Source: Streptomyces sp. NBC_01217 (GTDB lineage: Bacteria > Actinomycetota > Actinomycetes > Streptomycetales > Streptomycetaceae). From it: a stretch of 64,000 nt of DNA. A program made the translations under genes and the position numbers. The stretch lies in NCBI RefSeq assembly GCF_035994185.1, contig NZ_CP108538.1, positions 6,699,501 through 6,763,500 on the forward strand, read 5' to 3'. The notes under the pieces are model-generated. The model searched no databases, had not been told where the DNA came from, and worked only from the letters and a program-made list of their open reading frames with translations. This document shows positions 1 to 64,000 of this stretch, in pieces (position 1 is the first letter of the stretch; each line of letters starts with the position of its first letter).

Positions 1-962
1 TGCCCGTCGTACGGCGGAGCGGCCGGGAAGCCGGTGGCCGTCATGGCGGCGATCTTCGGCACGGCCGGGGCGTCGAACTCGACGGGCAGCGCGGAGCCGA
101 CCGTCTCCTCCAGGGACTTGCCCGTCGAACCCTTCTCCGGCGTGACGCGCAGCACCGCGAAGTCGTACGGGGCGCCAAGCCCGCCGACCGAGGACCCCTG
201 CGAGATCCACTGTTCGGACGTCTGGGCCCACTGGCCCCACCACACGCCGTAGGGGGCGATCTCCTGCTTGGTCGCCTTCTGCAGCTCGGCCGTCGACAGG
301 CCGCCGTTGTTGTACGACGGCACGAAGGCGATGTTGCGGTACCAGCCGCCCTTCTTGCCCGCGTGCACACAGTGTCCGGCGGTCCACACCAGGTTGGACT
401 TTCCGGGGTGCGCCGGGTCCTTCACCACGGTCGCGGAGCAGACCATGGAGCCCTCGGGGCTGTCGAAGAGCAGCTTCCCGGACTCCGCGGCGTTGGCGTG
501 GTACGGCGTCCGGACACCGGCGGCCCGCACGGGCACCGGCGTCGGGTCCGTCACGCCCGCATCGCCCGAGATGTCATTGTCGACCGGCTTCTCCGGCGAC
601 TTGTCGGCATCCCGCATCCGGTCCGGGTCCCAGAGGCCCTCGATGATCGGGTTGACGAAGTCCTTGGCCTCGCGCAGCCACTTGTCCCTGTCCCAGTTCT
701 TCCACTCGCCGTCCTTCCACTGGTCGAGGTCGATCCCGTGTTCCTTGAGCCGGTCCTTCAGATCGTCCGGAATGGTGATCTTGCCGTCCGAGGACTGGCC
801 CGCGGAACTCGTCGGCTTGTCACTCGCGTTGTCCTCGCCCGGACCGCAGGCAGTGGCGGTGAGCGCGAGGACCGCGGTGACCGAGGCCACGGCGAGCGCC
901 GAGGAACGCGTGCGACGTGCGCTCCCCTGACGTGCGGTGAGAACTGGTCGAATGAGTCGCAT
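1..962 (-). CDS. Trypsin-like serine protease, predicted lipoprotein (3' end outside window)
   Basis: Secreted or surface-anchored serine endopeptidase of the trypsin/V8 clan, incomplete because its C-terminal part lies before base 1. The ATG at 962 has a strong purine-rich ribosome site (GGGGGAT) about 8 bases upstream. Residues 1-40 form a twin-arginine-rich N-region and hydrophobic core ending in TATAC-G, a weak lipobox with Cys39. Residues about 60-130 are a highly charged, Trp- and Asp-rich spacer (KDGEWKNWDRDKW). The protease core starts near 150: catalytic His197 in TAGHC and probable catalytic Asp267 in APYDFAVL are visible; the Ser motif is off the window. It diverges from the siderophore operon and probably has no functional link to it. 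Substrate unknown. Confidence 0.85.
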   Translation of the reverse strand, partial: MRLIRPVLTARQGSARRTRSSALAVASVTAVLALTATACGPGEDNASDKPTSSAGQSSDGKITIPDDLKDRLKEHGIDLDQWKDGEWKNWDRDKWLREAKDFVNPIIEGLWDPDRMRDADKSPEKPVDNDISGDAGVTDPTPVPVRAAGVRTPYHANAAESGKLLFDSPEGSMVCSATVVKDPAHPGKSNLVWTAGHCVHAGKKGGWYRNIAFVPSYNNGGLSTAELQKATKQEIAPYGVWWGQWAQTSEQWISQGSSVGGLGAPYDFAVLRVTPEKGSTGKSLEETVGSALPVEFDAPAVPKIAAMTATGFPAAPPYDG

Positions 963-1291
963 GTGGTGATCCCCCTGGGACTTCGTAACTCAACACTTCT
1001 GTACTGCACTTGGGTACTCTTGCGAGCCATCTGTTCCGAACGCCCAGCGGACTTCCGGAAAGCTGTCCGATCCCTCCGTGCGGCCCCCACTATGCCGGTG
1101 CCGATGGGGACGGTCCGCGGCAGGGCCATGGTTCCGCCCCCGCAAGGATCTTCGGATTTACCCGTGATCCAATGCGCCCGGCGTCGTTGGTACGTACGAG
1201 GGACTCGGGGACAGCGTTCATCCCCGCAGTCCGTCCGTGCGTCAACGTACTGACGTGCAACGCAACTGTTACAGCGGGAGGACCAACAGCC
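963..1291. promoter_or_regulatory. Divergent intergenic region ahead of the siderophore operon
   Basis: These 329 bases separate the divergent protease and siderophore operon and must hold both promoters. I looked for the actinobacterial DmdR/IdeR iron box (TTAGGTTAGGCTAACCTAA-like) on both strands and did not find it. The only clear element is the GGGAGGA ribosome site at 1276-1282, nine bases before the GTG at 1292, which fixes that start. Reading frames running through this interval lack a ribosome site and recognisable homology. Confidence 0.6.
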
Positions 1292-2677
1292 GTGGCCGTG
1301 ACCGAATCAGCTCCGGTGGCAGCACCGACGGTGCACGAGGGGATCCTGCGCCGCCAGTCGCTGCGCGAATCCGCCGCTCGTACCTACGCGCGTTCACTGC
1401 CGATCGTGCCGGTACGGGCCCGTGGGATGACCATCGAGGGCGCGGACGGGCGGCGATATCTCGACTGTCTCTCCGGGGCGGGCACACTGGCGCTCGGGCA
1501 CAACCATCCGGTGGTGCTGGAGGCGATCAAGAAGGTGATCGACTCGGGCGCACCGCTGCAAGTGCTCGACCTCGCCACCCCGGTCAAGGACGCCTTCACC
1601 ACGGAGCTGTTCGCCACCCTGCCGCGGCAGTTCGCCGACAACGCCCGGATCCAGTTCTGCGGACCCGCCGGTACGGACGCCGTCGAGGCGGCGTTCAAGC
1701 TGGTCCGCGCCGCGACCGGCCGCGGCGGACTCCTCGCCTTCACCGGCGCCTACCACGGGATGTCGGCCGGAGCCCTGGCCGCCTCGGGCGGTGCCGAGGA
1801 CGTACGCGTGACACGGCTGCCCTTCCCGCAGAACTACCGCTGCCCCTTCGGTATCGGCGGTGAGCGCGGCGCGGAGATCGCCGCGCGGTGGACCGAGAAC
1901 CTCCTGGACGATCCCAAGGGAGGCGCCCCCGCGCCGGCCGGGATGATCCTCGAACCGGTACAGGGGGAGGGCGGTGTGAACCCCGCCCCCGACACCTGGA
2001 TGCGCCGGATGCGAGAGATCACCCGGAGCCGGTCCATCCCCCTGATCGCCGACGAGGTGCAGACGGGCGTCGGCCGCACCGGTGCCTTCTGGGCCGTCGA
2101 GCACAGCGGGATCGTGCCCGATGTGATGGTGCTCTCCAAGGCCATCGGCGGCTCCCTCCCGCTCGCGGTGATCGTCTACCGCTCCGAACTCGACACCTGG
2201 CAGCCGGGCGCCCACGCGGGTACCTTCCGGGGCAACCAGCTCGCGATGGCGGCCGGCACGGCCACCCTTTCCTTCGTACGGGAGAACCGCCTCGCCGAGC
2301 GCGCCGCCACCCTGGGCGCCCGCATGGTCGCGCGGCTCCAGGCGCTGGCCACGGACCACCCGTCCATCGGAGACGTTCGCGGACGGGGCCTGATGATCGG
2401 GGTGGAACTCGTCGATCCCGAAGCCGCCCCGAGCGGCGACAGCCCCGAGCCACCGCCCGCCCCGGTCCTCGCCGCCGCCGTCCAGCAGGAATGCCTGCGC
2501 CGCGGACTCATCGTCGAACTGGGCGGACGCCACTCCACCGTCGTACGCCTCCTCCCGCCCCTCACCCTCACCGACGAACAGGCAACAGCGGTCGTGGACC
2601 GCCTCGCCGATGCCCTGGCAGCGGCCGAACGCCTGCCGCTGCCGCACCGCCGGACCACGACCGGGTCGATCCGCTGA
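1292..2677 (+). CDS. Class III PLP aminotransferase, diaminobutyrate--2-oxoglutarate type (siderophore)
   Basis: PLP-dependent class III (omega) aminotransferase of 461 residues. In related siderophore pathways (RhbA family) this enzyme makes 2,4-diaminobutyrate from aspartate semialdehyde and glutamate. Family features are complete: Gly-rich substrate region YLDCLSGAGTLALGHNHP near residue 60, FCGPAGTDAVEAA near 120, the PLP-pyridine Asp254 in IADEVQTGVGRTG, and the Schiff-base Lys283 in LSKAIGG. The GTG start at 1292 is chosen for its GGGAGGA ribosome site; longer in-frame starts upstream have none. It is first in a tight four-gene operon (29 bp to the next gene). A DABA decarboxylase, which usually follows this enzyme in schizokinen/rhizobactin-type pathways, is absent here, so the exact amine product is uncertain. 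Confidence 0.88.
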   Translation: MAVTESAPVAAPTVHEGILRRQSLRESAARTYARSLPIVPVRARGMTIEGADGRRYLDCLSGAGTLALGHNHPVVLEAIKKVIDSGAPLQVLDLATPVKDAFTTELFATLPRQFADNARIQFCGPAGTDAVEAAFKLVRAATGRGGLLAFTGAYHGMSAGALAASGGAEDVRVTRLPFPQNYRCPFGIGGERGAEIAARWTENLLDDPKGGAPAPAGMILEPVQGEGGVNPAPDTWMRRMREITRSRSIPLIADEVQTGVGRTGAFWAVEHSGIVPDVMVLSKAIGGSLPLAVIVYRSELDTWQPGAHAGTFRGNQLAMAAGTATLSFVRENRLAERAATLGARMVARLQALATDHPSIGDVRGRGLMIGVELVDPEAAPSGDSPEPPPAPVLAAAVQQECLRRGLIVELGGRHSTVVRLLPPLTLTDEQATAVVDRLADALAAAERLPLPHRRTTTGSIR

Positions 2678-2706
2678 CCCCGGACACCCTCACAAGGAAG
2701 ACCGCC

Positions 2707-4590
2707 GTGAACACCACCCCCGCGCCCCGGGCCGACGGCCCTCCCCCCGCCCAGCAGCGAGGAGAGGCCGGGCACACCGGCAACCTCGTCGTCGAGCAGA
2801 CCACCGTGCCCCGCCAGAAGGCGGCACCGGGCGAGGGGCGGTACACCCCGAAGGCCACCCGCGCGGCATCGGCCGACCTCCTGGATCACCCGGACCCGCT
2901 GCGGGCCGCCGACATGGCGGGCGTCGAGAATCTGCTCCGCTGCTGGGCGCGGGAGAGCGACCTGCCCCGGCCGGACGGGGAGACCCTCCGCATTTCCCTC
3001 CCCGCGAGCGGAACCGCACTGCTCGTCCCCGTCCACTACTGGTCCGCCACGGGCTGGCACCGCTTCGGCATGCCTGCCCTGGAGGGGGCACCCGAAGGAG
3101 CGCCGCCCGCCGACGCCGTCACCGTCGCCGCCCTCCTGGGCCGCGAGGCCGACCGCCATGAAGGCGCCGACATGGTGGCCAGGGTCGCCGACTCGGTACG
3201 GCGAACGGCCGGCTTCATCGCCGAGCGGCGTCGCACCCCCGAAGCCCCGGCCGAAGCGGACTTCTTCCTCACCGCCGAGCAGTCACTGCTCCTCGGACAC
3301 CCGCTCCACCCCACCCCCAAGAGCCGCGAAGGCCTTTCCGACTCCGAATCCCGCCTCTACTCACCCGAGTTGCACGGCTCCTTCCCGCTGCACTGGATGG
3401 CGGTCGACCGTTCCCTGCTGGCCACCGACTCCGCCTGGACCGACGGAGGCCGCCCCGTGCCCGCCACGGAACTGGTCGTCTCCCACACCGAAGGTCTGCG
3501 CCTCCCCGACAACACCGCACCGATTCCGCTCCACCCCTGGCAGGCCCGCGAACTCGGGCACCGGCCCGAGACCGCCGCCCTGCTGGACGCCGGACTCCTC
3601 CACGACCTAGGGCCGCACGGGAAGCACTGGCACCCCACCTCCTCCGTCCGCACCGTGCACCGGCCCGGCGCCGAGGTCATGCTCAAGCTCTCCCTGGGCG
3701 TCCGCATCACCAACTCCCGTCGCGAGAACCTCCGTAAGGAACTCCACCGCGGAGTCGAGGTCCACCGGCTGCTCCGCAGCGGACTCGCCGCGCAGTGGCA
3801 CGCCGCCCACCCCGGCTTCGACATCGTCCGCGACCCCGCCTGGCTCGCCGTCGACGGCCCGGACGGCGAACCCGTCGCGGGCCTCGACGTGATGCTGCGT
3901 CACAACCCCTTCGGCCCGTACGACGACGCGGTCTGCATCGCCGCGCTCACCGCCCCGCGCCCCTGGCCCGGCCGGACGGGCGTGCACTCACGCCTCGCCG
4001 AGATCGTTCTCTCCCTGGCCGCCGCCACCGGAAGGGCCGTAGGAGCCGTCGCCACCGAGTGGTTCCTGCGCTACCTCGACCGCGTCGTACGCCCCGTGCT
4101 CTGGCTCGACGCCCACGCGGGCGTGGCACTCGAAGCCCACCAGCAGAACACCCTCGTGCTGCTCGACCCCCACGGCTGGCCCGTCGGCGGCCGCTACCGT
4201 GACAACCAGGGCTACTACTTCCGCGAGTCCCACCGCGCGGCACTGGAGCGCCGGCTCCCCGGCATCGGATCGGCCAGCGACACCTTCGTCTCCGACGCGG
4301 TCACCGACGAGCGGTTCGCCTACTACCTCGGCATCAACAATGTGTTCGGACTGATCGGGGCATTCGGTGCCCAGGACCTCGCAGACGAGCACGTGCTCAT
4401 CGCCGCGTTCCGTCGATTCCTCGGCTCGGCCACCGCGCTGGGTTCCCCGCTGCCCGCGCATCTGCTGGAAAACTCCCACCTGCGGTGCAAGGCCAATCTG
4501 CTGACCCGTCTGCACGGCCTCGATGAACTCGTCGGTCCGGTCGACACCCAGTCCGTCTACGTCACCATTGCCAACCCCCTGTGTGCCTGA
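2707..4590 (+). CDS. IucA/IucC-family NIS siderophore synthetase 1
   Basis: ATP-dependent siderophore synthetase, 627 residues, that adenylates a carboxylic acid (typically citrate or succinate) and condenses it with an amine or hydroxylamine. The family signatures are intact: GHPLHPTPKSREG from residue 197, HPWQARE near 276, KLSLGVRITNSRREN near 327, and EAHQQNTLVLL near 476. The first 70 residues are Pro/Ala-rich and precede the conserved fold. The start is GTG 2707 with AAGGAA seven bases upstream. It is co-transcribed with the aminotransferase before it and the GNAT gene after it (44 bp). The HPxHPxxKxR arrangement resembles the citrate-using IucA side of the family, but the acid and amine substrates cannot be assigned from sequence alone. 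Confidence 0.9.
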   Translation: MNTTPAPRADGPPPAQQRGEAGHTGNLVVEQTTVPRQKAAPGEGRYTPKATRAASADLLDHPDPLRAADMAGVENLLRCWARESDLPRPDGETLRISLPASGTALLVPVHYWSATGWHRFGMPALEGAPEGAPPADAVTVAALLGREADRHEGADMVARVADSVRRTAGFIAERRRTPEAPAEADFFLTAEQSLLLGHPLHPTPKSREGLSDSESRLYSPELHGSFPLHWMAVDRSLLATDSAWTDGGRPVPATELVVSHTEGLRLPDNTAPIPLHPWQARELGHRPETAALLDAGLLHDLGPHGKHWHPTSSVRTVHRPGAEVMLKLSLGVRITNSRRENLRKELHRGVEVHRLLRSGLAAQWHAAHPGFDIVRDPAWLAVDGPDGEPVAGLDVMLRHNPFGPYDDAVCIAALTAPRPWPGRTGVHSRLAEIVLSLAAATGRAVGAVATEWFLRYLDRVVRPVLWLDAHAGVALEAHQQNTLVLLDPHGWPVGGRYRDNQGYYFRESHRAALERRLPGIGSASDTFVSDAVTDERFAYYLGINNVFGLIGAFGAQDLADEHVLIAAFRRFLGSATALGSPLPAHLLENSHLRCKANLLTRLHGLDELVGPVDTQSVYVTIANPLCA

Positions 4591-4634
4591 GGGAACATGA
4601 CCACTGCCTGAACTGCCGAGAGGAGAGCGACACC

Positions 4635-5441
4635 GTGGCTCCCGCCGATGCGCACACCGACGCCGGTACCGGCCCCGCCGCACAGGCCGACACGGGCGCC
4701 GAGGACACCCTGGACCTGCCGCTCTCCGAAGAAGTCCTCGCCCTGTTCGGCGAGGACGCACCGGTCACCGCGAAACATCCCCTGTCCACGGACGCGTCCG
4801 CGTCATCCGAACCGGACGACGCGGGCCCGGCCGTGGCCGGTCGGGCAGCCATGAAAATGCCTGCCGACTCCGAACTGCTCGACCACCCGGGCGACTGGGG
4901 GCCGGTCACCACCCCGGCCGGAGTGTTCCAGCTCGTCCCTGTACGAGTGGAACGCGATCTCGCCGTGATCAGCCACTGGATGAACGATCCCGCGGTCGCC
5001 GCCTTCTGGGAACTCGCCGGACCCGAAGCCGTCACCGCCGACCATCTGCGCCCCCAACTCGACGGCGACGGACGCAGCGTCCCGTGCCTGGGAGTGCTGG
5101 CCGGCATCCCCATGAGCTACTGGGAGATCTACCGCGCGGATCTCGATCCGCTGGCCCGCCACTACCCCGCCCGACCGCACGACACCGGAATCCACCTCCT
5201 CATCGGTGGTGTGAACAACCGCGGACGTGGGGTCGGCACCACCCTGCTCCGGGCCGTTTCCGATCTTGTACTCGACAACCGCCCCCTGTGCGCGCGGGTG
5301 GTGGCAGAGCCCGACCTGCGTAACACCCCCTCCGTCTCCGCCTTCCTGAGCGCAGGCTTCCGCTTCTCCGCCGAAATCGAACTCCCCGACAAACGAGCCG
5401 CCCTGATGGTCCGCGACCGAATCCACCGTGGCCAGCTGTGA
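4635..5441 (+). CDS. GNAT-family siderophore acyltransferase (IucB/RhbD-like)
   Basis: GNAT-fold N-acyltransferase, 268 residues, lying between two NIS synthetase genes, the position of the acetyltransferase in aerobactin- and rhizobactin-type clusters. The N-terminal 75 residues are acidic and low in complexity. The catalytic domain follows (LVPVRVERDLAVISHWMNDPAVAAFWELAG near 105, then GIHLLIGGVNNRGRGVGTTLLRAV, the acetyl-CoA pyrophosphate loop RGRGVGT, near 190). The short DPxVxxFWEL motif is typical of the siderophore subgroup. GTG 4635 is chosen because GGAGAG sits seven bases upstream. Likely role: acyl transfer to an N-hydroxylated or free diamine before condensation. The acyl donor is unknown, and no N-hydroxylase gene is present in the window. 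Confidence 0.87.
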   Translation: MAPADAHTDAGTGPAAQADTGAEDTLDLPLSEEVLALFGEDAPVTAKHPLSTDASASSEPDDAGPAVAGRAAMKMPADSELLDHPGDWGPVTTPAGVFQLVPVRVERDLAVISHWMNDPAVAAFWELAGPEAVTADHLRPQLDGDGRSVPCLGVLAGIPMSYWEIYRADLDPLARHYPARPHDTGIHLLIGGVNNRGRGVGTTLLRAVSDLVLDNRPLCARVVAEPDLRNTPSVSAFLSAGFRFSAEIELPDKRAALMVRDRIHRGQL

Positions 5442-5501
5442 ACGATCTGCTGTATTGCGTACACCGCTCGAACCCCATCGGTTCCATCCCGAGGAGTCCC
5501 C

Positions 5502-7517
5502 GTGCCGAAATATCCTGCGAGCCATGATTCAGCGGAGTCTGCCGCCCTGCTCAGGACGCCAGAACTGAACGGGATGGTCTGGGACGCGGCCGCCGCCCGA
5601 CTTCTCGCGAAGATGCTCGGTCAGTTCGCCTACGAGGAAGTCATCGAGCCGGTCCGGCAGGCCGACGGGGCCGATACGTACAGCCTCCGGCTCGACGACG
5701 ACGGAACCCTGAGCTTCAGCGCCCGGCGCGGCGTGTACGGCGGTTGGCACGTCGCCCCCGATTCGATCCGGGAAACATCCGGGAGCGCCCGAGAGGCACC
5801 GCCCGAATCGATGCGGGGCGGTGACGGGGGCGTACGGGCTGAGTCACTGCGGGACAGCGGTCAGGGTGCACGCGCCGAGCGGCCGCAGGGCAGTGACCGA
5901 GGCGCACCTGTCGAGCCGCCGCAGGGCAGTGACCGGGGCACCGAGCCGTTGCGGGGTGGCGGCGGGGGTGTCGATGCCGTCGTCCCCTTCCGCGACCCAC
6001 TGCAGTTCCTCGCCCGTGCCCGCCATCTTCTCGGGATCGACGGCGCCACCCTCGGCCACCTCATCCGCGAGGTCACCACCACCCTCGCCGCCGATGCCCG
6101 GCTCGATCACACCGCGCTCTCCGCCGCCCGGCTGGCCGACCTCGACTACGCCGAGCTGGAAGGGCACCAGACGGGACACCCCTGGCTCGTCGCCAACAAG
6201 GGGCGCCTCGGCTTCTCCGCCACCGACGCCTCCCGCTACACACCCGAGGCCCGCAAGCCGGTCAGACTGCCGTGGATCGCCGTCTCCACCAGGATCGCCG
6301 CCTACCGCGGCGTGGCAGGCCTGGCCACGCCCGAGCAGCTGTACGCACAGGAACTCGACCCGTCGGTCCGCGACTCCTTCGCCGCTGTGCTCCGTGCCCG
6401 CGGTCTCGACCCCGCCGGCTATCTCTGCCTTCCCGTGCACCCCTGGCAGTGGGACGAATGGATCGTTCCGGTCTTCGCCCCGGCCATCGCCGCGGGCGAC
6501 ATCGTTCCGCTCCACAGCGACGCCGACCTCCGGCTGCCGCAGCAGTCCATCCGCTCCTTCGCCAATGTGGCCCGTCCCGACCGGCACACCGTCAAGCTGC
6601 CGCTGTCGATCCTCAACACACTGGTCTGGCGGGGCCTGCCGACCGAGCGCACTCTCGCGGCCCCCGCCGTCACCACCTGGGTCCAGGGTCTGCGCGACCG
6701 GGACGCCTTTCTGCGCGACACCTGCGAGGTCATCCTGCTCGGCGAGGTGGCCTCGGTGACCGTCGAGCATCCGCTCTACGACCGACTCCCGGAGGCCCCG
6801 TACCAGTTCAAGGAAATCCTCGGAGCGATCTGGCGAGAACCCCTCCAGCCCCGGCTCGCGCCGGGCGAACGGGCCAGGACCCTGGCCTCGCTGCTCCACA
6901 CCGATCCCCGGGGCCGCGCCTTCACGGCCGAGCTCGTCGCCCGCTCGGGGCTGACGCCCACCGCATGGCTGACCCGGCTCTTCGCCGCACTGCTCCCGCC
7001 GCTGCTGCACTTCCTGTACCGCTACGGCACCGTGTTCTCCCCGCACGGCGAGAACGCCATCGTCGTCTTCGACGAGCAGGACGTACCGGTGCGCCTGGCG
7101 ATCAAGGACTTCGTGGACGATGTGAACGTCAGCGCCCAGCCGCTGCCTGAGCACGCGTCGATGCCGCAGGACGTACGCCGCATCCTGCTCACCGAGGAGC
7201 CCTCCTTCCTCACCCAGTTCATCCACTCCGGACTGTTCATCGGTGTCTTCCGATTTCTGTCGCCGCTGTGCGAGGAACAGCTGGGGGTTCCGGAGGCCGA
7301 TTTCTGGTCACTCGTACGGGCCGAGATCCTGCGGCACCACGCGCGCTTTCCCGAGCTCAAGGAGCGGTTCGAGATGTTCGACATGCTGACGCCACGCATC
7401 GAACGTCTCTGTCTGAACCGCAACCGCCTGCATGTCGACGGCTACCGGGACCGCCCACAGCGCCCGCACGCCGCCATCCACGGGACCGTGCCCAACCCGC
7501 TCCATCCCTCCGCCTGA
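5502..7517 (+). CDS. IucA/IucC-family NIS siderophore synthetase 2 (IucC-like), with internal repeat insertion
   Basis: Second synthetase, 671 residues, predicted to carry out the second condensation. Signatures: GHPWLVANKGRLGFS near residue 225 (HPxxxNKGRxGF form), HPWQWDEWIVP near 315, KLPLSILNTLVWRG near 370, and HGENAIVVFDEQDVPVRLAIKDFVDDV near 515. This last motif resembles the IucC/DesD side of the family and differs from synthetase 1. Start GTG 5502 follows GAGGAG. Residues about 90-156 form a Gly/Arg/Asp/Pro-rich repetitive insertion between two conserved parts of the N-terminal domain (listed separately). The gene ends 50 bp before dinG and is the last of the operon. Confidence 0.9.
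   Translation: MPKYPASHDSAESAALLRTPELNGMVWDAAAARLLAKMLGQFAYEEVIEPVRQADGADTYSLRLDDDGTLSFSARRGVYGGWHVAPDSIRETSGSAREAPPESMRGGDGGVRAESLRDSGQGARAERPQGSDRGAPVEPPQGSDRGTEPLRGGGGGVDAVVPFRDPLQFLARARHLLGIDGATLGHLIREVTTTLAADARLDHTALSAARLADLDYAELEGHQTGHPWLVANKGRLGFSATDASRYTPEARKPVRLPWIAVSTRIAAYRGVAGLATPEQLYAQELDPSVRDSFAAVLRARGLDPAGYLCLPVHPWQWDEWIVPVFAPAIAAGDIVPLHSDADLRLPQQSIRSFANVARPDRHTVKLPLSILNTLVWRGLPTERTLAAPAVTTWVQGLRDRDAFLRDTCEVILLGEVASVTVEHPLYDRLPEAPYQFKEILGAIWREPLQPRLAPGERARTLASLLHTDPRGRAFTAELVARSGLTPTAWLTRLFAALLPPLLHFLYRYGTVFSPHGENAIVVFDEQDVPVRLAIKDFVDDVNVSAQPLPEHASMPQDVRRILLTEEPSFLTQFIHSGLFIGVFRFLSPLCEEQLGVPEADFWSLVRAEILRHHARFPELKERFEMFDMLTPRIERLCLNRNRLHVDGYRDRPQRPHAAIHGTVPNPLHPSA
5769..5969 (+). 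repeat. In-frame degenerate repeat inside NIS synthetase 2
   Basis: A run of degenerate 30-40-base units encodes repeated segments such as ESLRDSGQGAR, ERPQGSDRGAPV, EPPQGSDRGT and EPLRGGGGG. The two best copies share CCGCAGGGCAGTGACCG (about 5883-5899 and 5919-5935). The reading frame is kept throughout, so the insertion is likely a surface loop that tolerates expansion. Confidence 0.75.
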
Positions 7518-7567
7518 GTCCGGGAGTGATCGCCGTTGTCAGTGGTGCCCCGTAGGGTGGTCTGGCT

Positions 7568-9538
7568 ATGACAAAGCCATCCCTCCCCGAGCTCCTGCAC
7601 GCCGCCGTGACCGCCGTCGGCGGTACGGAACGGCCTGGCCAGGCCGCCATGGCCGAGGCCGTTGCCGAGGCCGTCGACGACAATGCCCATCTGCTCGTCC
7701 AGGCCGGCACCGGCACGGGCAAATCCCTCGGCTACCTGGTGCCCGCGCTGGCGCACGGGGAGCGCGTCGTGGTGGCGACGGCGACCCTGGCACTGCAGCG
7801 CCAGCTCGTGGAGCGCGACCTTCCGCGTACGGTCGACGCCCTGCATCCGCTGCTGCGCCGACGGCCCCAGTTCGCCATGCTCAAGGGCCGCTCGAACTAT
7901 CTCTGTCTGCACCGGCTCCATGAAGGAGTGCCGCAGGAAGAGGAGGAGGGCCTCTTCGACCAGTTCGAAGCCGCGGCCCCGTCGAGCAAGCTCGGTCAGG
8001 ATCTGCTGCGGCTGCGGGACTGGTCGGACGAGACCGAGACCGGCGATCGTGATGACCTCACCCCGGGCGTCTCGGACCGTGCCTGGGCGCAGATCTCCGT
8101 CTCATCCCGCGAATGCCTGGGCGCCGGCAAGTGCGCGTACGGCGCGGAGTGCTTCGCGGAGCAGGCTCGTGAGCGTGCCAAGCTCGCCGATGTCGTCGTC
8201 ACCAATCACGCCCTCCTCGCCATCGACGCGATCGAGGGCGCCCCGGTGCTCCCGCAGCACGAGGTACTGATCGTCGACGAGGCCCATGAGCTGGTCTCCA
8301 GGGTCACCGGAGTGGCCACCGGGGAGCTCACGCCCGGTCAGGTCAACCGCGCGGTGCGCCGAGCGGCGAAGCTGGTCAACGAGAAGGCGGCCGACGCCCT
8401 GCAGACGGCGTCGGAGGGCTTCGAGCGAGTCATGGAGCTGGCGCTCCCCGGCCGTCTGGAAGAGGTCCCCGAAGACCTCGGTTACGCACTGCTGGCGCTG
8501 CGCGACGCCGCGCGTACGGTGATCTCGGCGCTGGGCGCCACGCGTGACAAGTCCGTCCAGGACGAGGACGCCGTGCGCAAGCAGGCACTCGCATCGGTGG
8601 AGACGATCCACGGCGTCGCCGAGCGCATCACCCAGGGCTCCGAGTACGACGTCGTCTGGTACGAGCGCCATGACCGCTTCGGCGCCTCTGTACGGGTCGC
8701 CCCGCTCTCCGTCTCCGGACTTCTGCGCGAGAAGCTCTTCGCCGACCGGTCCGTCGTCCTCACCTCTGCCACGCTCAAGCTCGGCGGGGATTTCAACGGG
8801 GTGGGTGCATCGCTCGGACTCGCTCCCGAAGGCACTGCGGGGGATGACATCCCGCAGTGGAAGGGGCTCGACGTCGGATCGCCGTTCGACTACCCGAAGC
8901 AGGGGATCCTGTACGTCGCCAGGCATCTGGCCACGCCCGGCCGGGAGGGCTCCCGCACCGACATGCTGGATGAGCTGGCCGAACTGGTGGAGGCGGCGGG
9001 CGGGCGCACCCTCGGACTGTTCTCGTCCATGCGGGCGGCCCAGGCCGCCGCCGACGAGCTGCGCGGCCGCCTCGAAAAGCCGATCCTGCTGCAGGGCGAG
9101 GAGACCCTCGGAGAGCTGATCAAGAACTTCGCGGCCGACCCCGAGACCTGTCTGTTCGGCACGCTGTCGCTCTGGCAGGGCGTCGATGTGCCCGGAGCCA
9201 GCTGCCAGCTGGTGGTCATGGACAGGATTCCGTTCCCACGCCCCGACGACCCGCTGATGAGCGCACGCCAGAAGGCGGTGGAGGAGGCGGGAGGCAATGG
9301 GTTCATGGCCGTTGCGGCGACGCACGCCGCGCTGCTGATGGCTCAGGGCGCCGGCCGGCTCGTACGGGCCACGGGCGACAAGGGCGTGGTCGCGGTGCTC
9401 GATCCCCGGCTGGCCAATGCCAGGTACGGCAGCTATCTGCGCGCCTCGCTGCCCGACTTCTGGTACACCACCGACGGCAACCAGGCGCGGCGCTCACTGG
9501 CGGCGATCGACGCGGCGGCCAAGGCCAACGATCAGTAG
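7568..9538 (+). CDS. dinG: DinG-family ATP-dependent DNA helicase with Fe-S cysteines
   Basis: Superfamily 2, XPD/DinG-type 5'-3' DNA helicase, 656 residues. Walker A is GTGTGKS at 47-53 and the DEAH box is D237-H240. Four cysteines (113, 183, 189, 195; NYLC, ECLGAGKC, AEC) have the spacing expected for the iron-sulfur cluster of this family. The C-terminal helicase motifs LTSATLKLGG, LFGTLSLWQGVDVPG and MAQGAGRLVR are intact. It faces the convergent lexA gene with a shared terminator. A TAGGGT -10-like hexamer (7553-7558) lies just before the ATG; no SOS box is visible upstream, so LexA control of this copy is not supported by sequence. Confidence 0.92.
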   Translation: MTKPSLPELLHAAVTAVGGTERPGQAAMAEAVAEAVDDNAHLLVQAGTGTGKSLGYLVPALAHGERVVVATATLALQRQLVERDLPRTVDALHPLLRRRPQFAMLKGRSNYLCLHRLHEGVPQEEEEGLFDQFEAAAPSSKLGQDLLRLRDWSDETETGDRDDLTPGVSDRAWAQISVSSRECLGAGKCAYGAECFAEQARERAKLADVVVTNHALLAIDAIEGAPVLPQHEVLIVDEAHELVSRVTGVATGELTPGQVNRAVRRAAKLVNEKAADALQTASEGFERVMELALPGRLEEVPEDLGYALLALRDAARTVISALGATRDKSVQDEDAVRKQALASVETIHGVAERITQGSEYDVVWYERHDRFGASVRVAPLSVSGLLREKLFADRSVVLTSATLKLGGDFNGVGASLGLAPEGTAGDDIPQWKGLDVGSPFDYPKQGILYVARHLATPGREGSRTDMLDELAELVEAAGGRTLGLFSSMRAAQAAADELRGRLEKPILLQGEETLGELIKNFAADPETCLFGTLSLWQGVDVPGASCQLVVMDRIPFPRPDDPLMSARQKAVEEAGGNGFMAVAATHAALLMAQGAGRLVRATGDKGVVAVLDPRLANARYGSYLRASLPDFWYTTDGNQARRSLAAIDAAAKANDQ

Positions 9539-9578
9539 CCCCGCCCCCGGGCCCGGAGGCACCGGCACGGCACAAGCA

Positions 9579-9613
9579 GGGCCCCGGGATCGGCGCAGCG
9601 GATCCCGGGGCCC
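9579..9613. terminator. Bidirectional terminator between dinG and lexA
   Basis: Perfect 13-bp inverted repeat (GGGCCCCGGGATC / GATCCCGGGGCCC) with a 9-base loop, between two convergent stop codons at 9538 and 9633. Confidence 0.85.
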
Positions 9614-9632
9614 GGTCGGAACCGGCGAGTCT

Positions 9633-10427
9633 TCACACCCGCCGCAGCACTGCCACCACCTTGCCGAGGATCGTCGCCTCGTCGCCCGGGATCGGCTGGT
9701 ACGCGGAGTTGTGGGGGAGCAGCCATACATGGCCGTCCTCCCGCTTGAAGCGCTTGACCGTGGCCTCGCCGTCCAGCATGGCCGCCACGATGTCGCCGTT
9801 CTCCGCGACGGGCTGGCGGCGAACGGTGACCCAGTCGCCGTCACAGATCGCCGCTTCGATCATCGAGTCACCGACGACCTTGAGGACGAACAGCTCTCCG
9901 TCACCGACCAGCTGGCGGGGGAGCGGGAAGACATCCTCGACCGATTCCTCGGCGAGGATCGGGCCACCGGCCGCGATCCGGCCGACCAGCGGCACGTACG
10001 ACGCCGCGGGCTTCCCTGTCGTATCGGTGGGCTGCGAGGTGGGCTGGTCCGAACCGCGGACCTCGTACGCCCGCGGGCGATGGGGGTCGCGGCGCAGGAA
10101 GCCCTTGCGCTCCAGGGCCATCAGCTGATGGGCGACGGAGGACGTGCTGGACAGGCCCACCGCCTGGCCGATCTCCCGCATCGAGGGCGGGTATCCACGC
10201 CGCTGCACGGAGTCCCGGATCACCTCGATCACTCGCCGCTGCCGGTCCGTGAGCCCCGAGCTGTCCGCCCGGATGCCTGGAGGTCGGCCGGGCAACGAGC
10301 GCGCTGGACGCACGGGCTCCGGCCCCTCCGTGTTCGTGACTGAGTCGTTCATGGCATGCACCGGCTCGAGTCGGCTCTGGGAGCGGTCCTGGGCAGTGAT
10401 GGTGGCACTGTCTGCGGTGGTGGTCAC
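9633..10427 (-). CDS. lexA: LexA, SOS repressor
   Basis: LexA repressor/autopeptidase, 264 residues from GTG 10427 (GAGAGGGG upstream). The winged-helix DNA-binding domain covers about 58-122 ([15 protein letters not shown], then [20 protein letters not shown]). The cleavage bond is Ala153-Gly154 in GRIAAGGP, and the S24 catalytic pair is Ser188 (GDSMI) and Lys225 (TVKRF). RecA-stimulated self-cleavage derepresses the SOS regulon. The first 55 residues are a non-conserved extension; an internal ATG at residue 26 (10352) is a possible alternative start but has a weaker ribosome site. A matching SOS box lies 63 bp upstream, so autoregulation is expected. Confidence 0.96.
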
Positions 10428-10489
10428 GTCGGCCCCTCTCGAATGGTCTCCCTAGCTGGACAACGGTAGTAGCTTTCGAAAGGTTGCGC

Positions 10490-10503
10490 CAAACACACGT
10501 TCG
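10490..10503 (-). promoter_or_regulatory. LexA (SOS) box upstream of lexA
   Basis: On the minus strand the site reads CGAACGTGTGTTTG, matching the actinobacterial/Gram-positive SOS consensus CGAAC-N4-GTTCG with one mismatch. It lies 63 bp upstream of the lexA start, a normal position for autoregulation. Confidence 0.82.
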
Positions 10504-10778
10504 AGTGAAAAACGAATAAAAGTGTGTCGTGTGTTCACTGCCGGGTGTATGCGTGATGGCCGGAGCGGTCGGGGTCCTGCTCAATTCGGACTATTACGGT
10601 AGCGTCCGCCGGCGCGGCCCCGCCACGCGGGGTGCCTTCGCGCCGTTGTCGGAGTCTGACAGCGGGGGCCCCGCGATCCTGGCAGCCGCGCGGTTCCCGT
10701 AACCTCGTCGTCGGCCGTAGGCTGCCTGCGGTCCGCCCGCGCTGCGCGACACGCGCTAGGGCCGAATGCGCGGCCAAA

Positions 10779-10794
10779 CCCAAGATCTAGTGGT
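10779..10794 (+). promoter_or_regulatory. Candidate NrdR box
   Basis: CCCAAGATCTAGTGGT resembles the NrdR operator consensus (ACACWATATATWGTGT), with an AT-richer centre and CCA/TGG outer half sites, about 140 bp upstream of nrdR. Streptomyces NrdR is known to bind and repress the nrdRJ promoter region; a second box, often present, is not clear here. Confidence 0.45.
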
Positions 10795-10935
10795 TGGATT
10801 GTTCCAGCCGCCCAGAAGTTGTGGTCCCCGGTCCACCGGGGATGCGGCGATCGCCTATGCTTGTGACTGCTTCGAGGGGCCCTGGCGGGCCCTGAAGAGG
10901 CTATTCAGTCGTGCTGTGAAGGAGGGTTGGGAGCC

Positions 10936-11448
10936 ATGCACTGCCCCTTCTGCAGGCACCCCGACAGCCGGGTCGTCGACAGTCGCACCACCGATGACGG
11001 CACGTCGATCCGCCGCCGTCGGCAGTGCCCCGACTGCTCCCGCCGTTTCACGACGGTGGAGACCTGCTCGCTGATGGTGGTGAAGCGCAGCGGCGTGACC
11101 GAACCCTTCAGCCGTACCAAGGTCATCTCCGGCGTGCGCAAGGCATGCCAGGGGCGGCCGGTCACCGAGGACGCCCTCGCCAAACTCGGCCAGCGGGTCG
11201 AGGAGGCGGTGCGTGCCACCGGCAGCGCCGAGCTGACCACCCACGACGTGGGTCTGGCCATCCTCGGCCCCCTGCAGGAACTCGACCTCGTCGCGTACCT
11301 GCGTTTCGCGTCCGTGTACCGGGCGTTCGACACACTTGAGGACTTCGAGACCGCCATCGCGGAACTCCGCGAACGGCGGCCTCCCGTGGAGGAGCGCGGG
11401 ACCGGCGAGACCCTTGAGGTCCCCGTTCCCGCGGTCGCCGCCGACTGA
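10936..11448 (+). CDS. nrdR: NrdR, ribonucleotide reductase transcriptional repressor
   Basis: Zinc-ribbon/ATP-cone repressor of 170 residues that senses (d)ATP and represses ribonucleotide reductase operons. The zinc ribbon uses Cys3, Cys6 (HCPFC), Cys31 and Cys34 (QCPDC). The ATP-cone follows from about residue 46 ([24 protein letters not shown]) to 136 ([14 protein letters not shown]). The ATG at 10936 is preceded by GGAGG. Length and domain layout are normal for the family apart from a short acidic tail of about 25 residues. It lies 162 bp upstream of nrdJ, and the two are probably one operon, as established for Streptomyces. Confidence 0.97.
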
Positions 11449-11610
11449 GCGACACCGGCCGATCGACACAGATCCGTGGATCGGCGACAGGGCGGCTGCA
11501 TATAGACCCGCTCCGGGCGCTGTGCGTGGCGCCCGAAGCATCAGAGACAGACTGTGCCCCGGGAAGTTCTGGGCACTTCAGGGCGTTTTTGCCCACATAT
11601 GGGAGGCGGC

Positions 11611-14520
11611 ATGACAGAGACGGCGAGCGGCCCGGCACGAGGTTCCCGAGCCAAGGGATCCAAGTCGACTGCGACCAAGCAGGGCCTGCGTATCGACCGC
11701 ATCCACACCACCCCCGGCGTGCATCCGTACGACGAGGTGGCGTGGGAGCGCCGTGACGTCGTCATGACCAACTGGCGCGACGGCTCGATCAACTTCGAGC
11801 AGCGTGGCGTCGAGTTCCCCGACTTCTGGTCGGTGAACGCGGTCAACATCGTCACCAGCAAGTACTTCCGCGGGGCCGTCGGCACCCCGCAACGCGAGAC
11901 CGGTCTGCGACAGCTGATCGATCGGATCGTGACGACGTACCGCAAGGCCGGCGAGGACAACGGCTACTTCGCCTCTCCCGCGGACGCCGAGATCTTCGAG
12001 CACGAGCTTGCGTACGCCCTCCTGCACCAGATCTTCAGCTTCAACTCCCCGGTCTGGTTCAACGTCGGTACGCCCCAACCGCAGCAGGTCTCCGCCTGCT
12101 TCATCCTGTCCGTCGACGACTCCATGGAGTCGATCCTCGACTGGTACAAGGAAGAGGGCATGATCTTCAAGGGCGGCTCCGGCGCAGGCCTGAACCTCTC
12201 CCGTATCCGCTCCTCCAAGGAGCTGCTCTCCTCCGGTGGCAACGCCTCCGGTCCGGTCTCCTTCATGCGCGGCGCCGACGCCTCCGCAGGAACGATCAAG
12301 TCCGGTGGCGCCACCCGCCGCGCGGCCAAGATGGTCATTCTCGACGTCGACCACCCCGACATCGAGAACTTCATCGAGACCAAGGTCAAGGAGGAGGAGA
12401 AGATCCGCGCCCTGCGTGACGCGGGCTTCGACATGGACCTGGGCGGCGACGACATCACGTCCGTCCAGTACCAGAACGCCAACAACTCGGTCCGCGTGAA
12501 CGACGAGTTCATGAAGGCCGTCGAGTCCGGCGGCAAGTTCGGGCTGCGTGCCCGGATGACCGGTGACGTCATCGAAGAGGTCGAGGCCAAGTCCCTCTTC
12601 CGCAAGATGGCCGAGGCGGCCTGGGCCTGCGCAGACCCCGGCATCCAGTACGACGACACCATCAACGCCTGGCACACCTGCCCGGAGTCCGGCCGGATCA
12701 ACGGCTCGAACCCGTGCAGCGAGTACATGCACCTGGACAACACCTCGTGCAACCTCGCCTCGCTGAACCTGATGAAGTTCCTCAAGGACGATGGCCTGGG
12801 CAACCAGTCCTTCGAGTCCGAGCGCTTCGCCAAGGTCGTCGAGCTGGTCATCACCGCGATGGACATCTCCATCTGCTTCGCGGACTTCCCGACGCAGAAG
12901 ATCGGCGAGAACACCCGCGCCTTCCGTCAGCTGGGCATCGGTTACGCCAACCTCGGCGCCCTGCTGATGGCGACCGGCCACGCGTACGACAGCGACGGCG
13001 GCCGCGCCCTCGCCGGTGCCATCACCTCGCTGATGACCGGCACCTCGTACAAGCGCTCCGCCGAGCTCGCCGCGGTCGTCGGCCCGTACGACGGCTACGC
13101 CCGCAACGCCGAGCCGCACCAGCGCGTCATGAAGCAGCACGCCGACGCAAACGCCGCGGCCGTCCACATGGACGACCTGGACAACACGATCTGGGCCGCC
13201 GCGACGGAGGCCTGGCAGGATGTGATCCGCCTCGGCGCGAAGAACGGTTTCCGCAACGCGCAGGCCTCGGTCATCGCGCCCACCGGCACCATCGGTCTCG
13301 CGATGTCCTGCGACACCACCGGCCTTGAGCCCGACCTCGCCCTGGTCAAGTTCAAGAAGCTGGTCGGCGGCGGCTCGATGCAGATCGTCAACGGCACCGT
13401 CCCGCAGGCCCTGCGCCGCCTGGGCTACCAGGAGGAGCAGATCGAGGCGATCGTCGCCCACATCGCCGAGCACGGCAACGTGATCGACGCCCCCGGCCTG
13501 AAGACCGAGCACTACGAGGTCTTCGACTGCGCGATGGGCGAGCGTTCCATCTCCGCGATGGGCCACGTGCGCATGATGGCCGCGATCCAGCCGTGGATCT
13601 CCGGCGCGCTCTCCAAGACGGTGAACCTGCCGGAGACGGCCACCGTCGAGGACGTCGAAGAGGTCTACTTCGAGGCGTGGAAGATGGGCGTCAAGGCGCT
13701 CGCCATCTACCGCGACAACTGCAAGGTCGGCCAGCCCCTCTCCGCGAAGACCAAGGAGAAGGAGAAGGAGAAGGCCGCGGTCACCGCCAAGGCCGAGGAG
13801 ACCATCCGCAGTGCGGTCGAGAAGGTCGTCGAGTACCGCCCGGTCCGCAAGCGCCTCCCCAAGGGCCGTCCCGGCATCACCACCTCCTTCACGGTGGGCG
13901 GCGCCGAGGGCTACATGACCGCCAACTCCTACCCGGACGACGGTCTCGGCGAGGTCTTCCTGAAGATGTCCAAGCAGGGCTCCACCCTCGCGGGCATGAT
14001 GGACGCCTTCTCCATCGCCGTCTCGGTCGGTCTGCAGTACGGCGTCCCGCTGGAGACGTACGTCTCGAAGTTCACCAACATGCGCTTCGAGCCGGCCGGC
14101 ATGACGGACGACCCGGACGTACGGATGGCACAGTCGATCGTCGACTACATCTTCCGCCGCCTCGCGCTGGACTTCCTGCCCTTCGAGACCCGCTCGGCAC
14201 TCGGCATCCACTCGGCCGAGGAGCGCCAGCGTCACCTCGACACCGGTTCGTACGAGCCCTCCCTGGAGGACGAGGAGCTGGACGTCGAAAGCCTGGCCCA
14301 GTCCGCGCCGGTGCGTACGGAGCCGCTGAAGGCGGTCGCCCCCGTGCAGGAGGCCGAGAAGCCGGCCCCGAGGACGGCGCACACCTCGGCGGAGCTCGTC
14401 GAGATGCAGCTGGGCATCAGCGCGGACGCGCCGCTCTGCTTCTCCTGCGGTACGAAGATGCAGCGCGCCGGATCCTGCTACATCTGCGAGGGCTGCGGCT
14501 CGACCAGCGGTTGCAGCTGA
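11611..14520 (+). CDS. nrdJ: NrdJ, adenosylcobalamin-dependent (class II) ribonucleotide reductase
   Basis: Class II ribonucleotide reductase, 969 residues, reducing ribonucleotides to deoxyribonucleotides with a coenzyme B12 radical and no oxygen or small subunit. Visible features: first redox Cys in QVSACFILS near 168, catalytic loop NPCSEYMHLDNTSCNLASLNL near 368-388, the phosphate-binding IAPTGTIGLAMSCDTTG near 555, and a C-terminal Cys-rich tail (CFSCGTKM...CYICEGCGSTSGCS) that passes electrons to the active site. A Lys/Glu-rich linker (KTKEKEKEKAA) lies near 713. Start ATG 11611 follows GGGAGG. Control is expected from NrdR; the transcript ends at a 16-bp hairpin. Confidence 0.97.
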   Translation: MTETASGPARGSRAKGSKSTATKQGLRIDRIHTTPGVHPYDEVAWERRDVVMTNWRDGSINFEQRGVEFPDFWSVNAVNIVTSKYFRGAVGTPQRETGLRQLIDRIVTTYRKAGEDNGYFASPADAEIFEHELAYALLHQIFSFNSPVWFNVGTPQPQQVSACFILSVDDSMESILDWYKEEGMIFKGGSGAGLNLSRIRSSKELLSSGGNASGPVSFMRGADASAGTIKSGGATRRAAKMVILDVDHPDIENFIETKVKEEEKIRALRDAGFDMDLGGDDITSVQYQNANNSVRVNDEFMKAVESGGKFGLRARMTGDVIEEVEAKSLFRKMAEAAWACADPGIQYDDTINAWHTCPESGRINGSNPCSEYMHLDNTSCNLASLNLMKFLKDDGLGNQSFESERFAKVVELVITAMDISICFADFPTQKIGENTRAFRQLGIGYANLGALLMATGHAYDSDGGRALAGAITSLMTGTSYKRSAELAAVVGPYDGYARNAEPHQRVMKQHADANAAAVHMDDLDNTIWAAATEAWQDVIRLGAKNGFRNAQASVIAPTGTIGLAMSCDTTGLEPDLALVKFKKLVGGGSMQIVNGTVPQALRRLGYQEEQIEAIVAHIAEHGNVIDAPGLKTEHYEVFDCAMGERSISAMGHVRMMAAIQPWISGALSKTVNLPETATVEDVEEVYFEAWKMGVKALAIYRDNCKVGQPLSAKTKEKEKEKAAVTAKAEETIRSAVEKVVEYRPVRKRLPKGRPGITTSFTVGGAEGYMTANSYPDDGLGEVFLKMSKQGSTLAGMMDAFSIAVSVGLQYGVPLETYVSKFTNMRFEPAGMTDDPDVRMAQSIVDYIFRRLALDFLPFETRSALGIHSAEERQRHLDTGSYEPSLEDEELDVESLAQSAPVRTEPLKAVAPVQEAEKPAPRTAHTSAELVEMQLGISADAPLCFSCGTKMQRAGSCYICEGCGSTSGCS

Positions 14521-14593
14521 TTTCGGGCCAGTCGCGTGGGAGACGACGCTTTGACGTAGCCTGCGCGCCCGGCTGATCAGCAGCTGAGCCAGT

Positions 14594-14628
14594 ACGAAGG
14601 GGACCGACCGACGGTCGGTCCCCTTCGT
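14594..14628. terminator. Terminator between nrdJ and terD
   Basis: Perfect 16-bp inverted repeat (ACGAAGGGGACCGACC, 3-base loop, complement) between convergent nrdJ and the TerD-family gene; suited to act in both directions. Confidence 0.88.
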
Positions 14629-14663
14629 CGTGCCGCGATGGCGGGGCCGTCTTCTGCGACGCG

Positions 14664-15200
14664 TCAGGCCCCGGGCGTGCGGCCTCCCATCGCTCCGGCG
14701 AACGAACCGGGGTCACCGTCGAAGCCCCGGACCGCACTGCGGAACTCCCAGGCGCCGGAGGCGTCGCGGATGAACTCGGCGACCGTTGCCGCGGTGGCGG
14801 CGCCGACGGCGGAGAAGTTGTCCTCCGCGAGATTCGTGTAGCCCTCCCGGACCTGGACGCCGGTGTGCGCTATTTCGGCGAATGTCCTGCGGCCGTCGCG
14901 CTGCTGAATGGCGACTCCGACGACGACCCGGGTGTACCTGGGCGCCAGACGGTGCAGTTCCAGAGTCATGACCTCGTCGAAGCCGAGGCCCAGTCCGGTC
15001 CTGCTGTCGCGGTTGAGGGTGATGGTGCCGTCCGGTGAGCGGCTGTCGAAGTGCACGAGATACGCAGGACTGCCGTACGGCGCCTCCGCGAGGTAGGTCG
15101 CCGCGATGATGTCGAGGTCATGGGCCGGGGCACCCTGAGGACTGGGATCCCATTTGAGCCTGACTTCGACCTTCTCGATGTCCTTGTTGGGCGTGCTCAT
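14664..15200 (-). CDS. TerD-family protein
   Basis: TerD-domain protein of 178 residues, a calcium-binding-type fold linked to tellurite/stress resistance and, in Streptomyces, to differentiation. Conserved blocks: EVRLKWDPSPQGAPAHDLDIIAATYL near 8-33, HFDSRSPDGTITLNRDSRTG near 50, DEVMTLELHRLAP near 75, and the RVVVGVAIQQRDGRRTFAEI strand near 90. The Asp-rich calcium loops are present in shortened form. ATG 15200 is preferred because GGGAGGCAAG lies immediately upstream; a start at 15248 has no comparable site. Convergent with nrdJ. Biochemical function is unknown for this family. Confidence 0.88.
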   Translation of the reverse strand: MSTPNKDIEKVEVRLKWDPSPQGAPAHDLDIIAATYLAEAPYGSPAYLVHFDSRSPDGTITLNRDSRTGLGLGFDEVMTLELHRLAPRYTRVVVGVAIQQRDGRRTFAEIAHTGVQVREGYTNLAEDNFSAVGAATAATVAEFIRDASGAWEFRSAVRGFDGDPGSFAGAMGGRTPGA

Positions 15201-15413
15201 CGGACTTGCCTCCCTGGCTTGCCGCTGGGCCGTCGTCGGGCTGTTCATGCCACCCGATCATGTCCGTAACCGGCCGTGGATCCAACCGGCTTGGCGGGCA
15301 GCGACGGAATCGGGCCACTGTCGGTTCGGTGCTTTCGTGCTTCCCGGCCGTGAATTCGGGCGCACTCCACCAGAGCGTGACCCGCGCCACGTTCGGCGCC
15401 GTACGATGGCGCG

Positions 15414-16019
15414 GTGCTGGTCAAGTGGATTCGTTGCACCGTGGTGGACCGTCGAGGTTTTGAACGGGGACAGCGAAAGTGGGCGGGGCTGCTGGGTGAG
15501 CCGGGGTTCAGGGGACAGGGCGGAGGGTGGAGCCGAGGGCGTCCGGAAGTGGCGCACGTCTTCGCCTTCTGGGAGAACCGTGTCTTCTACGACTCGTTCA
15601 TGGCGCGCGCCCATGACCAGTTGGCTGCCGCACAGTCCGGAACGTACAGCAGCATCCAGGTCAAGCTGTTCGAGTACCGCTTCGATGTGAAGACCGGCTT
15701 CGAGCCGCGCTTCACCGACGCGGACGTCGTCAGGGTGGCGCACAGCAAGGTGCACGAGGACCGGGTCGAGCATTTCGCGTTGATGCAGGAGAGGGTCTGG
15801 AATCCGGCGATGGCCGGGTCGCCCGGCATGCTGCGCGGGGTGTTCGGGGAGGCGCCGGGGCATGAGTTCCTCGTGTTGTCCATGTGGCAGTCGAGCGCCG
15901 AGCGCGGCAAGTACCGGGCGGGGAGCATCGAGCGGCTCACACAGCGGGCACAGACCGAGGACGATGTGGCGGCTGTGACGGGCGACGTCGTGCAGCTCGA
16001 ACCGTCCTGGACGGTGTGA
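15414..16019 (+). CDS. YdbC/DUF4937-like hypothetical protein
   Basis: 201-residue soluble protein beginning LVKWIRCTVVDRRGFERGQRKWAGLLGEPGF, which I recognise as resembling the Bacillus YdbC (DUF4937) family. It contains a dimeric alpha/beta-barrel-like pattern (GGWS, VAHVFAFWENRVFYDSFMARAHDQL), the layout of small ABM-type monooxygenase folds, then a second half with EHFALMQERVWNPAMAGSPGMLRGVFG, which looks like a second copy of the fold. The GTG at 15414 has no clear ribosome site, and the first codons may be leaderless. No enzymatic function can be assigned. Its start region diverges from TerD; it is followed 110 bp on by a histidine phosphatase. Confidence 0.7.
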   Translation: MLVKWIRCTVVDRRGFERGQRKWAGLLGEPGFRGQGGGWSRGRPEVAHVFAFWENRVFYDSFMARAHDQLAAAQSGTYSSIQVKLFEYRFDVKTGFEPRFTDADVVRVAHSKVHEDRVEHFALMQERVWNPAMAGSPGMLRGVFGEAPGHEFLVLSMWQSSAERGKYRAGSIERLTQRAQTEDDVAAVTGDVVQLEPSWTV

Positions 16020-16117
16020 CCGGCCGCGACGAAGGAAAGACGCTCGCCCGGGCCGCTGCACCGGCGACATCCGTCGGATGGAGTCCGGACAGCTGCTCGA
16101 ATGAGACATAGCCGATC

Positions 16118-16123
16118 TAGGGT
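16118..16123 (+). promoter_or_regulatory. Candidate -10 for a leaderless transcript
   Basis: TAGGGT ends six bases before the ATG at 16130, and no ribosome site lies between, the usual picture of a leaderless Streptomyces mRNA. The -35 region is weak. Confidence 0.4.
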
Positions 16124-16129
16124 CGGTAC

Positions 16130-16789
16130 ATGGCACGACCGCAACGCATTGTCCTCGTCCGGCACGGGGAGTCCGAGGGCAACGCCGATGACACGGTGTA
16201 CGAGCGCGAACCGGACCACGCGCTGAGGCTCACCACGACAGGGCTGCGGCAGGCCAGGGACACCGGTGCGCGGCTGCGCGAAGTGTTCGACGGCGAGCGG
16301 GTCAGCGTGTACGTCTCGCCCTACCGCCGCACCCACGAGACATTCCGGGCCCTCGGGCTGGACCTCGACCGGGTGAGGGTGAGGGAGGAGCCGCGGCTGC
16401 GGGAGCAGGACTGGGGGAACTGGCAGGACCGGGACGATGTGAGGCTGCAGAAGGCCTACCGGGATGCGTACGGTCACTTCTTCTACCGCTTCGCGCAGGG
16501 GGAGTCCGGGGCCGATGTGTACGACAGGGTCGGAGCCTTTCTGGAGAGTCTGTACCGGAGCTTCGAGGACCCCGACCACCCGCCGAACGTTCTGCTGGTC
16601 ACGCACGGACTGACCATGCGGTTGTTCTGCATGCGCTGGTTCCACTGGTCGGTGGCCGAGTTCGAATCGCTGTCCAATCCGGGCAACGGGGAGACCAGGA
16701 CGCTGATACTCGGCGAGGACGGGCGCTACACCCTTGACCGGCCGTTCGAGCGCTGGCGTACCCCTGAGCCGTACGGCATCACCGGATAG
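16130..16789 (+). CDS. Histidine phosphatase (phosphoglycerate mutase-like)
   Basis: Histidine phosphatase superfamily (branch 1), 219 residues. The phospho-accepting motif LVRHGESEGN is at 9-18, SPYRRTHET is near 64, the acid/base Glu lies in EPRLREQDWGNW near 87, and the second catalytic His is in LLVTHGLTMR near 156. Such proteins dephosphorylate sugar phosphates or other small phosphomonoesters, or act as mutases; the substrate cannot be inferred. A TAGGGT -10-like element directly upstream suggests a leaderless mRNA. The gene is 12 bp upstream of an ADP-ribosylglycohydrolase and is probably co-transcribed with it. Confidence 0.9.
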   Translation: MARPQRIVLVRHGESEGNADDTVYEREPDHALRLTTTGLRQARDTGARLREVFDGERVSVYVSPYRRTHETFRALGLDLDRVRVREEPRLREQDWGNWQDRDDVRLQKAYRDAYGHFFYRFAQGESGADVYDRVGAFLESLYRSFEDPDHPPNVLLVTHGLTMRLFCMRWFHWSVAEFESLSNPGNGETRTLILGEDGRYTLDRPFERWRTPEPYGITG

Positions 16790-16801
16790 AGTGGAGGGGC
16801 G

Positions 16802-17704
16802 ATGACAACCGCTGACTCCGCTTCCGACCAACGTTTCGAACGCGCCCTGGCCAGCCTGCGAGGGCTGTCCGTCGGTGACGCACTGGGCTCACAGTTCTTT
16901 GTGCCGGCCAACTATCCGCTGCTGAAGCAGCGCGCGCTGCCACCCGGCCCCTGGCAGTGGACGGACGATACCGAGATGGCCGCTTCCGTGCTGGTCGTGC
17001 TGGTGGGGCACGAGCGCATCGACCAGGACGCACTCGCCCGCTCCTTCGCCGAGCATCATGATTTCGACCGCGGTTACGGTCCTGCCGTGAACCGGCTGCT
17101 CCGGCTGGTGCGGGAAGGCGGCGACTGGCGCGAGCTGGCGTCGGCACTGTTCAAGGGCCAGGGCTCCTGGGGCAACGGTTCGGCGATGCGCATCGCGCCG
17201 CTCGGCGCCTGGTATGCGGACGACCCGGAGCAGGCCACACACCAGGCCGAGATCTCCTCGTACACCACGCACCAGCACCGCGAGGCGGTCGTGGGCGCGA
17301 TGGCGGTCGCGGCCGCCGCCTCGCTCGCGGCGGCCACCACGGGGCCGCCCACCCCGGCAGAGCTTCTCGACGGCGTGATCGCGCTCGTACCGCGCAGCGC
17401 GGTCGGTGCCGGACTGCGCCGGGCACGCGACATGCTCGACTACGACGATGCCGGGACGGTCGCCGCGGTCCTCGGCAACGGCCGGCGTACCAGTGCACAT
17501 GACACCGTTCCGTTCGCCCTCTGGTCGGCGGCACGGAGCCTCGGCGATTTCGAGCAGGCCTTCTGGGTGACGGCTCAGGCCGGCGGCGATGTCGACACGA
17601 CCTGTGCGATCGTCGGCGGGATCGTCGCAGGGGCCAAGTCGGGCACACCGCCTGCCGACTGGTCGGGGCAGACGGAGAAGCTGCCGGGCTGGCTCCCGCG
17701 CTAG
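16802..17704 (+). CDS. ADP-ribosylglycohydrolase family protein
   Basis: DraG/ARH-type ADP-ribosylglycohydrolase, 300 residues, predicted to remove ADP-ribose from proteins or small molecules using two magnesium ions. Metal-binding signatures are visible: SVGDALGS near 21, WTDDTEMA near 52, and GGDVDTTCAIVGGIVAG near 260. The NGSAMRIAPLGAWY block near 122 and HREAVVGAMAVA near 160 complete the family pattern. ATG 16802 follows GGAGGGG. It forms a likely operon with the histidine phosphatase upstream. No partner ADP-ribosyltransferase is seen nearby. Confidence 0.92.
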   Translation: MTTADSASDQRFERALASLRGLSVGDALGSQFFVPANYPLLKQRALPPGPWQWTDDTEMAASVLVVLVGHERIDQDALARSFAEHHDFDRGYGPAVNRLLRLVREGGDWRELASALFKGQGSWGNGSAMRIAPLGAWYADDPEQATHQAEISSYTTHQHREAVVGAMAVAAAASLAAATTGPPTPAELLDGVIALVPRSAVGAGLRRARDMLDYDDAGTVAAVLGNGRRTSAHDTVPFALWSAARSLGDFEQAFWVTAQAGGDVDTTCAIVGGIVAGAKSGTPPADWSGQTEKLPGWLPR

Positions 17705-17957
17705 GGCGAAGGCGAGGACAGCGCCGCCCACGAAGCGGCGCGCGCAACTCATGAAGCGCGCGCCGGCCGGGCCCTTCGACTGTCACGGTACTGCCACAGC
17801 CCTTTCCCACGCGGTCGGAGGCGGTAGGGGGCAGCTACTCTTTCGGCCACGCCGCCCTCGGTGATCATCCTGACGGGCGTGCACCGAAAAGAGACTCCGG
17901 GGTCCCCTGCGCCGCCCAGCGGTGGTGCGTGCAGACCCCGGTGGGGGAGGGGTCCCA

Positions 17958-19613
17958 TTGTCCGATCACACGTCAGAAGCGCCCCGGCCGGAGGATGCCC
18001 CCGAGCCGCCCAAAGTGCCGACGTACGCGCAACAAGGCACGCAGCAGCACGCGCCCAACCCCTGGCAGCAAGGCAGCCCCCAGGCGCAGGCCCAGGCCCC
18101 CGCCCTCTCGCGGCTGCGCCCTGCCAAGCCCGCCACCATTCGGAGCGCGACGCTCTACTGCGTCCTCGCCACCGCGCTACTGAGCGCCCTGCTGCTGGGT
18201 GACGGCCTCGGCCTGAATCTGCTGATCGTCGCGGCGCCCGCGGTGCTCGCGGCCTACTTCGCCGCACAGGCGGCCGGTCGCCGTCTCCGACCGTGGACGG
18301 CTGTCTGGGCGGTCGGTGGCCTGGCGCTCCTCGTCGTCCCGGCCCTGAGGGATGCCGGATGGCCCACCTTCCTCGCCGTCGTGTCGGCCGTCGCACTGGG
18401 CTCGCTCGCCTTGCACGGCAGCCGCGGCTGGCTCGGGGTGTTCCTCGGCTCATTGGGCCTGTTCAGCTCCATCGCCGAAGGGCTGGCCTGGGGCGGGCGA
18501 GGCGTGCGCGAGCGCATGGCGGGCTCCAGGGGCCGGCTGGGTACCGCGTTCCGCACCACCGCGGTGGCGGCTGTCCTGCTCATCGTGTTCGGGGCGCTGT
18601 TCGCGAGCGCCGATGCCGCCTTCGCCGATGTGCTCGGCAACCTGATCCCCGATGTGTCCCTGGGCGACAGTCCCTGGCGCGTGTTCCTCTTCGTCGTCGG
18701 CCTGGTCGGAGCGCTCGCCGCCGCGTACACCGCGGCCGCCCCCGTGCGCTGGGACGGCATCGCAGTCCGTCCGGGCAGGGCCCGCGGACGGCTGGAATGG
18801 GCGCTGCCGCTCATCGTGCTGAATCTGCTGTTCGCCGCCTTCATCGCCATCCAGCTCACGGTGCTGCTCGGCGGATACGACAAGGTGATGGCCGAGACCG
18901 ATCTCAGCTACTCGCAATACGCCCGGCAGGGTTTCTGGCAGCTTCTCTGGGCCACACTCCTCACGCTGCTGGTGATCGCCCTCGCCCTGCGCTGGGCGCC
19001 TCGCGGACGGTCGAGCGACCGCACTCTCGTACGGAGCGTGCTCGGCGCGCTGTGCCTGCTCACCCTCATCGTCGTGGCGTCCGCACTCAGGCGCATGGAC
19101 CTGTACGTCGACGCGTACGGCCTGACCCGACTGCGGATATCCGTGGCCGCGGTCGAGCTCTGGCTCGGCGTGGTGCTCGTCCTGATCATGGCGGCCGGAG
19201 CGTTCGGCGCCCGCCTGCTGCCGCGTGCCGTCGCCGCGAGCGCCGCCGTCGCCGTGCTCGCGTTCGGACTGATCTCGCCGGACGCGTTGGTCGCGGAGCA
19301 GAACGTCCAGCGGTACCGCAACGACCACTCGATCGACATCGCCTACCTCCGGGGCCTTTCGGCCGACGCCGTACCGGCCCTGGACACGCTGCCCGAGCCA
19401 CTGCGCTCCTGCGCCCTCATGGACATCGAACGATCGCTGCGGGACTCCGACGACCCCTGGTACGCCACCAGCTGGGGAGAGGCGCGGGCCCGGGACATTC
19501 TGAGCAAGCGGAGCTCGAACGATCTGGCGCAGGCATGCCGTGCCTCGCGCACAGGCAATGGGGGCGGAGACAGCGACCGCGACGAAACGTATGACCCCTA
19601 CGACCCGTACTGA
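17958..19613 (+). CDS. DUF4173-like polytopic membrane protein
   Basis: 551-residue integral membrane protein. A 55-residue Pro/Gln-rich cytoplasmic N-terminus (QQGTQQHAPNPWQQGSPQAQAQA) is followed by roughly 11 hydrophobic segments. A cytoplasmic or exported C-terminal domain of about 110 residues follows (LISPDALVAEQNVQRYRNDHSIDIAYLRGLSADAVPALDTLP). The pattern and the NVxR-x-DxxYLxxLSxDAVPAL motif resemble DUF4173-domain proteins. TTG 17958 is preferred because GGGGGAGGGG lies just upstream; a GTG at 17922 has no ribosome site. The tail ends in a repetitive Asp/Tyr-rich DPYDPY. Function unknown. Confidence 0.72.
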   Translation: MSDHTSEAPRPEDAPEPPKVPTYAQQGTQQHAPNPWQQGSPQAQAQAPALSRLRPAKPATIRSATLYCVLATALLSALLLGDGLGLNLLIVAAPAVLAAYFAAQAAGRRLRPWTAVWAVGGLALLVVPALRDAGWPTFLAVVSAVALGSLALHGSRGWLGVFLGSLGLFSSIAEGLAWGGRGVRERMAGSRGRLGTAFRTTAVAAVLLIVFGALFASADAAFADVLGNLIPDVSLGDSPWRVFLFVVGLVGALAAAYTAAAPVRWDGIAVRPGRARGRLEWALPLIVLNLLFAAFIAIQLTVLLGGYDKVMAETDLSYSQYARQGFWQLLWATLLTLLVIALALRWAPRGRSSDRTLVRSVLGALCLLTLIVVASALRRMDLYVDAYGLTRLRISVAAVELWLGVVLVLIMAAGAFGARLLPRAVAASAAVAVLAFGLISPDALVAEQNVQRYRNDHSIDIAYLRGLSADAVPALDTLPEPLRSCALMDIERSLRDSDDPWYATSWGEARARDILSKRSSNDLAQACRASRTGNGGGDSDRDETYDPYDPY

Positions 19614-19808
19614 CTGGGCTGAGCCGCACAGGCGCGGGCCGTACTGCCACCCGCGGGGCGGTCCGCACCTGCTGCGTGCTCCCTTCCGTGCTTCACGAAT
19701 CCGCAAGCGCGTTCCTGGCGCAGGAACGGCCCTCTGTGGGCACCGTCTTCGTCAGTGGGTGCCCCGGGGTGTTGTCGGCGTCCCCATCGGCGTACGCTGA
19801 CAGGCGCC

Positions 19809-20519
19809 ATGCCGTACGAACCACCCACGCACACCGTCGAGCGCTCGCTTCGCGCTACCACTGGTGCCAAGACCGTCGCCGGTGTCGACGAGGTCGGACG
19901 CGGAGCGTGGGCGGGACCGGTCACTGTGTGTGCGGCCGTCACCGGCCTTCGCAGACCTCCCGCCGGACTCACCGACTCCAAACTGATCAGCCCCAAGCGC
20001 CGCGCGGAGCTGGCCCCGCTGCTGGAGCGCTGGGTCACCGCGTTCGGTCTGGGCGATGCCTCTCCTCAGGAGATCGACGACCTGGGGATGACGGCCGCGC
20101 TCCGTCTCGCCGCTGTGCGTGCCCTCGAAGCCCTGCCCGTGCGGCCCGACGCGGTGATACTCGACGGCAAACACGACTACCTGGGACAGCCCTGGCAGGT
20201 CCGCACCGTGATCAAGGGCGATCAGTCCTGTATCGCGGTCGCGGCTGCCTCGGTGATCGCGAAGGTGCGACGGGACACGATGATGGCCGAACTGGGCGGG
20301 GACTGCGGCGAGTACGCCGCCTTCGCCTTCGGCGCCAACGCCGGCTACCCGTCGCCCGTGCACAGGGCCGCGCTGGAGGAGTGGGGACCCACACCCCACC
20401 ACCGCCTCTCGTGGTCCTACCTCGACGCGCTGCCCAGGTGGCAGCACCTCAAGAAGGTCCGCTTCTCCGCCGAGGCGGCTGCACTGGAAAGCGGGGGCCA
20501 ACTCGGCTTCGACTTCTGA
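19809..20519 (+). CDS. rnhB: RNase HII
   Basis: Ribonuclease HII, 236 residues, which cleaves RNA in RNA-DNA hybrids and misincorporated ribonucleotides. The catalytic Asp-Glu pair lies in [13 protein letters not shown] at 25-37. Further acidic residues lie in [12 protein letters not shown] near 114, and the K-rich [21 protein letters not shown] block near 135 is typical. [23 protein letters not shown] matches the conserved C-terminal helix region. ATG 19809 is followed by the canonical sequence; upstream in-frame codons lack a ribosome site. Length is slightly above average because of a short C-terminal tail. Confidence 0.95.
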
Positions 20520-20579
20520 TCGCGCACATGCACCCACCCGCTGATGCCTCGCGTGTCGGCGTTTGATAGACAACCACTC

Positions 20580-21200
20580 ATGCCTCTCATCCCCGAGGAG
20601 CCTCAGATTCACGAGAGCGCCCAGGGTCCCCGCGTCACCCCGGCCACAGGCCGCACCGCGTCGACCCCCCGTCCCGTACCCGGTCCGCGTTCAGCGGCCA
20701 TGCCGCGCCCCGGTCGTCCGGGACCCGGCCCCGCGAGGCCCGCGCCCCCGGCGCAGCGCCCGCACTCCACCTCCGGCCAGCCGCAGGCGGCCCGGCCGGA
20801 GAATCGTTCCGCACCGCAGATCCAGCTGATCCCCGCCTCGGCCGCCGGCGCACTCGACGCCGCCGACGAAGCGGTGGACCTGCTGCTCGACTCCGGACGC
20901 GCACCGGGCGACATCCTGGTGCTCACCACCGGTGAGCAGCACCCGTGGGCCGCGCACGAACTCTCCTTCGGTGAGACCGCCTACTGGGCGCAGCACGAAG
21001 CCGGTGACGACGTCTTCTTCGCCGGTGCTGCGGCCATGGACCGGATGAAGTCCCGGCCCGTGGTGATCGTCGCTGTCAACGGTGACGGCGACGACGCCGT
21101 TGCCGGTGCGCTGTCCGACGCCCGGGAACGCGCCGGCGCCCTGCTGATCGTGTGCGGGGACCCGCAGCGGATCAACGCGGTGCTCGGCGCCGGCGTCTGA
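20580..21200 (+). CDS. Small Pro-rich protein with a helicase C-terminal-like domain
   Basis: 206-residue protein of unknown function. Residues 1-80 are Pro/Arg/Gln-rich and probably disordered. Residues 85-206 form a compact alpha/beta domain: AADEAVDLLLDSGRAPGDILVLTTGEQHPWAAHE, then DDVFFAGAAAMDRMKSRPVVIVAVNG and ERAGALLIVCGDPQRI. The order resembles the isolated C-terminal (2B-like) domain of UvrD-family helicases, without any ATPase motor. No ribosome site precedes ATG 20580, so the start is uncertain. It follows rnhB by 60 bp and may be co-transcribed. Confidence 0.65.
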   Translation: MPLIPEEPQIHESAQGPRVTPATGRTASTPRPVPGPRSAAMPRPGRPGPGPARPAPPAQRPHSTSGQPQAARPENRSAPQIQLIPASAAGALDAADEAVDLLLDSGRAPGDILVLTTGEQHPWAAHELSFGETAYWAQHEAGDDVFFAGAAAMDRMKSRPVVIVAVNGDGDDAVAGALSDARERAGALLIVCGDPQRINAVLGAGV

Positions 21201-21227
21201 GTCGCAGAGCACACCGGACCGTGGTGA

Positions 21228-21253
21228 CCCGGCTGCCCGAGAGGGCGGCCGGG
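21228..21253. terminator. Convergent terminator
   Basis: 11-bp stem (CCCGGCTGCCC / GGGCGGCCGGG, one G-T pair) with a GAGA tetraloop between the convergent stops at 21200 and 21267. Confidence 0.7.
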
Positions 21254-21266
21254 CCCGTGTCACGGG

Positions 21267-21902
21267 TCAGCGTGCCGCGGTGCGGCGCAGCGCCTGAGCC
21301 GCACCGCCGCCGGTGCGCAGCGGCACCGGATCATGGTCGAGCGCCGTGTCGGCGAGATCGGACGGCTGCGAGACGGAGCTGGGCCGGCGCCCGCCCCGGC
21401 CCTCGCCCAGCACCTGCCAGCCGCCGCGGGTCAGCGTGATGTACGCGCCGCACCGGAGGCCGTGCAAGGTGCAGGCGTCCCGCAGGCCCCACATCCACGC
21501 TCCGTCCTCCTCCGTCCAACGCTCGTCGCCCTCGCGGCAGTAGAGCAGCACCGCGGTACGGACAGGAGTGCGGCGTCGAAGGTCGTGCGGGATGACCCGG
21601 CGCAAATGCGCCAGCAGCGCGTTGCGGAACTCCCAGCCGTCCGCTGCTATGGCGCGGCGGGCGAACGAGGCGCTGGCCGTGAGGCGTTCCTCGTGGTCGA
21701 GCACGGCGATGACAGCCGTCGCCGGGGTCGGCCGGTGCCGGGCGTGCAGACCGCTGACGACCTCGCGGGGGCTGCGCAGCAACGGTATGCCCGCTTCGGC
21801 CCACTCGGCCGGTTCGAGCATCCTGGCAAGGCGGTTGGCGGAATCGGCGGATGAGGCCGCCGATATCGAAGTGGCTGCGGACGGAGCGAATCCGAAGGTC
21901 AC
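21267..21902 (-). CDS. Conserved hypothetical protein
   Basis: 211-residue soluble protein that I do not recognise. It contains EWAEAGIPLLRSPREVVSGLHARH, then VIAVLDHEERLTASASFARRA, RTAVLLYCREGDERWTEEDGAWMWGLRDACTLHGLRCGAYITLTRGGW, an alternating alpha/beta layout with a short hydrophobic core. The tail is Gly/Arg-rich. GTG 21902 is chosen because GGGAGG lies close upstream. It is on the minus strand, downstream of a relic phosphoribosyltransferase tail (22120-22258), suggesting it once lay downstream of a recQ-type gene in the same direction. Confidence 0.7.
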   Translation of the reverse strand: MTFGFAPSAATSISAASSADSANRLARMLEPAEWAEAGIPLLRSPREVVSGLHARHRPTPATAVIAVLDHEERLTASASFARRAIAADGWEFRNALLAHLRRVIPHDLRRRTPVRTAVLLYCREGDERWTEEDGAWMWGLRDACTLHGLRCGAYITLTRGGWQVLGEGRGGRRPSSVSQPSDLADTALDHDPVPLRTGGGAAQALRRTAAR

Positions 21903-22353
21903 GATCCTCCCTTCGCATACGCGCCCACGGTGCGGGCAGGGTCGGGTGGGGGCGCACCGCGGCACAGCCCTTCCGGGCCGCGAAAGGACCGTGCGGGGAG
22001 CGAGTCCAATTCTTCCTGGCGTATCGGCAGGCGGCAACGAGCAATTGGCGCAGCTGACGGGAATCAGCCGGAATGACTCTGATATCCCTGCCCACGCCGT
22101 GCCCGAATGACGCCTCAGGTCACGCCTGAACGGCGAGGACCAGCGGAAACACCCCTTCCGCCCCGGCCCGGCGCGACAGCCGTACCGCCACGGCCGGGGT
22201 CCGGCCGGTGTCCGGGAGATCGTCCACGAGCAGTACGGGACCAGGATCCGCCTCCTGCATCCTCGATGGCGCGTGACCTGCGGACCGTTTGTGAGTCGGT
22301 TGTCACGCGGGGTGAAGTGGCCGATTGTCCTTGTCATCGGGTTGCATGGGGGC
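21903..22353. other. Intergenic region with the recQ relic
   Basis: 451 bases between the minus-strand hypothetical gene and the RecQ fusion gene. Besides the relic at 22120-22258 it must hold promoters for both divergent genes. The 21903-22119 part shows no recognisable gene. Confidence 0.6.
22120..22258 (-). pseudogene. Relic of a RecQ-fusion C-terminus (phosphoribosyltransferase-like tail)
   Basis: On the minus strand, the codons from 22258 down to the TGA at 22120-22122 read MQEADPGPVLLVDDLPDTGR, continuing TPAVAVRLSRRAG and ending PLVLAVQA. They align along their length with the C-terminal end of the intact helicase at 22354-24513 (TPGPVLLVDDYSDSGWTL, then AVGARLLRQSGA, ending PFVLALAG), and both end at almost the same point. 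Only the last ~45 codons of the gene remain; the helicase part is missing. It lies head-to-head with the intact gene, so it is not a direct tandem copy. Confidence 0.75.
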
Positions 22354-24513
22354 ATGGACAACCTGGAGCTCCGCACTGAAGCCGATGCCATCCTTGCTGA
22401 GCTTGTCGGCGACTTCGGGGGTTCGGCGCGGCTGCGCGAGGACCAGTGGCAGGCGGTGGCGGCTCTGGTCGAGGAGCGGCGGCGTGCGCTGGTGGTGCAG
22501 CGGACCGGGTGGGGCAAGTCGGCGGTGTACTTCGTGGCCACCGCTCTGCTGCGTCGGCGTGGCTCCGGACCGACGGTGATCATCTCGCCGCTGCTGGCGC
22601 TGATGCGCAACCAGGTCGAGTCGGCGGCGCGGGCCGGTATCCAGGCGCGCACCATCAACTCGGCCAACCCGGAGGAGTGGGAAACGATCTACGGGGAGGT
22701 GGAGCGCGGTGAGACCGACGTTCTCCTCGTAAGTCCGGAACGTCTTAATTCTGTTGATTTTCGCGATCAGGTGCTGCCCAAGCTCGCCGCCACGACCGGT
22801 CTGCTGGTGGTCGACGAAGCGCACTGCATCTCCGACTGGGGGCACGACTTCCGGCCTGATTACCGCCGGCTGCGCACGATGCTGGCGGAGCTGCCGGCGG
22901 GCGTGCCGGTGCTGGCCACGACGGCGACCGCGAACGCGCGGGTGACCGCGGATGTGGCCGAGCAGTTGGGCACGGGGGGCGGGGACGCTTTGGTTCTGCG
23001 GGGGCCGCTGGACCGGGAGAGCTTGCGGCTGGGGGTGCTGGAGTTGCCGGACGCGGCGCATCGGCTGGCGTGGCTGGGTGAGCGGCTGGGGGATCTGCCT
23101 GGTTCGGGGATCATCTACACGCTGACGGTGGCGGCGGCGGAGGAGGTCGCGGCGTTCCTGCGGCAGCGCGGGTATCCGGTGGCTTCCTACACGGGGAAGA
23201 CGGAGAACGCCGATCGGTTGCAGGCGGAGGAGGATCTGCTGGCGAACCGGGTGAAGGCGCTGGTGGCGACCTCGGCGCTGGGCATGGGCTTCGACAAGCC
23301 GGACCTGGGGTTCGTGGTGCACCTGGGTTCGCCGTCGTCCCCGATCGCCTATTACCAGCAGGTGGGGCGCGCGGGGCGTGGTGTGGACCACGCGGACGTG
23401 CTGCTGCTGCCGGGGCGGGAGGACGAGGCGATCTGGGCGTACTTCGCTTCGGTGGGCTTCCCTCCCGAGGAACAGGTGCGGCGCACGCTGGAGGTTCTGG
23501 AGCAGGCGGGTCGCCCGCTGTCGCTGCCGGCGCTGGAGCCGTTGGTGGATCTTCGGCGTTCGCGTCTGGAGACGATGCTGAAGGTCCTGGACGTGGACGG
23601 GGCGGTCAAGCGCGTGAAGGGGGGCTGGACCGCGACAGGGCAGCCGTGGGCGTACGACGCGCAGCGCTACGTGTGGGTGGCCCGGCAGCGCGAGGCGGAG
23701 CAGCAGGCCATGCGGGAGTATGTGGCGACCGCGGGGTGCCGGATGGAGTTCTTGCAGCAGCAACTGGACGACGAGAAGGCGGTCCCGTGTGGTCGCTGCG
23801 ACTCTTGCGCCGGACCGTGGCTCGATCCCGCCGTCTCTCCCGGAGCCCTCGCGGCAGCGACAGGCGAGCTGGACCGCCCGGGAGTCGAGGTCGAGCCGCG
23901 CAAGATGTGGCCGACCGGACTCGCCGCGGTCGGAATGGACCTCAAGGGCCGCATCCCTGCGGGCCAGCTGGCGGTCACCGGGCGTGCGCTGGGAAGGCTG
24001 TCGGACATCGGCTGGGGCAACCGCCTGCGGCCGATCCTGTCGGCGCAGGCGGCGGACGGGCCGGTTTCGGACGACGTGCTGGCTGCCGTCGTGACGGTGG
24101 TGGCCGATTGGGCACGCTCGCCGGGTGGCTGGGCCGGTGCCTCTCCCGACGCGGTGGCGCGGCCGGTGGGGATTGTCTCCATGCCGTCCCGGACCCGCCC
24201 GCAGCTGGTGGCCTCACTGGCCGGGGGCCTGGCCCGTGTCGGCAGGCTCCCGCTGCTGGGCAGCCTCGCCTACACCCCGCAGGCCGACGAGCATGCCGCG
24301 TACCGCAGTAACTCCGCCCAGCGGCTGCGCGCCCTGGCCGCCTCGTTCACTGTGCCCGACGAGCTCGCCGCAGCCCTGGCCGCCACTCCGGGCCCGGTCC
24401 TGCTCGTCGACGACTACTCCGACTCCGGCTGGACCCTGGCCGTAGGCGCGCGCTTGCTGCGCCAGAGCGGGGCCGACCAAGTGCTCCCGTTCGTCCTTGC
24501 CCTGGCCGGGTAG
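22354..24513 (+). CDS. RecQ-family DNA helicase with a C-terminal phosphoribosyltransferase-like domain
   Basis: 719-residue superfamily 2 helicase. The RecQ motor has motif 0 (LREDQWQAV near 27), Walker A TGWGKS at 51-56, DEAHCISDWGHDFRPDYRRL from 154, SAT-like TTATANARV, and motif VI QQVGRAGRG near 345. A Cys cluster (GCRMEF...PCGRCDSC, about 460-485) is the RecQ zinc-binding site. After a winged-helix region, residues about 640-719 end in GPVLLVDDYSDSGWTLAVG, the PRPP-binding loop of type I phosphoribosyltransferases (ComF-like). ATG 22354 has GGGGG just upstream. A stretch at about 22730-22765 (LNSVDFRDQ) uses unusually AT-rich codons. A C-terminal relic of a similar gene lies immediately upstream on the other strand, suggesting replacement of a resident copy. 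Confidence 0.88.
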   Translation: MDNLELRTEADAILAELVGDFGGSARLREDQWQAVAALVEERRRALVVQRTGWGKSAVYFVATALLRRRGSGPTVIISPLLALMRNQVESAARAGIQARTINSANPEEWETIYGEVERGETDVLLVSPERLNSVDFRDQVLPKLAATTGLLVVDEAHCISDWGHDFRPDYRRLRTMLAELPAGVPVLATTATANARVTADVAEQLGTGGGDALVLRGPLDRESLRLGVLELPDAAHRLAWLGERLGDLPGSGIIYTLTVAAAEEVAAFLRQRGYPVASYTGKTENADRLQAEEDLLANRVKALVATSALGMGFDKPDLGFVVHLGSPSSPIAYYQQVGRAGRGVDHADVLLLPGREDEAIWAYFASVGFPPEEQVRRTLEVLEQAGRPLSLPALEPLVDLRRSRLETMLKVLDVDGAVKRVKGGWTATGQPWAYDAQRYVWVARQREAEQQAMREYVATAGCRMEFLQQQLDDEKAVPCGRCDSCAGPWLDPAVSPGALAAATGELDRPGVEVEPRKMWPTGLAAVGMDLKGRIPAGQLAVTGRALGRLSDIGWGNRLRPILSAQAADGPVSDDVLAAVVTVVADWARSPGGWAGASPDAVARPVGIVSMPSRTRPQLVASLAGGLARVGRLPLLGSLAYTPQADEHAAYRSNSAQRLRALAASFTVPDELAAALAATPGPVLLVDDYSDSGWTLAVGARLLRQSGADQVLPFVLALAG

Positions 24514-24623
24514 GTGACTCCCGCCGGCCACCAGGCGATCTGTGCTGCGACTTGCCGAGCTTGCAGCCGTGGCACGCCGGACTCTGCATCGCCTTCCTGG
24601 CCGCGGGATCCACAGGCGCTCCG

Positions 24624-25367
24624 TTATTGATCGGCTGTTTCGCGGGCCAGCGCGTTGTTCCCGGTCGAGTTGTGCACGCTGAAGCTCACTGCGTCCGGGC
24701 GGTAGCGGTCGTCCGACCACTCCACCGGCCGCCCTTCGCGTGTCGTGGTGAGCCGACGGATGCGCAGGAGTGGGCTCGTACGGCGGATGGCGAGCAGTTC
24801 GGCGTCCTGGGCTCCGGCCGCCACCGCGTCGATGACATGCTCGCCGTAGGCGAAGACCAGGCCCGTGTCGTCGTAGAGCCGCTGGGTGACGGAGGGGCAG
24901 TCGGGCTCTATCGTCGCCACGGCGGGGGAGATCCAGTCGGCGTACACGGTCCGCTCGATCAATACCGGCTCGCCGTCCAGGCCGCGCAGTCGCAGAACGT
25001 GCAACACATGCGTACTCGCCTGTAGTTGGAGGCGTGCCGCATCCTGTTGGGTCGCTGGGCGATACTCCTGGGCGATGACGCGTCCGGTCGCCTCCCGCCC
25101 CATCGCACGCGCCCACTGGGCGAAGCTGTGCAGTTCGGCGAAGCTCTGGCTGCGGCGGCTGGCCAGCACCACGCGGCGGGCGCCCTGTCGGGAGCCGATG
25201 AGTCCCTCGGCGGTGAGGGCCGCGACGGCCTGACGGATGGTGCCGCGCGAGACGCCGTAGTGGGCGGCGAGCTCCGTCTCCGAAGGCAATCGGTTGCCGA
25301 CTGTGTACTCGTCGCGGTCGATCGCCCGCCGCAGCTCATCGGCGATCTGTTCGTGTCGCGCCGGCAT
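24624..25367 (-). CDS. GntR-family (HutC/UTRA) regulator
   Basis: 247-residue repressor-type regulator. The N-terminal GntR winged helix (ADELRRAIDRDEYTVGNRLPSETELAAHYGVSRGTIRQAVAAL) covers 9-52. A UTRA effector-binding domain follows (VLRLRGLDGEPVLIERTVYADWISP, then LLRIRRLTTTREGRPVEWSDDRYRPDAVSFSV). ATG 25367 has GAGGGGAAG upstream. It is divergent from the ABC importer operon at 25589 and almost certainly regulates it: the intergenic region contains an 18-bp near-palindrome of the kind recognised by this subfamily (including phosphonate regulators). UTRA domains bind small metabolites; the ligand is presumably the imported compound or a breakdown product. Confidence 0.9.
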   Translation of the reverse strand: MPARHEQIADELRRAIDRDEYTVGNRLPSETELAAHYGVSRGTIRQAVAALTAEGLIGSRQGARRVVLASRRSQSFAELHSFAQWARAMGREATGRVIAQEYRPATQQDAARLQLQASTHVLHVLRLRGLDGEPVLIERTVYADWISPAVATIEPDCPSVTQRLYDDTGLVFAYGEHVIDAVAAGAQDAELLAIRRTSPLLRIRRLTTTREGRPVEWSDDRYRPDAVSFSVHNSTGNNALARETADQ

Positions 25368-25387
25368 GCTTCCCCTCTGAGTCTGTC

Positions 25388-25399
25388 GCTGTGCACAGC
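25388..25399. promoter_or_regulatory. 12-bp palindrome near the regulator start
   Basis: GCTGTGCACAGC is a perfect palindrome 21 bp upstream of the GntR start. It differs from the 25520 operator and its function is unknown. Confidence 0.35.
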
Positions 25400-25519
25400 G
25401 TGAGCAGCCTAATCGAGATCCGGCGGTGCTGCGTTCCGGGTGCGATTCCTCGGGAAATCTAGAGGCATCATTTTGCCGGAGTTCACGAGAACGACATCTG
25501 AGGCGGGCCTACTGGGGCC

Positions 25520-25537
25520 AACTTGTTCAGACAAGTT
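25520..25537 (+). promoter_or_regulatory. Probable GntR operator at the transporter promoter
   Basis: AACTTGT-TCAG-ACAAGTT is an inverted repeat with perfect 7-bp arms and a 4-base centre. It contains the TTGTNNNGACAA-type core seen in HutC-family operators such as those of phosphonate regulators. It lies 52 bp before the SBP start, where it would overlap the -35 region. Confidence 0.72.
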
Positions 25538-25588
25538 ATGTGCAATCTATGTCTGTTCTGCATCCCTCCCGTCTCCCCTGGAGCAGTC

Positions 25589-26746
25589 GTGACCGTGTCC
25601 CTTCCGCGAGCAGCCGTGCTCAGCGGTTCCCTTGCCGTCGTCGCCGTGCTCGCCCTGAGCGCCTGCGGCGCCGCCCCCGACAACGCGTCGACCACCGCCG
25701 ACGGCAAGAGCGCCGCCACCGCCACCTCCGCCGCCGACTTCGGCGGCATGGAGAAACTGGTCACCGCCGCGAAGAAGGAGGGCACGCTGCACGCCATCGC
25801 GCTGCCCCGCGACTGGGCCAACTACGGCGCTCTCATCGACGGCTTCGAGAAGAAGTACGGCATCAAGATCGAGGTCGAGAACCCGGACGGCTCCAGCCAG
25901 GACGAGATCAACGCCGTCACCTCCCGCAAGGGCCAGAACCGCGCGCCGGACGTCCTCGACCTCGGCAGCTCCTTCGCGCTCAGCGCCGCCCAGCAGGGGC
26001 TGCTCGCGCCGTACAAGGTGACCGCGTTCGGCGACATCCCGGAAGGGCAGAAGGACGCGCAGGGGCGCTGGTACAACGACTACGGCGGCTACATCTCCAT
26101 CGGCTGCGACGCGAAGCGCGTGAAGACGTGCCCGACGACCTTCGCGGACCTGCTCAAGCCGCAGTACAAGGGCCAGGTTGCGCTCAACGGCAACCCCACC
26201 AAGTCCGGTTCGGCCTTCGGCGGGGTGTACGCGGCCGGGCTCGCGTCCGGCGGCTCCTTCGACGACATCCAGCCCGGCCTCGACTTCTTCGCGAAGCTGA
26301 AGAAGAACGGCAACTACACGCCCGTCGAGTCGACTCCGGCCACCGTGGAGAAGGGCGAGACGCCGATCAGCATCGACTGGGACTACCTGAACGCCGGCTA
26401 CGCCGACGAGTTCGAGTCCAAGGGCGTGGACTGGAAGGTGTCGGTGCCCAGTGACGGCCAGTTCTCCCAGTACTACTCCCAGGCCGTCAACAAGGACGCC
26501 CCGCACCCGGCGGCTGCCCGCCTGTGGCAGGAGTACCTCTACAGCACCGAGGGCCAGAACCTGTGGCTCAAGGGTTACGCCCGCCCGGCCCTGATGACCT
26601 CCATGGAGAAGGCCGGCACCCTCGACAAGACGGCCGCGGCCAAGCTGCCCAAGGTCTCCGGCACGCCCACCTTCCCGACCGAGGCCCAGCAGAGCAAGGC
26701 CAAGACGGTCCTCGGAGAGGGCTGGGCGAAGGCCGTCTCCGAATGA
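25589..26746 (+). CDS. ABC importer substrate-binding lipoprotein (PhnS-like)
   Basis: 385-residue periplasmic-type binding protein anchored as a lipoprotein: signal peptide with LALSAC-G, lipidated Cys26. The mature protein (EKLVTAAKKEGTLHAIALPRDWANYGALIDGFEKKYGIKIEVENPDGSS) follows the iron/thiamine/2-aminoethylphosphonate binding-protein fold (family 1/6). The ASxFALSAAQQGLLAPYK and ISIGCDAKRV blocks are typical. GTG 25589 is the probable start; GTG 25595 is close. The two permease genes overlap or abut and follow immediately. The ligand is unknown; similarity to PhnS suggests an organophosphorus compound, which is inference. Confidence 0.85.
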   Translation: MTVSLPRAAVLSGSLAVVAVLALSACGAAPDNASTTADGKSAATATSAADFGGMEKLVTAAKKEGTLHAIALPRDWANYGALIDGFEKKYGIKIEVENPDGSSQDEINAVTSRKGQNRAPDVLDLGSSFALSAAQQGLLAPYKVTAFGDIPEGQKDAQGRWYNDYGGYISIGCDAKRVKTCPTTFADLLKPQYKGQVALNGNPTKSGSAFGGVYAAGLASGGSFDDIQPGLDFFAKLKKNGNYTPVESTPATVEKGETPISIDWDYLNAGYADEFESKGVDWKVSVPSDGQFSQYYSQAVNKDAPHPAAARLWQEYLYSTEGQNLWLKGYARPALMTSMEKAGTLDKTAAAKLPKVSGTPTFPTEAQQSKAKTVLGEGWAKAVSE

Positions 26747-27639
26747 CGGACACCCTCACCCGGGTCGACACGGCGACCGCCGCTCCTGTGAAGCGGCGGC
26801 GCCGCCCGCTCGGCCCGCTCGCCGTCGTCCCGCTGCTCGCCTTCACCGCGCTCGCCTTCGGGCTGCCCGCCTGGGCCATCCTGGACGGCGCCTTCACCGT
26901 CAAGAACCAGGCCACGGGGACCAGTTCCTACAGCACGGCCAACCTGACCCTGTCGTTGCAGGGTGCGTACCTGACGGCGCTGATCGGCAGCGTCAAGCTG
27001 TCCGCGGTCTCCGCCGCCCTCGCGGCCCTCCTCGGACTGCCCCTCGCCCAGGCCGTCGTCACCTCCCGCTTCCGCGCGTTGCGCGAGGCCGTGCTCACCG
27101 CGTCCGGGGTCCTGGCCAACTTCGGCGGTGTCCCGCTGGCCTTCGCCTTCGTCGCCACACTCGGCAACGCCGGTGTGCTGACCCGGCACCTGGGCCTGAC
27201 CGACAAGGGCTGGGACCTCTACAGCTTCTGGGGACTGGTGATCGTCTACCTGTACTTCCTGATCCCGCTGATGGTCCTCACCATCACCCCCGCACTGGAG
27301 GGCCTGCGCACCCAGTGGCGCGAGGCAGCGCAGAACAACGGCGCGACTCCGGTGCAGTACTGGCGGCACGTCGCCCTGCCCGTCCTCGCGCCCTCACTCC
27401 TCGGCGGTCTGGTGCTGCTCTTCGGCAGCGCCTTCGCCGCGTACGCCACCGCCGCCGCCATGGTCGGCAGCTCCATCCCGCTGGTCACCCTGCAGATAGC
27501 CGATGCGATCTCCGGCAATGTGCTGGTCGGCCAGGAGAACGTGGCGCTCGCCCTCAGCCTCGACATGGTCCTGGTGGCGGGCCTGGTCATGGCCGTGTAC
27601 CTGCCCCTGCAACGACGGAGCGCGCGATGGCTCGCCTGA
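26743..27639 (+). CDS. ABC importer permease 1 (PhnU-like)
   Basis: 298-residue membrane permease, about six hydrophobic segments. The conserved EAA loop is visible as WREAAQNNGATPVQYWRHVALPVLAPSLLGG near 200, the cytoplasmic contact with the ATPase. The first 30 residues are basic and cytoplasmic. ATG 26743 overlaps the SBP stop (ATGA), indicating translational coupling. It pairs with the next permease; together they form the membrane channel of the binding-protein-dependent importer. Confidence 0.9.
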   Translation: MTDTLTRVDTATAAPVKRRRRPLGPLAVVPLLAFTALAFGLPAWAILDGAFTVKNQATGTSSYSTANLTLSLQGAYLTALIGSVKLSAVSAALAALLGLPLAQAVVTSRFRALREAVLTASGVLANFGGVPLAFAFVATLGNAGVLTRHLGLTDKGWDLYSFWGLVIVYLYFLIPLMVLTITPALEGLRTQWREAAQNNGATPVQYWRHVALPVLAPSLLGGLVLLFGSAFAAYATAAAMVGSSIPLVTLQIADAISGNVLVGQENVALALSLDMVLVAGLVMAVYLPLQRRSARWLA

Positions 27640-28439
27640 ACCCGTGGCGGTGGGGCGTGTTCGGCCTCGCCGGACTGTACTTCCTGGTGCCGCTGGCCGC
27701 GTCCGTGGTCTTCACGGTCGACGTGCCCGGGCAGGGCCTCACCTTCGACGCCTACAGCCGGATCTTCTCCACGAACGGCTTCGGCGCCAGTCTGCTCCTC
27801 TCGCTGGAGCTGGCCCTGGCGACGATCGCCGTCGTCCTGCTGCTGATGGTGCCCGCCATGGTCGCGCTGCGGCTCGGCGCGCCCCGGCTGCGGCCGGTCG
27901 TCGAAGTGGTGTGTTCTTTGCCGCTGGTCGTGCCGCCGATCGCGTTCGTCGCCGGCATCGGCACCGTCCTGAAGTGGGGGCCCGAACACCTCTCGCGCAC
28001 ACCGCTGTTCCAGACGTTCGTGGCGATCCAGAACCCGGACTTTCCCGTGATCCTCGTCCTGGCGTACGTCGTGATGGCGCTGCCGTTCGTGTACCGCGCC
28101 CTGGACGCGGGCCTGCGCGCCGTCGACGTACGCACCCTCGTCGAGGCTGCCCGCAGCTGCGGGGCAGGCTGGCCGCAGGCACTCGTGCAGGCCGTCCTTC
28201 CCAACCTGCGCGGCGCACTGCTCAACGCCTCCTTCCTCACCCTCGCCCTGGTCCTCGGCGAGTTCACCGTCGCCCAGCTGCTCGGCTTCCAGCCCTTCGC
28301 CGTGTGGATCGTGAACGTCAGCGGCTCGCAGGCCCAGCTCTCCGTTGCCGTCTCCGTGCTCAGCCTGCTCGTCACCTGGGCACTGCTCCTCGCGCTCGCC
28401 GGTGTCGGCGGGCGTTCCCGTACCACTTCCCGGGGATGA
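27627..28439 (+). CDS. ABC importer permease 2 (PhnV-like)
   Basis: 270-residue permease with about six membrane segments beginning [29 protein letters not shown]. The EAA loop is [30 protein letters not shown] near 172. The ATG at 27627 overlaps the end of permease 1 by 13 bases. The ATPase gene starts three bases after its stop. Second half of the heterodimeric channel. Confidence 0.9.
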
Positions 28440-28442
28440 ACC

Positions 28443-29519
28443 ATGACCGTCACCACGCTTGAGAAGAAGGCCGGCGAGAAGGCGGCCACCGTCGAATTCC
28501 AGGGCGTGCGCCGGGAGTTCGGGCCGACGCTCGCTCTCGACGGATTCGACCTGACCGTGCGGCCGGGCGAGCTGCTGGCTCTGCTCGGTCCGTCCGGCTG
28601 CGGCAAGACCACCGCGCTGCGCATGCTCGCCGGGTTCGAACAGCCGGATGCCGGTGCCGTGCTGGTCGACGGCGAGGACGTCAGCCGTATCCCCGTCCAT
28701 CGCCGCGACGCCGGGATGGTCTTCCAGTCGTACAGCCTCTTCCCGCACCTCGACGCGCTCGACAACGTGGCCTTCGGGCTGCGCATGCGCAAAGTGCGCA
28801 CGGCCGAACGGCGGGCGCGCGCCGGCGAGTTGCTGGAGCTCGTCGGCCTTGCCGACAAGGGCGGGAGGTTTCCGCACCAGCTCTCGGGCGGCCAGCAGCA
28901 GCGTGTCGCCCTGGCCCGCGCCCTCGCGCTGCGCCCGCGCGTCCTGCTGCTCGACGAACCGCTGTCCGCGCTCGACGCCAAGGTACGGCTGACGCTCCGC
29001 GAGGAGATCCGGCGGCTTCAGCAGGAGCTCGGCATCACCACGCTGTTCGTGACCCACGACCAGGAGGAGGCCCTGTCCACGGCGGACCGGGTCGCCGTGA
29101 TGCACGCCGGCCGGCTCGAACAGTGCGCCGCCCCGGCCGAGTTGTACGGACGTCCCGCCACCGCCTTCGTCGCCGAGTTCGTGGGCACGATGAGCCGGAT
29201 TCCGGGACGGCTGGCCGACGGGACCGTCGAGGTGCTGGGGCAGCGCCTGCCGGTGGACGGGCAGGCGCCGACGGCGACCGAAGTGGACGTCCTGGTGCGG
29301 CCCGAGGCCGTGGAGGTAGGCGCCGACGGCGACGGGGACGCGCGCGTGGTCGCCACCGCGTTCCTCGGCGCGGCCACCCGGATCACGGTACGGCTCGCCG
29401 ACGGCACGGAGGTGAAGGCCGACCTGCCGACGCACGAGGCCGCCGCACTCGGCTCCGGGGCCGCAGTGAGCGTGTCACTGCCGCAGCGTCCGGTGCTGGT
29501 GGCCGAACGCACGCGTTGA
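28443..29519 (+). CDS. ABC importer ATPase with regulatory OB-fold tail (PhnT/PotA-like)
   Basis: 358-residue ATP-binding subunit. Walker [10 protein letters not shown] near 49, signature LSGGQQQR near 147, Walker [11 protein letters not shown] near 168, and switch His in [10 protein letters not shown] near 201 are all standard. The C-terminal 110 residues form the TOBE-type domain seen in importers for iron, spermidine and 2-aminoethylphosphonate ([35 protein letters not shown]). Starts ATG 28443, three bases after permease 2. Energises the importer. Confidence 0.93.
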
Positions 29520-29574
29520 CAGCCCAAACCCCTCACGCACGAGACAGAACCCACCCCACGTGAAAGAGCGCACC

Positions 29575-31038
29575 GTGACCCGACCCCCACTCCAGGCCGT
29601 GCTGTTCGACATGGACGGCACACTCGTCGACACCGAGCGGCTGTGGTGGGAGGCGGTGGAACAGGTCGCCGGGCGCTCCCTGACCGAGGCGGACCAGCCG
29701 GAGGTGCTCGGCCGGCCGGTCGAGCACACCGCCGCGTGGCTGGGCGCGGCCACGGGTAGGCCGTTCGCGGACGTCGCCGCCGCACTGCACCGGGAGTTCA
29801 CCGACCGCGTCCGTACCGGCATCGTTGCCCGCCCGGGTGCACTCGCCCTCCTCGACGCCCTCGCCGCAGAGGGGACCCCCACCGCGCTGGTCACCGCCTC
29901 CTCCCGGGCCGTCGCGGACATCGTCCTCGCCTCCCTGGGCGCCGACCGGTTCGCCGTGTCCGTCACCGCCGACGACACCGAGCGCACCAAGCCCGCCCCC
30001 GACCCCTACCTGGCCGCCTGCAGCGCCCTCGGCGCCGACCCCACCCGCTGCGTGGCGGTCGAGGACACCCGGACCGGCGTCGACTCCGCCGAGGCGGCCG
30101 GGTGCGCGGTGCTCGCGGTCCCGTCACTGGCGCCGATCGAGACGGCGGCGGGACGGACGGTGCTGGCCAGCCTGGAAGGGGTCACTCCCGAGCAGCTGCG
30201 CGCCCTGGTCGCCCCTCGGCTGCGCGTGCTGAGCTGGAACCTCTGGCACGGCGGGACGATGGTCGAGGACCACCGGTCCAAACAGCTCAAGGTCATCCTG
30301 GACGCCGAGGCCGATGTCGTGGGACTGCAGGAGACCGGCGGCACCGCGGCCCAGGAACTCGCCGAGGCGCTCGGCTGGTACCACCACCGGGCGGGCGAAA
30401 ACCTCGGCATCATCAGCCGCCACCCGGTCATCACTCGCCTCGGCGACCCCGACGTCGGCTTCTACGGAGCGGCGGGCGTCCGCATCCGCATCGACGGAGC
30501 GTACGAGCTGGACGTGTGGACCGCCCACCTCCACTACACGCCGTACGGGCCCTACGAGGCCGCCTTCGAAGGACTCCCGGCGGCCGAGCTGATCGCTCAC
30601 GAGGAGGTGCGGCTCGCGCAGATGCGGGACGCGCTGCGGCGAATCGCCGAGGCGTCCGACGCCACGACGCCCGTGGTGCTCGTCGGGGACTTCAACGCGC
30701 CCTCCCACCTGGACCGGCCGGACGTCGCCTGGCCGGTGACGAGAGCCGCCGAGGAGGCCGGCCTGCGCGACTCCTACCGCGAGGCCCACCCGGACCCGAT
30801 CGCCGACCCCGGCCACACCTGGTCCCCCATCCACGCCGAACACGAGGACGGCAGCGGCCGCCCCGAGCCGCAGGACCGCATCGACTACGTCCTCCACAAC
30901 GGCCGGGGCCTGGGAGTCCTAGACTCCCGCACCGTCGTCACCGGCACTCCGCGTGCCTGGCCCGACGTCGCCGGCAACGACTGGCCGTCGGACCACGCGG
31001 CGGTGCTCACGACCTTCACCCTGGGCCGGGTGGAGTGA
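29575..31038 (+). CDS. Fused HAD phosphatase - endonuclease/exonuclease/phosphatase (EEP) hydrolase
   Basis: 487-residue single polypeptide with two hydrolase domains. Residues 1-215: HAD superfamily, nucleophile Asp12 and acid/base Asp14 in LFDMDGTLVDT, Ser/Thr motif in ALVTASSRA near 104, Lys in KPAPDPYL near 140, and acidic motif VEDTRTGVDSAEAAG near 162. Residues 216-487: EEP (DNase I/sphingomyelinase/5-phosphatase) domain with LSWNLWHGG, VGLQET, GDFNAP (Asp372, Asn374) and SDH (Asp473, His474). No signal peptide or membrane segment, so it is cytosolic. GTG 29575 is preferred over GTG 29560 for its purine-rich leader. It is 55 bp after the ATPase and is probably the last gene of the operon. 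The pairing suggests a phosphodiesterase step followed by a phosphomonoesterase step, which is inference. Confidence 0.85.
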   Translation: MTRPPLQAVLFDMDGTLVDTERLWWEAVEQVAGRSLTEADQPEVLGRPVEHTAAWLGAATGRPFADVAAALHREFTDRVRTGIVARPGALALLDALAAEGTPTALVTASSRAVADIVLASLGADRFAVSVTADDTERTKPAPDPYLAACSALGADPTRCVAVEDTRTGVDSAEAAGCAVLAVPSLAPIETAAGRTVLASLEGVTPEQLRALVAPRLRVLSWNLWHGGTMVEDHRSKQLKVILDAEADVVGLQETGGTAAQELAEALGWYHHRAGENLGIISRHPVITRLGDPDVGFYGAAGVRIRIDGAYELDVWTAHLHYTPYGPYEAAFEGLPAAELIAHEEVRLAQMRDALRRIAEASDATTPVVLVGDFNAPSHLDRPDVAWPVTRAAEEAGLRDSYREAHPDPIADPGHTWSPIHAEHEDGSGRPEPQDRIDYVLHNGRGLGVLDSRTVVTGTPRAWPDVAGNDWPSDHAAVLTTFTLGRVE

Positions 31039-31211
31039 CCCGCGGCGTCCACCGTCCACCCGTCCGCTCAGAGAGCCGATGCTCCGGCCCGGCACTCCCG
31101 GGACTGTGCCTACGGAACCGGGCGCCTGACTGCCAGCGGCAGGTGGCGCCATACCCGATCCTGGGGAACAGCGACGACAGTGACGAGGCGTACGTCGTCG
31201 GCCTGCGCAGT

Positions 31212-31265
31212 CAGGTGCTTGGCGAAACGCAGGTGCTTGGTGAAACGCAGGTGCTCGGTGAAACG
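31212..31265 (+). repeat. Three tandem 18-bp repeats
   Basis: Consecutive units at 31212-31229, 31230-31247 and 31248-31265 read CAGGTGCTTGGCGAAACG with one or two substitutions each (C/T changes at positions 9 and 12). No gap or flanking inverted repeat; not a CRISPR. Confidence 0.9.
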
Positions 31266-31538
31266 GTCCTGACGCAGCACAGTTCGACTGACTTCCGGGA
31301 GACCCGGGGGCGACCGGGCGGCGCGCCAGGCTGCCCGTCGGCGACCACCGGCCCGGTCGCCAACTCATGGTCGAATACGGTGAGTTGCAGCACGGCCGAC
31401 CGATGCCGCACTTCGGCAAGCCGGACAGGGTGACCATCAGCGGCACCCGATACCGGCCGAAGCCCCGAACTCTGCACGAGTCGTCGTCGGTCATGACCTC
31501 ATGCAACCCGATGGCTACGACAAACCGCGAACGGCCCT

Positions 31539-31574
31539 GCGACCCCTGTGGATAACGTTATCCACAGGGGTCGC
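31539..31574. promoter_or_regulatory. Perfect 36-bp palindrome with two inverted DnaA boxes
   Basis: Arms 31539-31556 and 31557-31574 are exact reverse complements with no loop. The centre TGTGGATAACGTTATCCACA holds two copies of the DnaA box TTATCCACA in opposite orientation separated by CG. It is 32 bp upstream of the DUF4192 start. Possible roles: DnaA binding/titration, an operator for another palindrome-binding protein, or a cruciform. Confidence 0.85.
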
Positions 31575-31605
31575 GGATTTTCGCCGCCTGCGGGACGGTC
31601 GTGCA

Positions 31606-32922
31606 ATGAACCAGCACCACGAATCCACCGGTCCGGTCGACGAGCAGCAGATCACCCTGCGGGGGCCTGCCGAACTCGCCGATGCCCTCCCGTATCTCAT
31701 GGGGTTCCACCCGAACGACAGTGTGGTCATGGTCGCCCTGCACGGCGGCCGGGGCCGCTTCGGCGGGAGGCTCAGGCTCGGCATCCCACAGGCACCCCAG
31801 GAATGGCCACCCGTCGCCCAGCAGCTTGCCGAGTGTTTGATCAAGGGGAGCGAGCGACGTGGGGAGCGTCCTGACGCGATCGTCATCTTCCTCTGCCAGG
31901 ATCCCGCCGAGGGCGAGAGCGGCGGCCAGGTCATGGAGCGGCTGCGTCCCCTTGCCCAGCGGCTGCGTACGGCCTGCGGCGCGCTCGACGTGCCCGTGCT
32001 CGAAGCGCTCTGCATCTCCGACGGCCGGTACTGGTCCTACTGCTGCCCGGACGAGCGTTGCTGCCCGGCCGAGGGGAACCAGCTGGCGCTGCCCGGCACT
32101 TCGGTGATGGCGGCCGCCGCCGCATACGCGGGCATTCAAGTACGGGGAACGCTGCGGGAGATGGAGGCCAGGCTCGCACCCCTGAACACCACGGTGGCTG
32201 CAGAGCAGCAACGGGCACTCGACTCGGCCGGGGCCGAGCTGGTGCCGAAGATCCTCGACGAGACGGGGCGCAAGTACGTGGCCCGTGAGACCTTGGAGCT
32301 TGCCCGAAGGCTCATGAAACGCCTCAGGGAGGCGCCGGTGACGGCGCCCTCCGCGTCGGACCTCAGTGACGACCGGCTGATCAGCCATGACGAGGCCGCC
32401 GCGGTCATCCTCGGCCTGCAGGACAGGGAAACCCGTGACAAGGCCGCGGAATGGATGGAGGGCCCCGAAGCCGAATCCGCGTTGCGGCTCTGGCGGGCGC
32501 TCTCCCGTCGCTGCGTCGCGCCGTACGAGGAGCATGCCGCGGCGCCGTTGACGCTGGCCGGGTGGGTCTCGTGGTCGACGGGCGACGAACCGGCTGCACG
32601 GGTCGCGCTCGGTCTCGCCCTGCGGGTGGATCCCGGGTACACCTTCGCTCAACTCCTTCACGAGGCGTGCAACCAAGGCCTTGATCCGGAGACCCTGCGC
32701 CGCTGTCTGCGGGGTGAGCGCAGTGCCAGGACGGGCCCGCACGACCACCGTACGGACCCGGACACGCGGCCCCGGAGGGCACGCCCGGCCGTTGCTCGGC
32801 GCCCTACCGGCCCTCGGCGAAGGAAGGCGCCATCCGGCTCCGCCCGCCCCGCAACGGCCGCTGCCCGGCGACGCTCCGGGCAGGCCTTCCCCAGCCGGCG
32901 CGGGTCCAGGAGCGGCCGATGA
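31606..32922 (+). CDS. DUF4192-family protein
   Basis: 438-residue actinobacterial protein. The opening QQITLRGPAELADALPYLMGFHPNDSVVMVALHG is the signature of DUF4192 proteins. A C-terminal Arg/Pro/Ala-rich tail of about 75 residues looks disordered. Two features stand out: CCPDERCCPAEGNQLALPGTS near 147 is a Cys-rich insert, and GEERS... later is charged. ATG 31606 is preferred; the longer frame to 31501 crosses the palindrome and is unlikely to be coding. Biochemical function is unknown. Confidence 0.85.
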   Translation: MNQHHESTGPVDEQQITLRGPAELADALPYLMGFHPNDSVVMVALHGGRGRFGGRLRLGIPQAPQEWPPVAQQLAECLIKGSERRGERPDAIVIFLCQDPAEGESGGQVMERLRPLAQRLRTACGALDVPVLEALCISDGRYWSYCCPDERCCPAEGNQLALPGTSVMAAAAAYAGIQVRGTLREMEARLAPLNTTVAAEQQRALDSAGAELVPKILDETGRKYVARETLELARRLMKRLREAPVTAPSASDLSDDRLISHDEAAAVILGLQDRETRDKAAEWMEGPEAESALRLWRALSRRCVAPYEEHAAAPLTLAGWVSWSTGDEPAARVALGLALRVDPGYTFAQLLHEACNQGLDPETLRRCLRGERSARTGPHDHRTDPDTRPRRARPAVARRPTGPRRRKAPSGSARPATAAARRRSGQAFPSRRGSRSGR

Positions 32923-33124
32923 CTCCACACCTCGTCGCTACCTCGTCGCTCCGAATTCAGCAGCGCCCTCCCTTTCTGGCGGGGGCCGGCGTCGGAGTCA
33001 TGGTGCGCGGCCTGGTGATCTCCAGGGCATCGGTGGCCGACCGCCCGGGACAGACCTGGGGAGCGGCAGCCCGGGCCGCACAAGGAGTCCGGCGTAACGA
33101 CGGACGAAGAGCACGGCGAAGGGA

Positions 33125-33153
33125 GTGTTTATCGTCAGGCAGACGACTATGAT
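33125..33153 (+). promoter_or_regulatory. Leaderless promoter with operator-like repeat for the Nudix regulator
   Basis: TATGAT at 33148-33153 is a strong -10 whose expected transcription start falls on the A of the ATG at 33160; no ribosome site lies between. Between it and a weak -35 (33125-33130) sits TCGTC-AGGCA-GACGA (33132-33146), an inverted repeat suited to autorepression. Confidence 0.55.
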
Positions 33154-33159
33154 CACCGC

Positions 33160-33924
33160 ATGCCGCCCTACGACCCGTCGACCTTCCCGCCGTTCGCTGT
33201 CACCGTCGACCTGGTCGTGCTCACGGTGCGCCGTCATGCGTTCTGCGCGCTGGTGGTACGCCGCGGTGAGCCGCCGTTCCAGGGGCGATGGGCGCTGCCC
33301 GGCGGGTTCGTCAGAGCCGATGAGGATCTCGGAGCCGCAGCAGCGCGCGAGCTCGTCGAGGAGACCGGCCTGTGTGCCCAGGATCCGGCAGCCCCGGCGG
33401 TCGGCAACGGCGCCCATCTCGAACAGCTCGCCACCTACGGCGACCCGGGGCGTGACCCGCGGATGAGGGTCGTCAGCGTCGCTCACCTCGCCTTGGCCCC
33501 CGATCTTCCGGCCCCGCGGGCGGGCGGCGATGCGAACAGCGCGCGTTGGGCGCCTGTGGGGGATCTGCTCGGACCGGAGGCCGGATTCGGCCATGAGGGC
33601 GAAAACCAGGCCCCGCTGGCCTTCGATCATGCGCGGATCCTGGCCGATGGCGTCGAGCGGGCACGTTCCAAGATCGAGTACTCCTCGCTGGCCACGGCCT
33701 TCTGCCCGCCCGCGTTCACGGTCGGTGAGCTTCGGAGGGTGTACGAGGCGGTGTGGGGCGTGGTTCTCGACCCGCGGAACTTTCACCGCAAGGTGACAGG
33801 CACCCCCGGCTTCCTGGTGCCTGCCGGGGGAACGACCACTCGACAGGGAGGCCGCCCCGCCCAGCTCTTCCGGGCCGGTGCGGCCACGGTTCTCAACCCG
33901 CCGATGCTGAGGCCGGAAGTCTGA
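33160..33924 (+). CDS. Nudix-domain regulator (NrtR-like)
   Basis: 254-residue protein with an N-terminal Nudix domain and a C-terminal winged helix. The Nudix box GGFVRADEDLGAAAARELVEETGL (48-71) keeps all catalytic glutamates, so hydrolysis of ADP-ribose-type substrates is possible. The C-terminal part (FTVGELRRVYEAVWGVVLDPRNFHRKVTGTPGFLV) is the winged helix seen in NrtR, a repressor of NAD metabolism that senses ADP-ribose. The transcript seems leaderless with an operator-like repeat over its promoter. No NAD gene lies next to it, so its targets are elsewhere or it is self-regulated. Confidence 0.87.
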   Translation: MPPYDPSTFPPFAVTVDLVVLTVRRHAFCALVVRRGEPPFQGRWALPGGFVRADEDLGAAAARELVEETGLCAQDPAAPAVGNGAHLEQLATYGDPGRDPRMRVVSVAHLALAPDLPAPRAGGDANSARWAPVGDLLGPEAGFGHEGENQAPLAFDHARILADGVERARSKIEYSSLATAFCPPAFTVGELRRVYEAVWGVVLDPRNFHRKVTGTPGFLVPAGGTTTRQGGRPAQLFRAGAATVLNPPMLRPEV

Positions 33925-34035
33925 CCTGCGGAACGCCCGCAAGGTCGGCGCTGCGCAAAAAGTCGGACATGTCGCGTTATCTTGCTGCGGTACCCGCCCT
34001 GCCGCCGAGCGGTCTCACCTTCCGCGAGAGAAGCG

Positions 34036-35784
34036 ATGCTCCAGGCCATCGGACTCACCAGTGCCCGCCGCCGTGGCCTTCCGGCCGCCGTGGACGATCT
34101 CACCTTCGAAGCCCGGCCCGGTGGCGTCACCGTACTTCTGGGTGCCTCCGGGTCGGGCAAGACCATGGCCCTCCGCCTGATGCTCGAACTCGACCCGGGG
34201 CGGGGGGTCACCCACTTCCGGGGCAGACCGCTGCACCGCATTCCGCACCCCGCGCGTGAGGTGGGCGTGCTCCTTGGGGAGGTGCCGGGCCATCCCGCCC
34301 GTACCGTCCGAGGGCAGCTCCGCATGCTGTGCGCGGCCGCCGGCGTACCGGCGTCCCGGGCCGACGAGCTGCTCGAAGCCGTCGGCCTTGCCGGACTCCG
34401 GGACCAGCGCATCGGCACGCTCTCGCTCGGCATGGACCGCCTGCTCGCCCTCGCTTCGGCGCTGCTGGGCGACCCGCACACGCTCATCCTCGACGACCCC
34501 GCAGAAGGTCTTTCCGCGCGCGAGGCGGCCTGGTTGCACGAGCTGCTGCAGGCCCATGCCGCCAAGGGCGGGACCGTTCTGTACACCACGACCGATCCCA
34601 AGGAGGCCGCGCGGACGGCCGACCATGTCGTCACCATCGACGGCGGACGCCTCGTCGCCGACCAGAGCTCCGGCGACTTCTCCCGGACCCGCCTACGCCC
34701 CCGGGTCGCCGTCCGCACCCCGCACGCGGCCCGCCTCGCAGCCGTCGTCAGCCGCGAGGCCCGAGCGGCCAGACGCTCGGTCGAGGTGGTCACCGAAGCG
34801 AGCGGCCGTCTCTCCGTGTACGGCTCCACCTGTGCGGAGATCGGCGACGCGGCATTCCGGCACAGGCTCCCAGTGCACCAACTCGCCGACGAGGTCGGCG
34901 ACACCGGCGACACCGGCCCTGCTGTGTGTGAAGCGGAAGCCGAACCGCGTCCGGCCTCGCGGGCGCGGGCGTCCGGCTCGGAACTGCTGCCGCCGATCCG
35001 ACGTCGCCCATCCCGTGGCCCGCTCCACCCGCTGCGATACGAACTGCGCCGCCTCCTCGGTGTCAGAACAACAACCTTGATCATGGCTGCTGTTCTGGTC
35101 GTCTCGGTCGGGCTCTCCGTCCTCCTTGCCCGCTCCGGTCACGCTCGGCTGACCGAGGTGCTGACGGCCTGGCCGTCGGTGCTGCCGTTGCCGCCCGCGG
35201 CGGTCGGAGCCGGAGTGATCGGTGCGCTCTCGTTCGGCGACGAGTTCCGCTATCCCGCGCTGGCGGCGGGCCGAGGCAACGTCCCCCGCCGCCTGGGTCT
35301 GCTTCTCGCCAAGCTGGTGGTGTCGGCGTGCGTCGGCCTGGTGCTCGCTCTGGTCGTCGTGCTGGCCTCGGCCGAGGCCGTTCATCTGGTGTACGGCAAT
35401 GATTTGATCAAGGTTCCATCGAATTCGGTGCACCTGGGCGCGAGTTGGGCAGGGCTGACCGTGGGCTGCGCCTGGGCGGGCCTCCTGGCTGCCGGGGTCT
35501 TCAGGGTGACTGCGGCCGGTGTTGCCGCGGTACTGGCCATTCCCGTGCTCGTCGTTCCACTCGTCCGGAGCTTGCCGACCGGCCCGGCCTCCCGTCCGGC
35601 GACAGGGCTTCCTGCCGGGCTGCGCGGGCTGGTGTGGCCGCGCTGGCCGCAGGAGGTGGACCGATGGGTGGCAGCTGTCGTGCATGTGGTGGCGCACCCC
35701 GTGGGGGCCGCGTTGTCATTGTCGTTGTCGGTCCTGATCTGCGCGTATCTGTTCACCGGCGTTCGCGGCAGAGTCCGTTGGTGA
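34036..35784 (+). CDS. ABC ATPase fused to a membrane domain, degenerate motifs
   Basis: 582-residue single-chain ABC protein. The ATPase half has Walker A GASGSGKT at 36-43 but a divergent signature LSLGMDR (normally LSGGQ) and Walker B LILDDP, where the catalytic Glu is Asp154. Residues about 225-340 form a long acidic/Arg-rich linker. Six hydrophobic segments follow (MAAVLVVSVGLSVLLA to LSLSLSVLICAYLFTG), an ABC-2-type exporter layout. ATG 34036 follows GAGAGAAG. It precedes whiH by 160 bp, the arrangement I recall from S. coelicolor. Substrate unknown; the altered Walker B suggests slow hydrolysis or a non-transport role. Confidence 0.82.
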   Translation: MLQAIGLTSARRRGLPAAVDDLTFEARPGGVTVLLGASGSGKTMALRLMLELDPGRGVTHFRGRPLHRIPHPAREVGVLLGEVPGHPARTVRGQLRMLCAAAGVPASRADELLEAVGLAGLRDQRIGTLSLGMDRLLALASALLGDPHTLILDDPAEGLSAREAAWLHELLQAHAAKGGTVLYTTTDPKEAARTADHVVTIDGGRLVADQSSGDFSRTRLRPRVAVRTPHAARLAAVVSREARAARRSVEVVTEASGRLSVYGSTCAEIGDAAFRHRLPVHQLADEVGDTGDTGPAVCEAEAEPRPASRARASGSELLPPIRRRPSRGPLHPLRYELRRLLGVRTTTLIMAAVLVVSVGLSVLLARSGHARLTEVLTAWPSVLPLPPAAVGAGVIGALSFGDEFRYPALAAGRGNVPRRLGLLLAKLVVSACVGLVLALVVVLASAEAVHLVYGNDLIKVPSNSVHLGASWAGLTVGCAWAGLLAAGVFRVTAAGVAAVLAIPVLVVPLVRSLPTGPASRPATGLPAGLRGLVWPRWPQEVDRWVAAVVHVVAHPVGAALSLSLSVLICAYLFTGVRGRVRW

Positions 35785-35873
35785 TCAGAGGGCGGTGACG
35801 GATCGCCCCGAGCCGCGCAACTTCCTTCGGCATGCCCGATTTCAACCAATAACGCGTCAATTGGGGGGTGGGT

Positions 35874-35881
35874 GCCGATCA
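35874..35881 (+). promoter_or_regulatory. Candidate sigma-WhiG promoter for whiH
   Basis: GCCGATCA matches the sigma-WhiG (FliA-class) -10 GCCGATAA at seven of eight positions, 63 bp upstream of the GTG. The -35 is weak (TCAA at 35857-35860 with short spacing). In S. coelicolor whiH transcription is known to depend on sigma-WhiG. Confidence 0.5.
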
Positions 35882-35944
35882 CCCTTTCGTGTGCTTTTCA
35901 CCAAAGACCTCAAGGGGCGGCTGGGCTGCGCCGACAAAGGATGC

Positions 35945-36832
35945 GTGAGTACCCTTGCGCACACCATGATGACCGCCGCCCGCTCCGCCGATTCCGGCCA
36001 CGCCGGCCCGGGTGAACTCGACCGCTACCCGTACGCGGAGGCGCCGGCCGGCGAGCGTGCCGCTCTTCGTTCCTGGGACGGCCCCGATGCCGAGCTCGGC
36101 CGCGCGAGCCGACGGGGCTCAGCCAGCCGGGGCCGCGGCCTCCACGGCCAACTCGTTCAGCAGCTGGGTCAGATGATCGTCTCCGGCGATCTGGGCGCCG
36201 ACCGCCCCCTCGTGCCGGAAGAGATCGGTCAGCGCTTCGAGGTCTCCCGTACCGTCGTACGCGAATCGCTGCGCGTCCTTGAGGCCAAAGGCCTGGTCAG
36301 CGCCCGGCCCAATGTGGGCACCCGGGTTCGTCCCGTCAGTGACTGGAATCTGCTGGACCCCGACATCATCGAATGGCGGGCTTTCGGTCCTCAGCGTGAG
36401 GATCAGCGCCGTGAGCTGGGGGAGCTCCGGTGGACGATCGAGCCGCTCGCTGCCCGCCTCGCCGCGGGCCACGGCCGCGAGGACATTCAGCAGCGCCTCG
36501 GCGACATGGTCGAGATCATGGGGCACGCGCTCGGGCAGGGCGACGGGATCACCTGTTCCCGGGCCGACGCGGAATTCCACTCCCTGCTCATCCAGGCGGC
36601 GGGCAATCGCATGCTCGAGCACCTCTCCGGCATCGTCTCCGCGGCCCTGCAGGTCTCGGGCGGTCCCGTCACTGGCTGCGACCGTCCCAGCGAGACATCC
36701 CTCGGCCACCATGCCCGGATCGTCGACGCGCTCGCATCCGGTGACTCGGCGGGCGCCGAAGCCGCCATGCGCCAACTGCTCGTCGTCCACCACGAGGTGG
36801 AGCGAGTGGTGCCCGCGCCCCGCGAGCACTGA
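35945..36832 (+). CDS. whiH: WhiH, GntR/FadR-family sporulation regulator
   Basis: 295-residue GntR-family regulator needed, in S. coelicolor, for sporulation septation. The winged helix starts near residue 67 (LHGQLVQQLGQMIVSGDLGADRPLVPEEIGQRFEVSRTVVRESLRVLEAKGLVSARPNVGTRV). The all-helical FCD effector domain occupies the C-terminal 150 residues (IEPLAARLAAGHGREDIQQRLGDMVEIM, HSLLIQAAGNRMLEHLSGIV, HHARIVDALASGD). GTG 35945 is chosen for AAAGGA and STLAHTMM as the natural N-terminus. Position immediately upstream of hrdB supports the whiH assignment. Probable sigma-WhiG control from the GCCGATCA element. Confidence 0.92.
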   Translation: MSTLAHTMMTAARSADSGHAGPGELDRYPYAEAPAGERAALRSWDGPDAELGRASRRGSASRGRGLHGQLVQQLGQMIVSGDLGADRPLVPEEIGQRFEVSRTVVRESLRVLEAKGLVSARPNVGTRVRPVSDWNLLDPDIIEWRAFGPQREDQRRELGELRWTIEPLAARLAAGHGREDIQQRLGDMVEIMGHALGQGDGITCSRADAEFHSLLIQAAGNRMLEHLSGIVSAALQVSGGPVTGCDRPSETSLGHHARIVDALASGDSAGAEAAMRQLLVVHHEVERVVPAPREH

Positions 36833-37156
36833 GCGCGGCACGGCCAGGGTGTACGAACCATGTGTCGCCGGGCCCCAGTGGTCCGGCGGCACAATTGTGG
36901 TGGGATGGCACCCATGGTTACGTTCGTCGCAATTGAGGTGTGACTCGGGCCACGCGGATTGGGCGTAACACTCCTCGAAACAGTGCGATGACTTAAGAGG
37001 TGACCGTCGCGGAAGGAATACAGCAGCCATTAAGTGCGCTGTGCAGTTCTGAGGCGATACCCGCGCCGTCGGTACATTCCCAGCCCGACGGTCGTCGGCA
37101 CCAGCCCTCTCCAGGGCCGGGCCGGAAGCCGTTTCCATCGTTCCGAGAGGTTGTTC
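36833..37156 (+). promoter_or_regulatory. hrdB: hrdB promoter region
   Basis: 324 bases between whiH and hrdB hold the whiH terminator and the hrdB promoters. GGAAT at 37015-37019 matches the -35 of sigma-R promoters, known to drive one hrdB promoter, but the matching GTT 18 bases on reads GCT, so support is weak. GAGAGG at 37145-37150 is the ribosome site. Confidence 0.5.
36862..36892 (+). terminator. Probable whiH terminator
   Basis: 10-bp stem (GTGTCGCCGG / CCGGCGGCAC, one G-T pair) with an 11-base loop, 30 bases after the whiH stop, followed by AATTG. Confidence 0.6.
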
Positions 37157-38704
37157 GTGTCGGCCAGCACATCCCGTACGCTCCCGCCGGAGATCGCCGA
37201 GTCCGAGTCTGTGATGGCGCTCATCGAGCGGGGAAAGGCTGATGGGCAGATCGCCGGCGATGACGTGCGTCGGGCCTTCGAGGCTGACCAGATTCCGCCA
37301 ACCCAGTGGAAGAATGTTCTGCGCAGCCTCAACCAGATCCTCGAGGAAGAGGGTGTGACGCTGATGGTCAGTGCCGCGGAGCCGTCAAAGCGTGCCCGCA
37401 AGAGCGTCGCAGCAAAGAGCCCGGTCAAGCGCACCGCCACCAAGACTGTCGCGGCCAAGACGACCGTGACCAGGACCGTTGCGGCCACTGCCGCCCCGTC
37501 GGCAGAGACCGTGGACGTGGTGGCTGACGACGCTGCCGCGGTCGGCCCTGCGAAGAAGGCGGCAGCCAAGAAGACGGCTGCCAAGAAGACCGCCGTGAAG
37601 AAGACGGCGGCCAAGAAGACAGCTACGAAGAAGTCCGGAAAGCAGGACGACGACCTCCTCGACGGCGACGAGGCGGCCGAGGAAGTAAAGGCCGGCAAGG
37701 GCGAGGAAGAGGAGGGCGAGGGCGAGAACAAGGGCTTCGTCCTCTCCGACGACGACGAGGACGACGCGCCTGCGCAGCAGGTCGCCGTCGCCGGCGCCAC
37801 CGCCGACCCGGTCAAGGACTACCTGAAGCAGATCGGCAAGGTTCCCCTCCTCAACGCCGAGCAGGAGGTCGAGCTCGCCAAGCGCATCGAGGCCGGTCTG
37901 TTCGCCGAGGACAAGCTGGCCAACTCCGACAAGCTGGCGCCGAAGCTCAAGCGCGAGCTGGAGATCATCGCCGAGGACGGCCGCCGCGCCAAGAACCACC
38001 TGCTGGAGGCCAACCTCCGTCTCGTGGTCTCGCTGGCCAAGCGCTACACCGGCCGCGGCATGCTCTTCCTGGACCTCATCCAGGAGGGCAACCTCGGTCT
38101 GATCCGCGCGGTCGAGAAGTTCGACTACACCAAGGGCTACAAGTTCTCCACGTACGCCACCTGGTGGATCCGTCAGGCGATCACCCGCGCCATGGCCGAC
38201 CAGGCCCGCACCATCCGTATCCCGGTGCACATGGTCGAGGTCATCAACAAGCTCGCCCGAGTACAGCGTCAGATGCTTCAGGACCTGGGCCGCGAGCCCA
38301 CGCCGGAGGAGCTGGCCAAGGAACTCGACATGACCCCCGAGAAGGTCATCGAGGTCCAGAAGTACGGTCGTGAGCCGATCTCCCTCCACACCCCGCTGGG
38401 TGAGGACGGGGACAGCGAGTTCGGTGACCTGATCGAGGACTCCGAGGCAGTCGTGCCGGCCGACGCGGTCAGCTTCACGCTCCTCCAGGAGCAGCTGCAC
38501 TCCGTGCTCGACACGCTCTCCGAGCGTGAGGCGGGCGTGGTCTCGATGCGCTTCGGTCTCACCGACGGTCAGCCGAAGACGCTGGACGAGATCGGCAAGG
38601 TCTATGGCGTGACGCGCGAGCGCATCCGTCAGATCGAGTCGAAGACCATGTCGAAGCTGCGCCACCCGTCGCGCTCGCAGGTGCTGCGCGACTACCTCGA
38701 CTAG
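37157..38704 (+). CDS. hrdB: HrdB, principal (group 1) RNA polymerase sigma factor
   Basis: Sigma-70 principal factor, 515 residues. Residues about 75-200 are Lys/Ala-rich ([14 protein letters not shown]) then acidic ([21 protein letters not shown]), the region-1.1-side extension typical of actinobacterial HrdB. Region 1.2 follows ([29 protein letters not shown]), region 2 ([48 protein letters not shown]), region 3 ([34 protein letters not shown]) and region 4 ([33 protein letters not shown]). GTG 37157 follows GAGAGG by six bases. The gene ends at a 19-bp hairpin. It transcribes most housekeeping genes. Confidence 0.98.
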
Positions 38705-38719
38705 GTCGTAGGAGTACAC

Positions 38720-38763
38720 AGGCCGAGGGCCCGGATCCCGTGGAGGATCCGGGCCCTCGGCCT
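38720..38763 (+). terminator. hrdB terminator
   Basis: Perfect 19-bp inverted repeat (AGGCCGAGGGCCCGGATCC and complement) with a 6-base loop, 15 bases after the hrdB stop. Confidence 0.9.
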
Positions 38764-38793
38764 ATCTGAGGGTGCGGTGGGCGATGAGCGGCA

Positions 38794-38827
38794 TGACTCT
38801 GGGTGGGAATGGTTCACCACAGAGTCA
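38794..38827 (+). repeat. Inverted repeat just upstream of the secreted protease ribosome site
   Basis: TGACTCTG and CAGAGTCA (8-bp arms, 18-base spacer with partial inner pairing) end right at GGAG of the ribosome site before ATG 38837. It could be an operator or a leader hairpin. Confidence 0.5.
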
Positions 38828-38836
38828 GGAGTGCGC

Positions 38837-39667
38837 ATGTCCCGTACCGTCTTCCGTGCCATGACCGGGGTGCTCGCTCTGGTTGCCGCCACGGTTGCGA
38901 TACCGCTCGGAGTCCCCGCCCCGGCTGTTGCGGACAGCATCGTCATCGGCGGTCAGCCCGCACACGTCAAGGACAGCCCCTGGGTGGTGGCACTGTCCAG
39001 CCGTGACCGGTTCGGAGACACCCGCGCCGGACAGTTCTGCGGCGGGGTCGCGGTCGCCCCGAAGAAGGTTCTGACCGCCGCACACTGCCTGAGCCGGGAG
39101 GCTCTCGGTGTCGATGTGGGCAAGTTGCGCGATCTGCGGGTCATCTCCGGCCGGGACGCTCTGCGCGGGACCGACGGGCAGGAGACACCGGTACAGGAGG
39201 CATGGAGCAACCCCGGTTTTGATCCCACAACGAACACGGGGGATCTGGCGGTACTGACTCTGGCCGAGGCGTTGCCCGCGCAGAGCGTGATCCCGATGGC
39301 CGAATCCGGTGACGCGGCATATCAGCCGGGTACCGGCGCCGTCGTATACGGGTGGGGTGACACGAGCGGCGGCGGCGACTACGCGTCGTCACTCCGCTCC
39401 GCAGAAGTGAGCGTTCTGCCGGACAGCCTGTGCCGACAGGCCTACCCGGGCGGCACAGACGGTACGTACGACGCCTCAGCGATGCTCTGCGCGGGCGAAC
39501 TGCTGGGCGGGCACGACGCATGCCAGGGGGACAGCGGGGGACCGCTGGTGGCCCGTGGGCGGCTCATCGGCCTGGTGTCCTGGGGGAACGGTTGCGGCCG
39601 GGTCGGAAGCCCCGGCGTGTACACGCGGATCTCCGCTGCGATCGGCTGGATGCCGGGCAGCGGCTGA
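38837..39667 (+). CDS. Secreted trypsin-like serine protease
   Basis: 276-residue chymotrypsin-family (S1) protease. A signal peptide covers residues 1 to about 33 (VFRAMTGVLALVAATVAIPLGVPAPAVADS). The mature N-terminus SIVIGGQPAHVKDSPWVVAL resembles the activated trypsin IVGG end. The triad is visible: His in LTAAHC near 81, Asp in TGDLAVLTL near 132, Ser in GDACQGDSGGPL near 235 (substrate-pocket Asp five to six residues before Ser gives trypsin-like cleavage at Lys/Arg). Conserved Cys pairs (FCGG/AHC; MLCAGE/HDACQ) support disulfides. ATG 38837 follows AGGAG. It is downstream of hrdB but has its own leader after a strong terminator. Confidence 0.94.
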   Translation: MSRTVFRAMTGVLALVAATVAIPLGVPAPAVADSIVIGGQPAHVKDSPWVVALSSRDRFGDTRAGQFCGGVAVAPKKVLTAAHCLSREALGVDVGKLRDLRVISGRDALRGTDGQETPVQEAWSNPGFDPTTNTGDLAVLTLAEALPAQSVIPMAESGDAAYQPGTGAVVYGWGDTSGGGDYASSLRSAEVSVLPDSLCRQAYPGGTDGTYDASAMLCAGELLGGHDACQGDSGGPLVARGRLIGLVSWGNGCGRVGSPGVYTRISAAIGWMPGSG

Positions 39668-39694
39668 CGCTTTCACCACGCAGTTGTACGAGAA

Positions 39695-39724
39695 CGGGCG
39701 GCTCCCCCTCCGGGAAGCCGCCCG
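39695..39724 (+). terminator. Protease terminator
   Basis: 9-bp stem (CGGGCGGCT / AGCCGCCCG) with a 12-base loop, 27 bases after the stop at 39667. Confidence 0.75.
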
Positions 39725-39726
39725 CC

Positions 39727-39745
39727 GTCAGGTCCGGGACCTGAC
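39727..39745 (-). terminator. Short hairpin downstream of the DUF7455 gene
   Basis: GTCAGGTCC-G-GGACCTGAC, 9-bp perfect arms, 25 bases beyond the minus-strand stop at 39771. The one-base loop is tight, but the opposite hairpin pair suits a convergent junction. Confidence 0.5.
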
Positions 39746-39770
39746 CCTGGCTCGTCGTGGATGCGAGGTG

Positions 39771-40004
39771 TCAGTGTTGTTCCTCTTCGGCGGCTTGGGC
39801 CTGTACGGCCGTCAGTCGGTCCGTCTCATCCTGTATTTCCGCGGCGATCTTCTTGAGTTCCGGCTCGAACTTGCGCCCGTGGTGGGCGCAGAAGAGCAGT
39901 TCACCGCCGCTGATGAGGACGACGCGCAGATATGCCTGGGCGCCGCAACGGTCACAGCGGTCTGCTGCGGTCAGCGGGCTCGCGGGGGTCAGAACAGTAG
40001 TCAC
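39771..40004 (-). CDS. Small zinc-ribbon-like protein (DUF7455 type)
   Basis: 77-residue protein with a Cys pair CDRCGAQAYLRVVLISGGELLFCAHHGRKF: Cys17, Cys20, Cys38 and adjacent His residues (HH at 40-41) suggest a zinc site. The C-terminal half is a Glu/Lys/Gln-rich helix. GTG 40004 follows GAAGAGGCGAC. This small conserved actinobacterial protein often lies between hrdB and parE. Function unknown. Confidence 0.85.
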   Translation of the reverse strand: MTTVLTPASPLTAADRCDRCGAQAYLRVVLISGGELLFCAHHGRKFEPELKKIAAEIQDETDRLTAVQAQAAEEEQH

Positions 40005-40438
40005 GTCGCCTCTTCTCTAGCTCGACGAGCTGTCGTACCAGGGTCAACATCCAACCAGGCCGAAAACGTTCCCGCTCGTGGCTTTTCTTCGAAACTTCTT
40101 CTCAAGATGGCTGTCTGTTGCCGATTGGCGGCGAATGTGCCGTATTGCGTAGCGCTACGGTTTCGCGTTGCTTGTCTTGGTGGATCCTCCCGGCCGGCTT
40201 GCCGGTTTGTTCATGAGGACGTGCCCGGAGCCTAAATGGTTCATGCCTGGAAGGGAACGTGATGTGCGCTTCACTCGTACGAGGGATCGAACGTGTATAC
40301 GAGGCTGGACTAGTGTGAGGGTTCTCGGTGGGTGGCGTTACAACCGCTCTACCAGGCCTCGGTACCCTCTCAGCGGCGACCGAAGCCGAGCCCGTTACCC
40401 ACTGGGCCCCAAATGAAATTCAGCGAGGAGCGAACCGC
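40005..40438. promoter_or_regulatory. parE upstream region
   Basis: 434 bases without a gene between the divergent DUF7455 gene and parE. CGAACGTGTATACGA near 40288-40302 partly resembles an SOS box (CGAAC present, second half poor), so LexA control of parE is not supported. No riboswitch or repeat was recognised. Confidence 0.45.
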
Positions 40439-42559
40439 GTGACCGCCGATACGTCCGTGCCGTCCACTGCGCTGCTGACCGGAGCAGACCGAGACGGTTC
40501 CAACTACACCGCGCGGCACCTGCTCGTACTTGAGGGGCTCGAAGCGGTTCGCAAGCGCCCCGGGATGTACATCGGGTCCACCGACAGCCGCGGCCTCATG
40601 CACTGCCTCTGGGAGATCATCGACAACTCCGTCGACGAGGCCCTGGGTGGTTACTGCGATCACATCGAGGTCATCCTCCACGACGACAACTCCGTGGAGG
40701 TCCGGGACAACGGGCGCGGCATCCCCGTCGATGTCGAGCCCAAGACGGGCCTGTCCGGTATCGAAGTCGTGATGACCAAGCTGCACGCCGGCGGAAAGTT
40801 CGGCGGCGGCTCGTACGCCGCGTCGGGCGGCCTGCACGGCGTGGGCGCCTCCGTGGTCAACGCGCTCTCCGCCCGGCTCGACGTCGAGGTCGACCGCAAC
40901 AGCGCGACCCACTCGATCAGCTTCCGGCGCGGAGTCCCCGGGATGTTCACCGAGCAGGGGCCGGACAGCCCGTTCGACCCGGCCAACGGCCTGCTCAAGG
41001 GCAAGCGGGTGCCGAAGGCGCGCACCGGCACCAGGGTGCGGTACTGGGCGGACCGGCAGATCTTCCTCAAGGACGCCAAGCTCAACCTGGAGACGCTCCA
41101 CCAGCGCGCGCGGCAGACGGCCTTCCTCGTCCCCGGCCTGACGATCGTCGTCCGCGACGAACGCGGTCTCGACGGCGAGGGCAAGACCGAGGAGACCTTC
41201 CGCTTCGACGGCGGGATCAGCGAATTCTGCGAGTACCTCGCGCAGGACAAGGCGGTCTGCGACGTCCTGCGCCTGACCGGGCAGGGGACGTTCAAGGAGA
41301 CCGTGCCGGTCCTGGACGAGCGCGGACACATGACGGCGACCGAGGTCACCCGTGAACTCGTCGTCGACATCGCCCTGCGCTGGGGCACCGGATACGACAC
41401 CAACCTCAAGTCCTTCGTCAACATCATCGCCACCCCCAAGGGCGGCACGCATGTGACCGGATTCGAACGTTCCGTGACCAAGACGGTCAACGAGGCGCTG
41501 CGCTCCGCCAAGCTGCTCCGCGTCGCCGAGGACGACATCGTCAAGGACGACGCGCTGGAAGGCCTCACCGCGGTCGTCACCGTACGGCTGGCGGAGCCGC
41601 AGTTCGAGGGCCAGACCAAGGAGGTGCTCGGCACCTCCGCCGCCAACCGGATCGTCGCCAACGTCGTGGCCAAGGAACTCAAGGCGTTCCTCACCTCGAC
41701 GAAGCGCGATGCCAAGGCCCAGGCCAGGGCGGTCCTGGACAAGGCGGTGGCAGCCGCGCGCACCCGCATCGCGGCCCGCCAGCACAAGGACGCACAGCGC
41801 CGCAAGACAGCGCTGGAGTCGTCCTCGCTGCCGGCGAAGCTCGCCGACTGCCGCAGTGACGACGTGGACCGCAGCGAGCTCTTCATCGTCGAGGGCGACT
41901 CCGCGCTCGGTACGGCCAAGCTCGCGCGGAACAGCGAGTTCCAGGCGCTGCTGCCGATCCGGGGCAAGATCCTCAATGTTCAGAAGGCGTCCGTCTCGGA
42001 CATGCTGAAGAACGCCGAGTGCGGTGCGATCATCCAGGTCATAGGAGCCGGATCGGGGCGGACCTTCGACATCGACGCCGCTCGCTACGGGAAGATCGTC
42101 CTGCTGGTGGACGCCGATGTCGACGGCGCGCACATCCGCATCCTGCTGCTGACGCTGTTCCAGCGCTACATGCGGCCCATGGTCGAGGCAGGCCGGGTCT
42201 TCGCCGCCGTACCCCCGCTGCACCGGATCGAGCTCGTCCAGCCCAAGAAGGGCCAGGACAAGTACATCTACACCTACTCCGACGGCGAGCTGCGTCAGCG
42301 GCTGCTGGAGCTCCAGCAGAAGAACGTCCGGTACAAGGACTCGATCCAGCGCTACAAGGGTCTGGGCGAGATGGACGCCGACCAGCTGGCGGAGACCACG
42401 ATGGCCCCCCGGCACCGCACGCTGCGGCGGATCAACATCGGCGACCTGGAATCGTCCGAGCAGGTCTTCGATCTGCTGATGGGCAACGAGGTGGCGCCGC
42501 GCAAGGAGTTCATCACCAGCTCGGCCGCCACCCTGGACCGCTCGCGCATCGACGTCTGA
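40439..42559 (+). CDS. parE: DNA topoisomerase IV subunit B (second GyrB-type)
   Basis: 706-residue type IIA topoisomerase ATPase subunit. GHKL ATP site: EIIDNSVDEALGG near 65, DNGRGIPVDV near 92, GGKFGGGSYAASGGLHGVGASVVNALS near 120. The TOPRIM metal-binding motifs FIVEGDSALGTAKLAR near 482 and LVDADVDGAHIR near 560 are present. GTG 40439 follows GCGAGGAGCG. With ParC (54530-56980) it forms topoisomerase IV, decatenating replicated chromosomes; the two genes are far apart, as I recall for S. coelicolor. It ends at a perfect 15-bp hairpin. Confidence 0.96.
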   Translation: MTADTSVPSTALLTGADRDGSNYTARHLLVLEGLEAVRKRPGMYIGSTDSRGLMHCLWEIIDNSVDEALGGYCDHIEVILHDDNSVEVRDNGRGIPVDVEPKTGLSGIEVVMTKLHAGGKFGGGSYAASGGLHGVGASVVNALSARLDVEVDRNSATHSISFRRGVPGMFTEQGPDSPFDPANGLLKGKRVPKARTGTRVRYWADRQIFLKDAKLNLETLHQRARQTAFLVPGLTIVVRDERGLDGEGKTEETFRFDGGISEFCEYLAQDKAVCDVLRLTGQGTFKETVPVLDERGHMTATEVTRELVVDIALRWGTGYDTNLKSFVNIIATPKGGTHVTGFERSVTKTVNEALRSAKLLRVAEDDIVKDDALEGLTAVVTVRLAEPQFEGQTKEVLGTSAANRIVANVVAKELKAFLTSTKRDAKAQARAVLDKAVAAARTRIAARQHKDAQRRKTALESSSLPAKLADCRSDDVDRSELFIVEGDSALGTAKLARNSEFQALLPIRGKILNVQKASVSDMLKNAECGAIIQVIGAGSGRTFDIDAARYGKIVLLVDADVDGAHIRILLLTLFQRYMRPMVEAGRVFAAVPPLHRIELVQPKKGQDKYIYTYSDGELRQRLLELQQKNVRYKDSIQRYKGLGEMDADQLAETTMAPRHRTLRRINIGDLESSEQVFDLLMGNEVAPRKEFITSSAATLDRSRIDV

Positions 42560-42563
42560 GCGA

Positions 42564-42593
42564 CGCCGTCTCCACCCGCGGGTGGAGACGGCG
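42564..42593. terminator. parE terminator
   Basis: Perfect 30-bp palindrome (CGCCGTCTCCACCCG and its complement, no loop), four bases after the parE stop. Confidence 0.8.
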
Positions 42594-42687
42594 ACTCCAC
42601 CCATGATCAACCCCTGAGCCGATCTCACGGCCCGGCCGTTTCCGTAGCGTCGAAGGCGTTCAGTCTTCCCGCATCTCGGAGGCAGCC

Positions 42688-43206
42688 ATGTCCGGGCTCG
42701 TCAACGCCCTGGTGATCGTCGCCGTCATCACTGTCGTCGTGGTCCGCCAGTGCTCTGCACGGCGGATCTCCGACGACAAGCGCTGGTGGATCCTGCCGGG
42801 CATCCTCCTGGTCATATCGCTGCGCGAGCCCGGGTTGGTGGATCCGCGTCACGAAGTGCTGTCCGTGGTGGTCCTGGGCGCGGAGCTGGCGGTGGCGCTG
42901 GTGACCGGCGCGGGCTGGGGCTGGACCTCCCGGCTGTGGCGCGAGGCGGACGGCTCGCTGTGGAGCAAGGGCACCAAGGCCACCGTCCTCGTCTGGACAG
43001 GGGGACTGGCGTTGCGGACCGCCCTCTACGGGGCTGCCGCGTTGACGGGCATACACCAGGGCAGTGCCGCGCTGCTGTCGGCTCTCGCGGTGACGCTGGC
43101 GGTGCGCAGCGGTGTGCTGATGTGGCGGGCCAGGCAGATGCGTCCGGCGTACGGTGGCTGTGGCGACGGGATGCCGTCGCAGTCGGCGTGGAAGGACCGC
43201 GTGTGA
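42688..43206 (+). CDS. DUF1453-like integral membrane protein
   Basis: 172-residue protein with about five membrane segments (NALVIVAVITVVVVRQ, WWILPGILLVISL, VLSVVVLGAELAVALV and two more) and a polar C-terminal end. The RRISDDKRWWILPG loop resembles DUF1453/CcdC-type membrane proteins. ATG 42688 follows TCGGAGG. Its stop overlaps the start of a histidine kinase (GTGA), so the two are translationally coupled and the membrane protein may act with the kinase, for example as a sensing partner; this is inference. Confidence 0.8.
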   Translation: MSGLVNALVIVAVITVVVVRQCSARRISDDKRWWILPGILLVISLREPGLVDPRHEVLSVVVLGAELAVALVTGAGWGWTSRLWREADGSLWSKGTKATVLVWTGGLALRTALYGAAALTGIHQGSAALLSALAVTLAVRSGVLMWRARQMRPAYGGCGDGMPSQSAWKDRV

Positions 43207-44366
43207 CCCGCACGATCTGGACGAGCTGGCCGTCCAGGGAAGCACTCTTGGCAGCCAGCCGCACCCGCCCGCGGGCGGTGATCACCTGGTCCGTCCGGCT
43301 GGGTCTGCTCACCGCCATGCTCTGGGGCACATTCACCGGCGGACGGTTCGGGCCCTGGGAGATCGCGCTCGGACTGGTGGGCGTGCTGGGCTGTGCGGTC
43401 GCCGCCTGGGCGTTCTTCCGGACCAGCCTTGACCACCGGCTGTGGCCGTCACTGGGACTTCTCGCGCTGCTGATGGTGGCGGCGCTCGGGGCGCAGCAGG
43501 CCGGTGCGAGTGTGCCCGCCGTGGTCCTCTGGTGCGGCTGCGCGGTCGTCGCGCTGGAAAGGCTGCCGCTCGTGGCGGGCCTCCCGGCCACGGCTGTCGC
43601 GCTCGGTGCGTACGTCGCCGTCAACACCGACAACTGGCTGAGCACGGCCATGACCACAGCGGGCCTCTCCCTGGCGGGTTACGTGATCAGGCTGGATGCG
43701 GAGGCCCGTGGCAGTGCCCAGAGACTGCTCGCGCAGGAGCGGGCGGCCCGCGTGGCGGAGGCGAGGACGGCCGTGCTGGACGAGCGGGCAAGGATCGCCA
43801 GGGAGATCCACGATGTGCTTGCCCACAGCCTCTCGGCGCAGCTGGTGCATCTGGAGGCGGCGCGGCTGCTGATCGAGCGGGAGCCCGCGGGGGAGTTCCG
43901 GGACCGGGTGCTGGAGCGGGTGGTGGCGGCGCGCTCCATGGCGCGTGAGGGGCTTGCGGAGACTCGCCAGGCTCTATCGGCGCTCCGGGGGGAGGTGTCC
44001 CCGGTGGAGGACTTCCTGCGGCAACTGGTGGCCGCGGAGCCTGCCGAGGTCAGTGTGACGGGTGAGCAGCGGAGGCTCACCGCGGAGGCCTCGCAGACCG
44101 TCCGGCGGGTGGCGCAGGAGGCCCTGACGAATGTGCGCAAGCACGCGCCGGGGGCCAGGGTCCTCGTACGGCTGGAGTATCTGCCGGACGAAATCGCCCT
44201 GGAGGTCAGGGACTCGGGTGGACACAGCCTTGAGGGCGAACTCGCCACCAGCGGCTCCGGATACGGTCTGCTGGGGATGAGGGAGCGGGCCGAGCTGATG
44301 GGCGGGACGCTGGAGGCCGGTCCCGGAGAGGAGGGTTTCGTGGTGAGTCTGCGGGTGCCCGCGTGA
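43203..44366 (+). CDS. NarL-type sensor histidine kinase
   Basis: 387-residue histidine kinase of the HisKA_3 family. Four to five membrane segments lie in residues 25-165. A coiled linker leads to the dimerization/phosphoacceptor helix with His203 in AREIHDVLAHSL, followed by the LAETRQALSALRGE block. The HATPase domain has VRRVAQEALTNVRKHAPGARV (N-box) and GSGYGLLGMRERAELMGG (G-box). Overlaps both neighbours by four bases, so it is coupled to the response regulator. Signal unknown; probably membrane-associated. Confidence 0.93.
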   Translation: MTRTIWTSWPSREALLAASRTRPRAVITWSVRLGLLTAMLWGTFTGGRFGPWEIALGLVGVLGCAVAAWAFFRTSLDHRLWPSLGLLALLMVAALGAQQAGASVPAVVLWCGCAVVALERLPLVAGLPATAVALGAYVAVNTDNWLSTAMTTAGLSLAGYVIRLDAEARGSAQRLLAQERAARVAEARTAVLDERARIAREIHDVLAHSLSAQLVHLEAARLLIEREPAGEFRDRVLERVVAARSMAREGLAETRQALSALRGEVSPVEDFLRQLVAAEPAEVSVTGEQRRLTAEASQTVRRVAQEALTNVRKHAPGARVLVRLEYLPDEIALEVRDSGGHSLEGELATSGSGYGLLGMRERAELMGGTLEAGPGEEGFVVSLRVPA

Positions 44367-45040
44367 ACGCGCGGGTCGTGGTCGCCGATGACCAGTCGGT
44401 GGTGCGCGAAGGAATCGTGATGCTGTTGGGGCTGCTGCCCGGAATCGAGGTGGTCGGATCGGCGAAGGACGGTGAAGAGGCCGTCGCGCTGGTGGCGGAG
44501 CTGGCTCCCGACGTGGTTCTGATGGATCTGCGGATGCCCCGCTGCGACGGGGCGGAGGCGACACGGCGGATCCGCAAGGAGTATCCGGGAACGCAGGTGG
44601 TGGTGCTCACGACCTTCGCGGATGACGACTCACTCTTCCCCGCCCTGCAGGCGGGGGCCCGGGGCTATCTCACCAAGGACGCCGGGGGCGACGAGATCGT
44701 GCGGGCCATCCAGGCCGTGCTGTCGGGCGAGGCCGGACTCTCGCCTTCCGTGCAGCGCCGTCTGCTGGAGCGCGTCACCGCACAGCCCCTGCCGTCGGGC
44801 CCGGCGGCCGAGCCACAGCTTCCCGACGGCCTGACGCCACGTGAGCTGGAAGTGCTGGTCCTGATCGCGGAGGGGCTGTCGAACCTGGAGATCGCCCGCA
44901 AGCTGCATATTTCGCAGGCCACCGTGAAGAGCCACATCAACAACCTCTTCGCGAAGGCTGGAGTGCGCGACCGGGCACAAGCCGTTCGCTATGCGTACGT
45001 TCGGGGCCTCGCACAGCCGCCCGGATCAACCTTCACCTGA
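44363..45040 (+). CDS. NarL/FixJ-type response regulator
   Basis: 225-residue two-domain response regulator. The receiver has phospho-acceptor Asp55 (VVLMDLRMP), acidic pair DDQ near 9-10 and Lys in YLTKDAGG near 105. The C-terminal LuxR-type helix-turn-helix spans LTPRELEVLVLIAEGLSNLEIARKLHISQATVKSHINNLFAKAGV. GTG 44363 overlaps the kinase stop. Partner of the HK at 43203. A short hairpin (45031-45050) covers its stop. Confidence 0.95.
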   Translation: MNARVVVADDQSVVREGIVMLLGLLPGIEVVGSAKDGEEAVALVAELAPDVVLMDLRMPRCDGAEATRRIRKEYPGTQVVVLTTFADDDSLFPALQAGARGYLTKDAGGDEIVRAIQAVLSGEAGLSPSVQRRLLERVTAQPLPSGPAAEPQLPDGLTPRELEVLVLIAEGLSNLEIARKLHISQATVKSHINNLFAKAGVRDRAQAVRYAYVRGLAQPPGSTFT

Positions 45041-45050
45041 AGAGGTGAAG
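45031..45050 (+). terminator. Weak hairpin overlapping the response-regulator stop
   Basis: CTTCACCT-GAAG-AGGTGAAG, 8-bp arms, overlapping the TGA at 45038-45040. Confidence 0.45.
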
Positions 45051-45138
45051 ACCGGCGAATGAAGTGCCCTGGATCTTCCCGATCTGCCCATTCTTGGGTA
45101 CGCGGCCGAAGTGGTCCGTGGACAAGGGGAGTTGTTCG

Positions 45139-45624
45139 GTGGAGAAGGAAGCAGGGCGTGAGGCCGCAGCGATGCGGCTCGACGACCCGTGGTACGACGC
45201 GCTGGCCTCCGGATGGGGCGAGCTGGACGGCACGGGGAGCTTCGCTCCCGCCGGACCCCCTGGACCCCCCGGGCCCGCGGACCCGCAGCGCGGCCACAGC
45301 GCGGCCGACATCTATCTGGAGGTGCAGCGCAGCGAGGCCTTCCAGGAGGTGCGCCGCCGGTACCGGCGGTTCGTCATCCCCGCCACTCTCGCCTTCCTCG
45401 TCTGGTACCTCGCCTATGTCGTCACTGCGATCACCGCACCCGGGCTGATGGCCCGTCCGGTGGCCGGAGCGGTCAATGTCGCGATGGTTGCGGGGCTCGG
45501 CCAGTTCCTCACGACATTCCTTCTGACCGGGGCGTACGCACGCCACGCACGGCTGCGCAGGGACCGCGCCGCGCTCGATCTGCGCTGGGAGACACAGGAG
45601 ATGACGCGGGGGATCGGGCAGTGA
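45139..45624 (+). CDS. DUF485-family membrane protein
   Basis: 161-residue protein of the DUF485 family, which regularly pairs with cation/acetate symporters. A Pro/Gly-rich soluble stretch (GSFAPAGPPGPPGPADPQRG) precedes AADIYLEVQRSEAFQEVRRRYRRFVIPATLAFLVWYLAYVVT and a second membrane segment (VNVAMVAGLGQFLTTFLLTGAYARH). GTG 45139 has GGGGAG eight bases upstream; GTG 45118 and ATG 45172 are alternatives. The next gene, the symporter, overlaps its stop (GTGA), which supports a joint function. Confidence 0.82.
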   Translation: MEKEAGREAAAMRLDDPWYDALASGWGELDGTGSFAPAGPPGPPGPADPQRGHSAADIYLEVQRSEAFQEVRRRYRRFVIPATLAFLVWYLAYVVTAITAPGLMARPVAGAVNVAMVAGLGQFLTTFLLTGAYARHARLRRDRAALDLRWETQEMTRGIGQ

Positions 45625-47213
45625 ACGGGAACCACCAGACCCTGGCGCTCGTGCTGTTCAGCGCCTTCATCGCAGTGACGCTCGCCATCACCACCTGGGT
45701 GAGCCGTAACAGACACGGCTCCGCCGAGGAGTTCTATGCGGGCGGCCGGCTGTTCTCCCCCATGGAAAACGGTTTCGCCATCGCCGGCGACTACATGTCG
45801 GCCGCGTCGTTCCTCGGCATCTCCGGCCTGATCGCCCTCTTCGGCTACGACGGCATGCTCTACTCGGTCGGGTTCCTCGTCGCCTGGCTCGTCGTCCTGC
45901 TGCTGGTCGCCGAACTGGTCCGCAACTGCGGCCGGTTCACACTCGCGGACGTGGTGGCGGCGCGGATGGCACAGCGCCCGGTCCGGATCGCGGCCGGCAC
46001 CTCGTCCGTCACCGTCTCCGTGCTCTATCTGGTCGCACAGATGGTGGGCGCGGGCAGCCTGGTCGCGCTCCTTCTCGGCGGTACGAGCGGCGCCGCCCGC
46101 TCCTGGACCGTCATCGGTGTCGGGGCGCTCATGGTGATCTACGTATCGCTCGGCGGAATGCGCGCCACCACGTGGATCCAGATCGTCAAGGCCGTCCTGC
46201 TGATGGCGGGAGCGGTCGTGCTCACAGTGCTCGTCCTGGTCCACTTCCACGGCAACTTCAATGCCCTGCTCAACTCCGCCGCCGAACGGAGCGGGCACGG
46301 AAGCCGGTTCCTCGCGCCCGGTCTCCGGTACGGCGGAACCTGGACGTCGCGCGTCGACTTCATCAGTCTGGGCCTGGCCCTGGTACTCGGTACGGCGGGT
46401 CTGCCGCACATCCTGTCGCGGTTCTACACCGTGCCCACCGCCCGCGCCGCCCGCCGTTCGGTCGTCTGGTCCATCGGGCTCATCGGCAGCTTCTACCTGA
46501 TGACGATCGCGCTCGGATTCGGAGCGGCGGCACTGGTCGGCTCGGCCGAAGTGAGGGCGTCGAATCCCGCGGGGAACACAGCGGTTCCGCTGCTGGCCCT
46601 GGAGCTGGGCGGCGGTGAAGGATCCACCGGGGGGACGATCCTGTTCGCCGTGGTCGCCGCCGTCGCCTTCGCGACCATCCTCGCCGTCGTCGCCGGGATC
46701 ACCCTCGCCTCTTCCGCCTCCGTGGCCCATGACCTCTACGCCTCGCTCAGGCGCCCGGGCTCCAAGCAGTACAGCGAGGTCACCGTGGCCCGGGTCGCCG
46801 CGGCCGGGATCGGGGTGGCCGCCATCGGGCTCGGCCTGGTCGCCCAGGATCTGAATGTGGCGTTCCTGGTGGGGCTCGCCTTCGCCGTCGCCGCATCGGC
46901 CAACCTCCCGGTGCTGCTGTACTCCCTGTTCTGGAAGAACTTCACCACCCGCGGAGCGGTCTGGTCCGTCTACGGCGGGCTGATCCCCGCCGTGCTGCTC
47001 GTGCTGCTCTCCCCGGTCGTCTCCGGCAGCCCCACCTCGCTCTTCCCCGGCGCCGACTTCCAGCTCTTCCCCCTGGAGAATCCCGGCCTGGTCTCCATCC
47101 CGCTGGGCTTCCTGGCCGGCTGGGTCGGAACGGTCACCTCCACCGAGCCGCCCGACGCCGCCAAGCACGCGGAGACCGAGGTTCGTGCGCTGACCGGGGC
47201 CGGGGCCGTGTAG
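45621..47213 (+). CDS. Sodium:solute (acetate/pyruvate-type) symporter
   Basis: 530-residue member of the sodium:solute symporter family (MctP/ActP-like), about 13 membrane segments. Conserved blocks: NRHGSAEEFYAGGRLFSPMENGFAIAGDYMSAASFLGISGLIALFGYDGMLYSVGF near 25-85, TGLPHILSRFYTVPTARAARRS near 262, and the GGTILFAVVAAVAFATILAVVAGITL segment near 340. These resemble monocarboxylate (acetate, pyruvate, propionate) transporters. It overlaps the DUF485 gene start-to-stop. A CitA/DcuS-like two-component system lies just downstream on the other strand, which may regulate it. Exact carboxylate is not known. Confidence 0.88.
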   Translation: MNGNHQTLALVLFSAFIAVTLAITTWVSRNRHGSAEEFYAGGRLFSPMENGFAIAGDYMSAASFLGISGLIALFGYDGMLYSVGFLVAWLVVLLLVAELVRNCGRFTLADVVAARMAQRPVRIAAGTSSVTVSVLYLVAQMVGAGSLVALLLGGTSGAARSWTVIGVGALMVIYVSLGGMRATTWIQIVKAVLLMAGAVVLTVLVLVHFHGNFNALLNSAAERSGHGSRFLAPGLRYGGTWTSRVDFISLGLALVLGTAGLPHILSRFYTVPTARAARRSVVWSIGLIGSFYLMTIALGFGAAALVGSAEVRASNPAGNTAVPLLALELGGGEGSTGGTILFAVVAAVAFATILAVVAGITLASSASVAHDLYASLRRPGSKQYSEVTVARVAAAGIGVAAIGLGLVAQDLNVAFLVGLAFAVAASANLPVLLYSLFWKNFTTRGAVWSVYGGLIPAVLLVLLSPVVSGSPTSLFPGADFQLFPLENPGLVSIPLGFLAGWVGTVTSTEPPDAAKHAETEVRALTGAGAV

Positions 47214-47252
47214 CGGCGCGTCGGCACCGTACGGACCTACGCGCCGGACCGC

Positions 47253-47936
47253 TCAGGCCTGCCCGCCGGTGGACCAGGTGTAGCGGTGTTCCGGGCGGCC
47301 CGTCTCGCCGTACCGCAGCGTCAGCCGCACCCTGCCGGTCCTCTCCAGCAGCTTCAGATAGCGCTGGGCGGTCTGCCGGCTCATCCCGGCGCTCTCCGCG
47401 ATCTCCTGCGCGGAGAGCGGCCCTTCGGCGCCTCGAAGCGCCTGCCTGACCAGCTCCGCCGTCGTCGGTGAGTGGCCCTTGGGCAGGTCGGATTCGCCCG
47501 CTGCCCACAGCGCGCCGAAGAGCCGGTCCACCTCGCCCTGTTCGGCCTCGCCGCCGCGTTCAAGGGTGTGGCGCAGCGTGGCGTACGCCTCCAGCTTGGT
47601 CCGCAGCCCCGCGTAGGTGAACGGCTTCACCAGGTACTGCAGCGCGCCGTGACGCATGGCCTCCTGGACGGTGGCGACGTCGCGCGCCGCCGTCACCATG
47701 ATCACGTCGGTGTGGTGACCGAGCCTGCGCAGTTCACGCACCATCGTCAGACCGTTGCGGTCGGGCATGTAGTGGTCCAGCAGGACCAGATCCACGCGCT
47801 GTTCCTCGATCGTGGCGAGGGCTTCGGCAGCGGAGTGCGCCTGGGCGGCCACGCGGAATCCCGGCACCCGTGAGACGTAGGCCGCATTGACCTTCGCGAC
47901 GCGGATGTCGTCGTCCACGACCAGGACCTCGATCAC
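47253..47936 (-). CDS. CitB/DcuR-type response regulator
   Basis: 227-residue response regulator. The receiver domain has Asp54 (LVLLDHYMPDRNG), acidic VVDDD near 6-10 and Lys in YLVKPFTYAG near 105. The C-terminal part has a CitB/DcuR-like helix-turn-helix (SAQEIAESAGMSRQTAQRYLKLLERTGRVRLTLRYGETGRP). GTG 47936 overlaps the sensor-kinase stop, so the pair is co-translated. This family controls C4-dicarboxylate and citrate uptake; nearby targets could be the carboxylate symporter (45621) or citrate synthase genes. Confidence 0.92.
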   Translation of the reverse strand: MIEVLVVDDDIRVAKVNAAYVSRVPGFRVAAQAHSAAEALATIEEQRVDLVLLDHYMPDRNGLTMVRELRRLGHHTDVIMVTAARDVATVQEAMRHGALQYLVKPFTYAGLRTKLEAYATLRHTLERGGEAEQGEVDRLFGALWAAGESDLPKGHSPTTAELVRQALRGAEGPLSAQEIAESAGMSRQTAQRYLKLLERTGRVRLTLRYGETGRPEHRYTWSTGGQA

Positions 47937-49630
47937 TGAGCTTCTCCCACTGTGCCGGTCTTCGGTTCAGTCATGTCCGCGTCCGTCACGTCCGCGTCGG
48001 CAAGGGCCTCCGGCAGTACGACGGTGAACTCGGCGCCACCGCCCACCGCATTCCCGACAGTGACGCTGCCACCCTGCCGTTCCGCCAGCCGCCGCACCAG
48101 TGCGAGGCCCAGGCCGCGCTTGCCGTGCGCCGGGAGCTCCTTCGTCGACCAGCCCTCCGTGAAGATCGATTCACGTTGCCCCGGTGGAACTCCGGGGCCG
48201 CTGTCTCGGACCCGCAGCACCACCGTACGGCCTTCGGCGCGCAGGCCCACCTCGGTCAGGGCGCCCTCCGCCCCGGCCGCCGCGTCCAGCGCGTTGTCCA
48301 CGAGATTGCCGACGACGGTGACCAGCCCGCGAGGATCCACCAGCCGGTCCGGGAGCAGGGATCCGGGGGCCATGCGCAGTGCGACACCGCGCTCCGCCGC
48401 GACCGTGGCCTTGCCGACCAGGAGCGCGGCCAGCAGCGGGTCGTGCACCTTCTCGGTGACCTGCTCGGCCGTCGCCCGGTGGACGCCGACCACCTCGGTG
48501 ACGTACTCCATCGCGTCCTCGTGCATGTCCAGCTCCAGCAGCCCCAGGAGGGTGTGCAAACGGTTGGCGTGCTCGTGGTCCTGGGCCCGCAGTGCGTCGA
48601 TCAGGCCGCGGGTGGAGTCGAGCTCGCGGCCGAGGTGTTCCAGTTCGGTGCGGTCGCGGAGAGTGGCGACGGCGCCGCCGTCGTCGGTCGGCATCCGGTT
48701 GGCGAGCAGGACCCGGGAGCCCCGCACCGTCAGCAGATCGTCACCGACCACACGCCCGGCCAGCACATCGGCCGTCCGCCCCTTGCCGAGCACGGCCTCC
48801 AGCGGGCGGCCCGCGGCATCGGGGCCGAGCCCGAGCAGCCGTTGTGCCTCGTCGTTCAGGAGCCGGATACGGCCGCTCCGGTCCAGTGCCACGACCCCTT
48901 CCCGGATGCCGTGCAGCATCGCCTCGCGCTCCGTCAGCAGCGCGGAGATATCGGAGAAGGCGAGGTCATGGGTCCGCCGCTGGAGGCGTCGGGAGATCAG
49001 ATAGGCGGCCAGCGCCCCGACGGCGAGCGCGCCGCCCGCGTAGGCGAACAGTCCGGGAATCGTCGCGAGGAGCCGGGCGCGGACACTGTCGTACGCGATT
49101 CCGACGGAGACCGCGCCCACGATGTGGTCCGTCTCGTCGCGCAGCGGTACCTTCCCGCGGGCCGAGCGGCCGAGCGTGCCGCTGTCGATCTCCATGACGT
49201 CCCGGCCGGACAGCGCGTCGCTCGGGTCGGTGGAGACGACCTTGCCGATCTGGTCGCTGTCGGTGTGCGACCAGCGCACCCCGCGCCGGTCCATGACGAC
49301 GACGTACTCGGCGCCGGTGGCGCGTCTGATCCGCTCGGCCGCGGTCTGTACGGGCCCGGTGGGCGCCGGTGGCGTGGCGAGCAACGACTCGGTGATCTGC
49401 GGCTGGGCCGCCGTGCTCTGGGCGATGGCGAGCGCACGGCGCATCGCCTGATCGTCGAGTTGGGCGCTGAGGGGTGCCAGGAACAGGCCGGTGGCGAGTA
49501 CCGTGACGCCGGCGGCGATGGCCAACTGCATCAGCAGGACCTGAGAGAAGACCCGCTGCGGCCATCCGAGCCGGCGTGCTCTTCTGGCGGTGGGCGGTGG
49601 GGCGCTCATCGTATGAACGGTAGAGGGCAT
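47933..49630 (-). CDS. CitA/DcuS-type sensor histidine kinase
   Basis: 565-residue sensor kinase. A membrane segment (VLLMQLAIAAGVTVLATGLFL near 27-50) precedes an extracytoplasmic PDC-like domain (residues about 55-175), then a second membrane segment (GALAVGALAAYLISRRL), a PAS domain (ISALLTEREAMLHGIREGVVALDRSGRI) and the kinase core. The phospho-accepting helix has HEHANRLHTLLGLLEL and the HATPase has NLVDNALDAAAG and GKRGLGLALVRRLAERQGG. ATG 49630 is the likely start; ATG 49609 is possible. The PDC domain class binds citrate or C4-dicarboxylates, which suits the neighbouring carboxylate symporter and citrate synthase-like genes. Confidence 0.9.
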   Translation of the reverse strand: MPSTVHTMSAPPPTARRARRLGWPQRVFSQVLLMQLAIAAGVTVLATGLFLAPLSAQLDDQAMRRALAIAQSTAAQPQITESLLATPPAPTGPVQTAAERIRRATGAEYVVVMDRRGVRWSHTDSDQIGKVVSTDPSDALSGRDVMEIDSGTLGRSARGKVPLRDETDHIVGAVSVGIAYDSVRARLLATIPGLFAYAGGALAVGALAAYLISRRLQRRTHDLAFSDISALLTEREAMLHGIREGVVALDRSGRIRLLNDEAQRLLGLGPDAAGRPLEAVLGKGRTADVLAGRVVGDDLLTVRGSRVLLANRMPTDDGGAVATLRDRTELEHLGRELDSTRGLIDALRAQDHEHANRLHTLLGLLELDMHEDAMEYVTEVVGVHRATAEQVTEKVHDPLLAALLVGKATVAAERGVALRMAPGSLLPDRLVDPRGLVTVVGNLVDNALDAAAGAEGALTEVGLRAEGRTVVLRVRDSGPGVPPGQRESIFTEGWSTKELPAHGKRGLGLALVRRLAERQGGSVTVGNAVGGGAEFTVVLPEALADADVTDADMTEPKTGTVGEAQ

Positions 49631-49693
49631 TCCGGTGCTTTCCGAAATTCTCCTCGTTTCCACATCCACGCAATCCACTTGCACTTCTTGCGC

Positions 49694-49699
49694 TAATCT
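49694..49699 (+). promoter_or_regulatory. Candidate -10 for a leaderless LacI-family gene
   Basis: TAATCT ends seven bases before ATG 49707, with no ribosome site between. TTGCACTT and TTGCGC-type half-sites nearby could be a LacI-family operator, but no clear symmetric site was found. Confidence 0.4.
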
Positions 49700-49706
49700 T
49701 GCGTGC

Positions 49707-50726
49707 ATGACTCGACGACTTGCTCAGGTGGCGCAGAAGGTGGGAGTCAGCGAGGCCACGGTCAGCCGGGTGCTCAACGGCAAGCCGGGCGTCTCCGACA
49801 TCACCCGGAAGGCCGTTCTCTCCGCGCTCGACGTCCTCGGATACGAGCGCCCGACCCAGCTGCGCGGCGAGCGGGCCCGGCTGGTCGGGCTGGTCCTGCC
49901 CGAGCTGCAGAACCCGATCTTCCCCGCCTTCGCCGAGGTCGTCGGCGGCGCGCTCGCCCAGCAGGGCCTCACCCCGGTGCTGTGCACCCAGACCAAGGGC
50001 GGCGTCTCCGAGTCCGACTATGTCGAGCTGCTCCTTCAGCAGCAGGTGTCGGGCGTGGTCTTCGCCGGCGGGCTCTACCACCAGGCCGACGCCCCGCACG
50101 ATCACTACAAGGTGCTCGCCGACCGCAGGATCCCGGTCGTCCTGATCAATGCGGCCATCGACCACCTCGGCTTCCCCGGGGTCTCCTGCGACGACTCCGT
50201 CGCCGTGGAACAGGCCTGGCGCCATCTCGTCTCGCTCGGCCACGAGCGCATCGGCCTGGTGCTCGGCCCCTCCGACCACGTCCCCTCGCAGCGCAAGCTG
50301 GCCGCCGCCCGCGCGATGGCCAAGGATTCGGGCACCACCGTGCCGGACGAGTGGGTGGCCCGGGCGATGTTCTCGCTGGAGGGTGGGCAGGCCGCCGCCA
50401 TGCGGCTGCTCGACCAGGGCATCACGGGCATCATCTGCGCCAGCGACCCGCTCGCCCTCGGAGCCGTGCGCGCCGCGCGCCGCCGCGGTCTCGCGGTCCC
50501 CGCCGATGTCTCCGTCGTCGGTTACGACGATTCGGCCTTCATGAACTGCACCGAGCCTCCGCTGACCACGGTCCGCCAGCCGATCGAAGCCATGGGGCGA
50601 GCCGCTGTCGAGCTGCTCTCCGTGCAGATAGGAGGGCATGCCGTACCGTCCGACGAACTGCTCTTCGAACCGGAACTGGTGGTGCGGGGCTCCACAGCCC
50701 AGCCGCCGCGCACCGCCTCCCGCTGA
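49707..50726 (+). CDS. LacI-family transcriptional regulator
   Basis: 339-residue LacI/GalR repressor. The N-terminal helix-turn-helix (LAQVAQKVGVSEATVSRVLNGKPGVSDITRKAVLSALDVLGY) and hinge cover 5-55. The effector domain (GLVLPELQNPIFPAFAEVVGGALAQQGL to PLTTVRQPIEAMGRAAVELL) matches periplasmic-binding-protein folds that bind sugars or small acids. ATG 49707 has a -10 just upstream and no ribosome site, suggesting a leaderless mRNA. It diverges from the sensor kinase (76 bp) and converges on the minus-strand citrate synthase gene. The target and ligand cannot be inferred. Confidence 0.9.
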   Translation: MTRRLAQVAQKVGVSEATVSRVLNGKPGVSDITRKAVLSALDVLGYERPTQLRGERARLVGLVLPELQNPIFPAFAEVVGGALAQQGLTPVLCTQTKGGVSESDYVELLLQQQVSGVVFAGGLYHQADAPHDHYKVLADRRIPVVLINAAIDHLGFPGVSCDDSVAVEQAWRHLVSLGHERIGLVLGPSDHVPSQRKLAAARAMAKDSGTTVPDEWVARAMFSLEGGQAAAMRLLDQGITGIICASDPLALGAVRAARRRGLAVPADVSVVGYDDSAFMNCTEPPLTTVRQPIEAMGRAAVELLSVQIGGHAVPSDELLFEPELVVRGSTAQPPRTASR

Positions 50727-50755
50727 CCGTCGCGATTTTGCGTTGTACGGACTGT

Positions 50756-52072
50756 CTATTGCGGTGACTCACTCGTGGCAGTGGGCAGCGGCTGAGGGGG
50801 GCGGGGGCCTCCGTACAGGCCACTGGGGCGCATACGCAGCGGCCGTTCCCCGTATTCCTCCAGTGCATGTGCGATCCAGCCCGCCGTTCGCGACACCGCG
50901 AACACCGTCTCGCCCGCATCGGCGGCCATGCCCGAGGAGACCGAGAGCACGGCGAGCGCCAGATCGACATTGGCGTGCAGGGGCGCATGGCGGGCGGTCG
51001 TGGTGACCACGTCGCGAGCCGCGGCGAGCGCCTCAGCCGCCTGCGGGACGTCCGAGAGCAGGGCGAACAGCGCCCGCGCCCGCGGGTCCTGCGCGGTGTA
51101 GAGGCGGTGACCGAGCCCCGGCACCCGGCGTCCGGTACGGAGATGGTCCGCGACCACCGGGACCGCGCTGCCCCGCTCCAGCACCTCGGTCAGCATCCGG
51201 TGTGCCAGACCGCTCGCCGCCCCGTGCAGCGGACCCTCCAGGACTCCGAGGCCCGCGGAGACCACCGCGTACGGATGGGCGCGGGCGGATGCGGCGACCC
51301 GGGCGGCCAGTGTCGACGCCGCGAGATCGTGGTCGATCAGCAGGGCCAGAGCGGTGTCCAGCGCGGCGACCGACGGCTCGTCGGCCGCCCGGGCGCTGAG
51401 CTTCGGCCATAGCCGCCGTGCCAGCCCGGCCCCGTTCCCGTTCGTCATTTGTGCGGATTCGTTACGCGTCGACGGTGTACCCGGGGCCAGGGGCAGCGCT
51501 TCGACCAGGGTCGGAATCAGGCTCCGCGCACTGGCGAGCACCGCCTCGCGCGAGAGGTCGAAGCGGAGCGGATCGGCGGTCGCCGCCGCGATCACGGCCA
51601 CCCGCAGACGGTCCGTCGAGCCGCTGTGCGCGGGCAGCGCGCCGACCGCCCGGCGCGCCGCGGCCAGTGTCTCGACAGGCGCGGCGAAGCGGATGCCGGG
51701 CCTCAGATCGCCGGTCCAGAGCCATTCGGCGACCTCCTCGTAGCCGTACCGCATGGCCAGTTCGGTCGCTTCGACGCCGCGGAAGTAGTAGCGGTCGCTC
51801 TCGATCAGCGTGATGCCGGTACGGAAGACCAGATCGCCGGTGGCCGGGGAGGGCTCCCGGCGGCCCGTACGCCGGGCCAGCGCGTCGACCTCCACGGCGT
51901 CGAACGTGCTGCCGCGTCCGCCGGGGGCGCGCCTGCTGCTCAGCTGGCCCCGGCTGACGTAGGCGTACACCGTCTCGGGCTTCACGCCGAGCCGCTCGGC
52001 CGTCTCCCGGGTGCTGAGCCGCTGCGGGGCCGTCGTGCCGGGGCCGTCACCGGGAGCTGCTTGATCCTTCAT
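50756..52072 (-). CDS. Citrate synthase-like protein with N-terminal helix-turn-helix
   Basis: 438-residue protein with two parts. Residues about 19-67 (LSTRETAERLGVKPETVYAYVSRGQLSSRRAPGGRGSTFDAVEVDALAR) form an excisionase/MerR-like DNA-binding helix-turn-helix. Residues about 80-430 are citrate synthase: GTGI region ESDRYYFRGVEATELAMRY, catalytic His in EGPLHGAASG, second His in GLGHRLYTAQDPR, and Asp in HANVDLALAVL. Catalytic residues are present, so it may be active citrate or methylcitrate synthase with DNA-binding ability. ATG 52072 is chosen; ATG 52090 is an in-frame alternative. It is divergent from a second citrate synthase gene, with palindromes between them. Confidence 0.85.
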   Translation of the reverse strand: MKDQAAPGDGPGTTAPQRLSTRETAERLGVKPETVYAYVSRGQLSSRRAPGGRGSTFDAVEVDALARRTGRREPSPATGDLVFRTGITLIESDRYYFRGVEATELAMRYGYEEVAEWLWTGDLRPGIRFAAPVETLAAARRAVGALPAHSGSTDRLRVAVIAAATADPLRFDLSREAVLASARSLIPTLVEALPLAPGTPSTRNESAQMTNGNGAGLARRLWPKLSARAADEPSVAALDTALALLIDHDLAASTLAARVAASARAHPYAVVSAGLGVLEGPLHGAASGLAHRMLTEVLERGSAVPVVADHLRTGRRVPGLGHRLYTAQDPRARALFALLSDVPQAAEALAAARDVVTTTARHAPLHANVDLALAVLSVSSGMAADAGETVFAVSRTAGWIAHALEEYGERPLRMRPSGLYGGPRPPQPLPTATSESPQ

Positions 52073-52100
52073 GTCGCCAACCGTATCCATATTGATTCAA

Positions 52101-52151
52101 TCAACGTTGACAGGATTGAAGTCAATCATAGATGGTCGCATCAATGTTGAT
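52101..52151. promoter_or_regulatory. Two related palindromes between divergent citrate-synthase-like genes
   Basis: TCAACGTTGA (52101-52110) is a perfect palindrome; ATCAATGTTGAT (52140-52151) has 5-bp perfect arms. Both share the TCAA/TTGA half sites and lie in an AT-rich patch that also holds TTGACT-like -35 elements. They are suitable binding sites for a dimeric regulator, perhaps the HTH-citrate synthase itself. Confidence 0.6.
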
Positions 52152-52196
52152 GAGACCCGTCGGAACGCTCACACGGGACGCTCACAGAGGGAAGAG

Positions 52197-53357
52197 ATGC
52201 CGACCATGACCAGCAGGACCCCGCTCGACGTACCCCGAGGACTCGCGGGCGTCGTCGTCACCGACACGGCCCTCGGCGATGTCCGCGGACGCGAGGGCTT
52301 CTACCACTACCGGCAGTACTCGGCGATCGAACTCGCACGGACCCGCAGCTTCGAGGACGTCTGGTACCTGATGTCCGAGGGCACGCTCCCCGATGCGACA
52401 GCCCGTGCCGAATTCACCGCCCGCACCGCTCCCCTGCGCCGGCTGCCCGCGGACGTACGCGAGGCCCTGCCCGCCATAGCCCGGGCGGGAGCCGTATCCG
52501 GACCCCTGGCCGGTCTGCGCACCGCCCTTTCGCTCCTCGGCGCCTCGGCCGGCTTCCGGCCGGTGTACGACATCGACGCCGAACGGCGCCGCAGCGACGC
52601 CCTGGCCGCCTGCGCCGCCGTCCCCACCGTGCTCACGGCCCTGCACCGGCTCGGTCAGGGCCTCGAACCGGTCGAGCCGCGCGACGATCTGCCGTACGCG
52701 GCCAACTACCTCTACATGCTCACCGGTTCCCTGCCGGACGCCGCACGGGTCAGGGCCGTGGAGCAGTATCTGATCTCCACCATCGACCACGGCTTCAACG
52801 CCTCGACCTTCACCGGCCGCGTCGTCGCCTCCACCGGCGCCGATGTCGCGGCCTGTCTCGTGGCGTGCGTCGGCGCGCTCTCGGGGCCCCTGCACGGCGG
52901 AGCGCCCAGCCGCGCCCTCGACACCCTGGACGCCATCGGCACCCCCGACCGCATCGACGGCTGGATCCGCGAACGGGTGCTCGCGGGCGAGCGGATCATG
53001 GGCTTCGGACACCCCGTCTACCGCACCGAGGACCCCCGCTCACGCATGCTGCGGGGCATCGCCCAGGGCTTCGGCGGCCCGCTCGTCGACTTCGCCGTCG
53101 AGGTCGAGCGGCAGGTCGAGGCGATCCTCGCCGAGCTCAAGCCGGGCCGTGAGCTGCACACCAACGTGGAGTTCTACGCCGGGGTCGTCATGGAGCTGTG
53201 CGGGCTGCCGCGCGAGATGTTCACGCCGACGTTCTGCGCGGCACGGGTGGTCGGCTGGAGCGCCAATATCCTGGAGCAGGCGGAGGACACCAAGATCATC
53301 CGCCCGGCGGCCCGTTACGTCGGTACGCCACCGCCGCAGCCGGTCCCGGCGCCCTGA
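52197..53357 (+). CDS. Citrate/methylcitrate synthase-like protein with Glu replacing the catalytic Asp
   Basis: 386-residue citrate synthase-family protein. Substrate residues: GFYHYRQYSAIELA near 38, catalytic His in PLHGGAPSRALDTL near 231, second His in GFGHPVYRTEDPRS near 268. At the third catalytic position the sequence is NVEFYAGVV, where most citrate synthases have NVDFY; Glu here is seen in some actinobacterial and CitA-type members. ATG 52197 follows GAGGG. It diverges from the HTH-fused paralogue and may function in citrate or methylcitrate formation, or as a modified activity. Confidence 0.87.
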   Translation: MPTMTSRTPLDVPRGLAGVVVTDTALGDVRGREGFYHYRQYSAIELARTRSFEDVWYLMSEGTLPDATARAEFTARTAPLRRLPADVREALPAIARAGAVSGPLAGLRTALSLLGASAGFRPVYDIDAERRRSDALAACAAVPTVLTALHRLGQGLEPVEPRDDLPYAANYLYMLTGSLPDAARVRAVEQYLISTIDHGFNASTFTGRVVASTGADVAACLVACVGALSGPLHGGAPSRALDTLDAIGTPDRIDGWIRERVLAGERIMGFGHPVYRTEDPRSRMLRGIAQGFGGPLVDFAVEVERQVEAILAELKPGRELHTNVEFYAGVVMELCGLPREMFTPTFCAARVVGWSANILEQAEDTKIIRPAARYVGTPPPQPVPAP

Positions 53358-53378
53358 CGTCCCCGAGGAAGGTCCCCG

Positions 53379-54500
53379 TTGAACCCGTCGTCCCCGCCCC
53401 GCAAGCAGCAGATCCCGGTCATCGTCCTTGCGGGGTTCCTGGGATCCGGCAAGACGACACTCCTCAACCACCTTCTCCGTAACCGTGCCGGAAACCGCAT
53501 CGGTGTGATCGTCAACGACTTCGGCTCCATCGAGATCGACGCCATGACGGTCTCCGGGCAGGTCGGCTCGACGGTCTCGCTGGGCAACGGATGTCTGTGC
53601 TGCGCGGTCGACGCGAGCGAGCTCGACACCTTCCTGGAGACGCTGACCCGGCCCGCCGCCCGCCTCGACGTGATCGTCATCGAGGCCAGCGGACTCGCGG
53701 AGCCGCAGGAGCTGGTGCGCATGCTCCTGGCCAGCGACAATCCGCACATCGTGTACGGGGGACTGGTGGAGGTCGTCGATGCCGCCGAGTTCGACGCGAC
53801 CCGCCGACGCCATCCGGAGATCGACCGCCATCTCGCCGTCGCCGATCTCGTCGTACTGAACAAGACCGACCGGGTCGGGAGCGAGGAGCAGGCCCGTATC
53901 CGGGACATCATCGCCGCGGCGGGTGCCCCGGCCGACGGCGACGGCGGCAGCGCGGCCGCCATCGTCAGCGCCACGTACGGACGCATCGCCCCCGAGCTGC
54001 TCTTCGACCCGGCTCTGCGGCCGGACGGTGAGGAGAAGGCGCGCCAGCTCACCTTCGAGGACCTGCTTCATGCGGAGCACGGGGAAGAGGCCGACGCCGG
54101 GCACGATCACCATCTGCACGCCGCGTACGAGAGCGTCTCCTTCACCGCGGACGTGCCCATGAACCCCCGCCGATTGATGGAGTTTCTCGACTCCAGGCCG
54201 CAGGGGCTCTACCGGATCAAGGGGTTCGTCGACTTCGGCGTGGGCGACCGCGGCAACAAATACGTCCTGCACGCGGTCGGCAGGTTCCTGCGGTTCGACC
54301 CGCGGCCCTGGGCGCGTGGCGAACCGCGCCTCACCCAGCTGGTGCTGATCGGCGCGGGCATCGACCAGGAGGTCCTGCACAAGGGGCTGGCCGACTGCCG
54401 CGAGAACGCCGCGCCGACGCCGGACATGACGCAGGACGCCGCACATGAGCGAAGCATGTGGGGCGTCCTGCGGTACGTACAACGGCCCGACGGCGAGTAG
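53379..54500 (+). CDS. COG0523 (CobW-like) GTPase metallochaperone
   Basis: 373-residue G3E-family GTPase. The TTG start follows GAGGAAGG. Walker A GFLGSGKTT is at 19-27, metal-binding CxCC is Cys72-Cys75 (GCLCCAV), DxxG-like switch lies near 47, and NKTD (LVVLNKTD) near 160 confers guanine specificity. A His/Asp-rich loop HAEHGEEADAGHDHHLH near 240 is suited to zinc or cobalt binding. The C-terminal CobW_C domain follows (YESVSFTADVPMNPRRLMEFL). Such proteins insert zinc, cobalt or nickel into targets. No operon partner; convergent with parC with only 29 bp between. Confidence 0.92.
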   Translation: MNPSSPPRKQQIPVIVLAGFLGSGKTTLLNHLLRNRAGNRIGVIVNDFGSIEIDAMTVSGQVGSTVSLGNGCLCCAVDASELDTFLETLTRPAARLDVIVIEASGLAEPQELVRMLLASDNPHIVYGGLVEVVDAAEFDATRRRHPEIDRHLAVADLVVLNKTDRVGSEEQARIRDIIAAAGAPADGDGGSAAAIVSATYGRIAPELLFDPALRPDGEEKARQLTFEDLLHAEHGEEADAGHDHHLHAAYESVSFTADVPMNPRRLMEFLDSRPQGLYRIKGFVDFGVGDRGNKYVLHAVGRFLRFDPRPWARGEPRLTQLVLIGAGIDQEVLHKGLADCRENAAPTPDMTQDAAHERSMWGVLRYVQRPDGE

Positions 54501-54529
54501 CGGCAGGCCGCCCGGCGCCGCCCGTCCGA

Positions 54530-56980
54530 CTACACCGGTCCCGCGACCACCGCGACCGGCTTGACCAGCGGCGTCCCCGAACCGTCACGCCGCGGGTCCG
54601 GCTCCGGCAGCTCGGTCGGCGTGCCGTTCTTCTGCGCGGCCCGGGCGGGCGTCGCACCCGCCCAGCCGAACACCAGAACGTCCTCGCCCTTGAGGAACCG
54701 CTGGCAGCGCACCCCACCGGTGGCCCGGCCCTTGCGCGGATACTGGTCGAACGGGGTGAGCTTGCACGTCAGCTCCGAGTCGTCCAGCGTGCCGTGCGAA
54801 CCCGCCACCGTGAACACGACCGCGTCCGCCGCCGGATCCACCGCGGTGAACGCGATCACCACGGCGTCCGCCGTCAGCTTGATCCCCGCCATGCCTCCCG
54901 CGGGCCGCCCCTGCGGCCGCACCTGCGCCGCCGGGTAGCGCAGCAGCTGGGCGTCGGACGTGATGAAGACCAGGTCCTCCTCGCCCGTACGCAGTTCGGC
55001 CGCGCCGACGATCCGGTCACCCTCCTTGAGGGTGATGACCTCCAACTCGTCCTTGTTGGCGGGGTAGTCCGGCACCACCCGCTTGACGACCCCCTGCAGG
55101 GTGCCGATCGCCAGGCCGGGAGAGGCCTCGTCGAGCGTGGTCAGGCAGATGACCTCCTCGTCGCCCGCCAGCGTGAGGAACTCCGAAACCATCGCCCCGC
55201 CCGAGAGACTGGGTGCGGCGTGGGTGTCCGGCAGCTGGGGCAGATCGATCACCGCGATCCGCAGCAGCCGCCCCGCGGACGTCACCACGCCCACATCGCC
55301 ACGGGCCGTCGCCGGAACGGCCGACACGATCACATCGTGCTTGGTGCGCTTGGCGTCCTCGGCGAAGACGATCGGATCGTCATTGGCGGTACGGGCCAGC
55401 AGGCCGGTCGAGGACAGCAGCACCCGGCAGGGGTCGTCCGCGACCTCCAGGGGCACCGAGGCGACCTGCGATCCGGCCGACTCCAGCAGAACCGTACGCC
55501 GGTCGGTGCCGAACTTCTTGGCGACCGCGGCCAGTTCGGAGGAGACGAGCTTGCGAAGCTCGGTGTCCGATTCGAGGATGGCGGTCAGCGCATCGATCTC
55601 GGTGTTGAGCCGGTCCCGCTCGCTCTCCAGCTCGATCCGGTCGAAGCGGGTAAGCCGGCGCAGCGGGGTGTCCAGGATGTACTGCGTCTGGATCTCGCTC
55701 AGCGAGAAGCGCTCGATGAGCCGCTCCTTCGCCTGGGCGGAGTTGTCGCTGGACCGGATGAGCCGGATGACCTCGTCGATGTCGACCAGCGCGACGAGCA
55801 GGCCCTCGACCAGGTGCAGCCGGTCGCGGCGCTTGCGGCGGCGGAATTCGCTGCGCCGGCGCACCACGTCGAAGCGGTGGTCGAGATAGACCTCCAGGAG
55901 CTCCTTGAGGCCCAGGGTGAGCGGCTGTCCGTCGACCAGCGCCACATTGTTGATGCCGAAGGACTCCTCCATCGGCGTCAGCTTGTAGAGCTGCTCCAGC
56001 ACGGCCTCCGGCACGAAGCCGTTCTTCACCTCGATGACCAGGCGCAGGCCGTGCTCGCGGTCGGTCAGGTCCTTGACGTCGGCGATGCCCTGGAGCTTCT
56101 TCGCCGAGACCAGGTCCTTGATCTTGGAGATCACCTTCTCCGGTCCGACGGCGAAGGGCAGTTCCGTGACGACCAGACCCTTGCGGCGCGCCGTCACGTC
56201 CTCCACGGACACGGTCGCACGGATCTTGAACGTGCCGCGGCCGCCGGTGTACGCGTCCTTGATGCCGCCCAGGCCCACGATCCGGCCACCGGTGGGCAGG
56301 TCGGGACCCGGGACGAACCGCATCAGGGTCTCCAGGTCCGCGCCCGGATGCCTGATCAGATGGCGGGCGGCGGCGATGACCTCGCCCAGGTTGTGCGGCG
56401 GCATATTGGTCGCCATGCCGACCGCGATCCCGGACGACCCGTTGACCAGGAGGTTCGGGTACGCGGCCGGGAGGACGGAGGGCTCCTGCTCCTGGCCGTC
56501 GTAATTCGACTGGAATTCGACGGTGTCCTCGTCGATCGACTCCGTCATCAGTGACGTCGCGTCGGCCATCCGGCACTCGGTGTACCGCATGGCGGCCGGC
56601 GGGTCGTCGTTTCCGAGCGAGCCGAAGTTGCCGTGGCCGTCGACCAGGGGAAGCCGCATGGAGAACGGCTGCGCCAGACGGACCAGCGCGTCGTAGATCG
56701 ACGCGTCGCCGTGCGGGTGCAACTTGCCCATGACCTCGCCGACGACGCGGGCGCACTTCACAAAGCCGCGGTCGGGGCGCAGGCCCATCTCGTTCATCTG
56801 GTACACGATGCGGCGGTGCACCGGCTTCATGCCGTCACGGGCGTCCGGCAGGGCCCGTGAGTAGATCACCGAGTACGCGTACTCGAGGAAGGAGCCCTGC
56901 ATTTCGTCGACGACGTCGATGTCGAGGATCTTCTCCTCGAAGTCGTCCGGCGGCGGGGTCTTCGTGCTGCGGCGGGCCAT
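54530..56980 (-). CDS. parC: DNA topoisomerase IV subunit A
   Basis: 816-residue type IIA DNA-cleavage subunit. [70 protein letters not shown] is the winged-helix/tower region. Catalytic Tyr is in [11 protein letters not shown] near 137. The GXXG/coiled-coil region ([24 protein letters not shown]) is followed by a beta-pinwheel C-terminal domain with repeated GR-type strands ([32 protein letters not shown]). The ATG at 56980 follows a purine-rich leader. It pairs with ParE (40439-42559). It lacks the GyrA-box that would point to gyrase, and I call it topoisomerase IV by comparison with the GyrA2/ParC of S. coelicolor. Confidence 0.95.
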
Positions 56981-57250
56981 CGCTGCTGCGACTCCTTCAC
57001 GGATTCTGTTCGGGCAACCTCAGGTTCTGACGCGGACCATTGTGGACCGCCGCACTGACATCGCCGACCTCGACCCGTCCCAAGAGCCGTTCTGGCCCCC
57101 TGCCGAGATGGTTTCACGACCCGTTCCGCGGGGGATGCGCCCCTCTTTCACGCGAACTTCCGCGGTATGGGAACTTCGCCAGGTGTCCACGCGCTTGCTT
57201 ACAGTGGCAGGTCTCGCAGGAAATCCAGTATCGCGATCGAAGGGACGTAC

Positions 57251-58633
57251 ATGCCCATGGGTCACACGGCCACAGCCCAGGCCGGCTCCGGCGGCTTGAC
57301 AGCGACCGAGCACCGTCTGGCCAACGGCCTGCGCGTGGTGCTCTCCGAGGACCATCTGACCCCGGTCGCCGCGGTCTGCCTCTGGTACGACGTCGGTTCG
57401 CGCCACGAGGTCGAGGGGCGCACCGGCCTGGCTCACCTCTTCGAGCACCTGATGTTCCAGGGCTCCGGCCAGGTCAAGGGGAACGGACATTTCGAACTGG
57501 TGCAGGGAGCGGGCGGTTCACTCAACGGGACCACCAGCTTCGAGCGCACCAACTACTTCGAGACCATGCCCACGCACCAGCTGGAGCTGGCCCTCTGGCT
57601 GGAGGCCGACCGGATGGGTTCGCTGCTCGCCGCGCTCGACGACGAGTCCATGGAGAACCAGCGCGACGTCGTCAAGAACGAGCGCCGCCAGCGCTACGAC
57701 AACGTCCCCTACGGCACGGCGTTCGAGAAGCTGACGGCACTGGCCTACCCCGAGGGCCACCCGTACCACCACACGCCGATCGGCTCGATGGCGGACCTGG
57801 ACGCCGCGACCCTTGAGGACGCGCGCACCTTCTTCCGTACGTACTACGCGCCGAACAACGCGGTGCTCTCGGTCGTCGGCGACATCGACCCGGAGCAGAC
57901 GCTCGCCTGGATCGAGAAGTACTTCGGCTCCATTCCGTCCCACGACGGCAAGCGCCCGCCGCGCGACGGCACGCTCCCCGAGACCATCGGGGAGCAGCTG
58001 CGCGAGGAGGTCCACGAGGAGGTCCCGGCGCGGGCGCTGATGGCCGCCTACCGGCTGCCGCACGACGGCACCCGTGAGTGTGACGCGGCAGATCTTGCGC
58101 TGACCGTGCTGGGCGGCGGCGAGTCGTCGCGGCTGCACAACCGCCTGGTCCGTCGTGACCGTACGGCCGTGGCGGCCGGGTTCGGGCTGCTGCGGCTGGC
58201 CGGTGCGCCCTCGCTCGGCTGGCTGGACGTCAAGACGTCCGGCGGTGTCGAGGTGCCGCAGATCGAGGCCGCGGTCGACGAGGAGCTCGCCCGGTTCGCC
58301 GCCGAGGGCCCCACGGCCGAGGAAATGGAGCGTGCGCAGGCCCAGTTGGAGCGCGAGTGGCTGGACCGGCTCGGTACGGTCGCGGGCCGCGCCGACGAAC
58401 TGTGCCGGTTCACCGTGCTGTTCGGCGACCCTCAGCTCGCCCTGACCGCCGTACAGCGGGTGCTCGACGTCACGGCGGAAGAGGTCCAGGCGGTAGCCAA
58501 GGCCCAGCTGCGCCCCGACAACCGGGCTGTGCTGGTCTACGAGCCGGTCGAATCGGCCGAGCCCGCGGACACAGCGGCCGCCGATGAGACCGACGCCGAC
58601 GACACCGACGCGCACGAAGGAGCGGACAAGTGA
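57251..58633 (+). CDS. M16 metallopeptidase, catalytic subunit
   Basis: 460-residue pitrilysin/insulinase-family (M16B) zinc protease subunit. The inverted zinc motif HLFEH has His62, Glu65 and His66, with the third ligand Glu in MENQRDVVKNERRQ near 139. The N- and C-terminal halves show the two repeated M16 folds (YYAPNNAVLSVVGDIDP; LRLAGAPSLGWLDVKTSGG). ATG 57251 follows AAGGG. The last ~30 residues are acidic (ADETDADDTDAHEGADK). The next gene starts within its stop (GTGA) and encodes an inactive partner, so the two form a heterodimer typical of M16B proteins. No signal peptide: probably cytoplasmic. Confidence 0.95.
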   Translation: MPMGHTATAQAGSGGLTATEHRLANGLRVVLSEDHLTPVAAVCLWYDVGSRHEVEGRTGLAHLFEHLMFQGSGQVKGNGHFELVQGAGGSLNGTTSFERTNYFETMPTHQLELALWLEADRMGSLLAALDDESMENQRDVVKNERRQRYDNVPYGTAFEKLTALAYPEGHPYHHTPIGSMADLDAATLEDARTFFRTYYAPNNAVLSVVGDIDPEQTLAWIEKYFGSIPSHDGKRPPRDGTLPETIGEQLREEVHEEVPARALMAAYRLPHDGTRECDAADLALTVLGGGESSRLHNRLVRRDRTAVAAGFGLLRLAGAPSLGWLDVKTSGGVEVPQIEAAVDEELARFAAEGPTAEEMERAQAQLEREWLDRLGTVAGRADELCRFTVLFGDPQLALTAVQRVLDVTAEEVQAVAKAQLRPDNRAVLVYEPVESAEPADTAAADETDADDTDAHEGADK

Positions 58634-60042
58634 CCGACGCCTCCGCGACTGGAGTTTCGATGCAGTACCACCCGCAGCCGGCCCCCGGCGTGGCCCGCCC
58701 CTGGGCCTTCCCCGCGCCGGAGCGAGGCGCCCTGCCCAACGGCCTCACGGTGCTGCGCTGCCATCGCCCCGGCCAGCAGGTCGTGGCGGTCGAGATCTTC
58801 CTCGACGCCCCGCTGGACGCCGAGCCCGAGGGCCTGGACGGCGTGGCCACGATCATGTCGCGGGCGCTGTCCGAGGGCACCGACAAGCACACCGCCGAGG
58901 AGTTCGCCGCCGAGCTGGAGCGCTGCGGCGCCACGCTCGACGCGCACGCCGACCACCCCGGCGTCCGGGTCTCCCTGGAGGTCCCGGCCTCCCGGCTGGC
59001 GAAGGCGCTCGCGCTGGTCGCCGAGGCGCTGCGGGCGCCCGCCTTCGCCGACAGCGAGGTAGAACGGCTGGTACGCAACCGGCTCGACGAGATCCCCCAC
59101 GAGCAGGCCAACCCGGCCCGGCGCGCCGCCAAGCAGCTCTCCAAGGAGCTCTTCCCGGCCACGGCGCGGATGTCGCGCCCGCGCCAGGGCAGCGAGGAGA
59201 CGGTGGAGCGGATCGACTCGGCAGCCGTGCGCGCCTTCTTCGACGCCTATGTCCGGCCGTCCACGGCGACCGCCGTGGTCGTCGGAGACCTCACCGGCAT
59301 CGACCTGGACGCCCTGCTCGCGGACACCCTCGGGGACTGGTCGGGAGACACCGCCGAGCCCCGCCCCGCCCCGCCGATCACCGCCGACGACACCGGCCGA
59401 GTGGTGATCGTCGACCGCCCCGGCGCGGTGCAGACGCAGCTGCTGATCGGCCGGATCGGCGCCGACCGGCACGACAGCGTGTGGCCGGCCCAGGTGCTGG
59501 GCACGTACTGCCTGGGCGGCACGCTCACCTCCCGGCTGGACCGTGTGCTGCGCGAGGAGAAGGGCTACACCTACGGCGTACGGGCCTTCGCCCAGGTGCT
59601 GCGGTCCTCGGCCCCGGATTCCGCCTCGGGGGCGACCGGTGCCGCGATGCTCGCCATCAGCGGATCGGTGGACACGGAGTCCACCGGACCGGCGCTGGAG
59701 GACCTGTGGACGGTCCTGCGGACCCTGGCGGCCGAGGGGCTGACCGATGAGGAACGCGAGACGGCCGTACAGAACCTCGTGGGTGTCGCGCCGCTGAAGT
59801 TCGAGACGGCGGCCTCGGTGGCCGGCACCCTCGCCGACCAGGTCGAGCAGCACCTCCCGGACGACTACCAGGCTCAGCTGTACGCCCGGCTCGCGGAGAC
59901 CGGCACGGTCGAGGCGACCGCTGCGGTGGTCAACGCCTTCCCGGGCGACCGGCTGGTCACGGTCCTCGTCGGTGACGCGGCGCGGATCGAGGAGCCCGTC
60001 CGGGCCCTGGGCATCGGAGAGGTGTCGGTGGTCACCGGCTGA
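58630..60042 (+). CDS. M16 metallopeptidase, non-catalytic partner
   Basis: 470-residue M16B homologue. The position of the zinc motif reads LDGVATIMSRALSEG, so the HxxEH is absent and no zinc is expected. Conserved M16 C-terminal features remain: LGTYCLGGTLTSRLDRVLREEKGYTYGVRAFAQVL (the R/Y pair that binds substrate) near 290. GTG 58630 overlaps the stop of the catalytic subunit, giving coupled translation and 1:1 assembly. Ends just before a minisatellite and a terminator. Confidence 0.95.
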   Translation: MTDASATGVSMQYHPQPAPGVARPWAFPAPERGALPNGLTVLRCHRPGQQVVAVEIFLDAPLDAEPEGLDGVATIMSRALSEGTDKHTAEEFAAELERCGATLDAHADHPGVRVSLEVPASRLAKALALVAEALRAPAFADSEVERLVRNRLDEIPHEQANPARRAAKQLSKELFPATARMSRPRQGSEETVERIDSAAVRAFFDAYVRPSTATAVVVGDLTGIDLDALLADTLGDWSGDTAEPRPAPPITADDTGRVVIVDRPGAVQTQLLIGRIGADRHDSVWPAQVLGTYCLGGTLTSRLDRVLREEKGYTYGVRAFAQVLRSSAPDSASGATGAAMLAISGSVDTESTGPALEDLWTVLRTLAAEGLTDEERETAVQNLVGVAPLKFETAASVAGTLADQVEQHLPDDYQAQLYARLAETGTVEATAAVVNAFPGDRLVTVLVGDAARIEEPVRALGIGEVSVVTG

Positions 60043-60060
60043 CGGACGTACCCGTCGCGG

Positions 60061-60116
60061 GTGCCGGGTGCCGGGTGCCGGGTGCCGGGTGCCGGGTGCC
60101 GGGTGCCGGGTGCCGG
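60061..60116 (+). repeat. Eight tandem copies of a 7-bp unit
   Basis: GTGCCGG repeated eight times without mismatch, 18 bases after the stop of the M16 partner gene. The number of copies is probably variable among strains. Confidence 0.95.
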
Positions 60117-60181
60117 GCGGCGCAGGCCGTACAGGCCCGTGCCGGCTGATCCCTCGGCCCACCATATGCCTGCATATCGGG

Positions 60182-60232
60182 ACAAGAGGAAGACCCTTGT
60201 GAGCTGGATCTCACCAGGGCCTTCCTCTTTGT
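60182..60232 (+). terminator. M16 operon terminator
   Basis: Long imperfect hairpin (ACAAGAGGAAGACCC...TTGTGAG / CTCACCAGGGCCTTCCTCTTTGT) with the loop near 60204-60209 and a T-rich 3' side; it closes the M16 operon before the riboswitch transcript. Confidence 0.8.
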
Positions 60233-60344
60233 CCTTTATGTGGGGAATATTGCCCGCTTGCCCTGTGGGATGCGCTACAAAGCGGCCTGTCCGTTTGGTG
60301 AATGAAAGTGACCCCGCCTAGCGTCGGCTGGGCTGCCTGTCACT

Positions 60345-60535
60345 CGTATGCCGCATCCGCGACGTACCGGGCAGCCATCGCCGAGTCCCCGTCAGGCGCG
60401 AGCCTGGGGAGCCGGGGACCCACGCAGTCCCTGGGGTGAATCGGATGCCTGAGCCTCACCGAGGCCGGGGCGTCCGTAGGAGACCTTCCTGCTCCGAACC
60501 CGTCAGCTAACCCGGTAGGCGAGAAGGAAGGAAAG
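60345..60535 (+). ncRNA. c-di-AMP riboswitch (ydaO/yuaA type) upstream of an M23 peptidase
   Basis: The leader shows the ydaO motif: CCGCATCCGCGAC (P1 side), GCCGAGTCCCCGTCAGGCGCG, GGGGAGCCGGGGACCCACG, GGGGTGAATCGG, and the highly conserved GACCTTCCTGCTCCGAACCC GTCAGCTAACCCGGTAGGCG block ending near 60520. These riboswitches bind cyclic di-AMP and, in Streptomyces, precede cell-wall hydrolases such as RpfA. In most examples ligand binding turns the gene off. The reading frame of the M23 gene begins at 60549, soon after the purine-rich GAAGGAAGGAAAGGA, which may act as its ribosome site. Confidence 0.87.
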
Positions 60536-60548
60536 GATCAGCCCCCTC

Positions 60549-61361
60549 ATGGCGTTCACCCGTGCCACCGGGAAGCATCGTGCCCCGAACCGACTGACGC
60601 GCAGGAGCGCGAAGATCGTCGGCGTCGCGGCCCTGGCCACCACCGGCGTCATCGGCGGTGTGGCCTCTCCGGCCCTCGCCGCGGACACCTCCGTCAGCGA
60701 GACCGGTCTGAACGAGATCATCGCCATCGAGGGCGCCCTCGCGGACCGGATCGACGCCCAGGCCGCCGTGCAGCAGCGCCAGGCCGATGTCGCCGCGAAG
60801 GCGAAGGCGCAGGCCCAGCTGAAGGTCGAGGCCGCGAAGAAGGCCGAAGTCAAGAAGAAGGCGGCGGCGAAGGCCAAGGCCGACGCGAAGCGCGCAGCCG
60901 AGGCGCGCGCCGAGAAGACCCGTGCCGCCCGGTCCGCCGAGCGCACCCGCCTGGGCCTGTTCCAGCTCCCGGTCGCCGGTTCGTACGTCACCACCGGCTA
61001 CAAGTCCAGCGGCTCGCTCTGGTCCTCCGGCAGCCACTCGGGCATCGACTTCCACGCCGCGTCCGGCAGCTCCGTCGTCGCTGTCGGCGCCGGTACCGTC
61101 GTCGAGGCCGGCTGGGGCGGCGCGTACGGCAACAACATCGTGCTCCGGATGACGGACGGCACGTACACGCAGTACGGCCACCTCTCCTCGATCGGCGTCT
61201 CCGTCGGCCAGAGCGTCGACGCGGGCCGGCAGATAGGCCTCTCCGGCTCGACCGGCAACTCCACCGGACCGCACCTCCACTTCGAGGCCCGGACCACTCC
61301 CTCGTACGGCTCCGACATGGACCCCGTCGCGTACCTGCGCGCCCACGGCGTCAACGTCTGA
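60549..61361 (+). CDS. Secreted M23 (LytM-type) peptidoglycan endopeptidase
   Basis: 270-residue secreted protein. The signal peptide runs to ALA at about 45 (SAKIVGVAALATTGVIGGVASPALA). Residues about 50-135 form a long Ala/Lys/Glu-rich coiled coil (QADVAAKAKAQAQLKVEAAKKAEVKKK). The C-terminal LytM domain has the zinc motif HSGIDFHA near 158 (HxxxD) and HLHFE near 247 (HxH), intact. It probably cuts peptide crosslinks in the cell wall and is regulated post-initiation by the c-di-AMP riboswitch upstream. Confidence 0.95.
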   Translation: MAFTRATGKHRAPNRLTRRSAKIVGVAALATTGVIGGVASPALAADTSVSETGLNEIIAIEGALADRIDAQAAVQQRQADVAAKAKAQAQLKVEAAKKAEVKKKAAAKAKADAKRAAEARAEKTRAARSAERTRLGLFQLPVAGSYVTTGYKSSGSLWSSGSHSGIDFHAASGSSVVAVGAGTVVEAGWGGAYGNNIVLRMTDGTYTQYGHLSSIGVSVGQSVDAGRQIGLSGSTGNSTGPHLHFEARTTPSYGSDMDPVAYLRAHGVNV

Positions 61362-61387
61362 CCGACGCTCCGCCCGCAGCACCCCTT

Positions 61388-61418
61388 CGAAGGCCCCGGC
61401 GGCATGCCGGGGCCTTCG
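61388..61418 (+). terminator. M23 gene terminator
   Basis: 13-bp perfect stem (CGAAGGCCCCGGC / GCCGGGGCCTTCG) with a GGCAT loop, 26 bases after the stop. Confidence 0.85.
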
Positions 61419-61588
61419 CCGTGCCCGGCCTCCGCGCCCGCCGCAGCACCTGCTCGCCGAACCGTCCCGTGGCCAAAAGATATTCATGGATTTCGACCCG
61501 GCATCGGAAATGCGGCCGCATTGCAATAGAGTCGCAGAACAGGCGTCGGTCGGCCGCGTTTCGCGGGGATTAAGGCGGAGGTTCGGAC

Positions 61589-62302
61589 ATGCGCATTCCG
61601 GCGCATTCGGTATGCACGGCTATCCGTGACGACATCGTCTCCGGTGTCTTCGAACGCGGCAGCCGGCTCACCGAGGAGTTGCTGGCGCGCCGCTACGGGG
61701 TCTCCCGTGTCCCGGTACGGGAAGCGCTGCGCACCCTGGAGTCCGAGGGTTTCGTGGTCACCCGCAGACACGCGGGCGCCTGCGTCGCCGAGCCCACCGA
61801 GCAGGAGGCCGCCGACCTCCTGGAGGTCCGGATGCTGCTGGAGCCGCTGGGCGCCGCCCGCGCCGCGCAGCGCCGCACCGAGGCGCACCTCAAGGTGCTG
61901 CGAGGTCTGGTCAGGCTCGGCCAGGAGCGGGCCCGGCGGGGTGAGGGGGAGGATCTGCGCTCGTTGGGCGGCTGGTTCCACGAGACCTTGGCGCAGGCCT
62001 CCGGCAGCCCCAGCCTGATCGCGCTGCTCACTCAGCTCAGGCACAAGATCGCCTGGATGTACACGGTCGATCAGCCGGCCCGCCCGGTGGATTCCTGGGC
62101 GGAGCACGGAGCCATCGTGGACGCGGTGGCGCGGGGCGACGCGGAACGGGCCAGGGCGCTGGCCACTCAGCACGCCGAACGGGCCGCGTCCGCGCACCGG
62201 CTGCGCCGCACCGACCGGCCGGGCCACCGGCCCGCCGCCCCCGCCGCCGACCGGGTGAGAACTTCGCAACATTCCGTAAACACCACGGGCGTCCGGCATT
62301 AA
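61589..62302 (+). CDS. GntR/FadR-family regulator
   Basis: 237-residue GntR regulator of the FadR subfamily. The winged helix covers residues 5-65 (IRDDIVSGVFERGSRLTEELLARRYGVSRVPVREALRTLESEGFV). The FCD domain occupies 70-205 (ADLLEVRMLLEPLGAARAAQ, HETLAQASGSPSLIALLTQLRHKI, HGAIVDAVARGDAERARAL), with conserved acid and His residues for a metal or carboxylate ligand. The C-terminal 30 residues are Pro/Arg-rich and non-conserved. ATG 61589 follows GGCGGAGG. It lies next to the HPr gene, as I recall for S. coelicolor. Effector unknown. Confidence 0.9.
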   Translation: MRIPAHSVCTAIRDDIVSGVFERGSRLTEELLARRYGVSRVPVREALRTLESEGFVVTRRHAGACVAEPTEQEAADLLEVRMLLEPLGAARAAQRRTEAHLKVLRGLVRLGQERARRGEGEDLRSLGGWFHETLAQASGSPSLIALLTQLRHKIAWMYTVDQPARPVDSWAEHGAIVDAVARGDAERARALATQHAERAASAHRLRRTDRPGHRPAAPAADRVRTSQHSVNTTGVRH

Positions 62303-62396
62303 CAATTACGCCGTATACAAAGAGTCGTAATTCGGGGAGGGCTTTCTTCGGGCTGCCCGAATTCGCTCCGCTGATCGCAGGCCGAAAATGCGAAAA

Positions 62397-62428
62397 AGCC
62401 GCAGCTCCGAATTAAGGGTGCTGCGGCT
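62397..62428 (-). terminator. HPr gene terminator
   Basis: 9-bp stem (AGCCGCAGC / GCTGCGGCT) with a 14-base loop. On the minus strand it is followed by a T-run (AAAA at 62393-62396), a classical intrinsic terminator. Confidence 0.8.
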
Positions 62429-62445
62429 CTCTCGCAGAAACTGGT

Positions 62446-62727
62446 TCAGACGGTCTCCGGAAGCTCGTCGAGCCCTTCGGCGACGAGCTTCGCCAGACGG
62501 TCCAGAGCGGCTTCGGCGTCATCGGCCTCGGACGCGAGCACGATCTCCTCGCCGCCGTGCGCGCCCAGACCGAGCACCGCGAGCATGGAGGCGGCGTTCA
62601 CCGGGTTGCCCTCGGCCTTGGAGATCGTCACGGGGACGCCGGAGGCCGTGGCGGCACGGACGAAGATGGAAGCGGGGCGGGCGTGCAGGCCCTCGGCCCA
62701 ACCGACATTGACGCGGCGCTCAGCCAT
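62446..62727 (-). CDS. ptsH: HPr, phosphocarrier protein of the PTS
   Basis: 93-residue HPr. Active-site His15 lies in GLHARPASIF, to be phosphorylated by EI; the regulatory Ser47-like region is NAASMLAVLGLGAHGGEEI. ATG 62727 (MAERRVNVGWAEG) follows AAGGG; ATG 62742 would add five residues without a ribosome site. It transfers phosphate from enzyme I to sugar-specific PTS components. Faces GntR across 140 bp. Confidence 0.95.
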   Translation of the reverse strand: MAERRVNVGWAEGLHARPASIFVRAATASGVPVTISKAEGNPVNAASMLAVLGLGAHGGEEIVLASEADDAEAALDRLAKLVAEGLDELPETV

Positions 62728-62900
62728 GGTTCTGCCCTTCACGGATCAATGGTTGTCTAGACCAGTCTCTCATGTGGTGCGCGATGCTCCGGCCGACCCT
62801 CGGCACGCCCACAACCCGTGCCGCGCCGCCCGATCGGCACCCTCAGACTGCCCCGGCCCCAAGGCCCACGCGACCGCTGACGGAGCCGTACTCTTTGCCC

Positions 62901-64000
62901 ATGCAGCCCTCGCCGGAGCAGAGTCCGCATCACGCGTACCCCGACCACTGGGAAGCTGACGTGGTCCTCCGTGACGGAGGAACCGCCCGGATCAGGCCCA
63001 TCACCACGGACGACGCCGAACGGCTGGTCAGCTTCTACGAGCAGGTCTCCGACGAGTCGAAGTACTACCGCTTCTTCGCCCCGTACCCCCGTCTGTCCGA
63101 CCGGGACGTGCACCGCTTCACCCATCACGACTACGTCGACCGGGTGGGGCTCGCGGCCACGGTCGGTGGCGAGTTCATCGCAACCGTCCGTTACGACCGG
63201 ATCGACGACCGGGGAATGCCCGCTTCCACGCCCGCCGACGAGGCCGAGGTCGCCTTCCTCGTCCAGGACGCGCATCAGGGCCGGGGTGTGGCCTCGACGC
63301 TCCTCGAGCACATCGCCGCCGTCGCCCGTGAGCGCGGCATCCGCCGCTTCGCGGCCGAGGTGCTGCCCGCCAACACCAAGATGATCAAGGTGTTCCGGGA
63401 TGCCGGGTACACCCAGCAGCGCAGCTTCGAGGAAGGTTCGGTCCATCTCACCCTGGACCTCGAACCGACCGCGGAGTCCCTCGCCGTCCAGCGCGCCCGT
63501 GAGCAGCGGGCAGAGGCGCGCTCCGTGCAACGCCTGCTCGCCCCCCGGTCCGTCGCCGTCATCGGCACGGGCCGCACCCCCGGCGGGGTCGGCCGCACGG
63601 TCCTGCGCAACCTCCTCGGCGCAGGCTTCACCGGCCGTGCGTACGCCGTGAACAGCGCCTTCGCCGCCGACCAGGGCACCATCGACGGTGTTCCCGCCCA
63701 CCGCTGCGTCGGTGAGATCGGCGAACCGGTCGACCTCGCCGTCGTCGCCGTCCCCGCCGAACGGGTTCCGGAAGCCGTCGCCGACTGCGGCGAGCACGGC
63801 GTCCAGGGGCTGGTCGTCCTCTCCGCCGGATACGCCGAATGGGGCGCCGAAGGCAGGGAACGGCAGCGTGAACTGGTCCGTCAGGCCCGCTCGTACGGGA
63901 TGCGGATCATCGGTCCCAACGCCTTCGGCCTCATCAACAACGCCGAGGCCGTCCGGCTGAACGCCTCCCTCGCCCCCGAACCGCCGGCCCGCGGACGCAT
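62901..64000 (+). CDS. Pat-type GNAT / ADP-forming acyl-CoA synthetase-like protein (3' end outside window)
   Basis: Begins ATG 62901 (MQPSPEQSPHHAYPDHWEADVVLRDGGT) and is open to the window end. Residues about 25-190 are a GNAT acetyltransferase domain (IRPITTDDAERLVSFYEQVSDESKYYRFFAPYPRLS, then GRGVASTLLEHIAAVARERGIRRFAAEVLPANTKMIKVF). From about 205 an acyl-CoA synthetase (ADP-forming) CoA-binding domain follows (LLAPRSVAVIGTGRTPGGVGRTVLRNLL, then SYGMRIIGPNAFGLINN). This combination is the protein lysine acetyltransferase PatA type in Streptomyces, which acetylates and inactivates acetyl-CoA synthetase. The remainder of the second domain is off the window. Confidence 0.9.
   Translation, partial: MQPSPEQSPHHAYPDHWEADVVLRDGGTARIRPITTDDAERLVSFYEQVSDESKYYRFFAPYPRLSDRDVHRFTHHDYVDRVGLAATVGGEFIATVRYDRIDDRGMPASTPADEAEVAFLVQDAHQGRGVASTLLEHIAAVARERGIRRFAAEVLPANTKMIKVFRDAGYTQQRSFEEGSVHLTLDLEPTAESLAVQRAREQRAEARSVQRLLAPRSVAVIGTGRTPGGVGRTVLRNLLGAGFTGRAYAVNSAFAADQGTIDGVPAHRCVGEIGEPVDLAVVAVPAERVPEAVADCGEHGVQGLVVLSAGYAEWGAEGRERQRELVRQARSYGMRIIGPNAFGLINNAEAVRLNASLAPEPPARGR

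Follow-up and report, generated by a model that had tools for sequence, protein, structure and literature searches.

A candidate substrate-inducible cassette with a HAD-EEP fusion hydrolase for scavenging phosphorylated phospholipid headgroups in Streptomyces

In Pseudomonas a secreted phospholipase C (PlcH) releases phosphocholine, from which a HAD phosphatase (phosphorylcholine phosphatase, PchP) removes the phosphate; this phosphatase is periplasmic and choline is then imported. The Ugp systems combine ABC import of a phospholipid-derived phosphoester with a hydrolase and are tied to phosphorus supply (PMC7866108, PMC8603345). Ugp(B)AEC with UgpQ/GlpQ occurs in E. coli and C. glutamicum, and UgpB of M. 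tuberculosis binds glycerophosphocholine. SpmT (Rv0888) of M. tuberculosis is a sphingomyelinase with a phosphocholine channel domain across the outer membrane (PMC4658479), coupling sphingomyelin cleavage to phosphocholine uptake. Other importers of phosphorus compounds are PhnSTUV and AepSTU, with AepX and AepS being PF13343 proteins (PMC8316502), and the hexose-phosphate importer AfuABC, whose description names no fused hydrolase in the sections consulted (PMC4546632). Here we compare these systems with a six-gene cassette of Streptomyces sp. NBC_01217, located in a window of 64,000 nucleotides (contig NZ_CP108538.1, positions 6,699,501 to 6,763,500).

The cassette consists of a GntR/HutC-type (UTRA) regulator (24624..25367, minus strand; PF00392 and PF07702) and, divergent from it on the plus strand, a solute-binding lipoprotein of the SBP_bac_6 family (SBP; 25589..26746; PF13343, 7.9e-29), two ABC permeases (26743..27639 and 27627..28439; PF00528, 3.1e-8 and 1.2e-9), an ABC ATPase with a TOBE domain (28443..29519; PF00005 and PF08402, TOBE_2) and a HAD-EEP fusion hydrolase (29560..31038). 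This is the layout that had been proposed in a prior sequence-only reading. The fusion, there given 487 residues, has 492 aa when counted from its GTG, and holds a HAD phosphatase domain (residues 14-187, 29599..30120; HAD_2, 1.7e-27) and an EEP phosphoesterase domain (residues 224-479, 30229..30996; Exo_endo_phos, 2.3e-20) in one frame. The gap between regulator and SBP contains the 16-bp perfect palindrome ACTTGTTCAGACAAGT (25521..25536). The alternative SBP start TTG 25523 sits within this palindrome; GTG 25589 is the more likely start. We collected 80 related Streptomyces loci, two of which are interrupted by a contig end, and gene order is conserved in all 78 loci with all six genes. Among the carriers of the cassette are S. 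lincolnensis (L065) and S. olivochromogenes (L027). The gap between ATPase and fusion measures 183-1015 bp in six fusion loci; five of the six were inspected and only one (L088) has a called gene inside it.

Like the Ugp systems, the cassette joins an importer to a hydrolase. It differs from them in that its SBP matches SBP_bac_6 best, with the UgpB model absent among its five NCBIfam matches, its ATPase scores below the UgpC cut-off (282 against 432 bits), no GDPD Pfam was found among its proteins, the hydrolase being a HAD-EEP fusion instead, and its regulator is of the GntR/UTRA type. Without a UgpB-type SBP match and a GDPD it is not assigned to the Ugp/GlpQ systems. Cleavage of sphingomyelin coupled to phosphocholine uptake, as in SpmT, is also what we propose for the cassette, but where SpmT has an outer-membrane channel in the same chain, the cassette has an ABC importer and hydrolases predicted to be cytoplasmic. 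Unlike Pseudomonas with PlcH and PchP, it would import the phosphoester before dephosphorylation.

In each of the 80 related loci the gene caller reads the fusion as one gene without interruption; it is not broken in relatives and is not a frame accident. Its HAD domain has the HAD-IA phosphatase motifs I-IV, with D17 (nucleophile Asp motif), D19, S114, K144 and D169 conserved, and scores above the cut-off of TIGR01509 (61.1 against 29.4 bits). Motif I was present in 75 of 80 loci as called and in 80 of 80 once five miscalled starts were extended. The EEP domain has the catalytic N, E, H, D/N, D and D/H of its superfamily (PF03372). Across a 62-row alignment the catalytic residues of both domains, EEP H323 included, are invariant, D17 nearly so owing to the miscalled starts. 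The prior claims that both domains are intact and that the HAD is not PhnX-like (TIGR01422, 44.2 bits against a curated cut-off of 220) were borne out. All eight catalytic residues are retained in 29 of 30 sampled EEPs, the exception being L176. The 11 Streptomyces fusions sampled for the EEP tree fall into a single clade (support 99/96), and a structural model of the fusion reached a pLDDT of 85.9 and a pTM of 0.76. That the fusion EEP might itself be a sphingomyelinase was considered and rejected: a BLASTP comparison with the L276 sphingomyelinase gave nothing significant, and TIGR03395 (cut-off 248.2 bits) is absent from the best 25 of 31 NCBIfam matches of the fusion, the best of which has 95 bits and the remainder beyond these 25 an E-value above 1.2e-5.

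The two activities also occur unfused. HAD and EEP are separate genes on the two arms in L146, L147 and G002 (L148/L149), whereas sister operons L139-L145 and L222-L228 have the HAD without the EEP. A second HAD-EEP fusion, a long branch in the EEP tree, occurs in L245 from another actinobacterial family. In L165 both enzymes adjoin an importer of another, weakly UgpB-like kind. From the sister operons with split genes or the HAD alone, the second fusion and L165, HAD and EEP appear to belong to one pathway. Where sister places have a divergent regulator, 20 of 23 hold a HAD; of the rows lacking such a regulator, 1 of 28 does. This search was by BLASTP only, which a remote HAD could escape. 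Of one set of 40 sister loci 37 were kept, no SBP having been called in the low-G+C loci L256-L258. The sequence-only reading had proposed uptake followed by breakdown of an organophosphate. This interpretation is partly supported; the transporter falls outside PhnSTUV, and the substrate and the order of the two hydrolytic steps are inferred.

The regulator has the domains of the HutC/UTRA subfamily (PF07702, 5.5e-32), and its best NCBIfam match, PhnF (TIGR02325), remains below the cut-off (129.8 against 156.8 bits), which places it outside PhnF. It is 83-90% identical in 77 of the 78 complete loci and 77% in the other. The palindrome has half-sites ACTTGT and ACAAGT around TCAG, in general form ACTTGT-N4-ACAAGT, and at up to one mismatch 0.01 copies are expected by chance per window. 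When the entire regulator/SBP gap was considered, it was found in 77 of 78 loci. Its spacing corresponds to the GT-N4-AC of HutC-type operators (PMC4494728), and it is likely the operator of the GntR/UTRA regulator. A screen for PHO-box-like repeats, using an 11-bp-repeat pattern based on the general PHO-box consensus, gave none in the gaps of 79 fusion loci; 3 of 14 gaps of the HAD-only type had one, as did 2 of 25 other transporter loci. The 11-nt repeat is the unit of which the PHO box is built (PMC7866108).

The genome that contains the window (9.03 Mb) has only two perfect operator copies, one belonging to the cassette and a second with its first base 68 bp upstream of a gene for a phosphocholine-specific phospholipase C (PC-PLC; L265:8822-10891; 864 bits, cut-off 580). 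Of the 40 perfect copies in 42 further genomes, 37 belong to cassettes, one sits on a separate contig in a fragmented assembly and two lie elsewhere. One of these two stands before the gene of a secreted EEP paralogue that shares 45% identity with the cassette EEP, and the other, which is doubled, precedes a secreted PF04185 phosphoesterase. A one-mismatch copy lies upstream of a sphingomyelinase C (TIGR03395, 325.9 against 248.2 bits), and two relatives have two-mismatch copies at equal distance. The operator sites of genome G101 face an S9 peptidase gene too. In terms of numbers, the off-cassette sites do not exceed the control: perfect sites number 2 (3 with G001) against 6 for the reversed pattern in 42 genomes, and sites with up to one mismatch 29 against 59 in 21 genomes. 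What carries weight is the identity of the genes that follow the perfect sites. Among 27 one-mismatch off-cassette sites in the 21 genomes, 14 were inspected and only those of G101 and G067 led to phosphoesterases. A one-mismatch pair in the window genome adjoins another GntR gene.

PC-PLC and sphingomyelinase each release phosphocholine. An operator in front of these lipases is not a general rule. Of 30 PC-PLC loci, drawn from the 73 PLC matches listed, one has it and 29 have more than two mismatches; for sphingomyelinase three of 20 upstream regions have it and 17, the window genome's own included, exceed two mismatches. Best matches upstream of PLC average no better than in shuffles (4.77 versus 4.75 mismatches) and those upstream of sphingomyelinase little better (4.45 versus 4.86). 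Since most upstream regions of both enzymes are without the operator, the lipase link is patchy and lineage-specific.

We propose, with confidence evenly balanced, that the cassette serves substrate-inducible scavenging of phosphorylated phospholipid headgroups, most likely of the choline type (phosphocholine and/or glycerophosphocholine, phosphoethanolamine being possible). The choline type is favoured by the phosphocholine that PC-PLC and sphingomyelinase release, by TmpA genes close to a few related transporters and by conserved aromatic and acidic residues of the SBP, both described below. A secreted phospholipase C, sphingomyelinase C or secreted EEP would free the headgroup outside the cell, and the lipoprotein SBP, two permeases and ATPase would import it intact. 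The EEP domain would open imported diesters to the monoester, and the HAD domain would strip the phosphate to yield choline, or another alcohol, and Pi. The GntR/UTRA protein would repress the cassette through ACTTGT-N4-ACAAGT until substrate or product binds it; secreted lipases of some species may likewise be repressed through the palindrome. More tentatively, and with the odds somewhat against it, a dedicated ABC importer of phosphocholine or glycerophosphocholine, a single-chain diesterase-phosphatase and one repressor wiring PLC, sphingomyelinase C and a secreted EEP could form a complete phosphorus-salvage regulon for phosphatidylcholine and sphingomyelin, in which lineages would have recruited different lipases to one operator.

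The choline preference has to be weighed against the nearest characterised relatives of the HAD, which are sugar or alditol phosphate enzymes. An AfuABC-like importer of sugar or alditol phosphomonoesters, for instance from plant litter or teichoic acids, is the first alternative, albeit an unlikely one; the HAD would be a sugar-phosphate phosphatase and the EEP a second phosphatase or a sugar phosphodiester enzyme. The cassette SBP is related to that of AfuABC, and Thr150 on the phosphate side of AfuA aligns with S208. But Ser37 of AfuA aligns with D100, and the AfuA residues essential for sugar binding, H205, D206 and E229 (PMC4546632), are replaced by A269, G270 and Q294, so that the triad is not conserved and the SBP is not assigned to AfuA, in an alignment that is weak (38.5 bits), may be off by 1-2 residues and has its numbering shifted by 2, which fits all five positions. 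Moreover, the operator-linked genes are lipases and phosphoesterases, with no glycosidases among them. In the SBP stretches aligned to these AfuA residues, the aromatic and acidic residues W264, D263, D265, Y266 and Y296 are near-universal in 125 relatives, which speaks for a choline-type ligand; a pocket of this composition would, however, suit a polyamine as well. Fe(III) importers of the FbpA type have an iron-ligand tyrosine pair in the pocket. The cassette SBP has adjacent tyrosines at 295-296 (Y295 in at least 90%, Y296 in 38 of 38) that may or may not line its pocket, its structural model being poor (pLDDT 41).

A clearly improbable alternative is an importer of 2-aminoethylphosphonate (2-AEP) or N-methylated aminophosphonates of the PhnSTUV/AepSTU kind, with a phosphonatase-like HAD and an incidental EEP. 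SBP, permeases and ATPase are of the same superfamily, and of the four SBP families that match the SBP, PF13343 scores best. Its nearest solved chain is 5t1p (1.9e-47, family profile), for which a supposed link to Campylobacter found no confirmation, and solved relatives of this branch are named mostly iron-binding or 2-AEP-binding proteins. The likeness to PhnSTUV noted earlier holds at this level, 2-AEP transporter models heading the NCBIfam matches of SBP and ATPase. Membership does not follow, however, as every Phn model stays below its cut-off (TIGR03227, 65.2 against 395.3 bits; NF011620, 74.3 against 310; TIGR03258, 294.8 against 499.15; and TIGR03265, PhnT2, the best 2-AEP match of the ATPase, 393.3 against 457.7). 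The cassette ends in phosphoester hydrolases, and a diesterase would make no sense for a phosphonate. The earlier remark that PhnW and PhnX are missing nearby extends to the whole genome, which has no phosphonatase gene over the curated cut-off, although the 14 control genomes likewise had none, which leaves this search without a positive control. TmpA/TmpB-like genes close to related transporters would fit this reading: TmpA, which acts as a dioxygenase on the phosphonate analogue of phosphocholine, was found near this type of transporter in 4 of 52 SBP loci. Three of these are of one genus and share their neighbourhood, and the fourth (L233) is without HAD or operator; none of the 80 fusion loci has a TmpA.

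Scavenging of glycerophosphodiesters (glycerophosphoinositol, -glycerol or -ethanolamine) with no preference for choline, by a Ugp/GlpQ analogue assembled from other families, seems to us similarly doubtful. The pairing of EEP with HAD would fit, as would L165, where both flank a different, weakly UgpB-like importer, and L176, where a secreted EEP has a PC-PLC and a TmpA-TmpB fusion as neighbours and a PI-PLC-C1 gene is also present, this EEP being degenerate, with three catalytic residues lost and unrecognised by Pfam. Yet HAD-only operons imply that the monoester is already a substrate, and the PLC and sphingomyelinase linked to the operator should, judging from their families, produce phosphomonoesters. 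Finally, that the cassette salvages nucleotides, with its EEP acting as a nuclease or nucleotide phosphodiesterase, is very improbable: TDP2, nocturnin and ExoIII share the EEP fold, but the closest EEP relatives found away from such operons appear by eye to be secreted, and one of them is operator-linked, and no nucleotide-related feature was seen in the operons.

According to a 2021 review, Streptomyces are without a ugp cluster and probably cleave glycerophosphodiesters extracellularly, with no import of the whole molecule (PMC7866108). Among the matches listed in open-licence literature on phosphocholine importers, HAD-EEP fusions and trimethyl-AEP transporters this system is undescribed. 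If the headgroup scavenging proposed here is true, an importer joined to a cytoplasmic HAD-EEP enzyme would alter that picture for about one fifth of the genus (the fusion was found in 32 of 150 Streptomyces genomes, window genome counted), and the HAD-only sister operons would be affected likewise. The operator makes the system directly testable, and the assignment could aid that of substrates in this SBP_bac_6 branch, which occurs in 43 of 137 sampled actinomycete genera (E <= 1e-30).

Each of the six genes described in the sequence-only reading at 24624-31038 was found at its described place. According to Pfam the regulator is GntR plus UTRA, the binding protein (SBP) has SBP_bac_6 as top match of four SBP families, the two permeases (P1, P2) are each BPD_transp_1, and the ATPase is an ABC ATPase with TOBE_2. 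The hydrolase (492 aa) combines HAD_2 (residues 14-187) and Exo_endo_phos (EEP, 224-479) in a single frame. The SBP most likely starts at 25589, where it shows a lipoprotein-like LSACG signal (by eye), rather than at the TTG at 25523, since that codon falls within a palindrome.

Relatives were collected by a scan of named genomes, from which the best 80 of 105 were used, all titled Streptomyces except one 'Actinobacteria bacterium'. The fusion is called as a single gene with an unbroken frame in 80/80, which upholds the claim of one HAD-EEP polypeptide; frame breakage had been named as one outcome that would speak against it. When the neighbours of the fusion were tabulated, the order GntR<->SBP-P1-P2-ATPase-fusion was identical in all 78 loci with all six genes; L024 and L047, truncated by a contig end, fall outside this set. 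The outer neighbours in the window, RecQ, DUF4192 and NUDIX, were not found in the 80 related loci, hence the cassette forms a conserved unit. The cassette is real and conserved, and the first reading is sound. A full-length fusion occurs in 32 of 150 Streptomyces genomes (own included), and in one further genome, G139, it is cut by the contig end. In a 62-row alignment HAD residues D19, S114, K144 and D169 and EEP residues N227, E258, H323, D377, N379, D442, D478 and H479 are invariant. D17 falls just short of this owing to some miscalled gene starts; with those starts extended, it is present in 80/80 loci.

The ATPase-fusion gap is unusually long (635-1015 bp) in L052:9194-10001, L054:8986-10001 and L088:9366-10001, with a called gene in L088 only, on the opposite strand. 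Elsewhere in the window, an aminotransferase-like gene (1331-2677, by eye) precedes an IucA/IucC and FhuF siderophore synthetase gene (5574-7517; PF04183, PF06276), and the RecQ-like helicase (22354-24513) has a long C-terminal part with a stretch, VLLVDDYSDSGWTL, that resembles a phosphoribosyltransferase motif (by eye).

Other Streptomyces and related families have orthologous transporters with the same divergent regulator and different operon ends. Loci L139-L145 and L222-L228 carry a separate terminal HAD gene, 50-58% identical to the HAD of the fusion. In L146, L147 and G002 (L148/L149), HAD adjoins the regulator on one arm, and the other arm ends in EEP. HAD is present and EEP absent in L152 and L260. 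L245, which belongs to a different family of the class, encodes a second HAD-EEP protein (659 aa; HAD 22-213, EEP 374-649). The EEPs of these sister operons keep their catalytic residues, and so do the HADs as far as the trimmed sequences cover them. Outside the fusion set, 52 SBP loci were compared, part of them chosen for HAD or EEP matches; 24 rows have an adjacent divergent GntR, representing 23 places since L166 and L245 overlap; HAD occurs in 20 of these 23 places versus 1 of 28 rows without such a regulator. Selection by SBP only (L221-L260, 37 usable of 40) gives 9/11 versus 1/26. EEP is absent from 16 of the 20 HAD-bearing places with divergent GntR; in L255 a PF01663 phosphodiesterase lies downstream in its expected place, with HAD on the other arm. 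In L165 an importer of a different family, weakly similar to UgpB, is surrounded by HAD and two EEPs, the second of them longer. HAD and EEP are recurrent partners, and since HAD is the more constant of the two, what is imported is probably a phosphomonoester or is first converted to one.

The regulator/SBP gap contains a candidate operator, ACTTGTTCAGACAAGT (25521-25536), for which 0.01 sites with at most one mismatch are expected in the window. Of the 78 related gaps, 77 (all but that of L016) contain the perfect palindrome, and no further perfect copy occurs anywhere in those 78 loci. HAD-only sisters have it in 7/14 and the shorter CTTGT-N4-ACAAG in 14/14, the split operons and those of L152 and L260 have CTTGT-CCAT-ACAGG, and three regulator loci without HAD also carry the short form; it was not found in 25 transporter loci of other types. 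The candidate shares its GT-N4-AC spacing with most HutC-subfamily sites (PMC4494728). PHO-box-like 11-bp repeats were seen in the regulator/SBP gaps of three HAD-only sisters (L139, L140, L222) and are absent from fusion operons.

The own genome (9.03 Mb) contains only two perfect palindromes, that of the cassette and one at 8696753, whose first base lies 68 bp before the gene for a phosphocholine-specific phospholipase C of 689 aa (PC-PLC; TIGR03396, 864 bits versus a cut-off of 580) with a Tat-like signal (by eye). Across 42 other cassette-bearing genomes, 40 perfect copies are spread over 38, with none in G098, G004, G526 and G056. Of these copies, 37 lie at cassettes, one lies in G001 but not on the contig that bears the fusion, and two lie elsewhere. 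A perfect copy in G063 precedes a secreted EEP (L157) 45% identical to that of the fusion, and a double site in G101, one copy with a mismatch, precedes a secreted PF04185 phosphoesterase and is flanked at its other end by an S9 peptidase. In G067 a sphingomyelinase C (TIGR03395; nearest solved chain 7cne, a sphingomyelinase C) stands behind a copy that has the same centre and one mismatch, and two-mismatch copies in G007 and G063 lie at the same distance from a sphingomyelinase. By number, off-cassette sites are no commoner than a reversed control (perfect, 2 or 3 versus 6 in 42 genomes; at most one mismatch, 29 versus 59 in 21 genomes), and such a site is missing upstream of 29/30 PC-PLCs and 17/20 sphingomyelinases. 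We nevertheless judge the perfect off-cassette sites real from their position, an argument rather than a simulation, because all three examined precede extracellular phosphoester-cleaving enzymes, a small class (in the own genome 10 matches for the EEP family, plus 2 for PLC at E <= 1e-100). The lipase targets of the operator are few and lineage-specific.

An accessory stretch, 'NWVG(L/F)Y ... YYL.NDGY', is common by eye to the secreted EEP L157:1329-2813 (N-terminal) and the G101 phosphoesterase (C-terminal; the L275 minus-strand gene ending at 6488), both behind the palindrome, and occurs twice in a third protein, the L176 EEP.

PC-PLC and sphingomyelinase families both release phosphocholine. 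TmpA and TmpB-like HD proteins, which act on the phosphonate analogue of phosphocholine, are found close to transporters of this type in L141-L143 and L233, TmpA scoring above the NCBIfam cut-off for 2-trimethylaminoethylphosphonate dioxygenase. In L176 (G458) a TmpA-TmpB fusion, a PC-PLC and an EEP relative stand side by side, the transporter being missing; this EEP has lost H323, D377 and N379, and its degeneracy slightly lowers our confidence in headgroup salvage. The TmpA-TmpB chain (L176:5121-6704, plus strand, 527 aa; NF049936, 418 bits versus a cut-off of 400; HD part 349-522) also adjoins a PI-PLC-C1 protein. L170 (family f24) has an EEP behind a Rieske protein with weak similarity to glycine betaine monooxygenase (211 of 670 bits), and a PotD-like SBP lies close by; L171 and L173 look similar.

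In the SBP the sugar-binding residues of AfuA are not kept; the same stretches hold D263, W264, D265, Y266 and Y296 here, and almost all of 125 aligned relatives share these. S208 aligns with Thr150 on the phosphate side of AfuA; the fusion and HAD/EEP sets retain it, and 20/28 others have Ala. D100 aligns with AfuA Ser37. This pattern fits a quaternary-ammonium box and also a polyamine pocket. Lone SBP-family copies without permeases or ATPase (L229, L231, L150, L153, L259) each adjoin a large gene (787-922 aa), sensor-like by eye, and are perhaps ligand sensors.

Ugp/GlpQ is closest to the cassette in action, but is built from other families; membership tests for PhnSTUV, PhnF, PhnX, AfuABC and Ugp were each negative. 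UgpB of M. tuberculosis was solved with glycerophosphocholine (PMC8603345). In that species PLC genes are responsive to phosphate starvation, and SpmT is said to carry phosphocholine across the outer membrane (PMC4658479). A published SBP tree includes a Streptomyces diastatochromogenes protein (PMC8316502). Among the papers listed by our literature searches, none deals with a phosphocholine ABC importer or a HAD-EEP fusion of this kind. A choline-type headgroup is the leading candidate, not proven; judged from the sister operons and the operator, the chances are about even that the cassette would serve in phospholipid-headgroup salvage.
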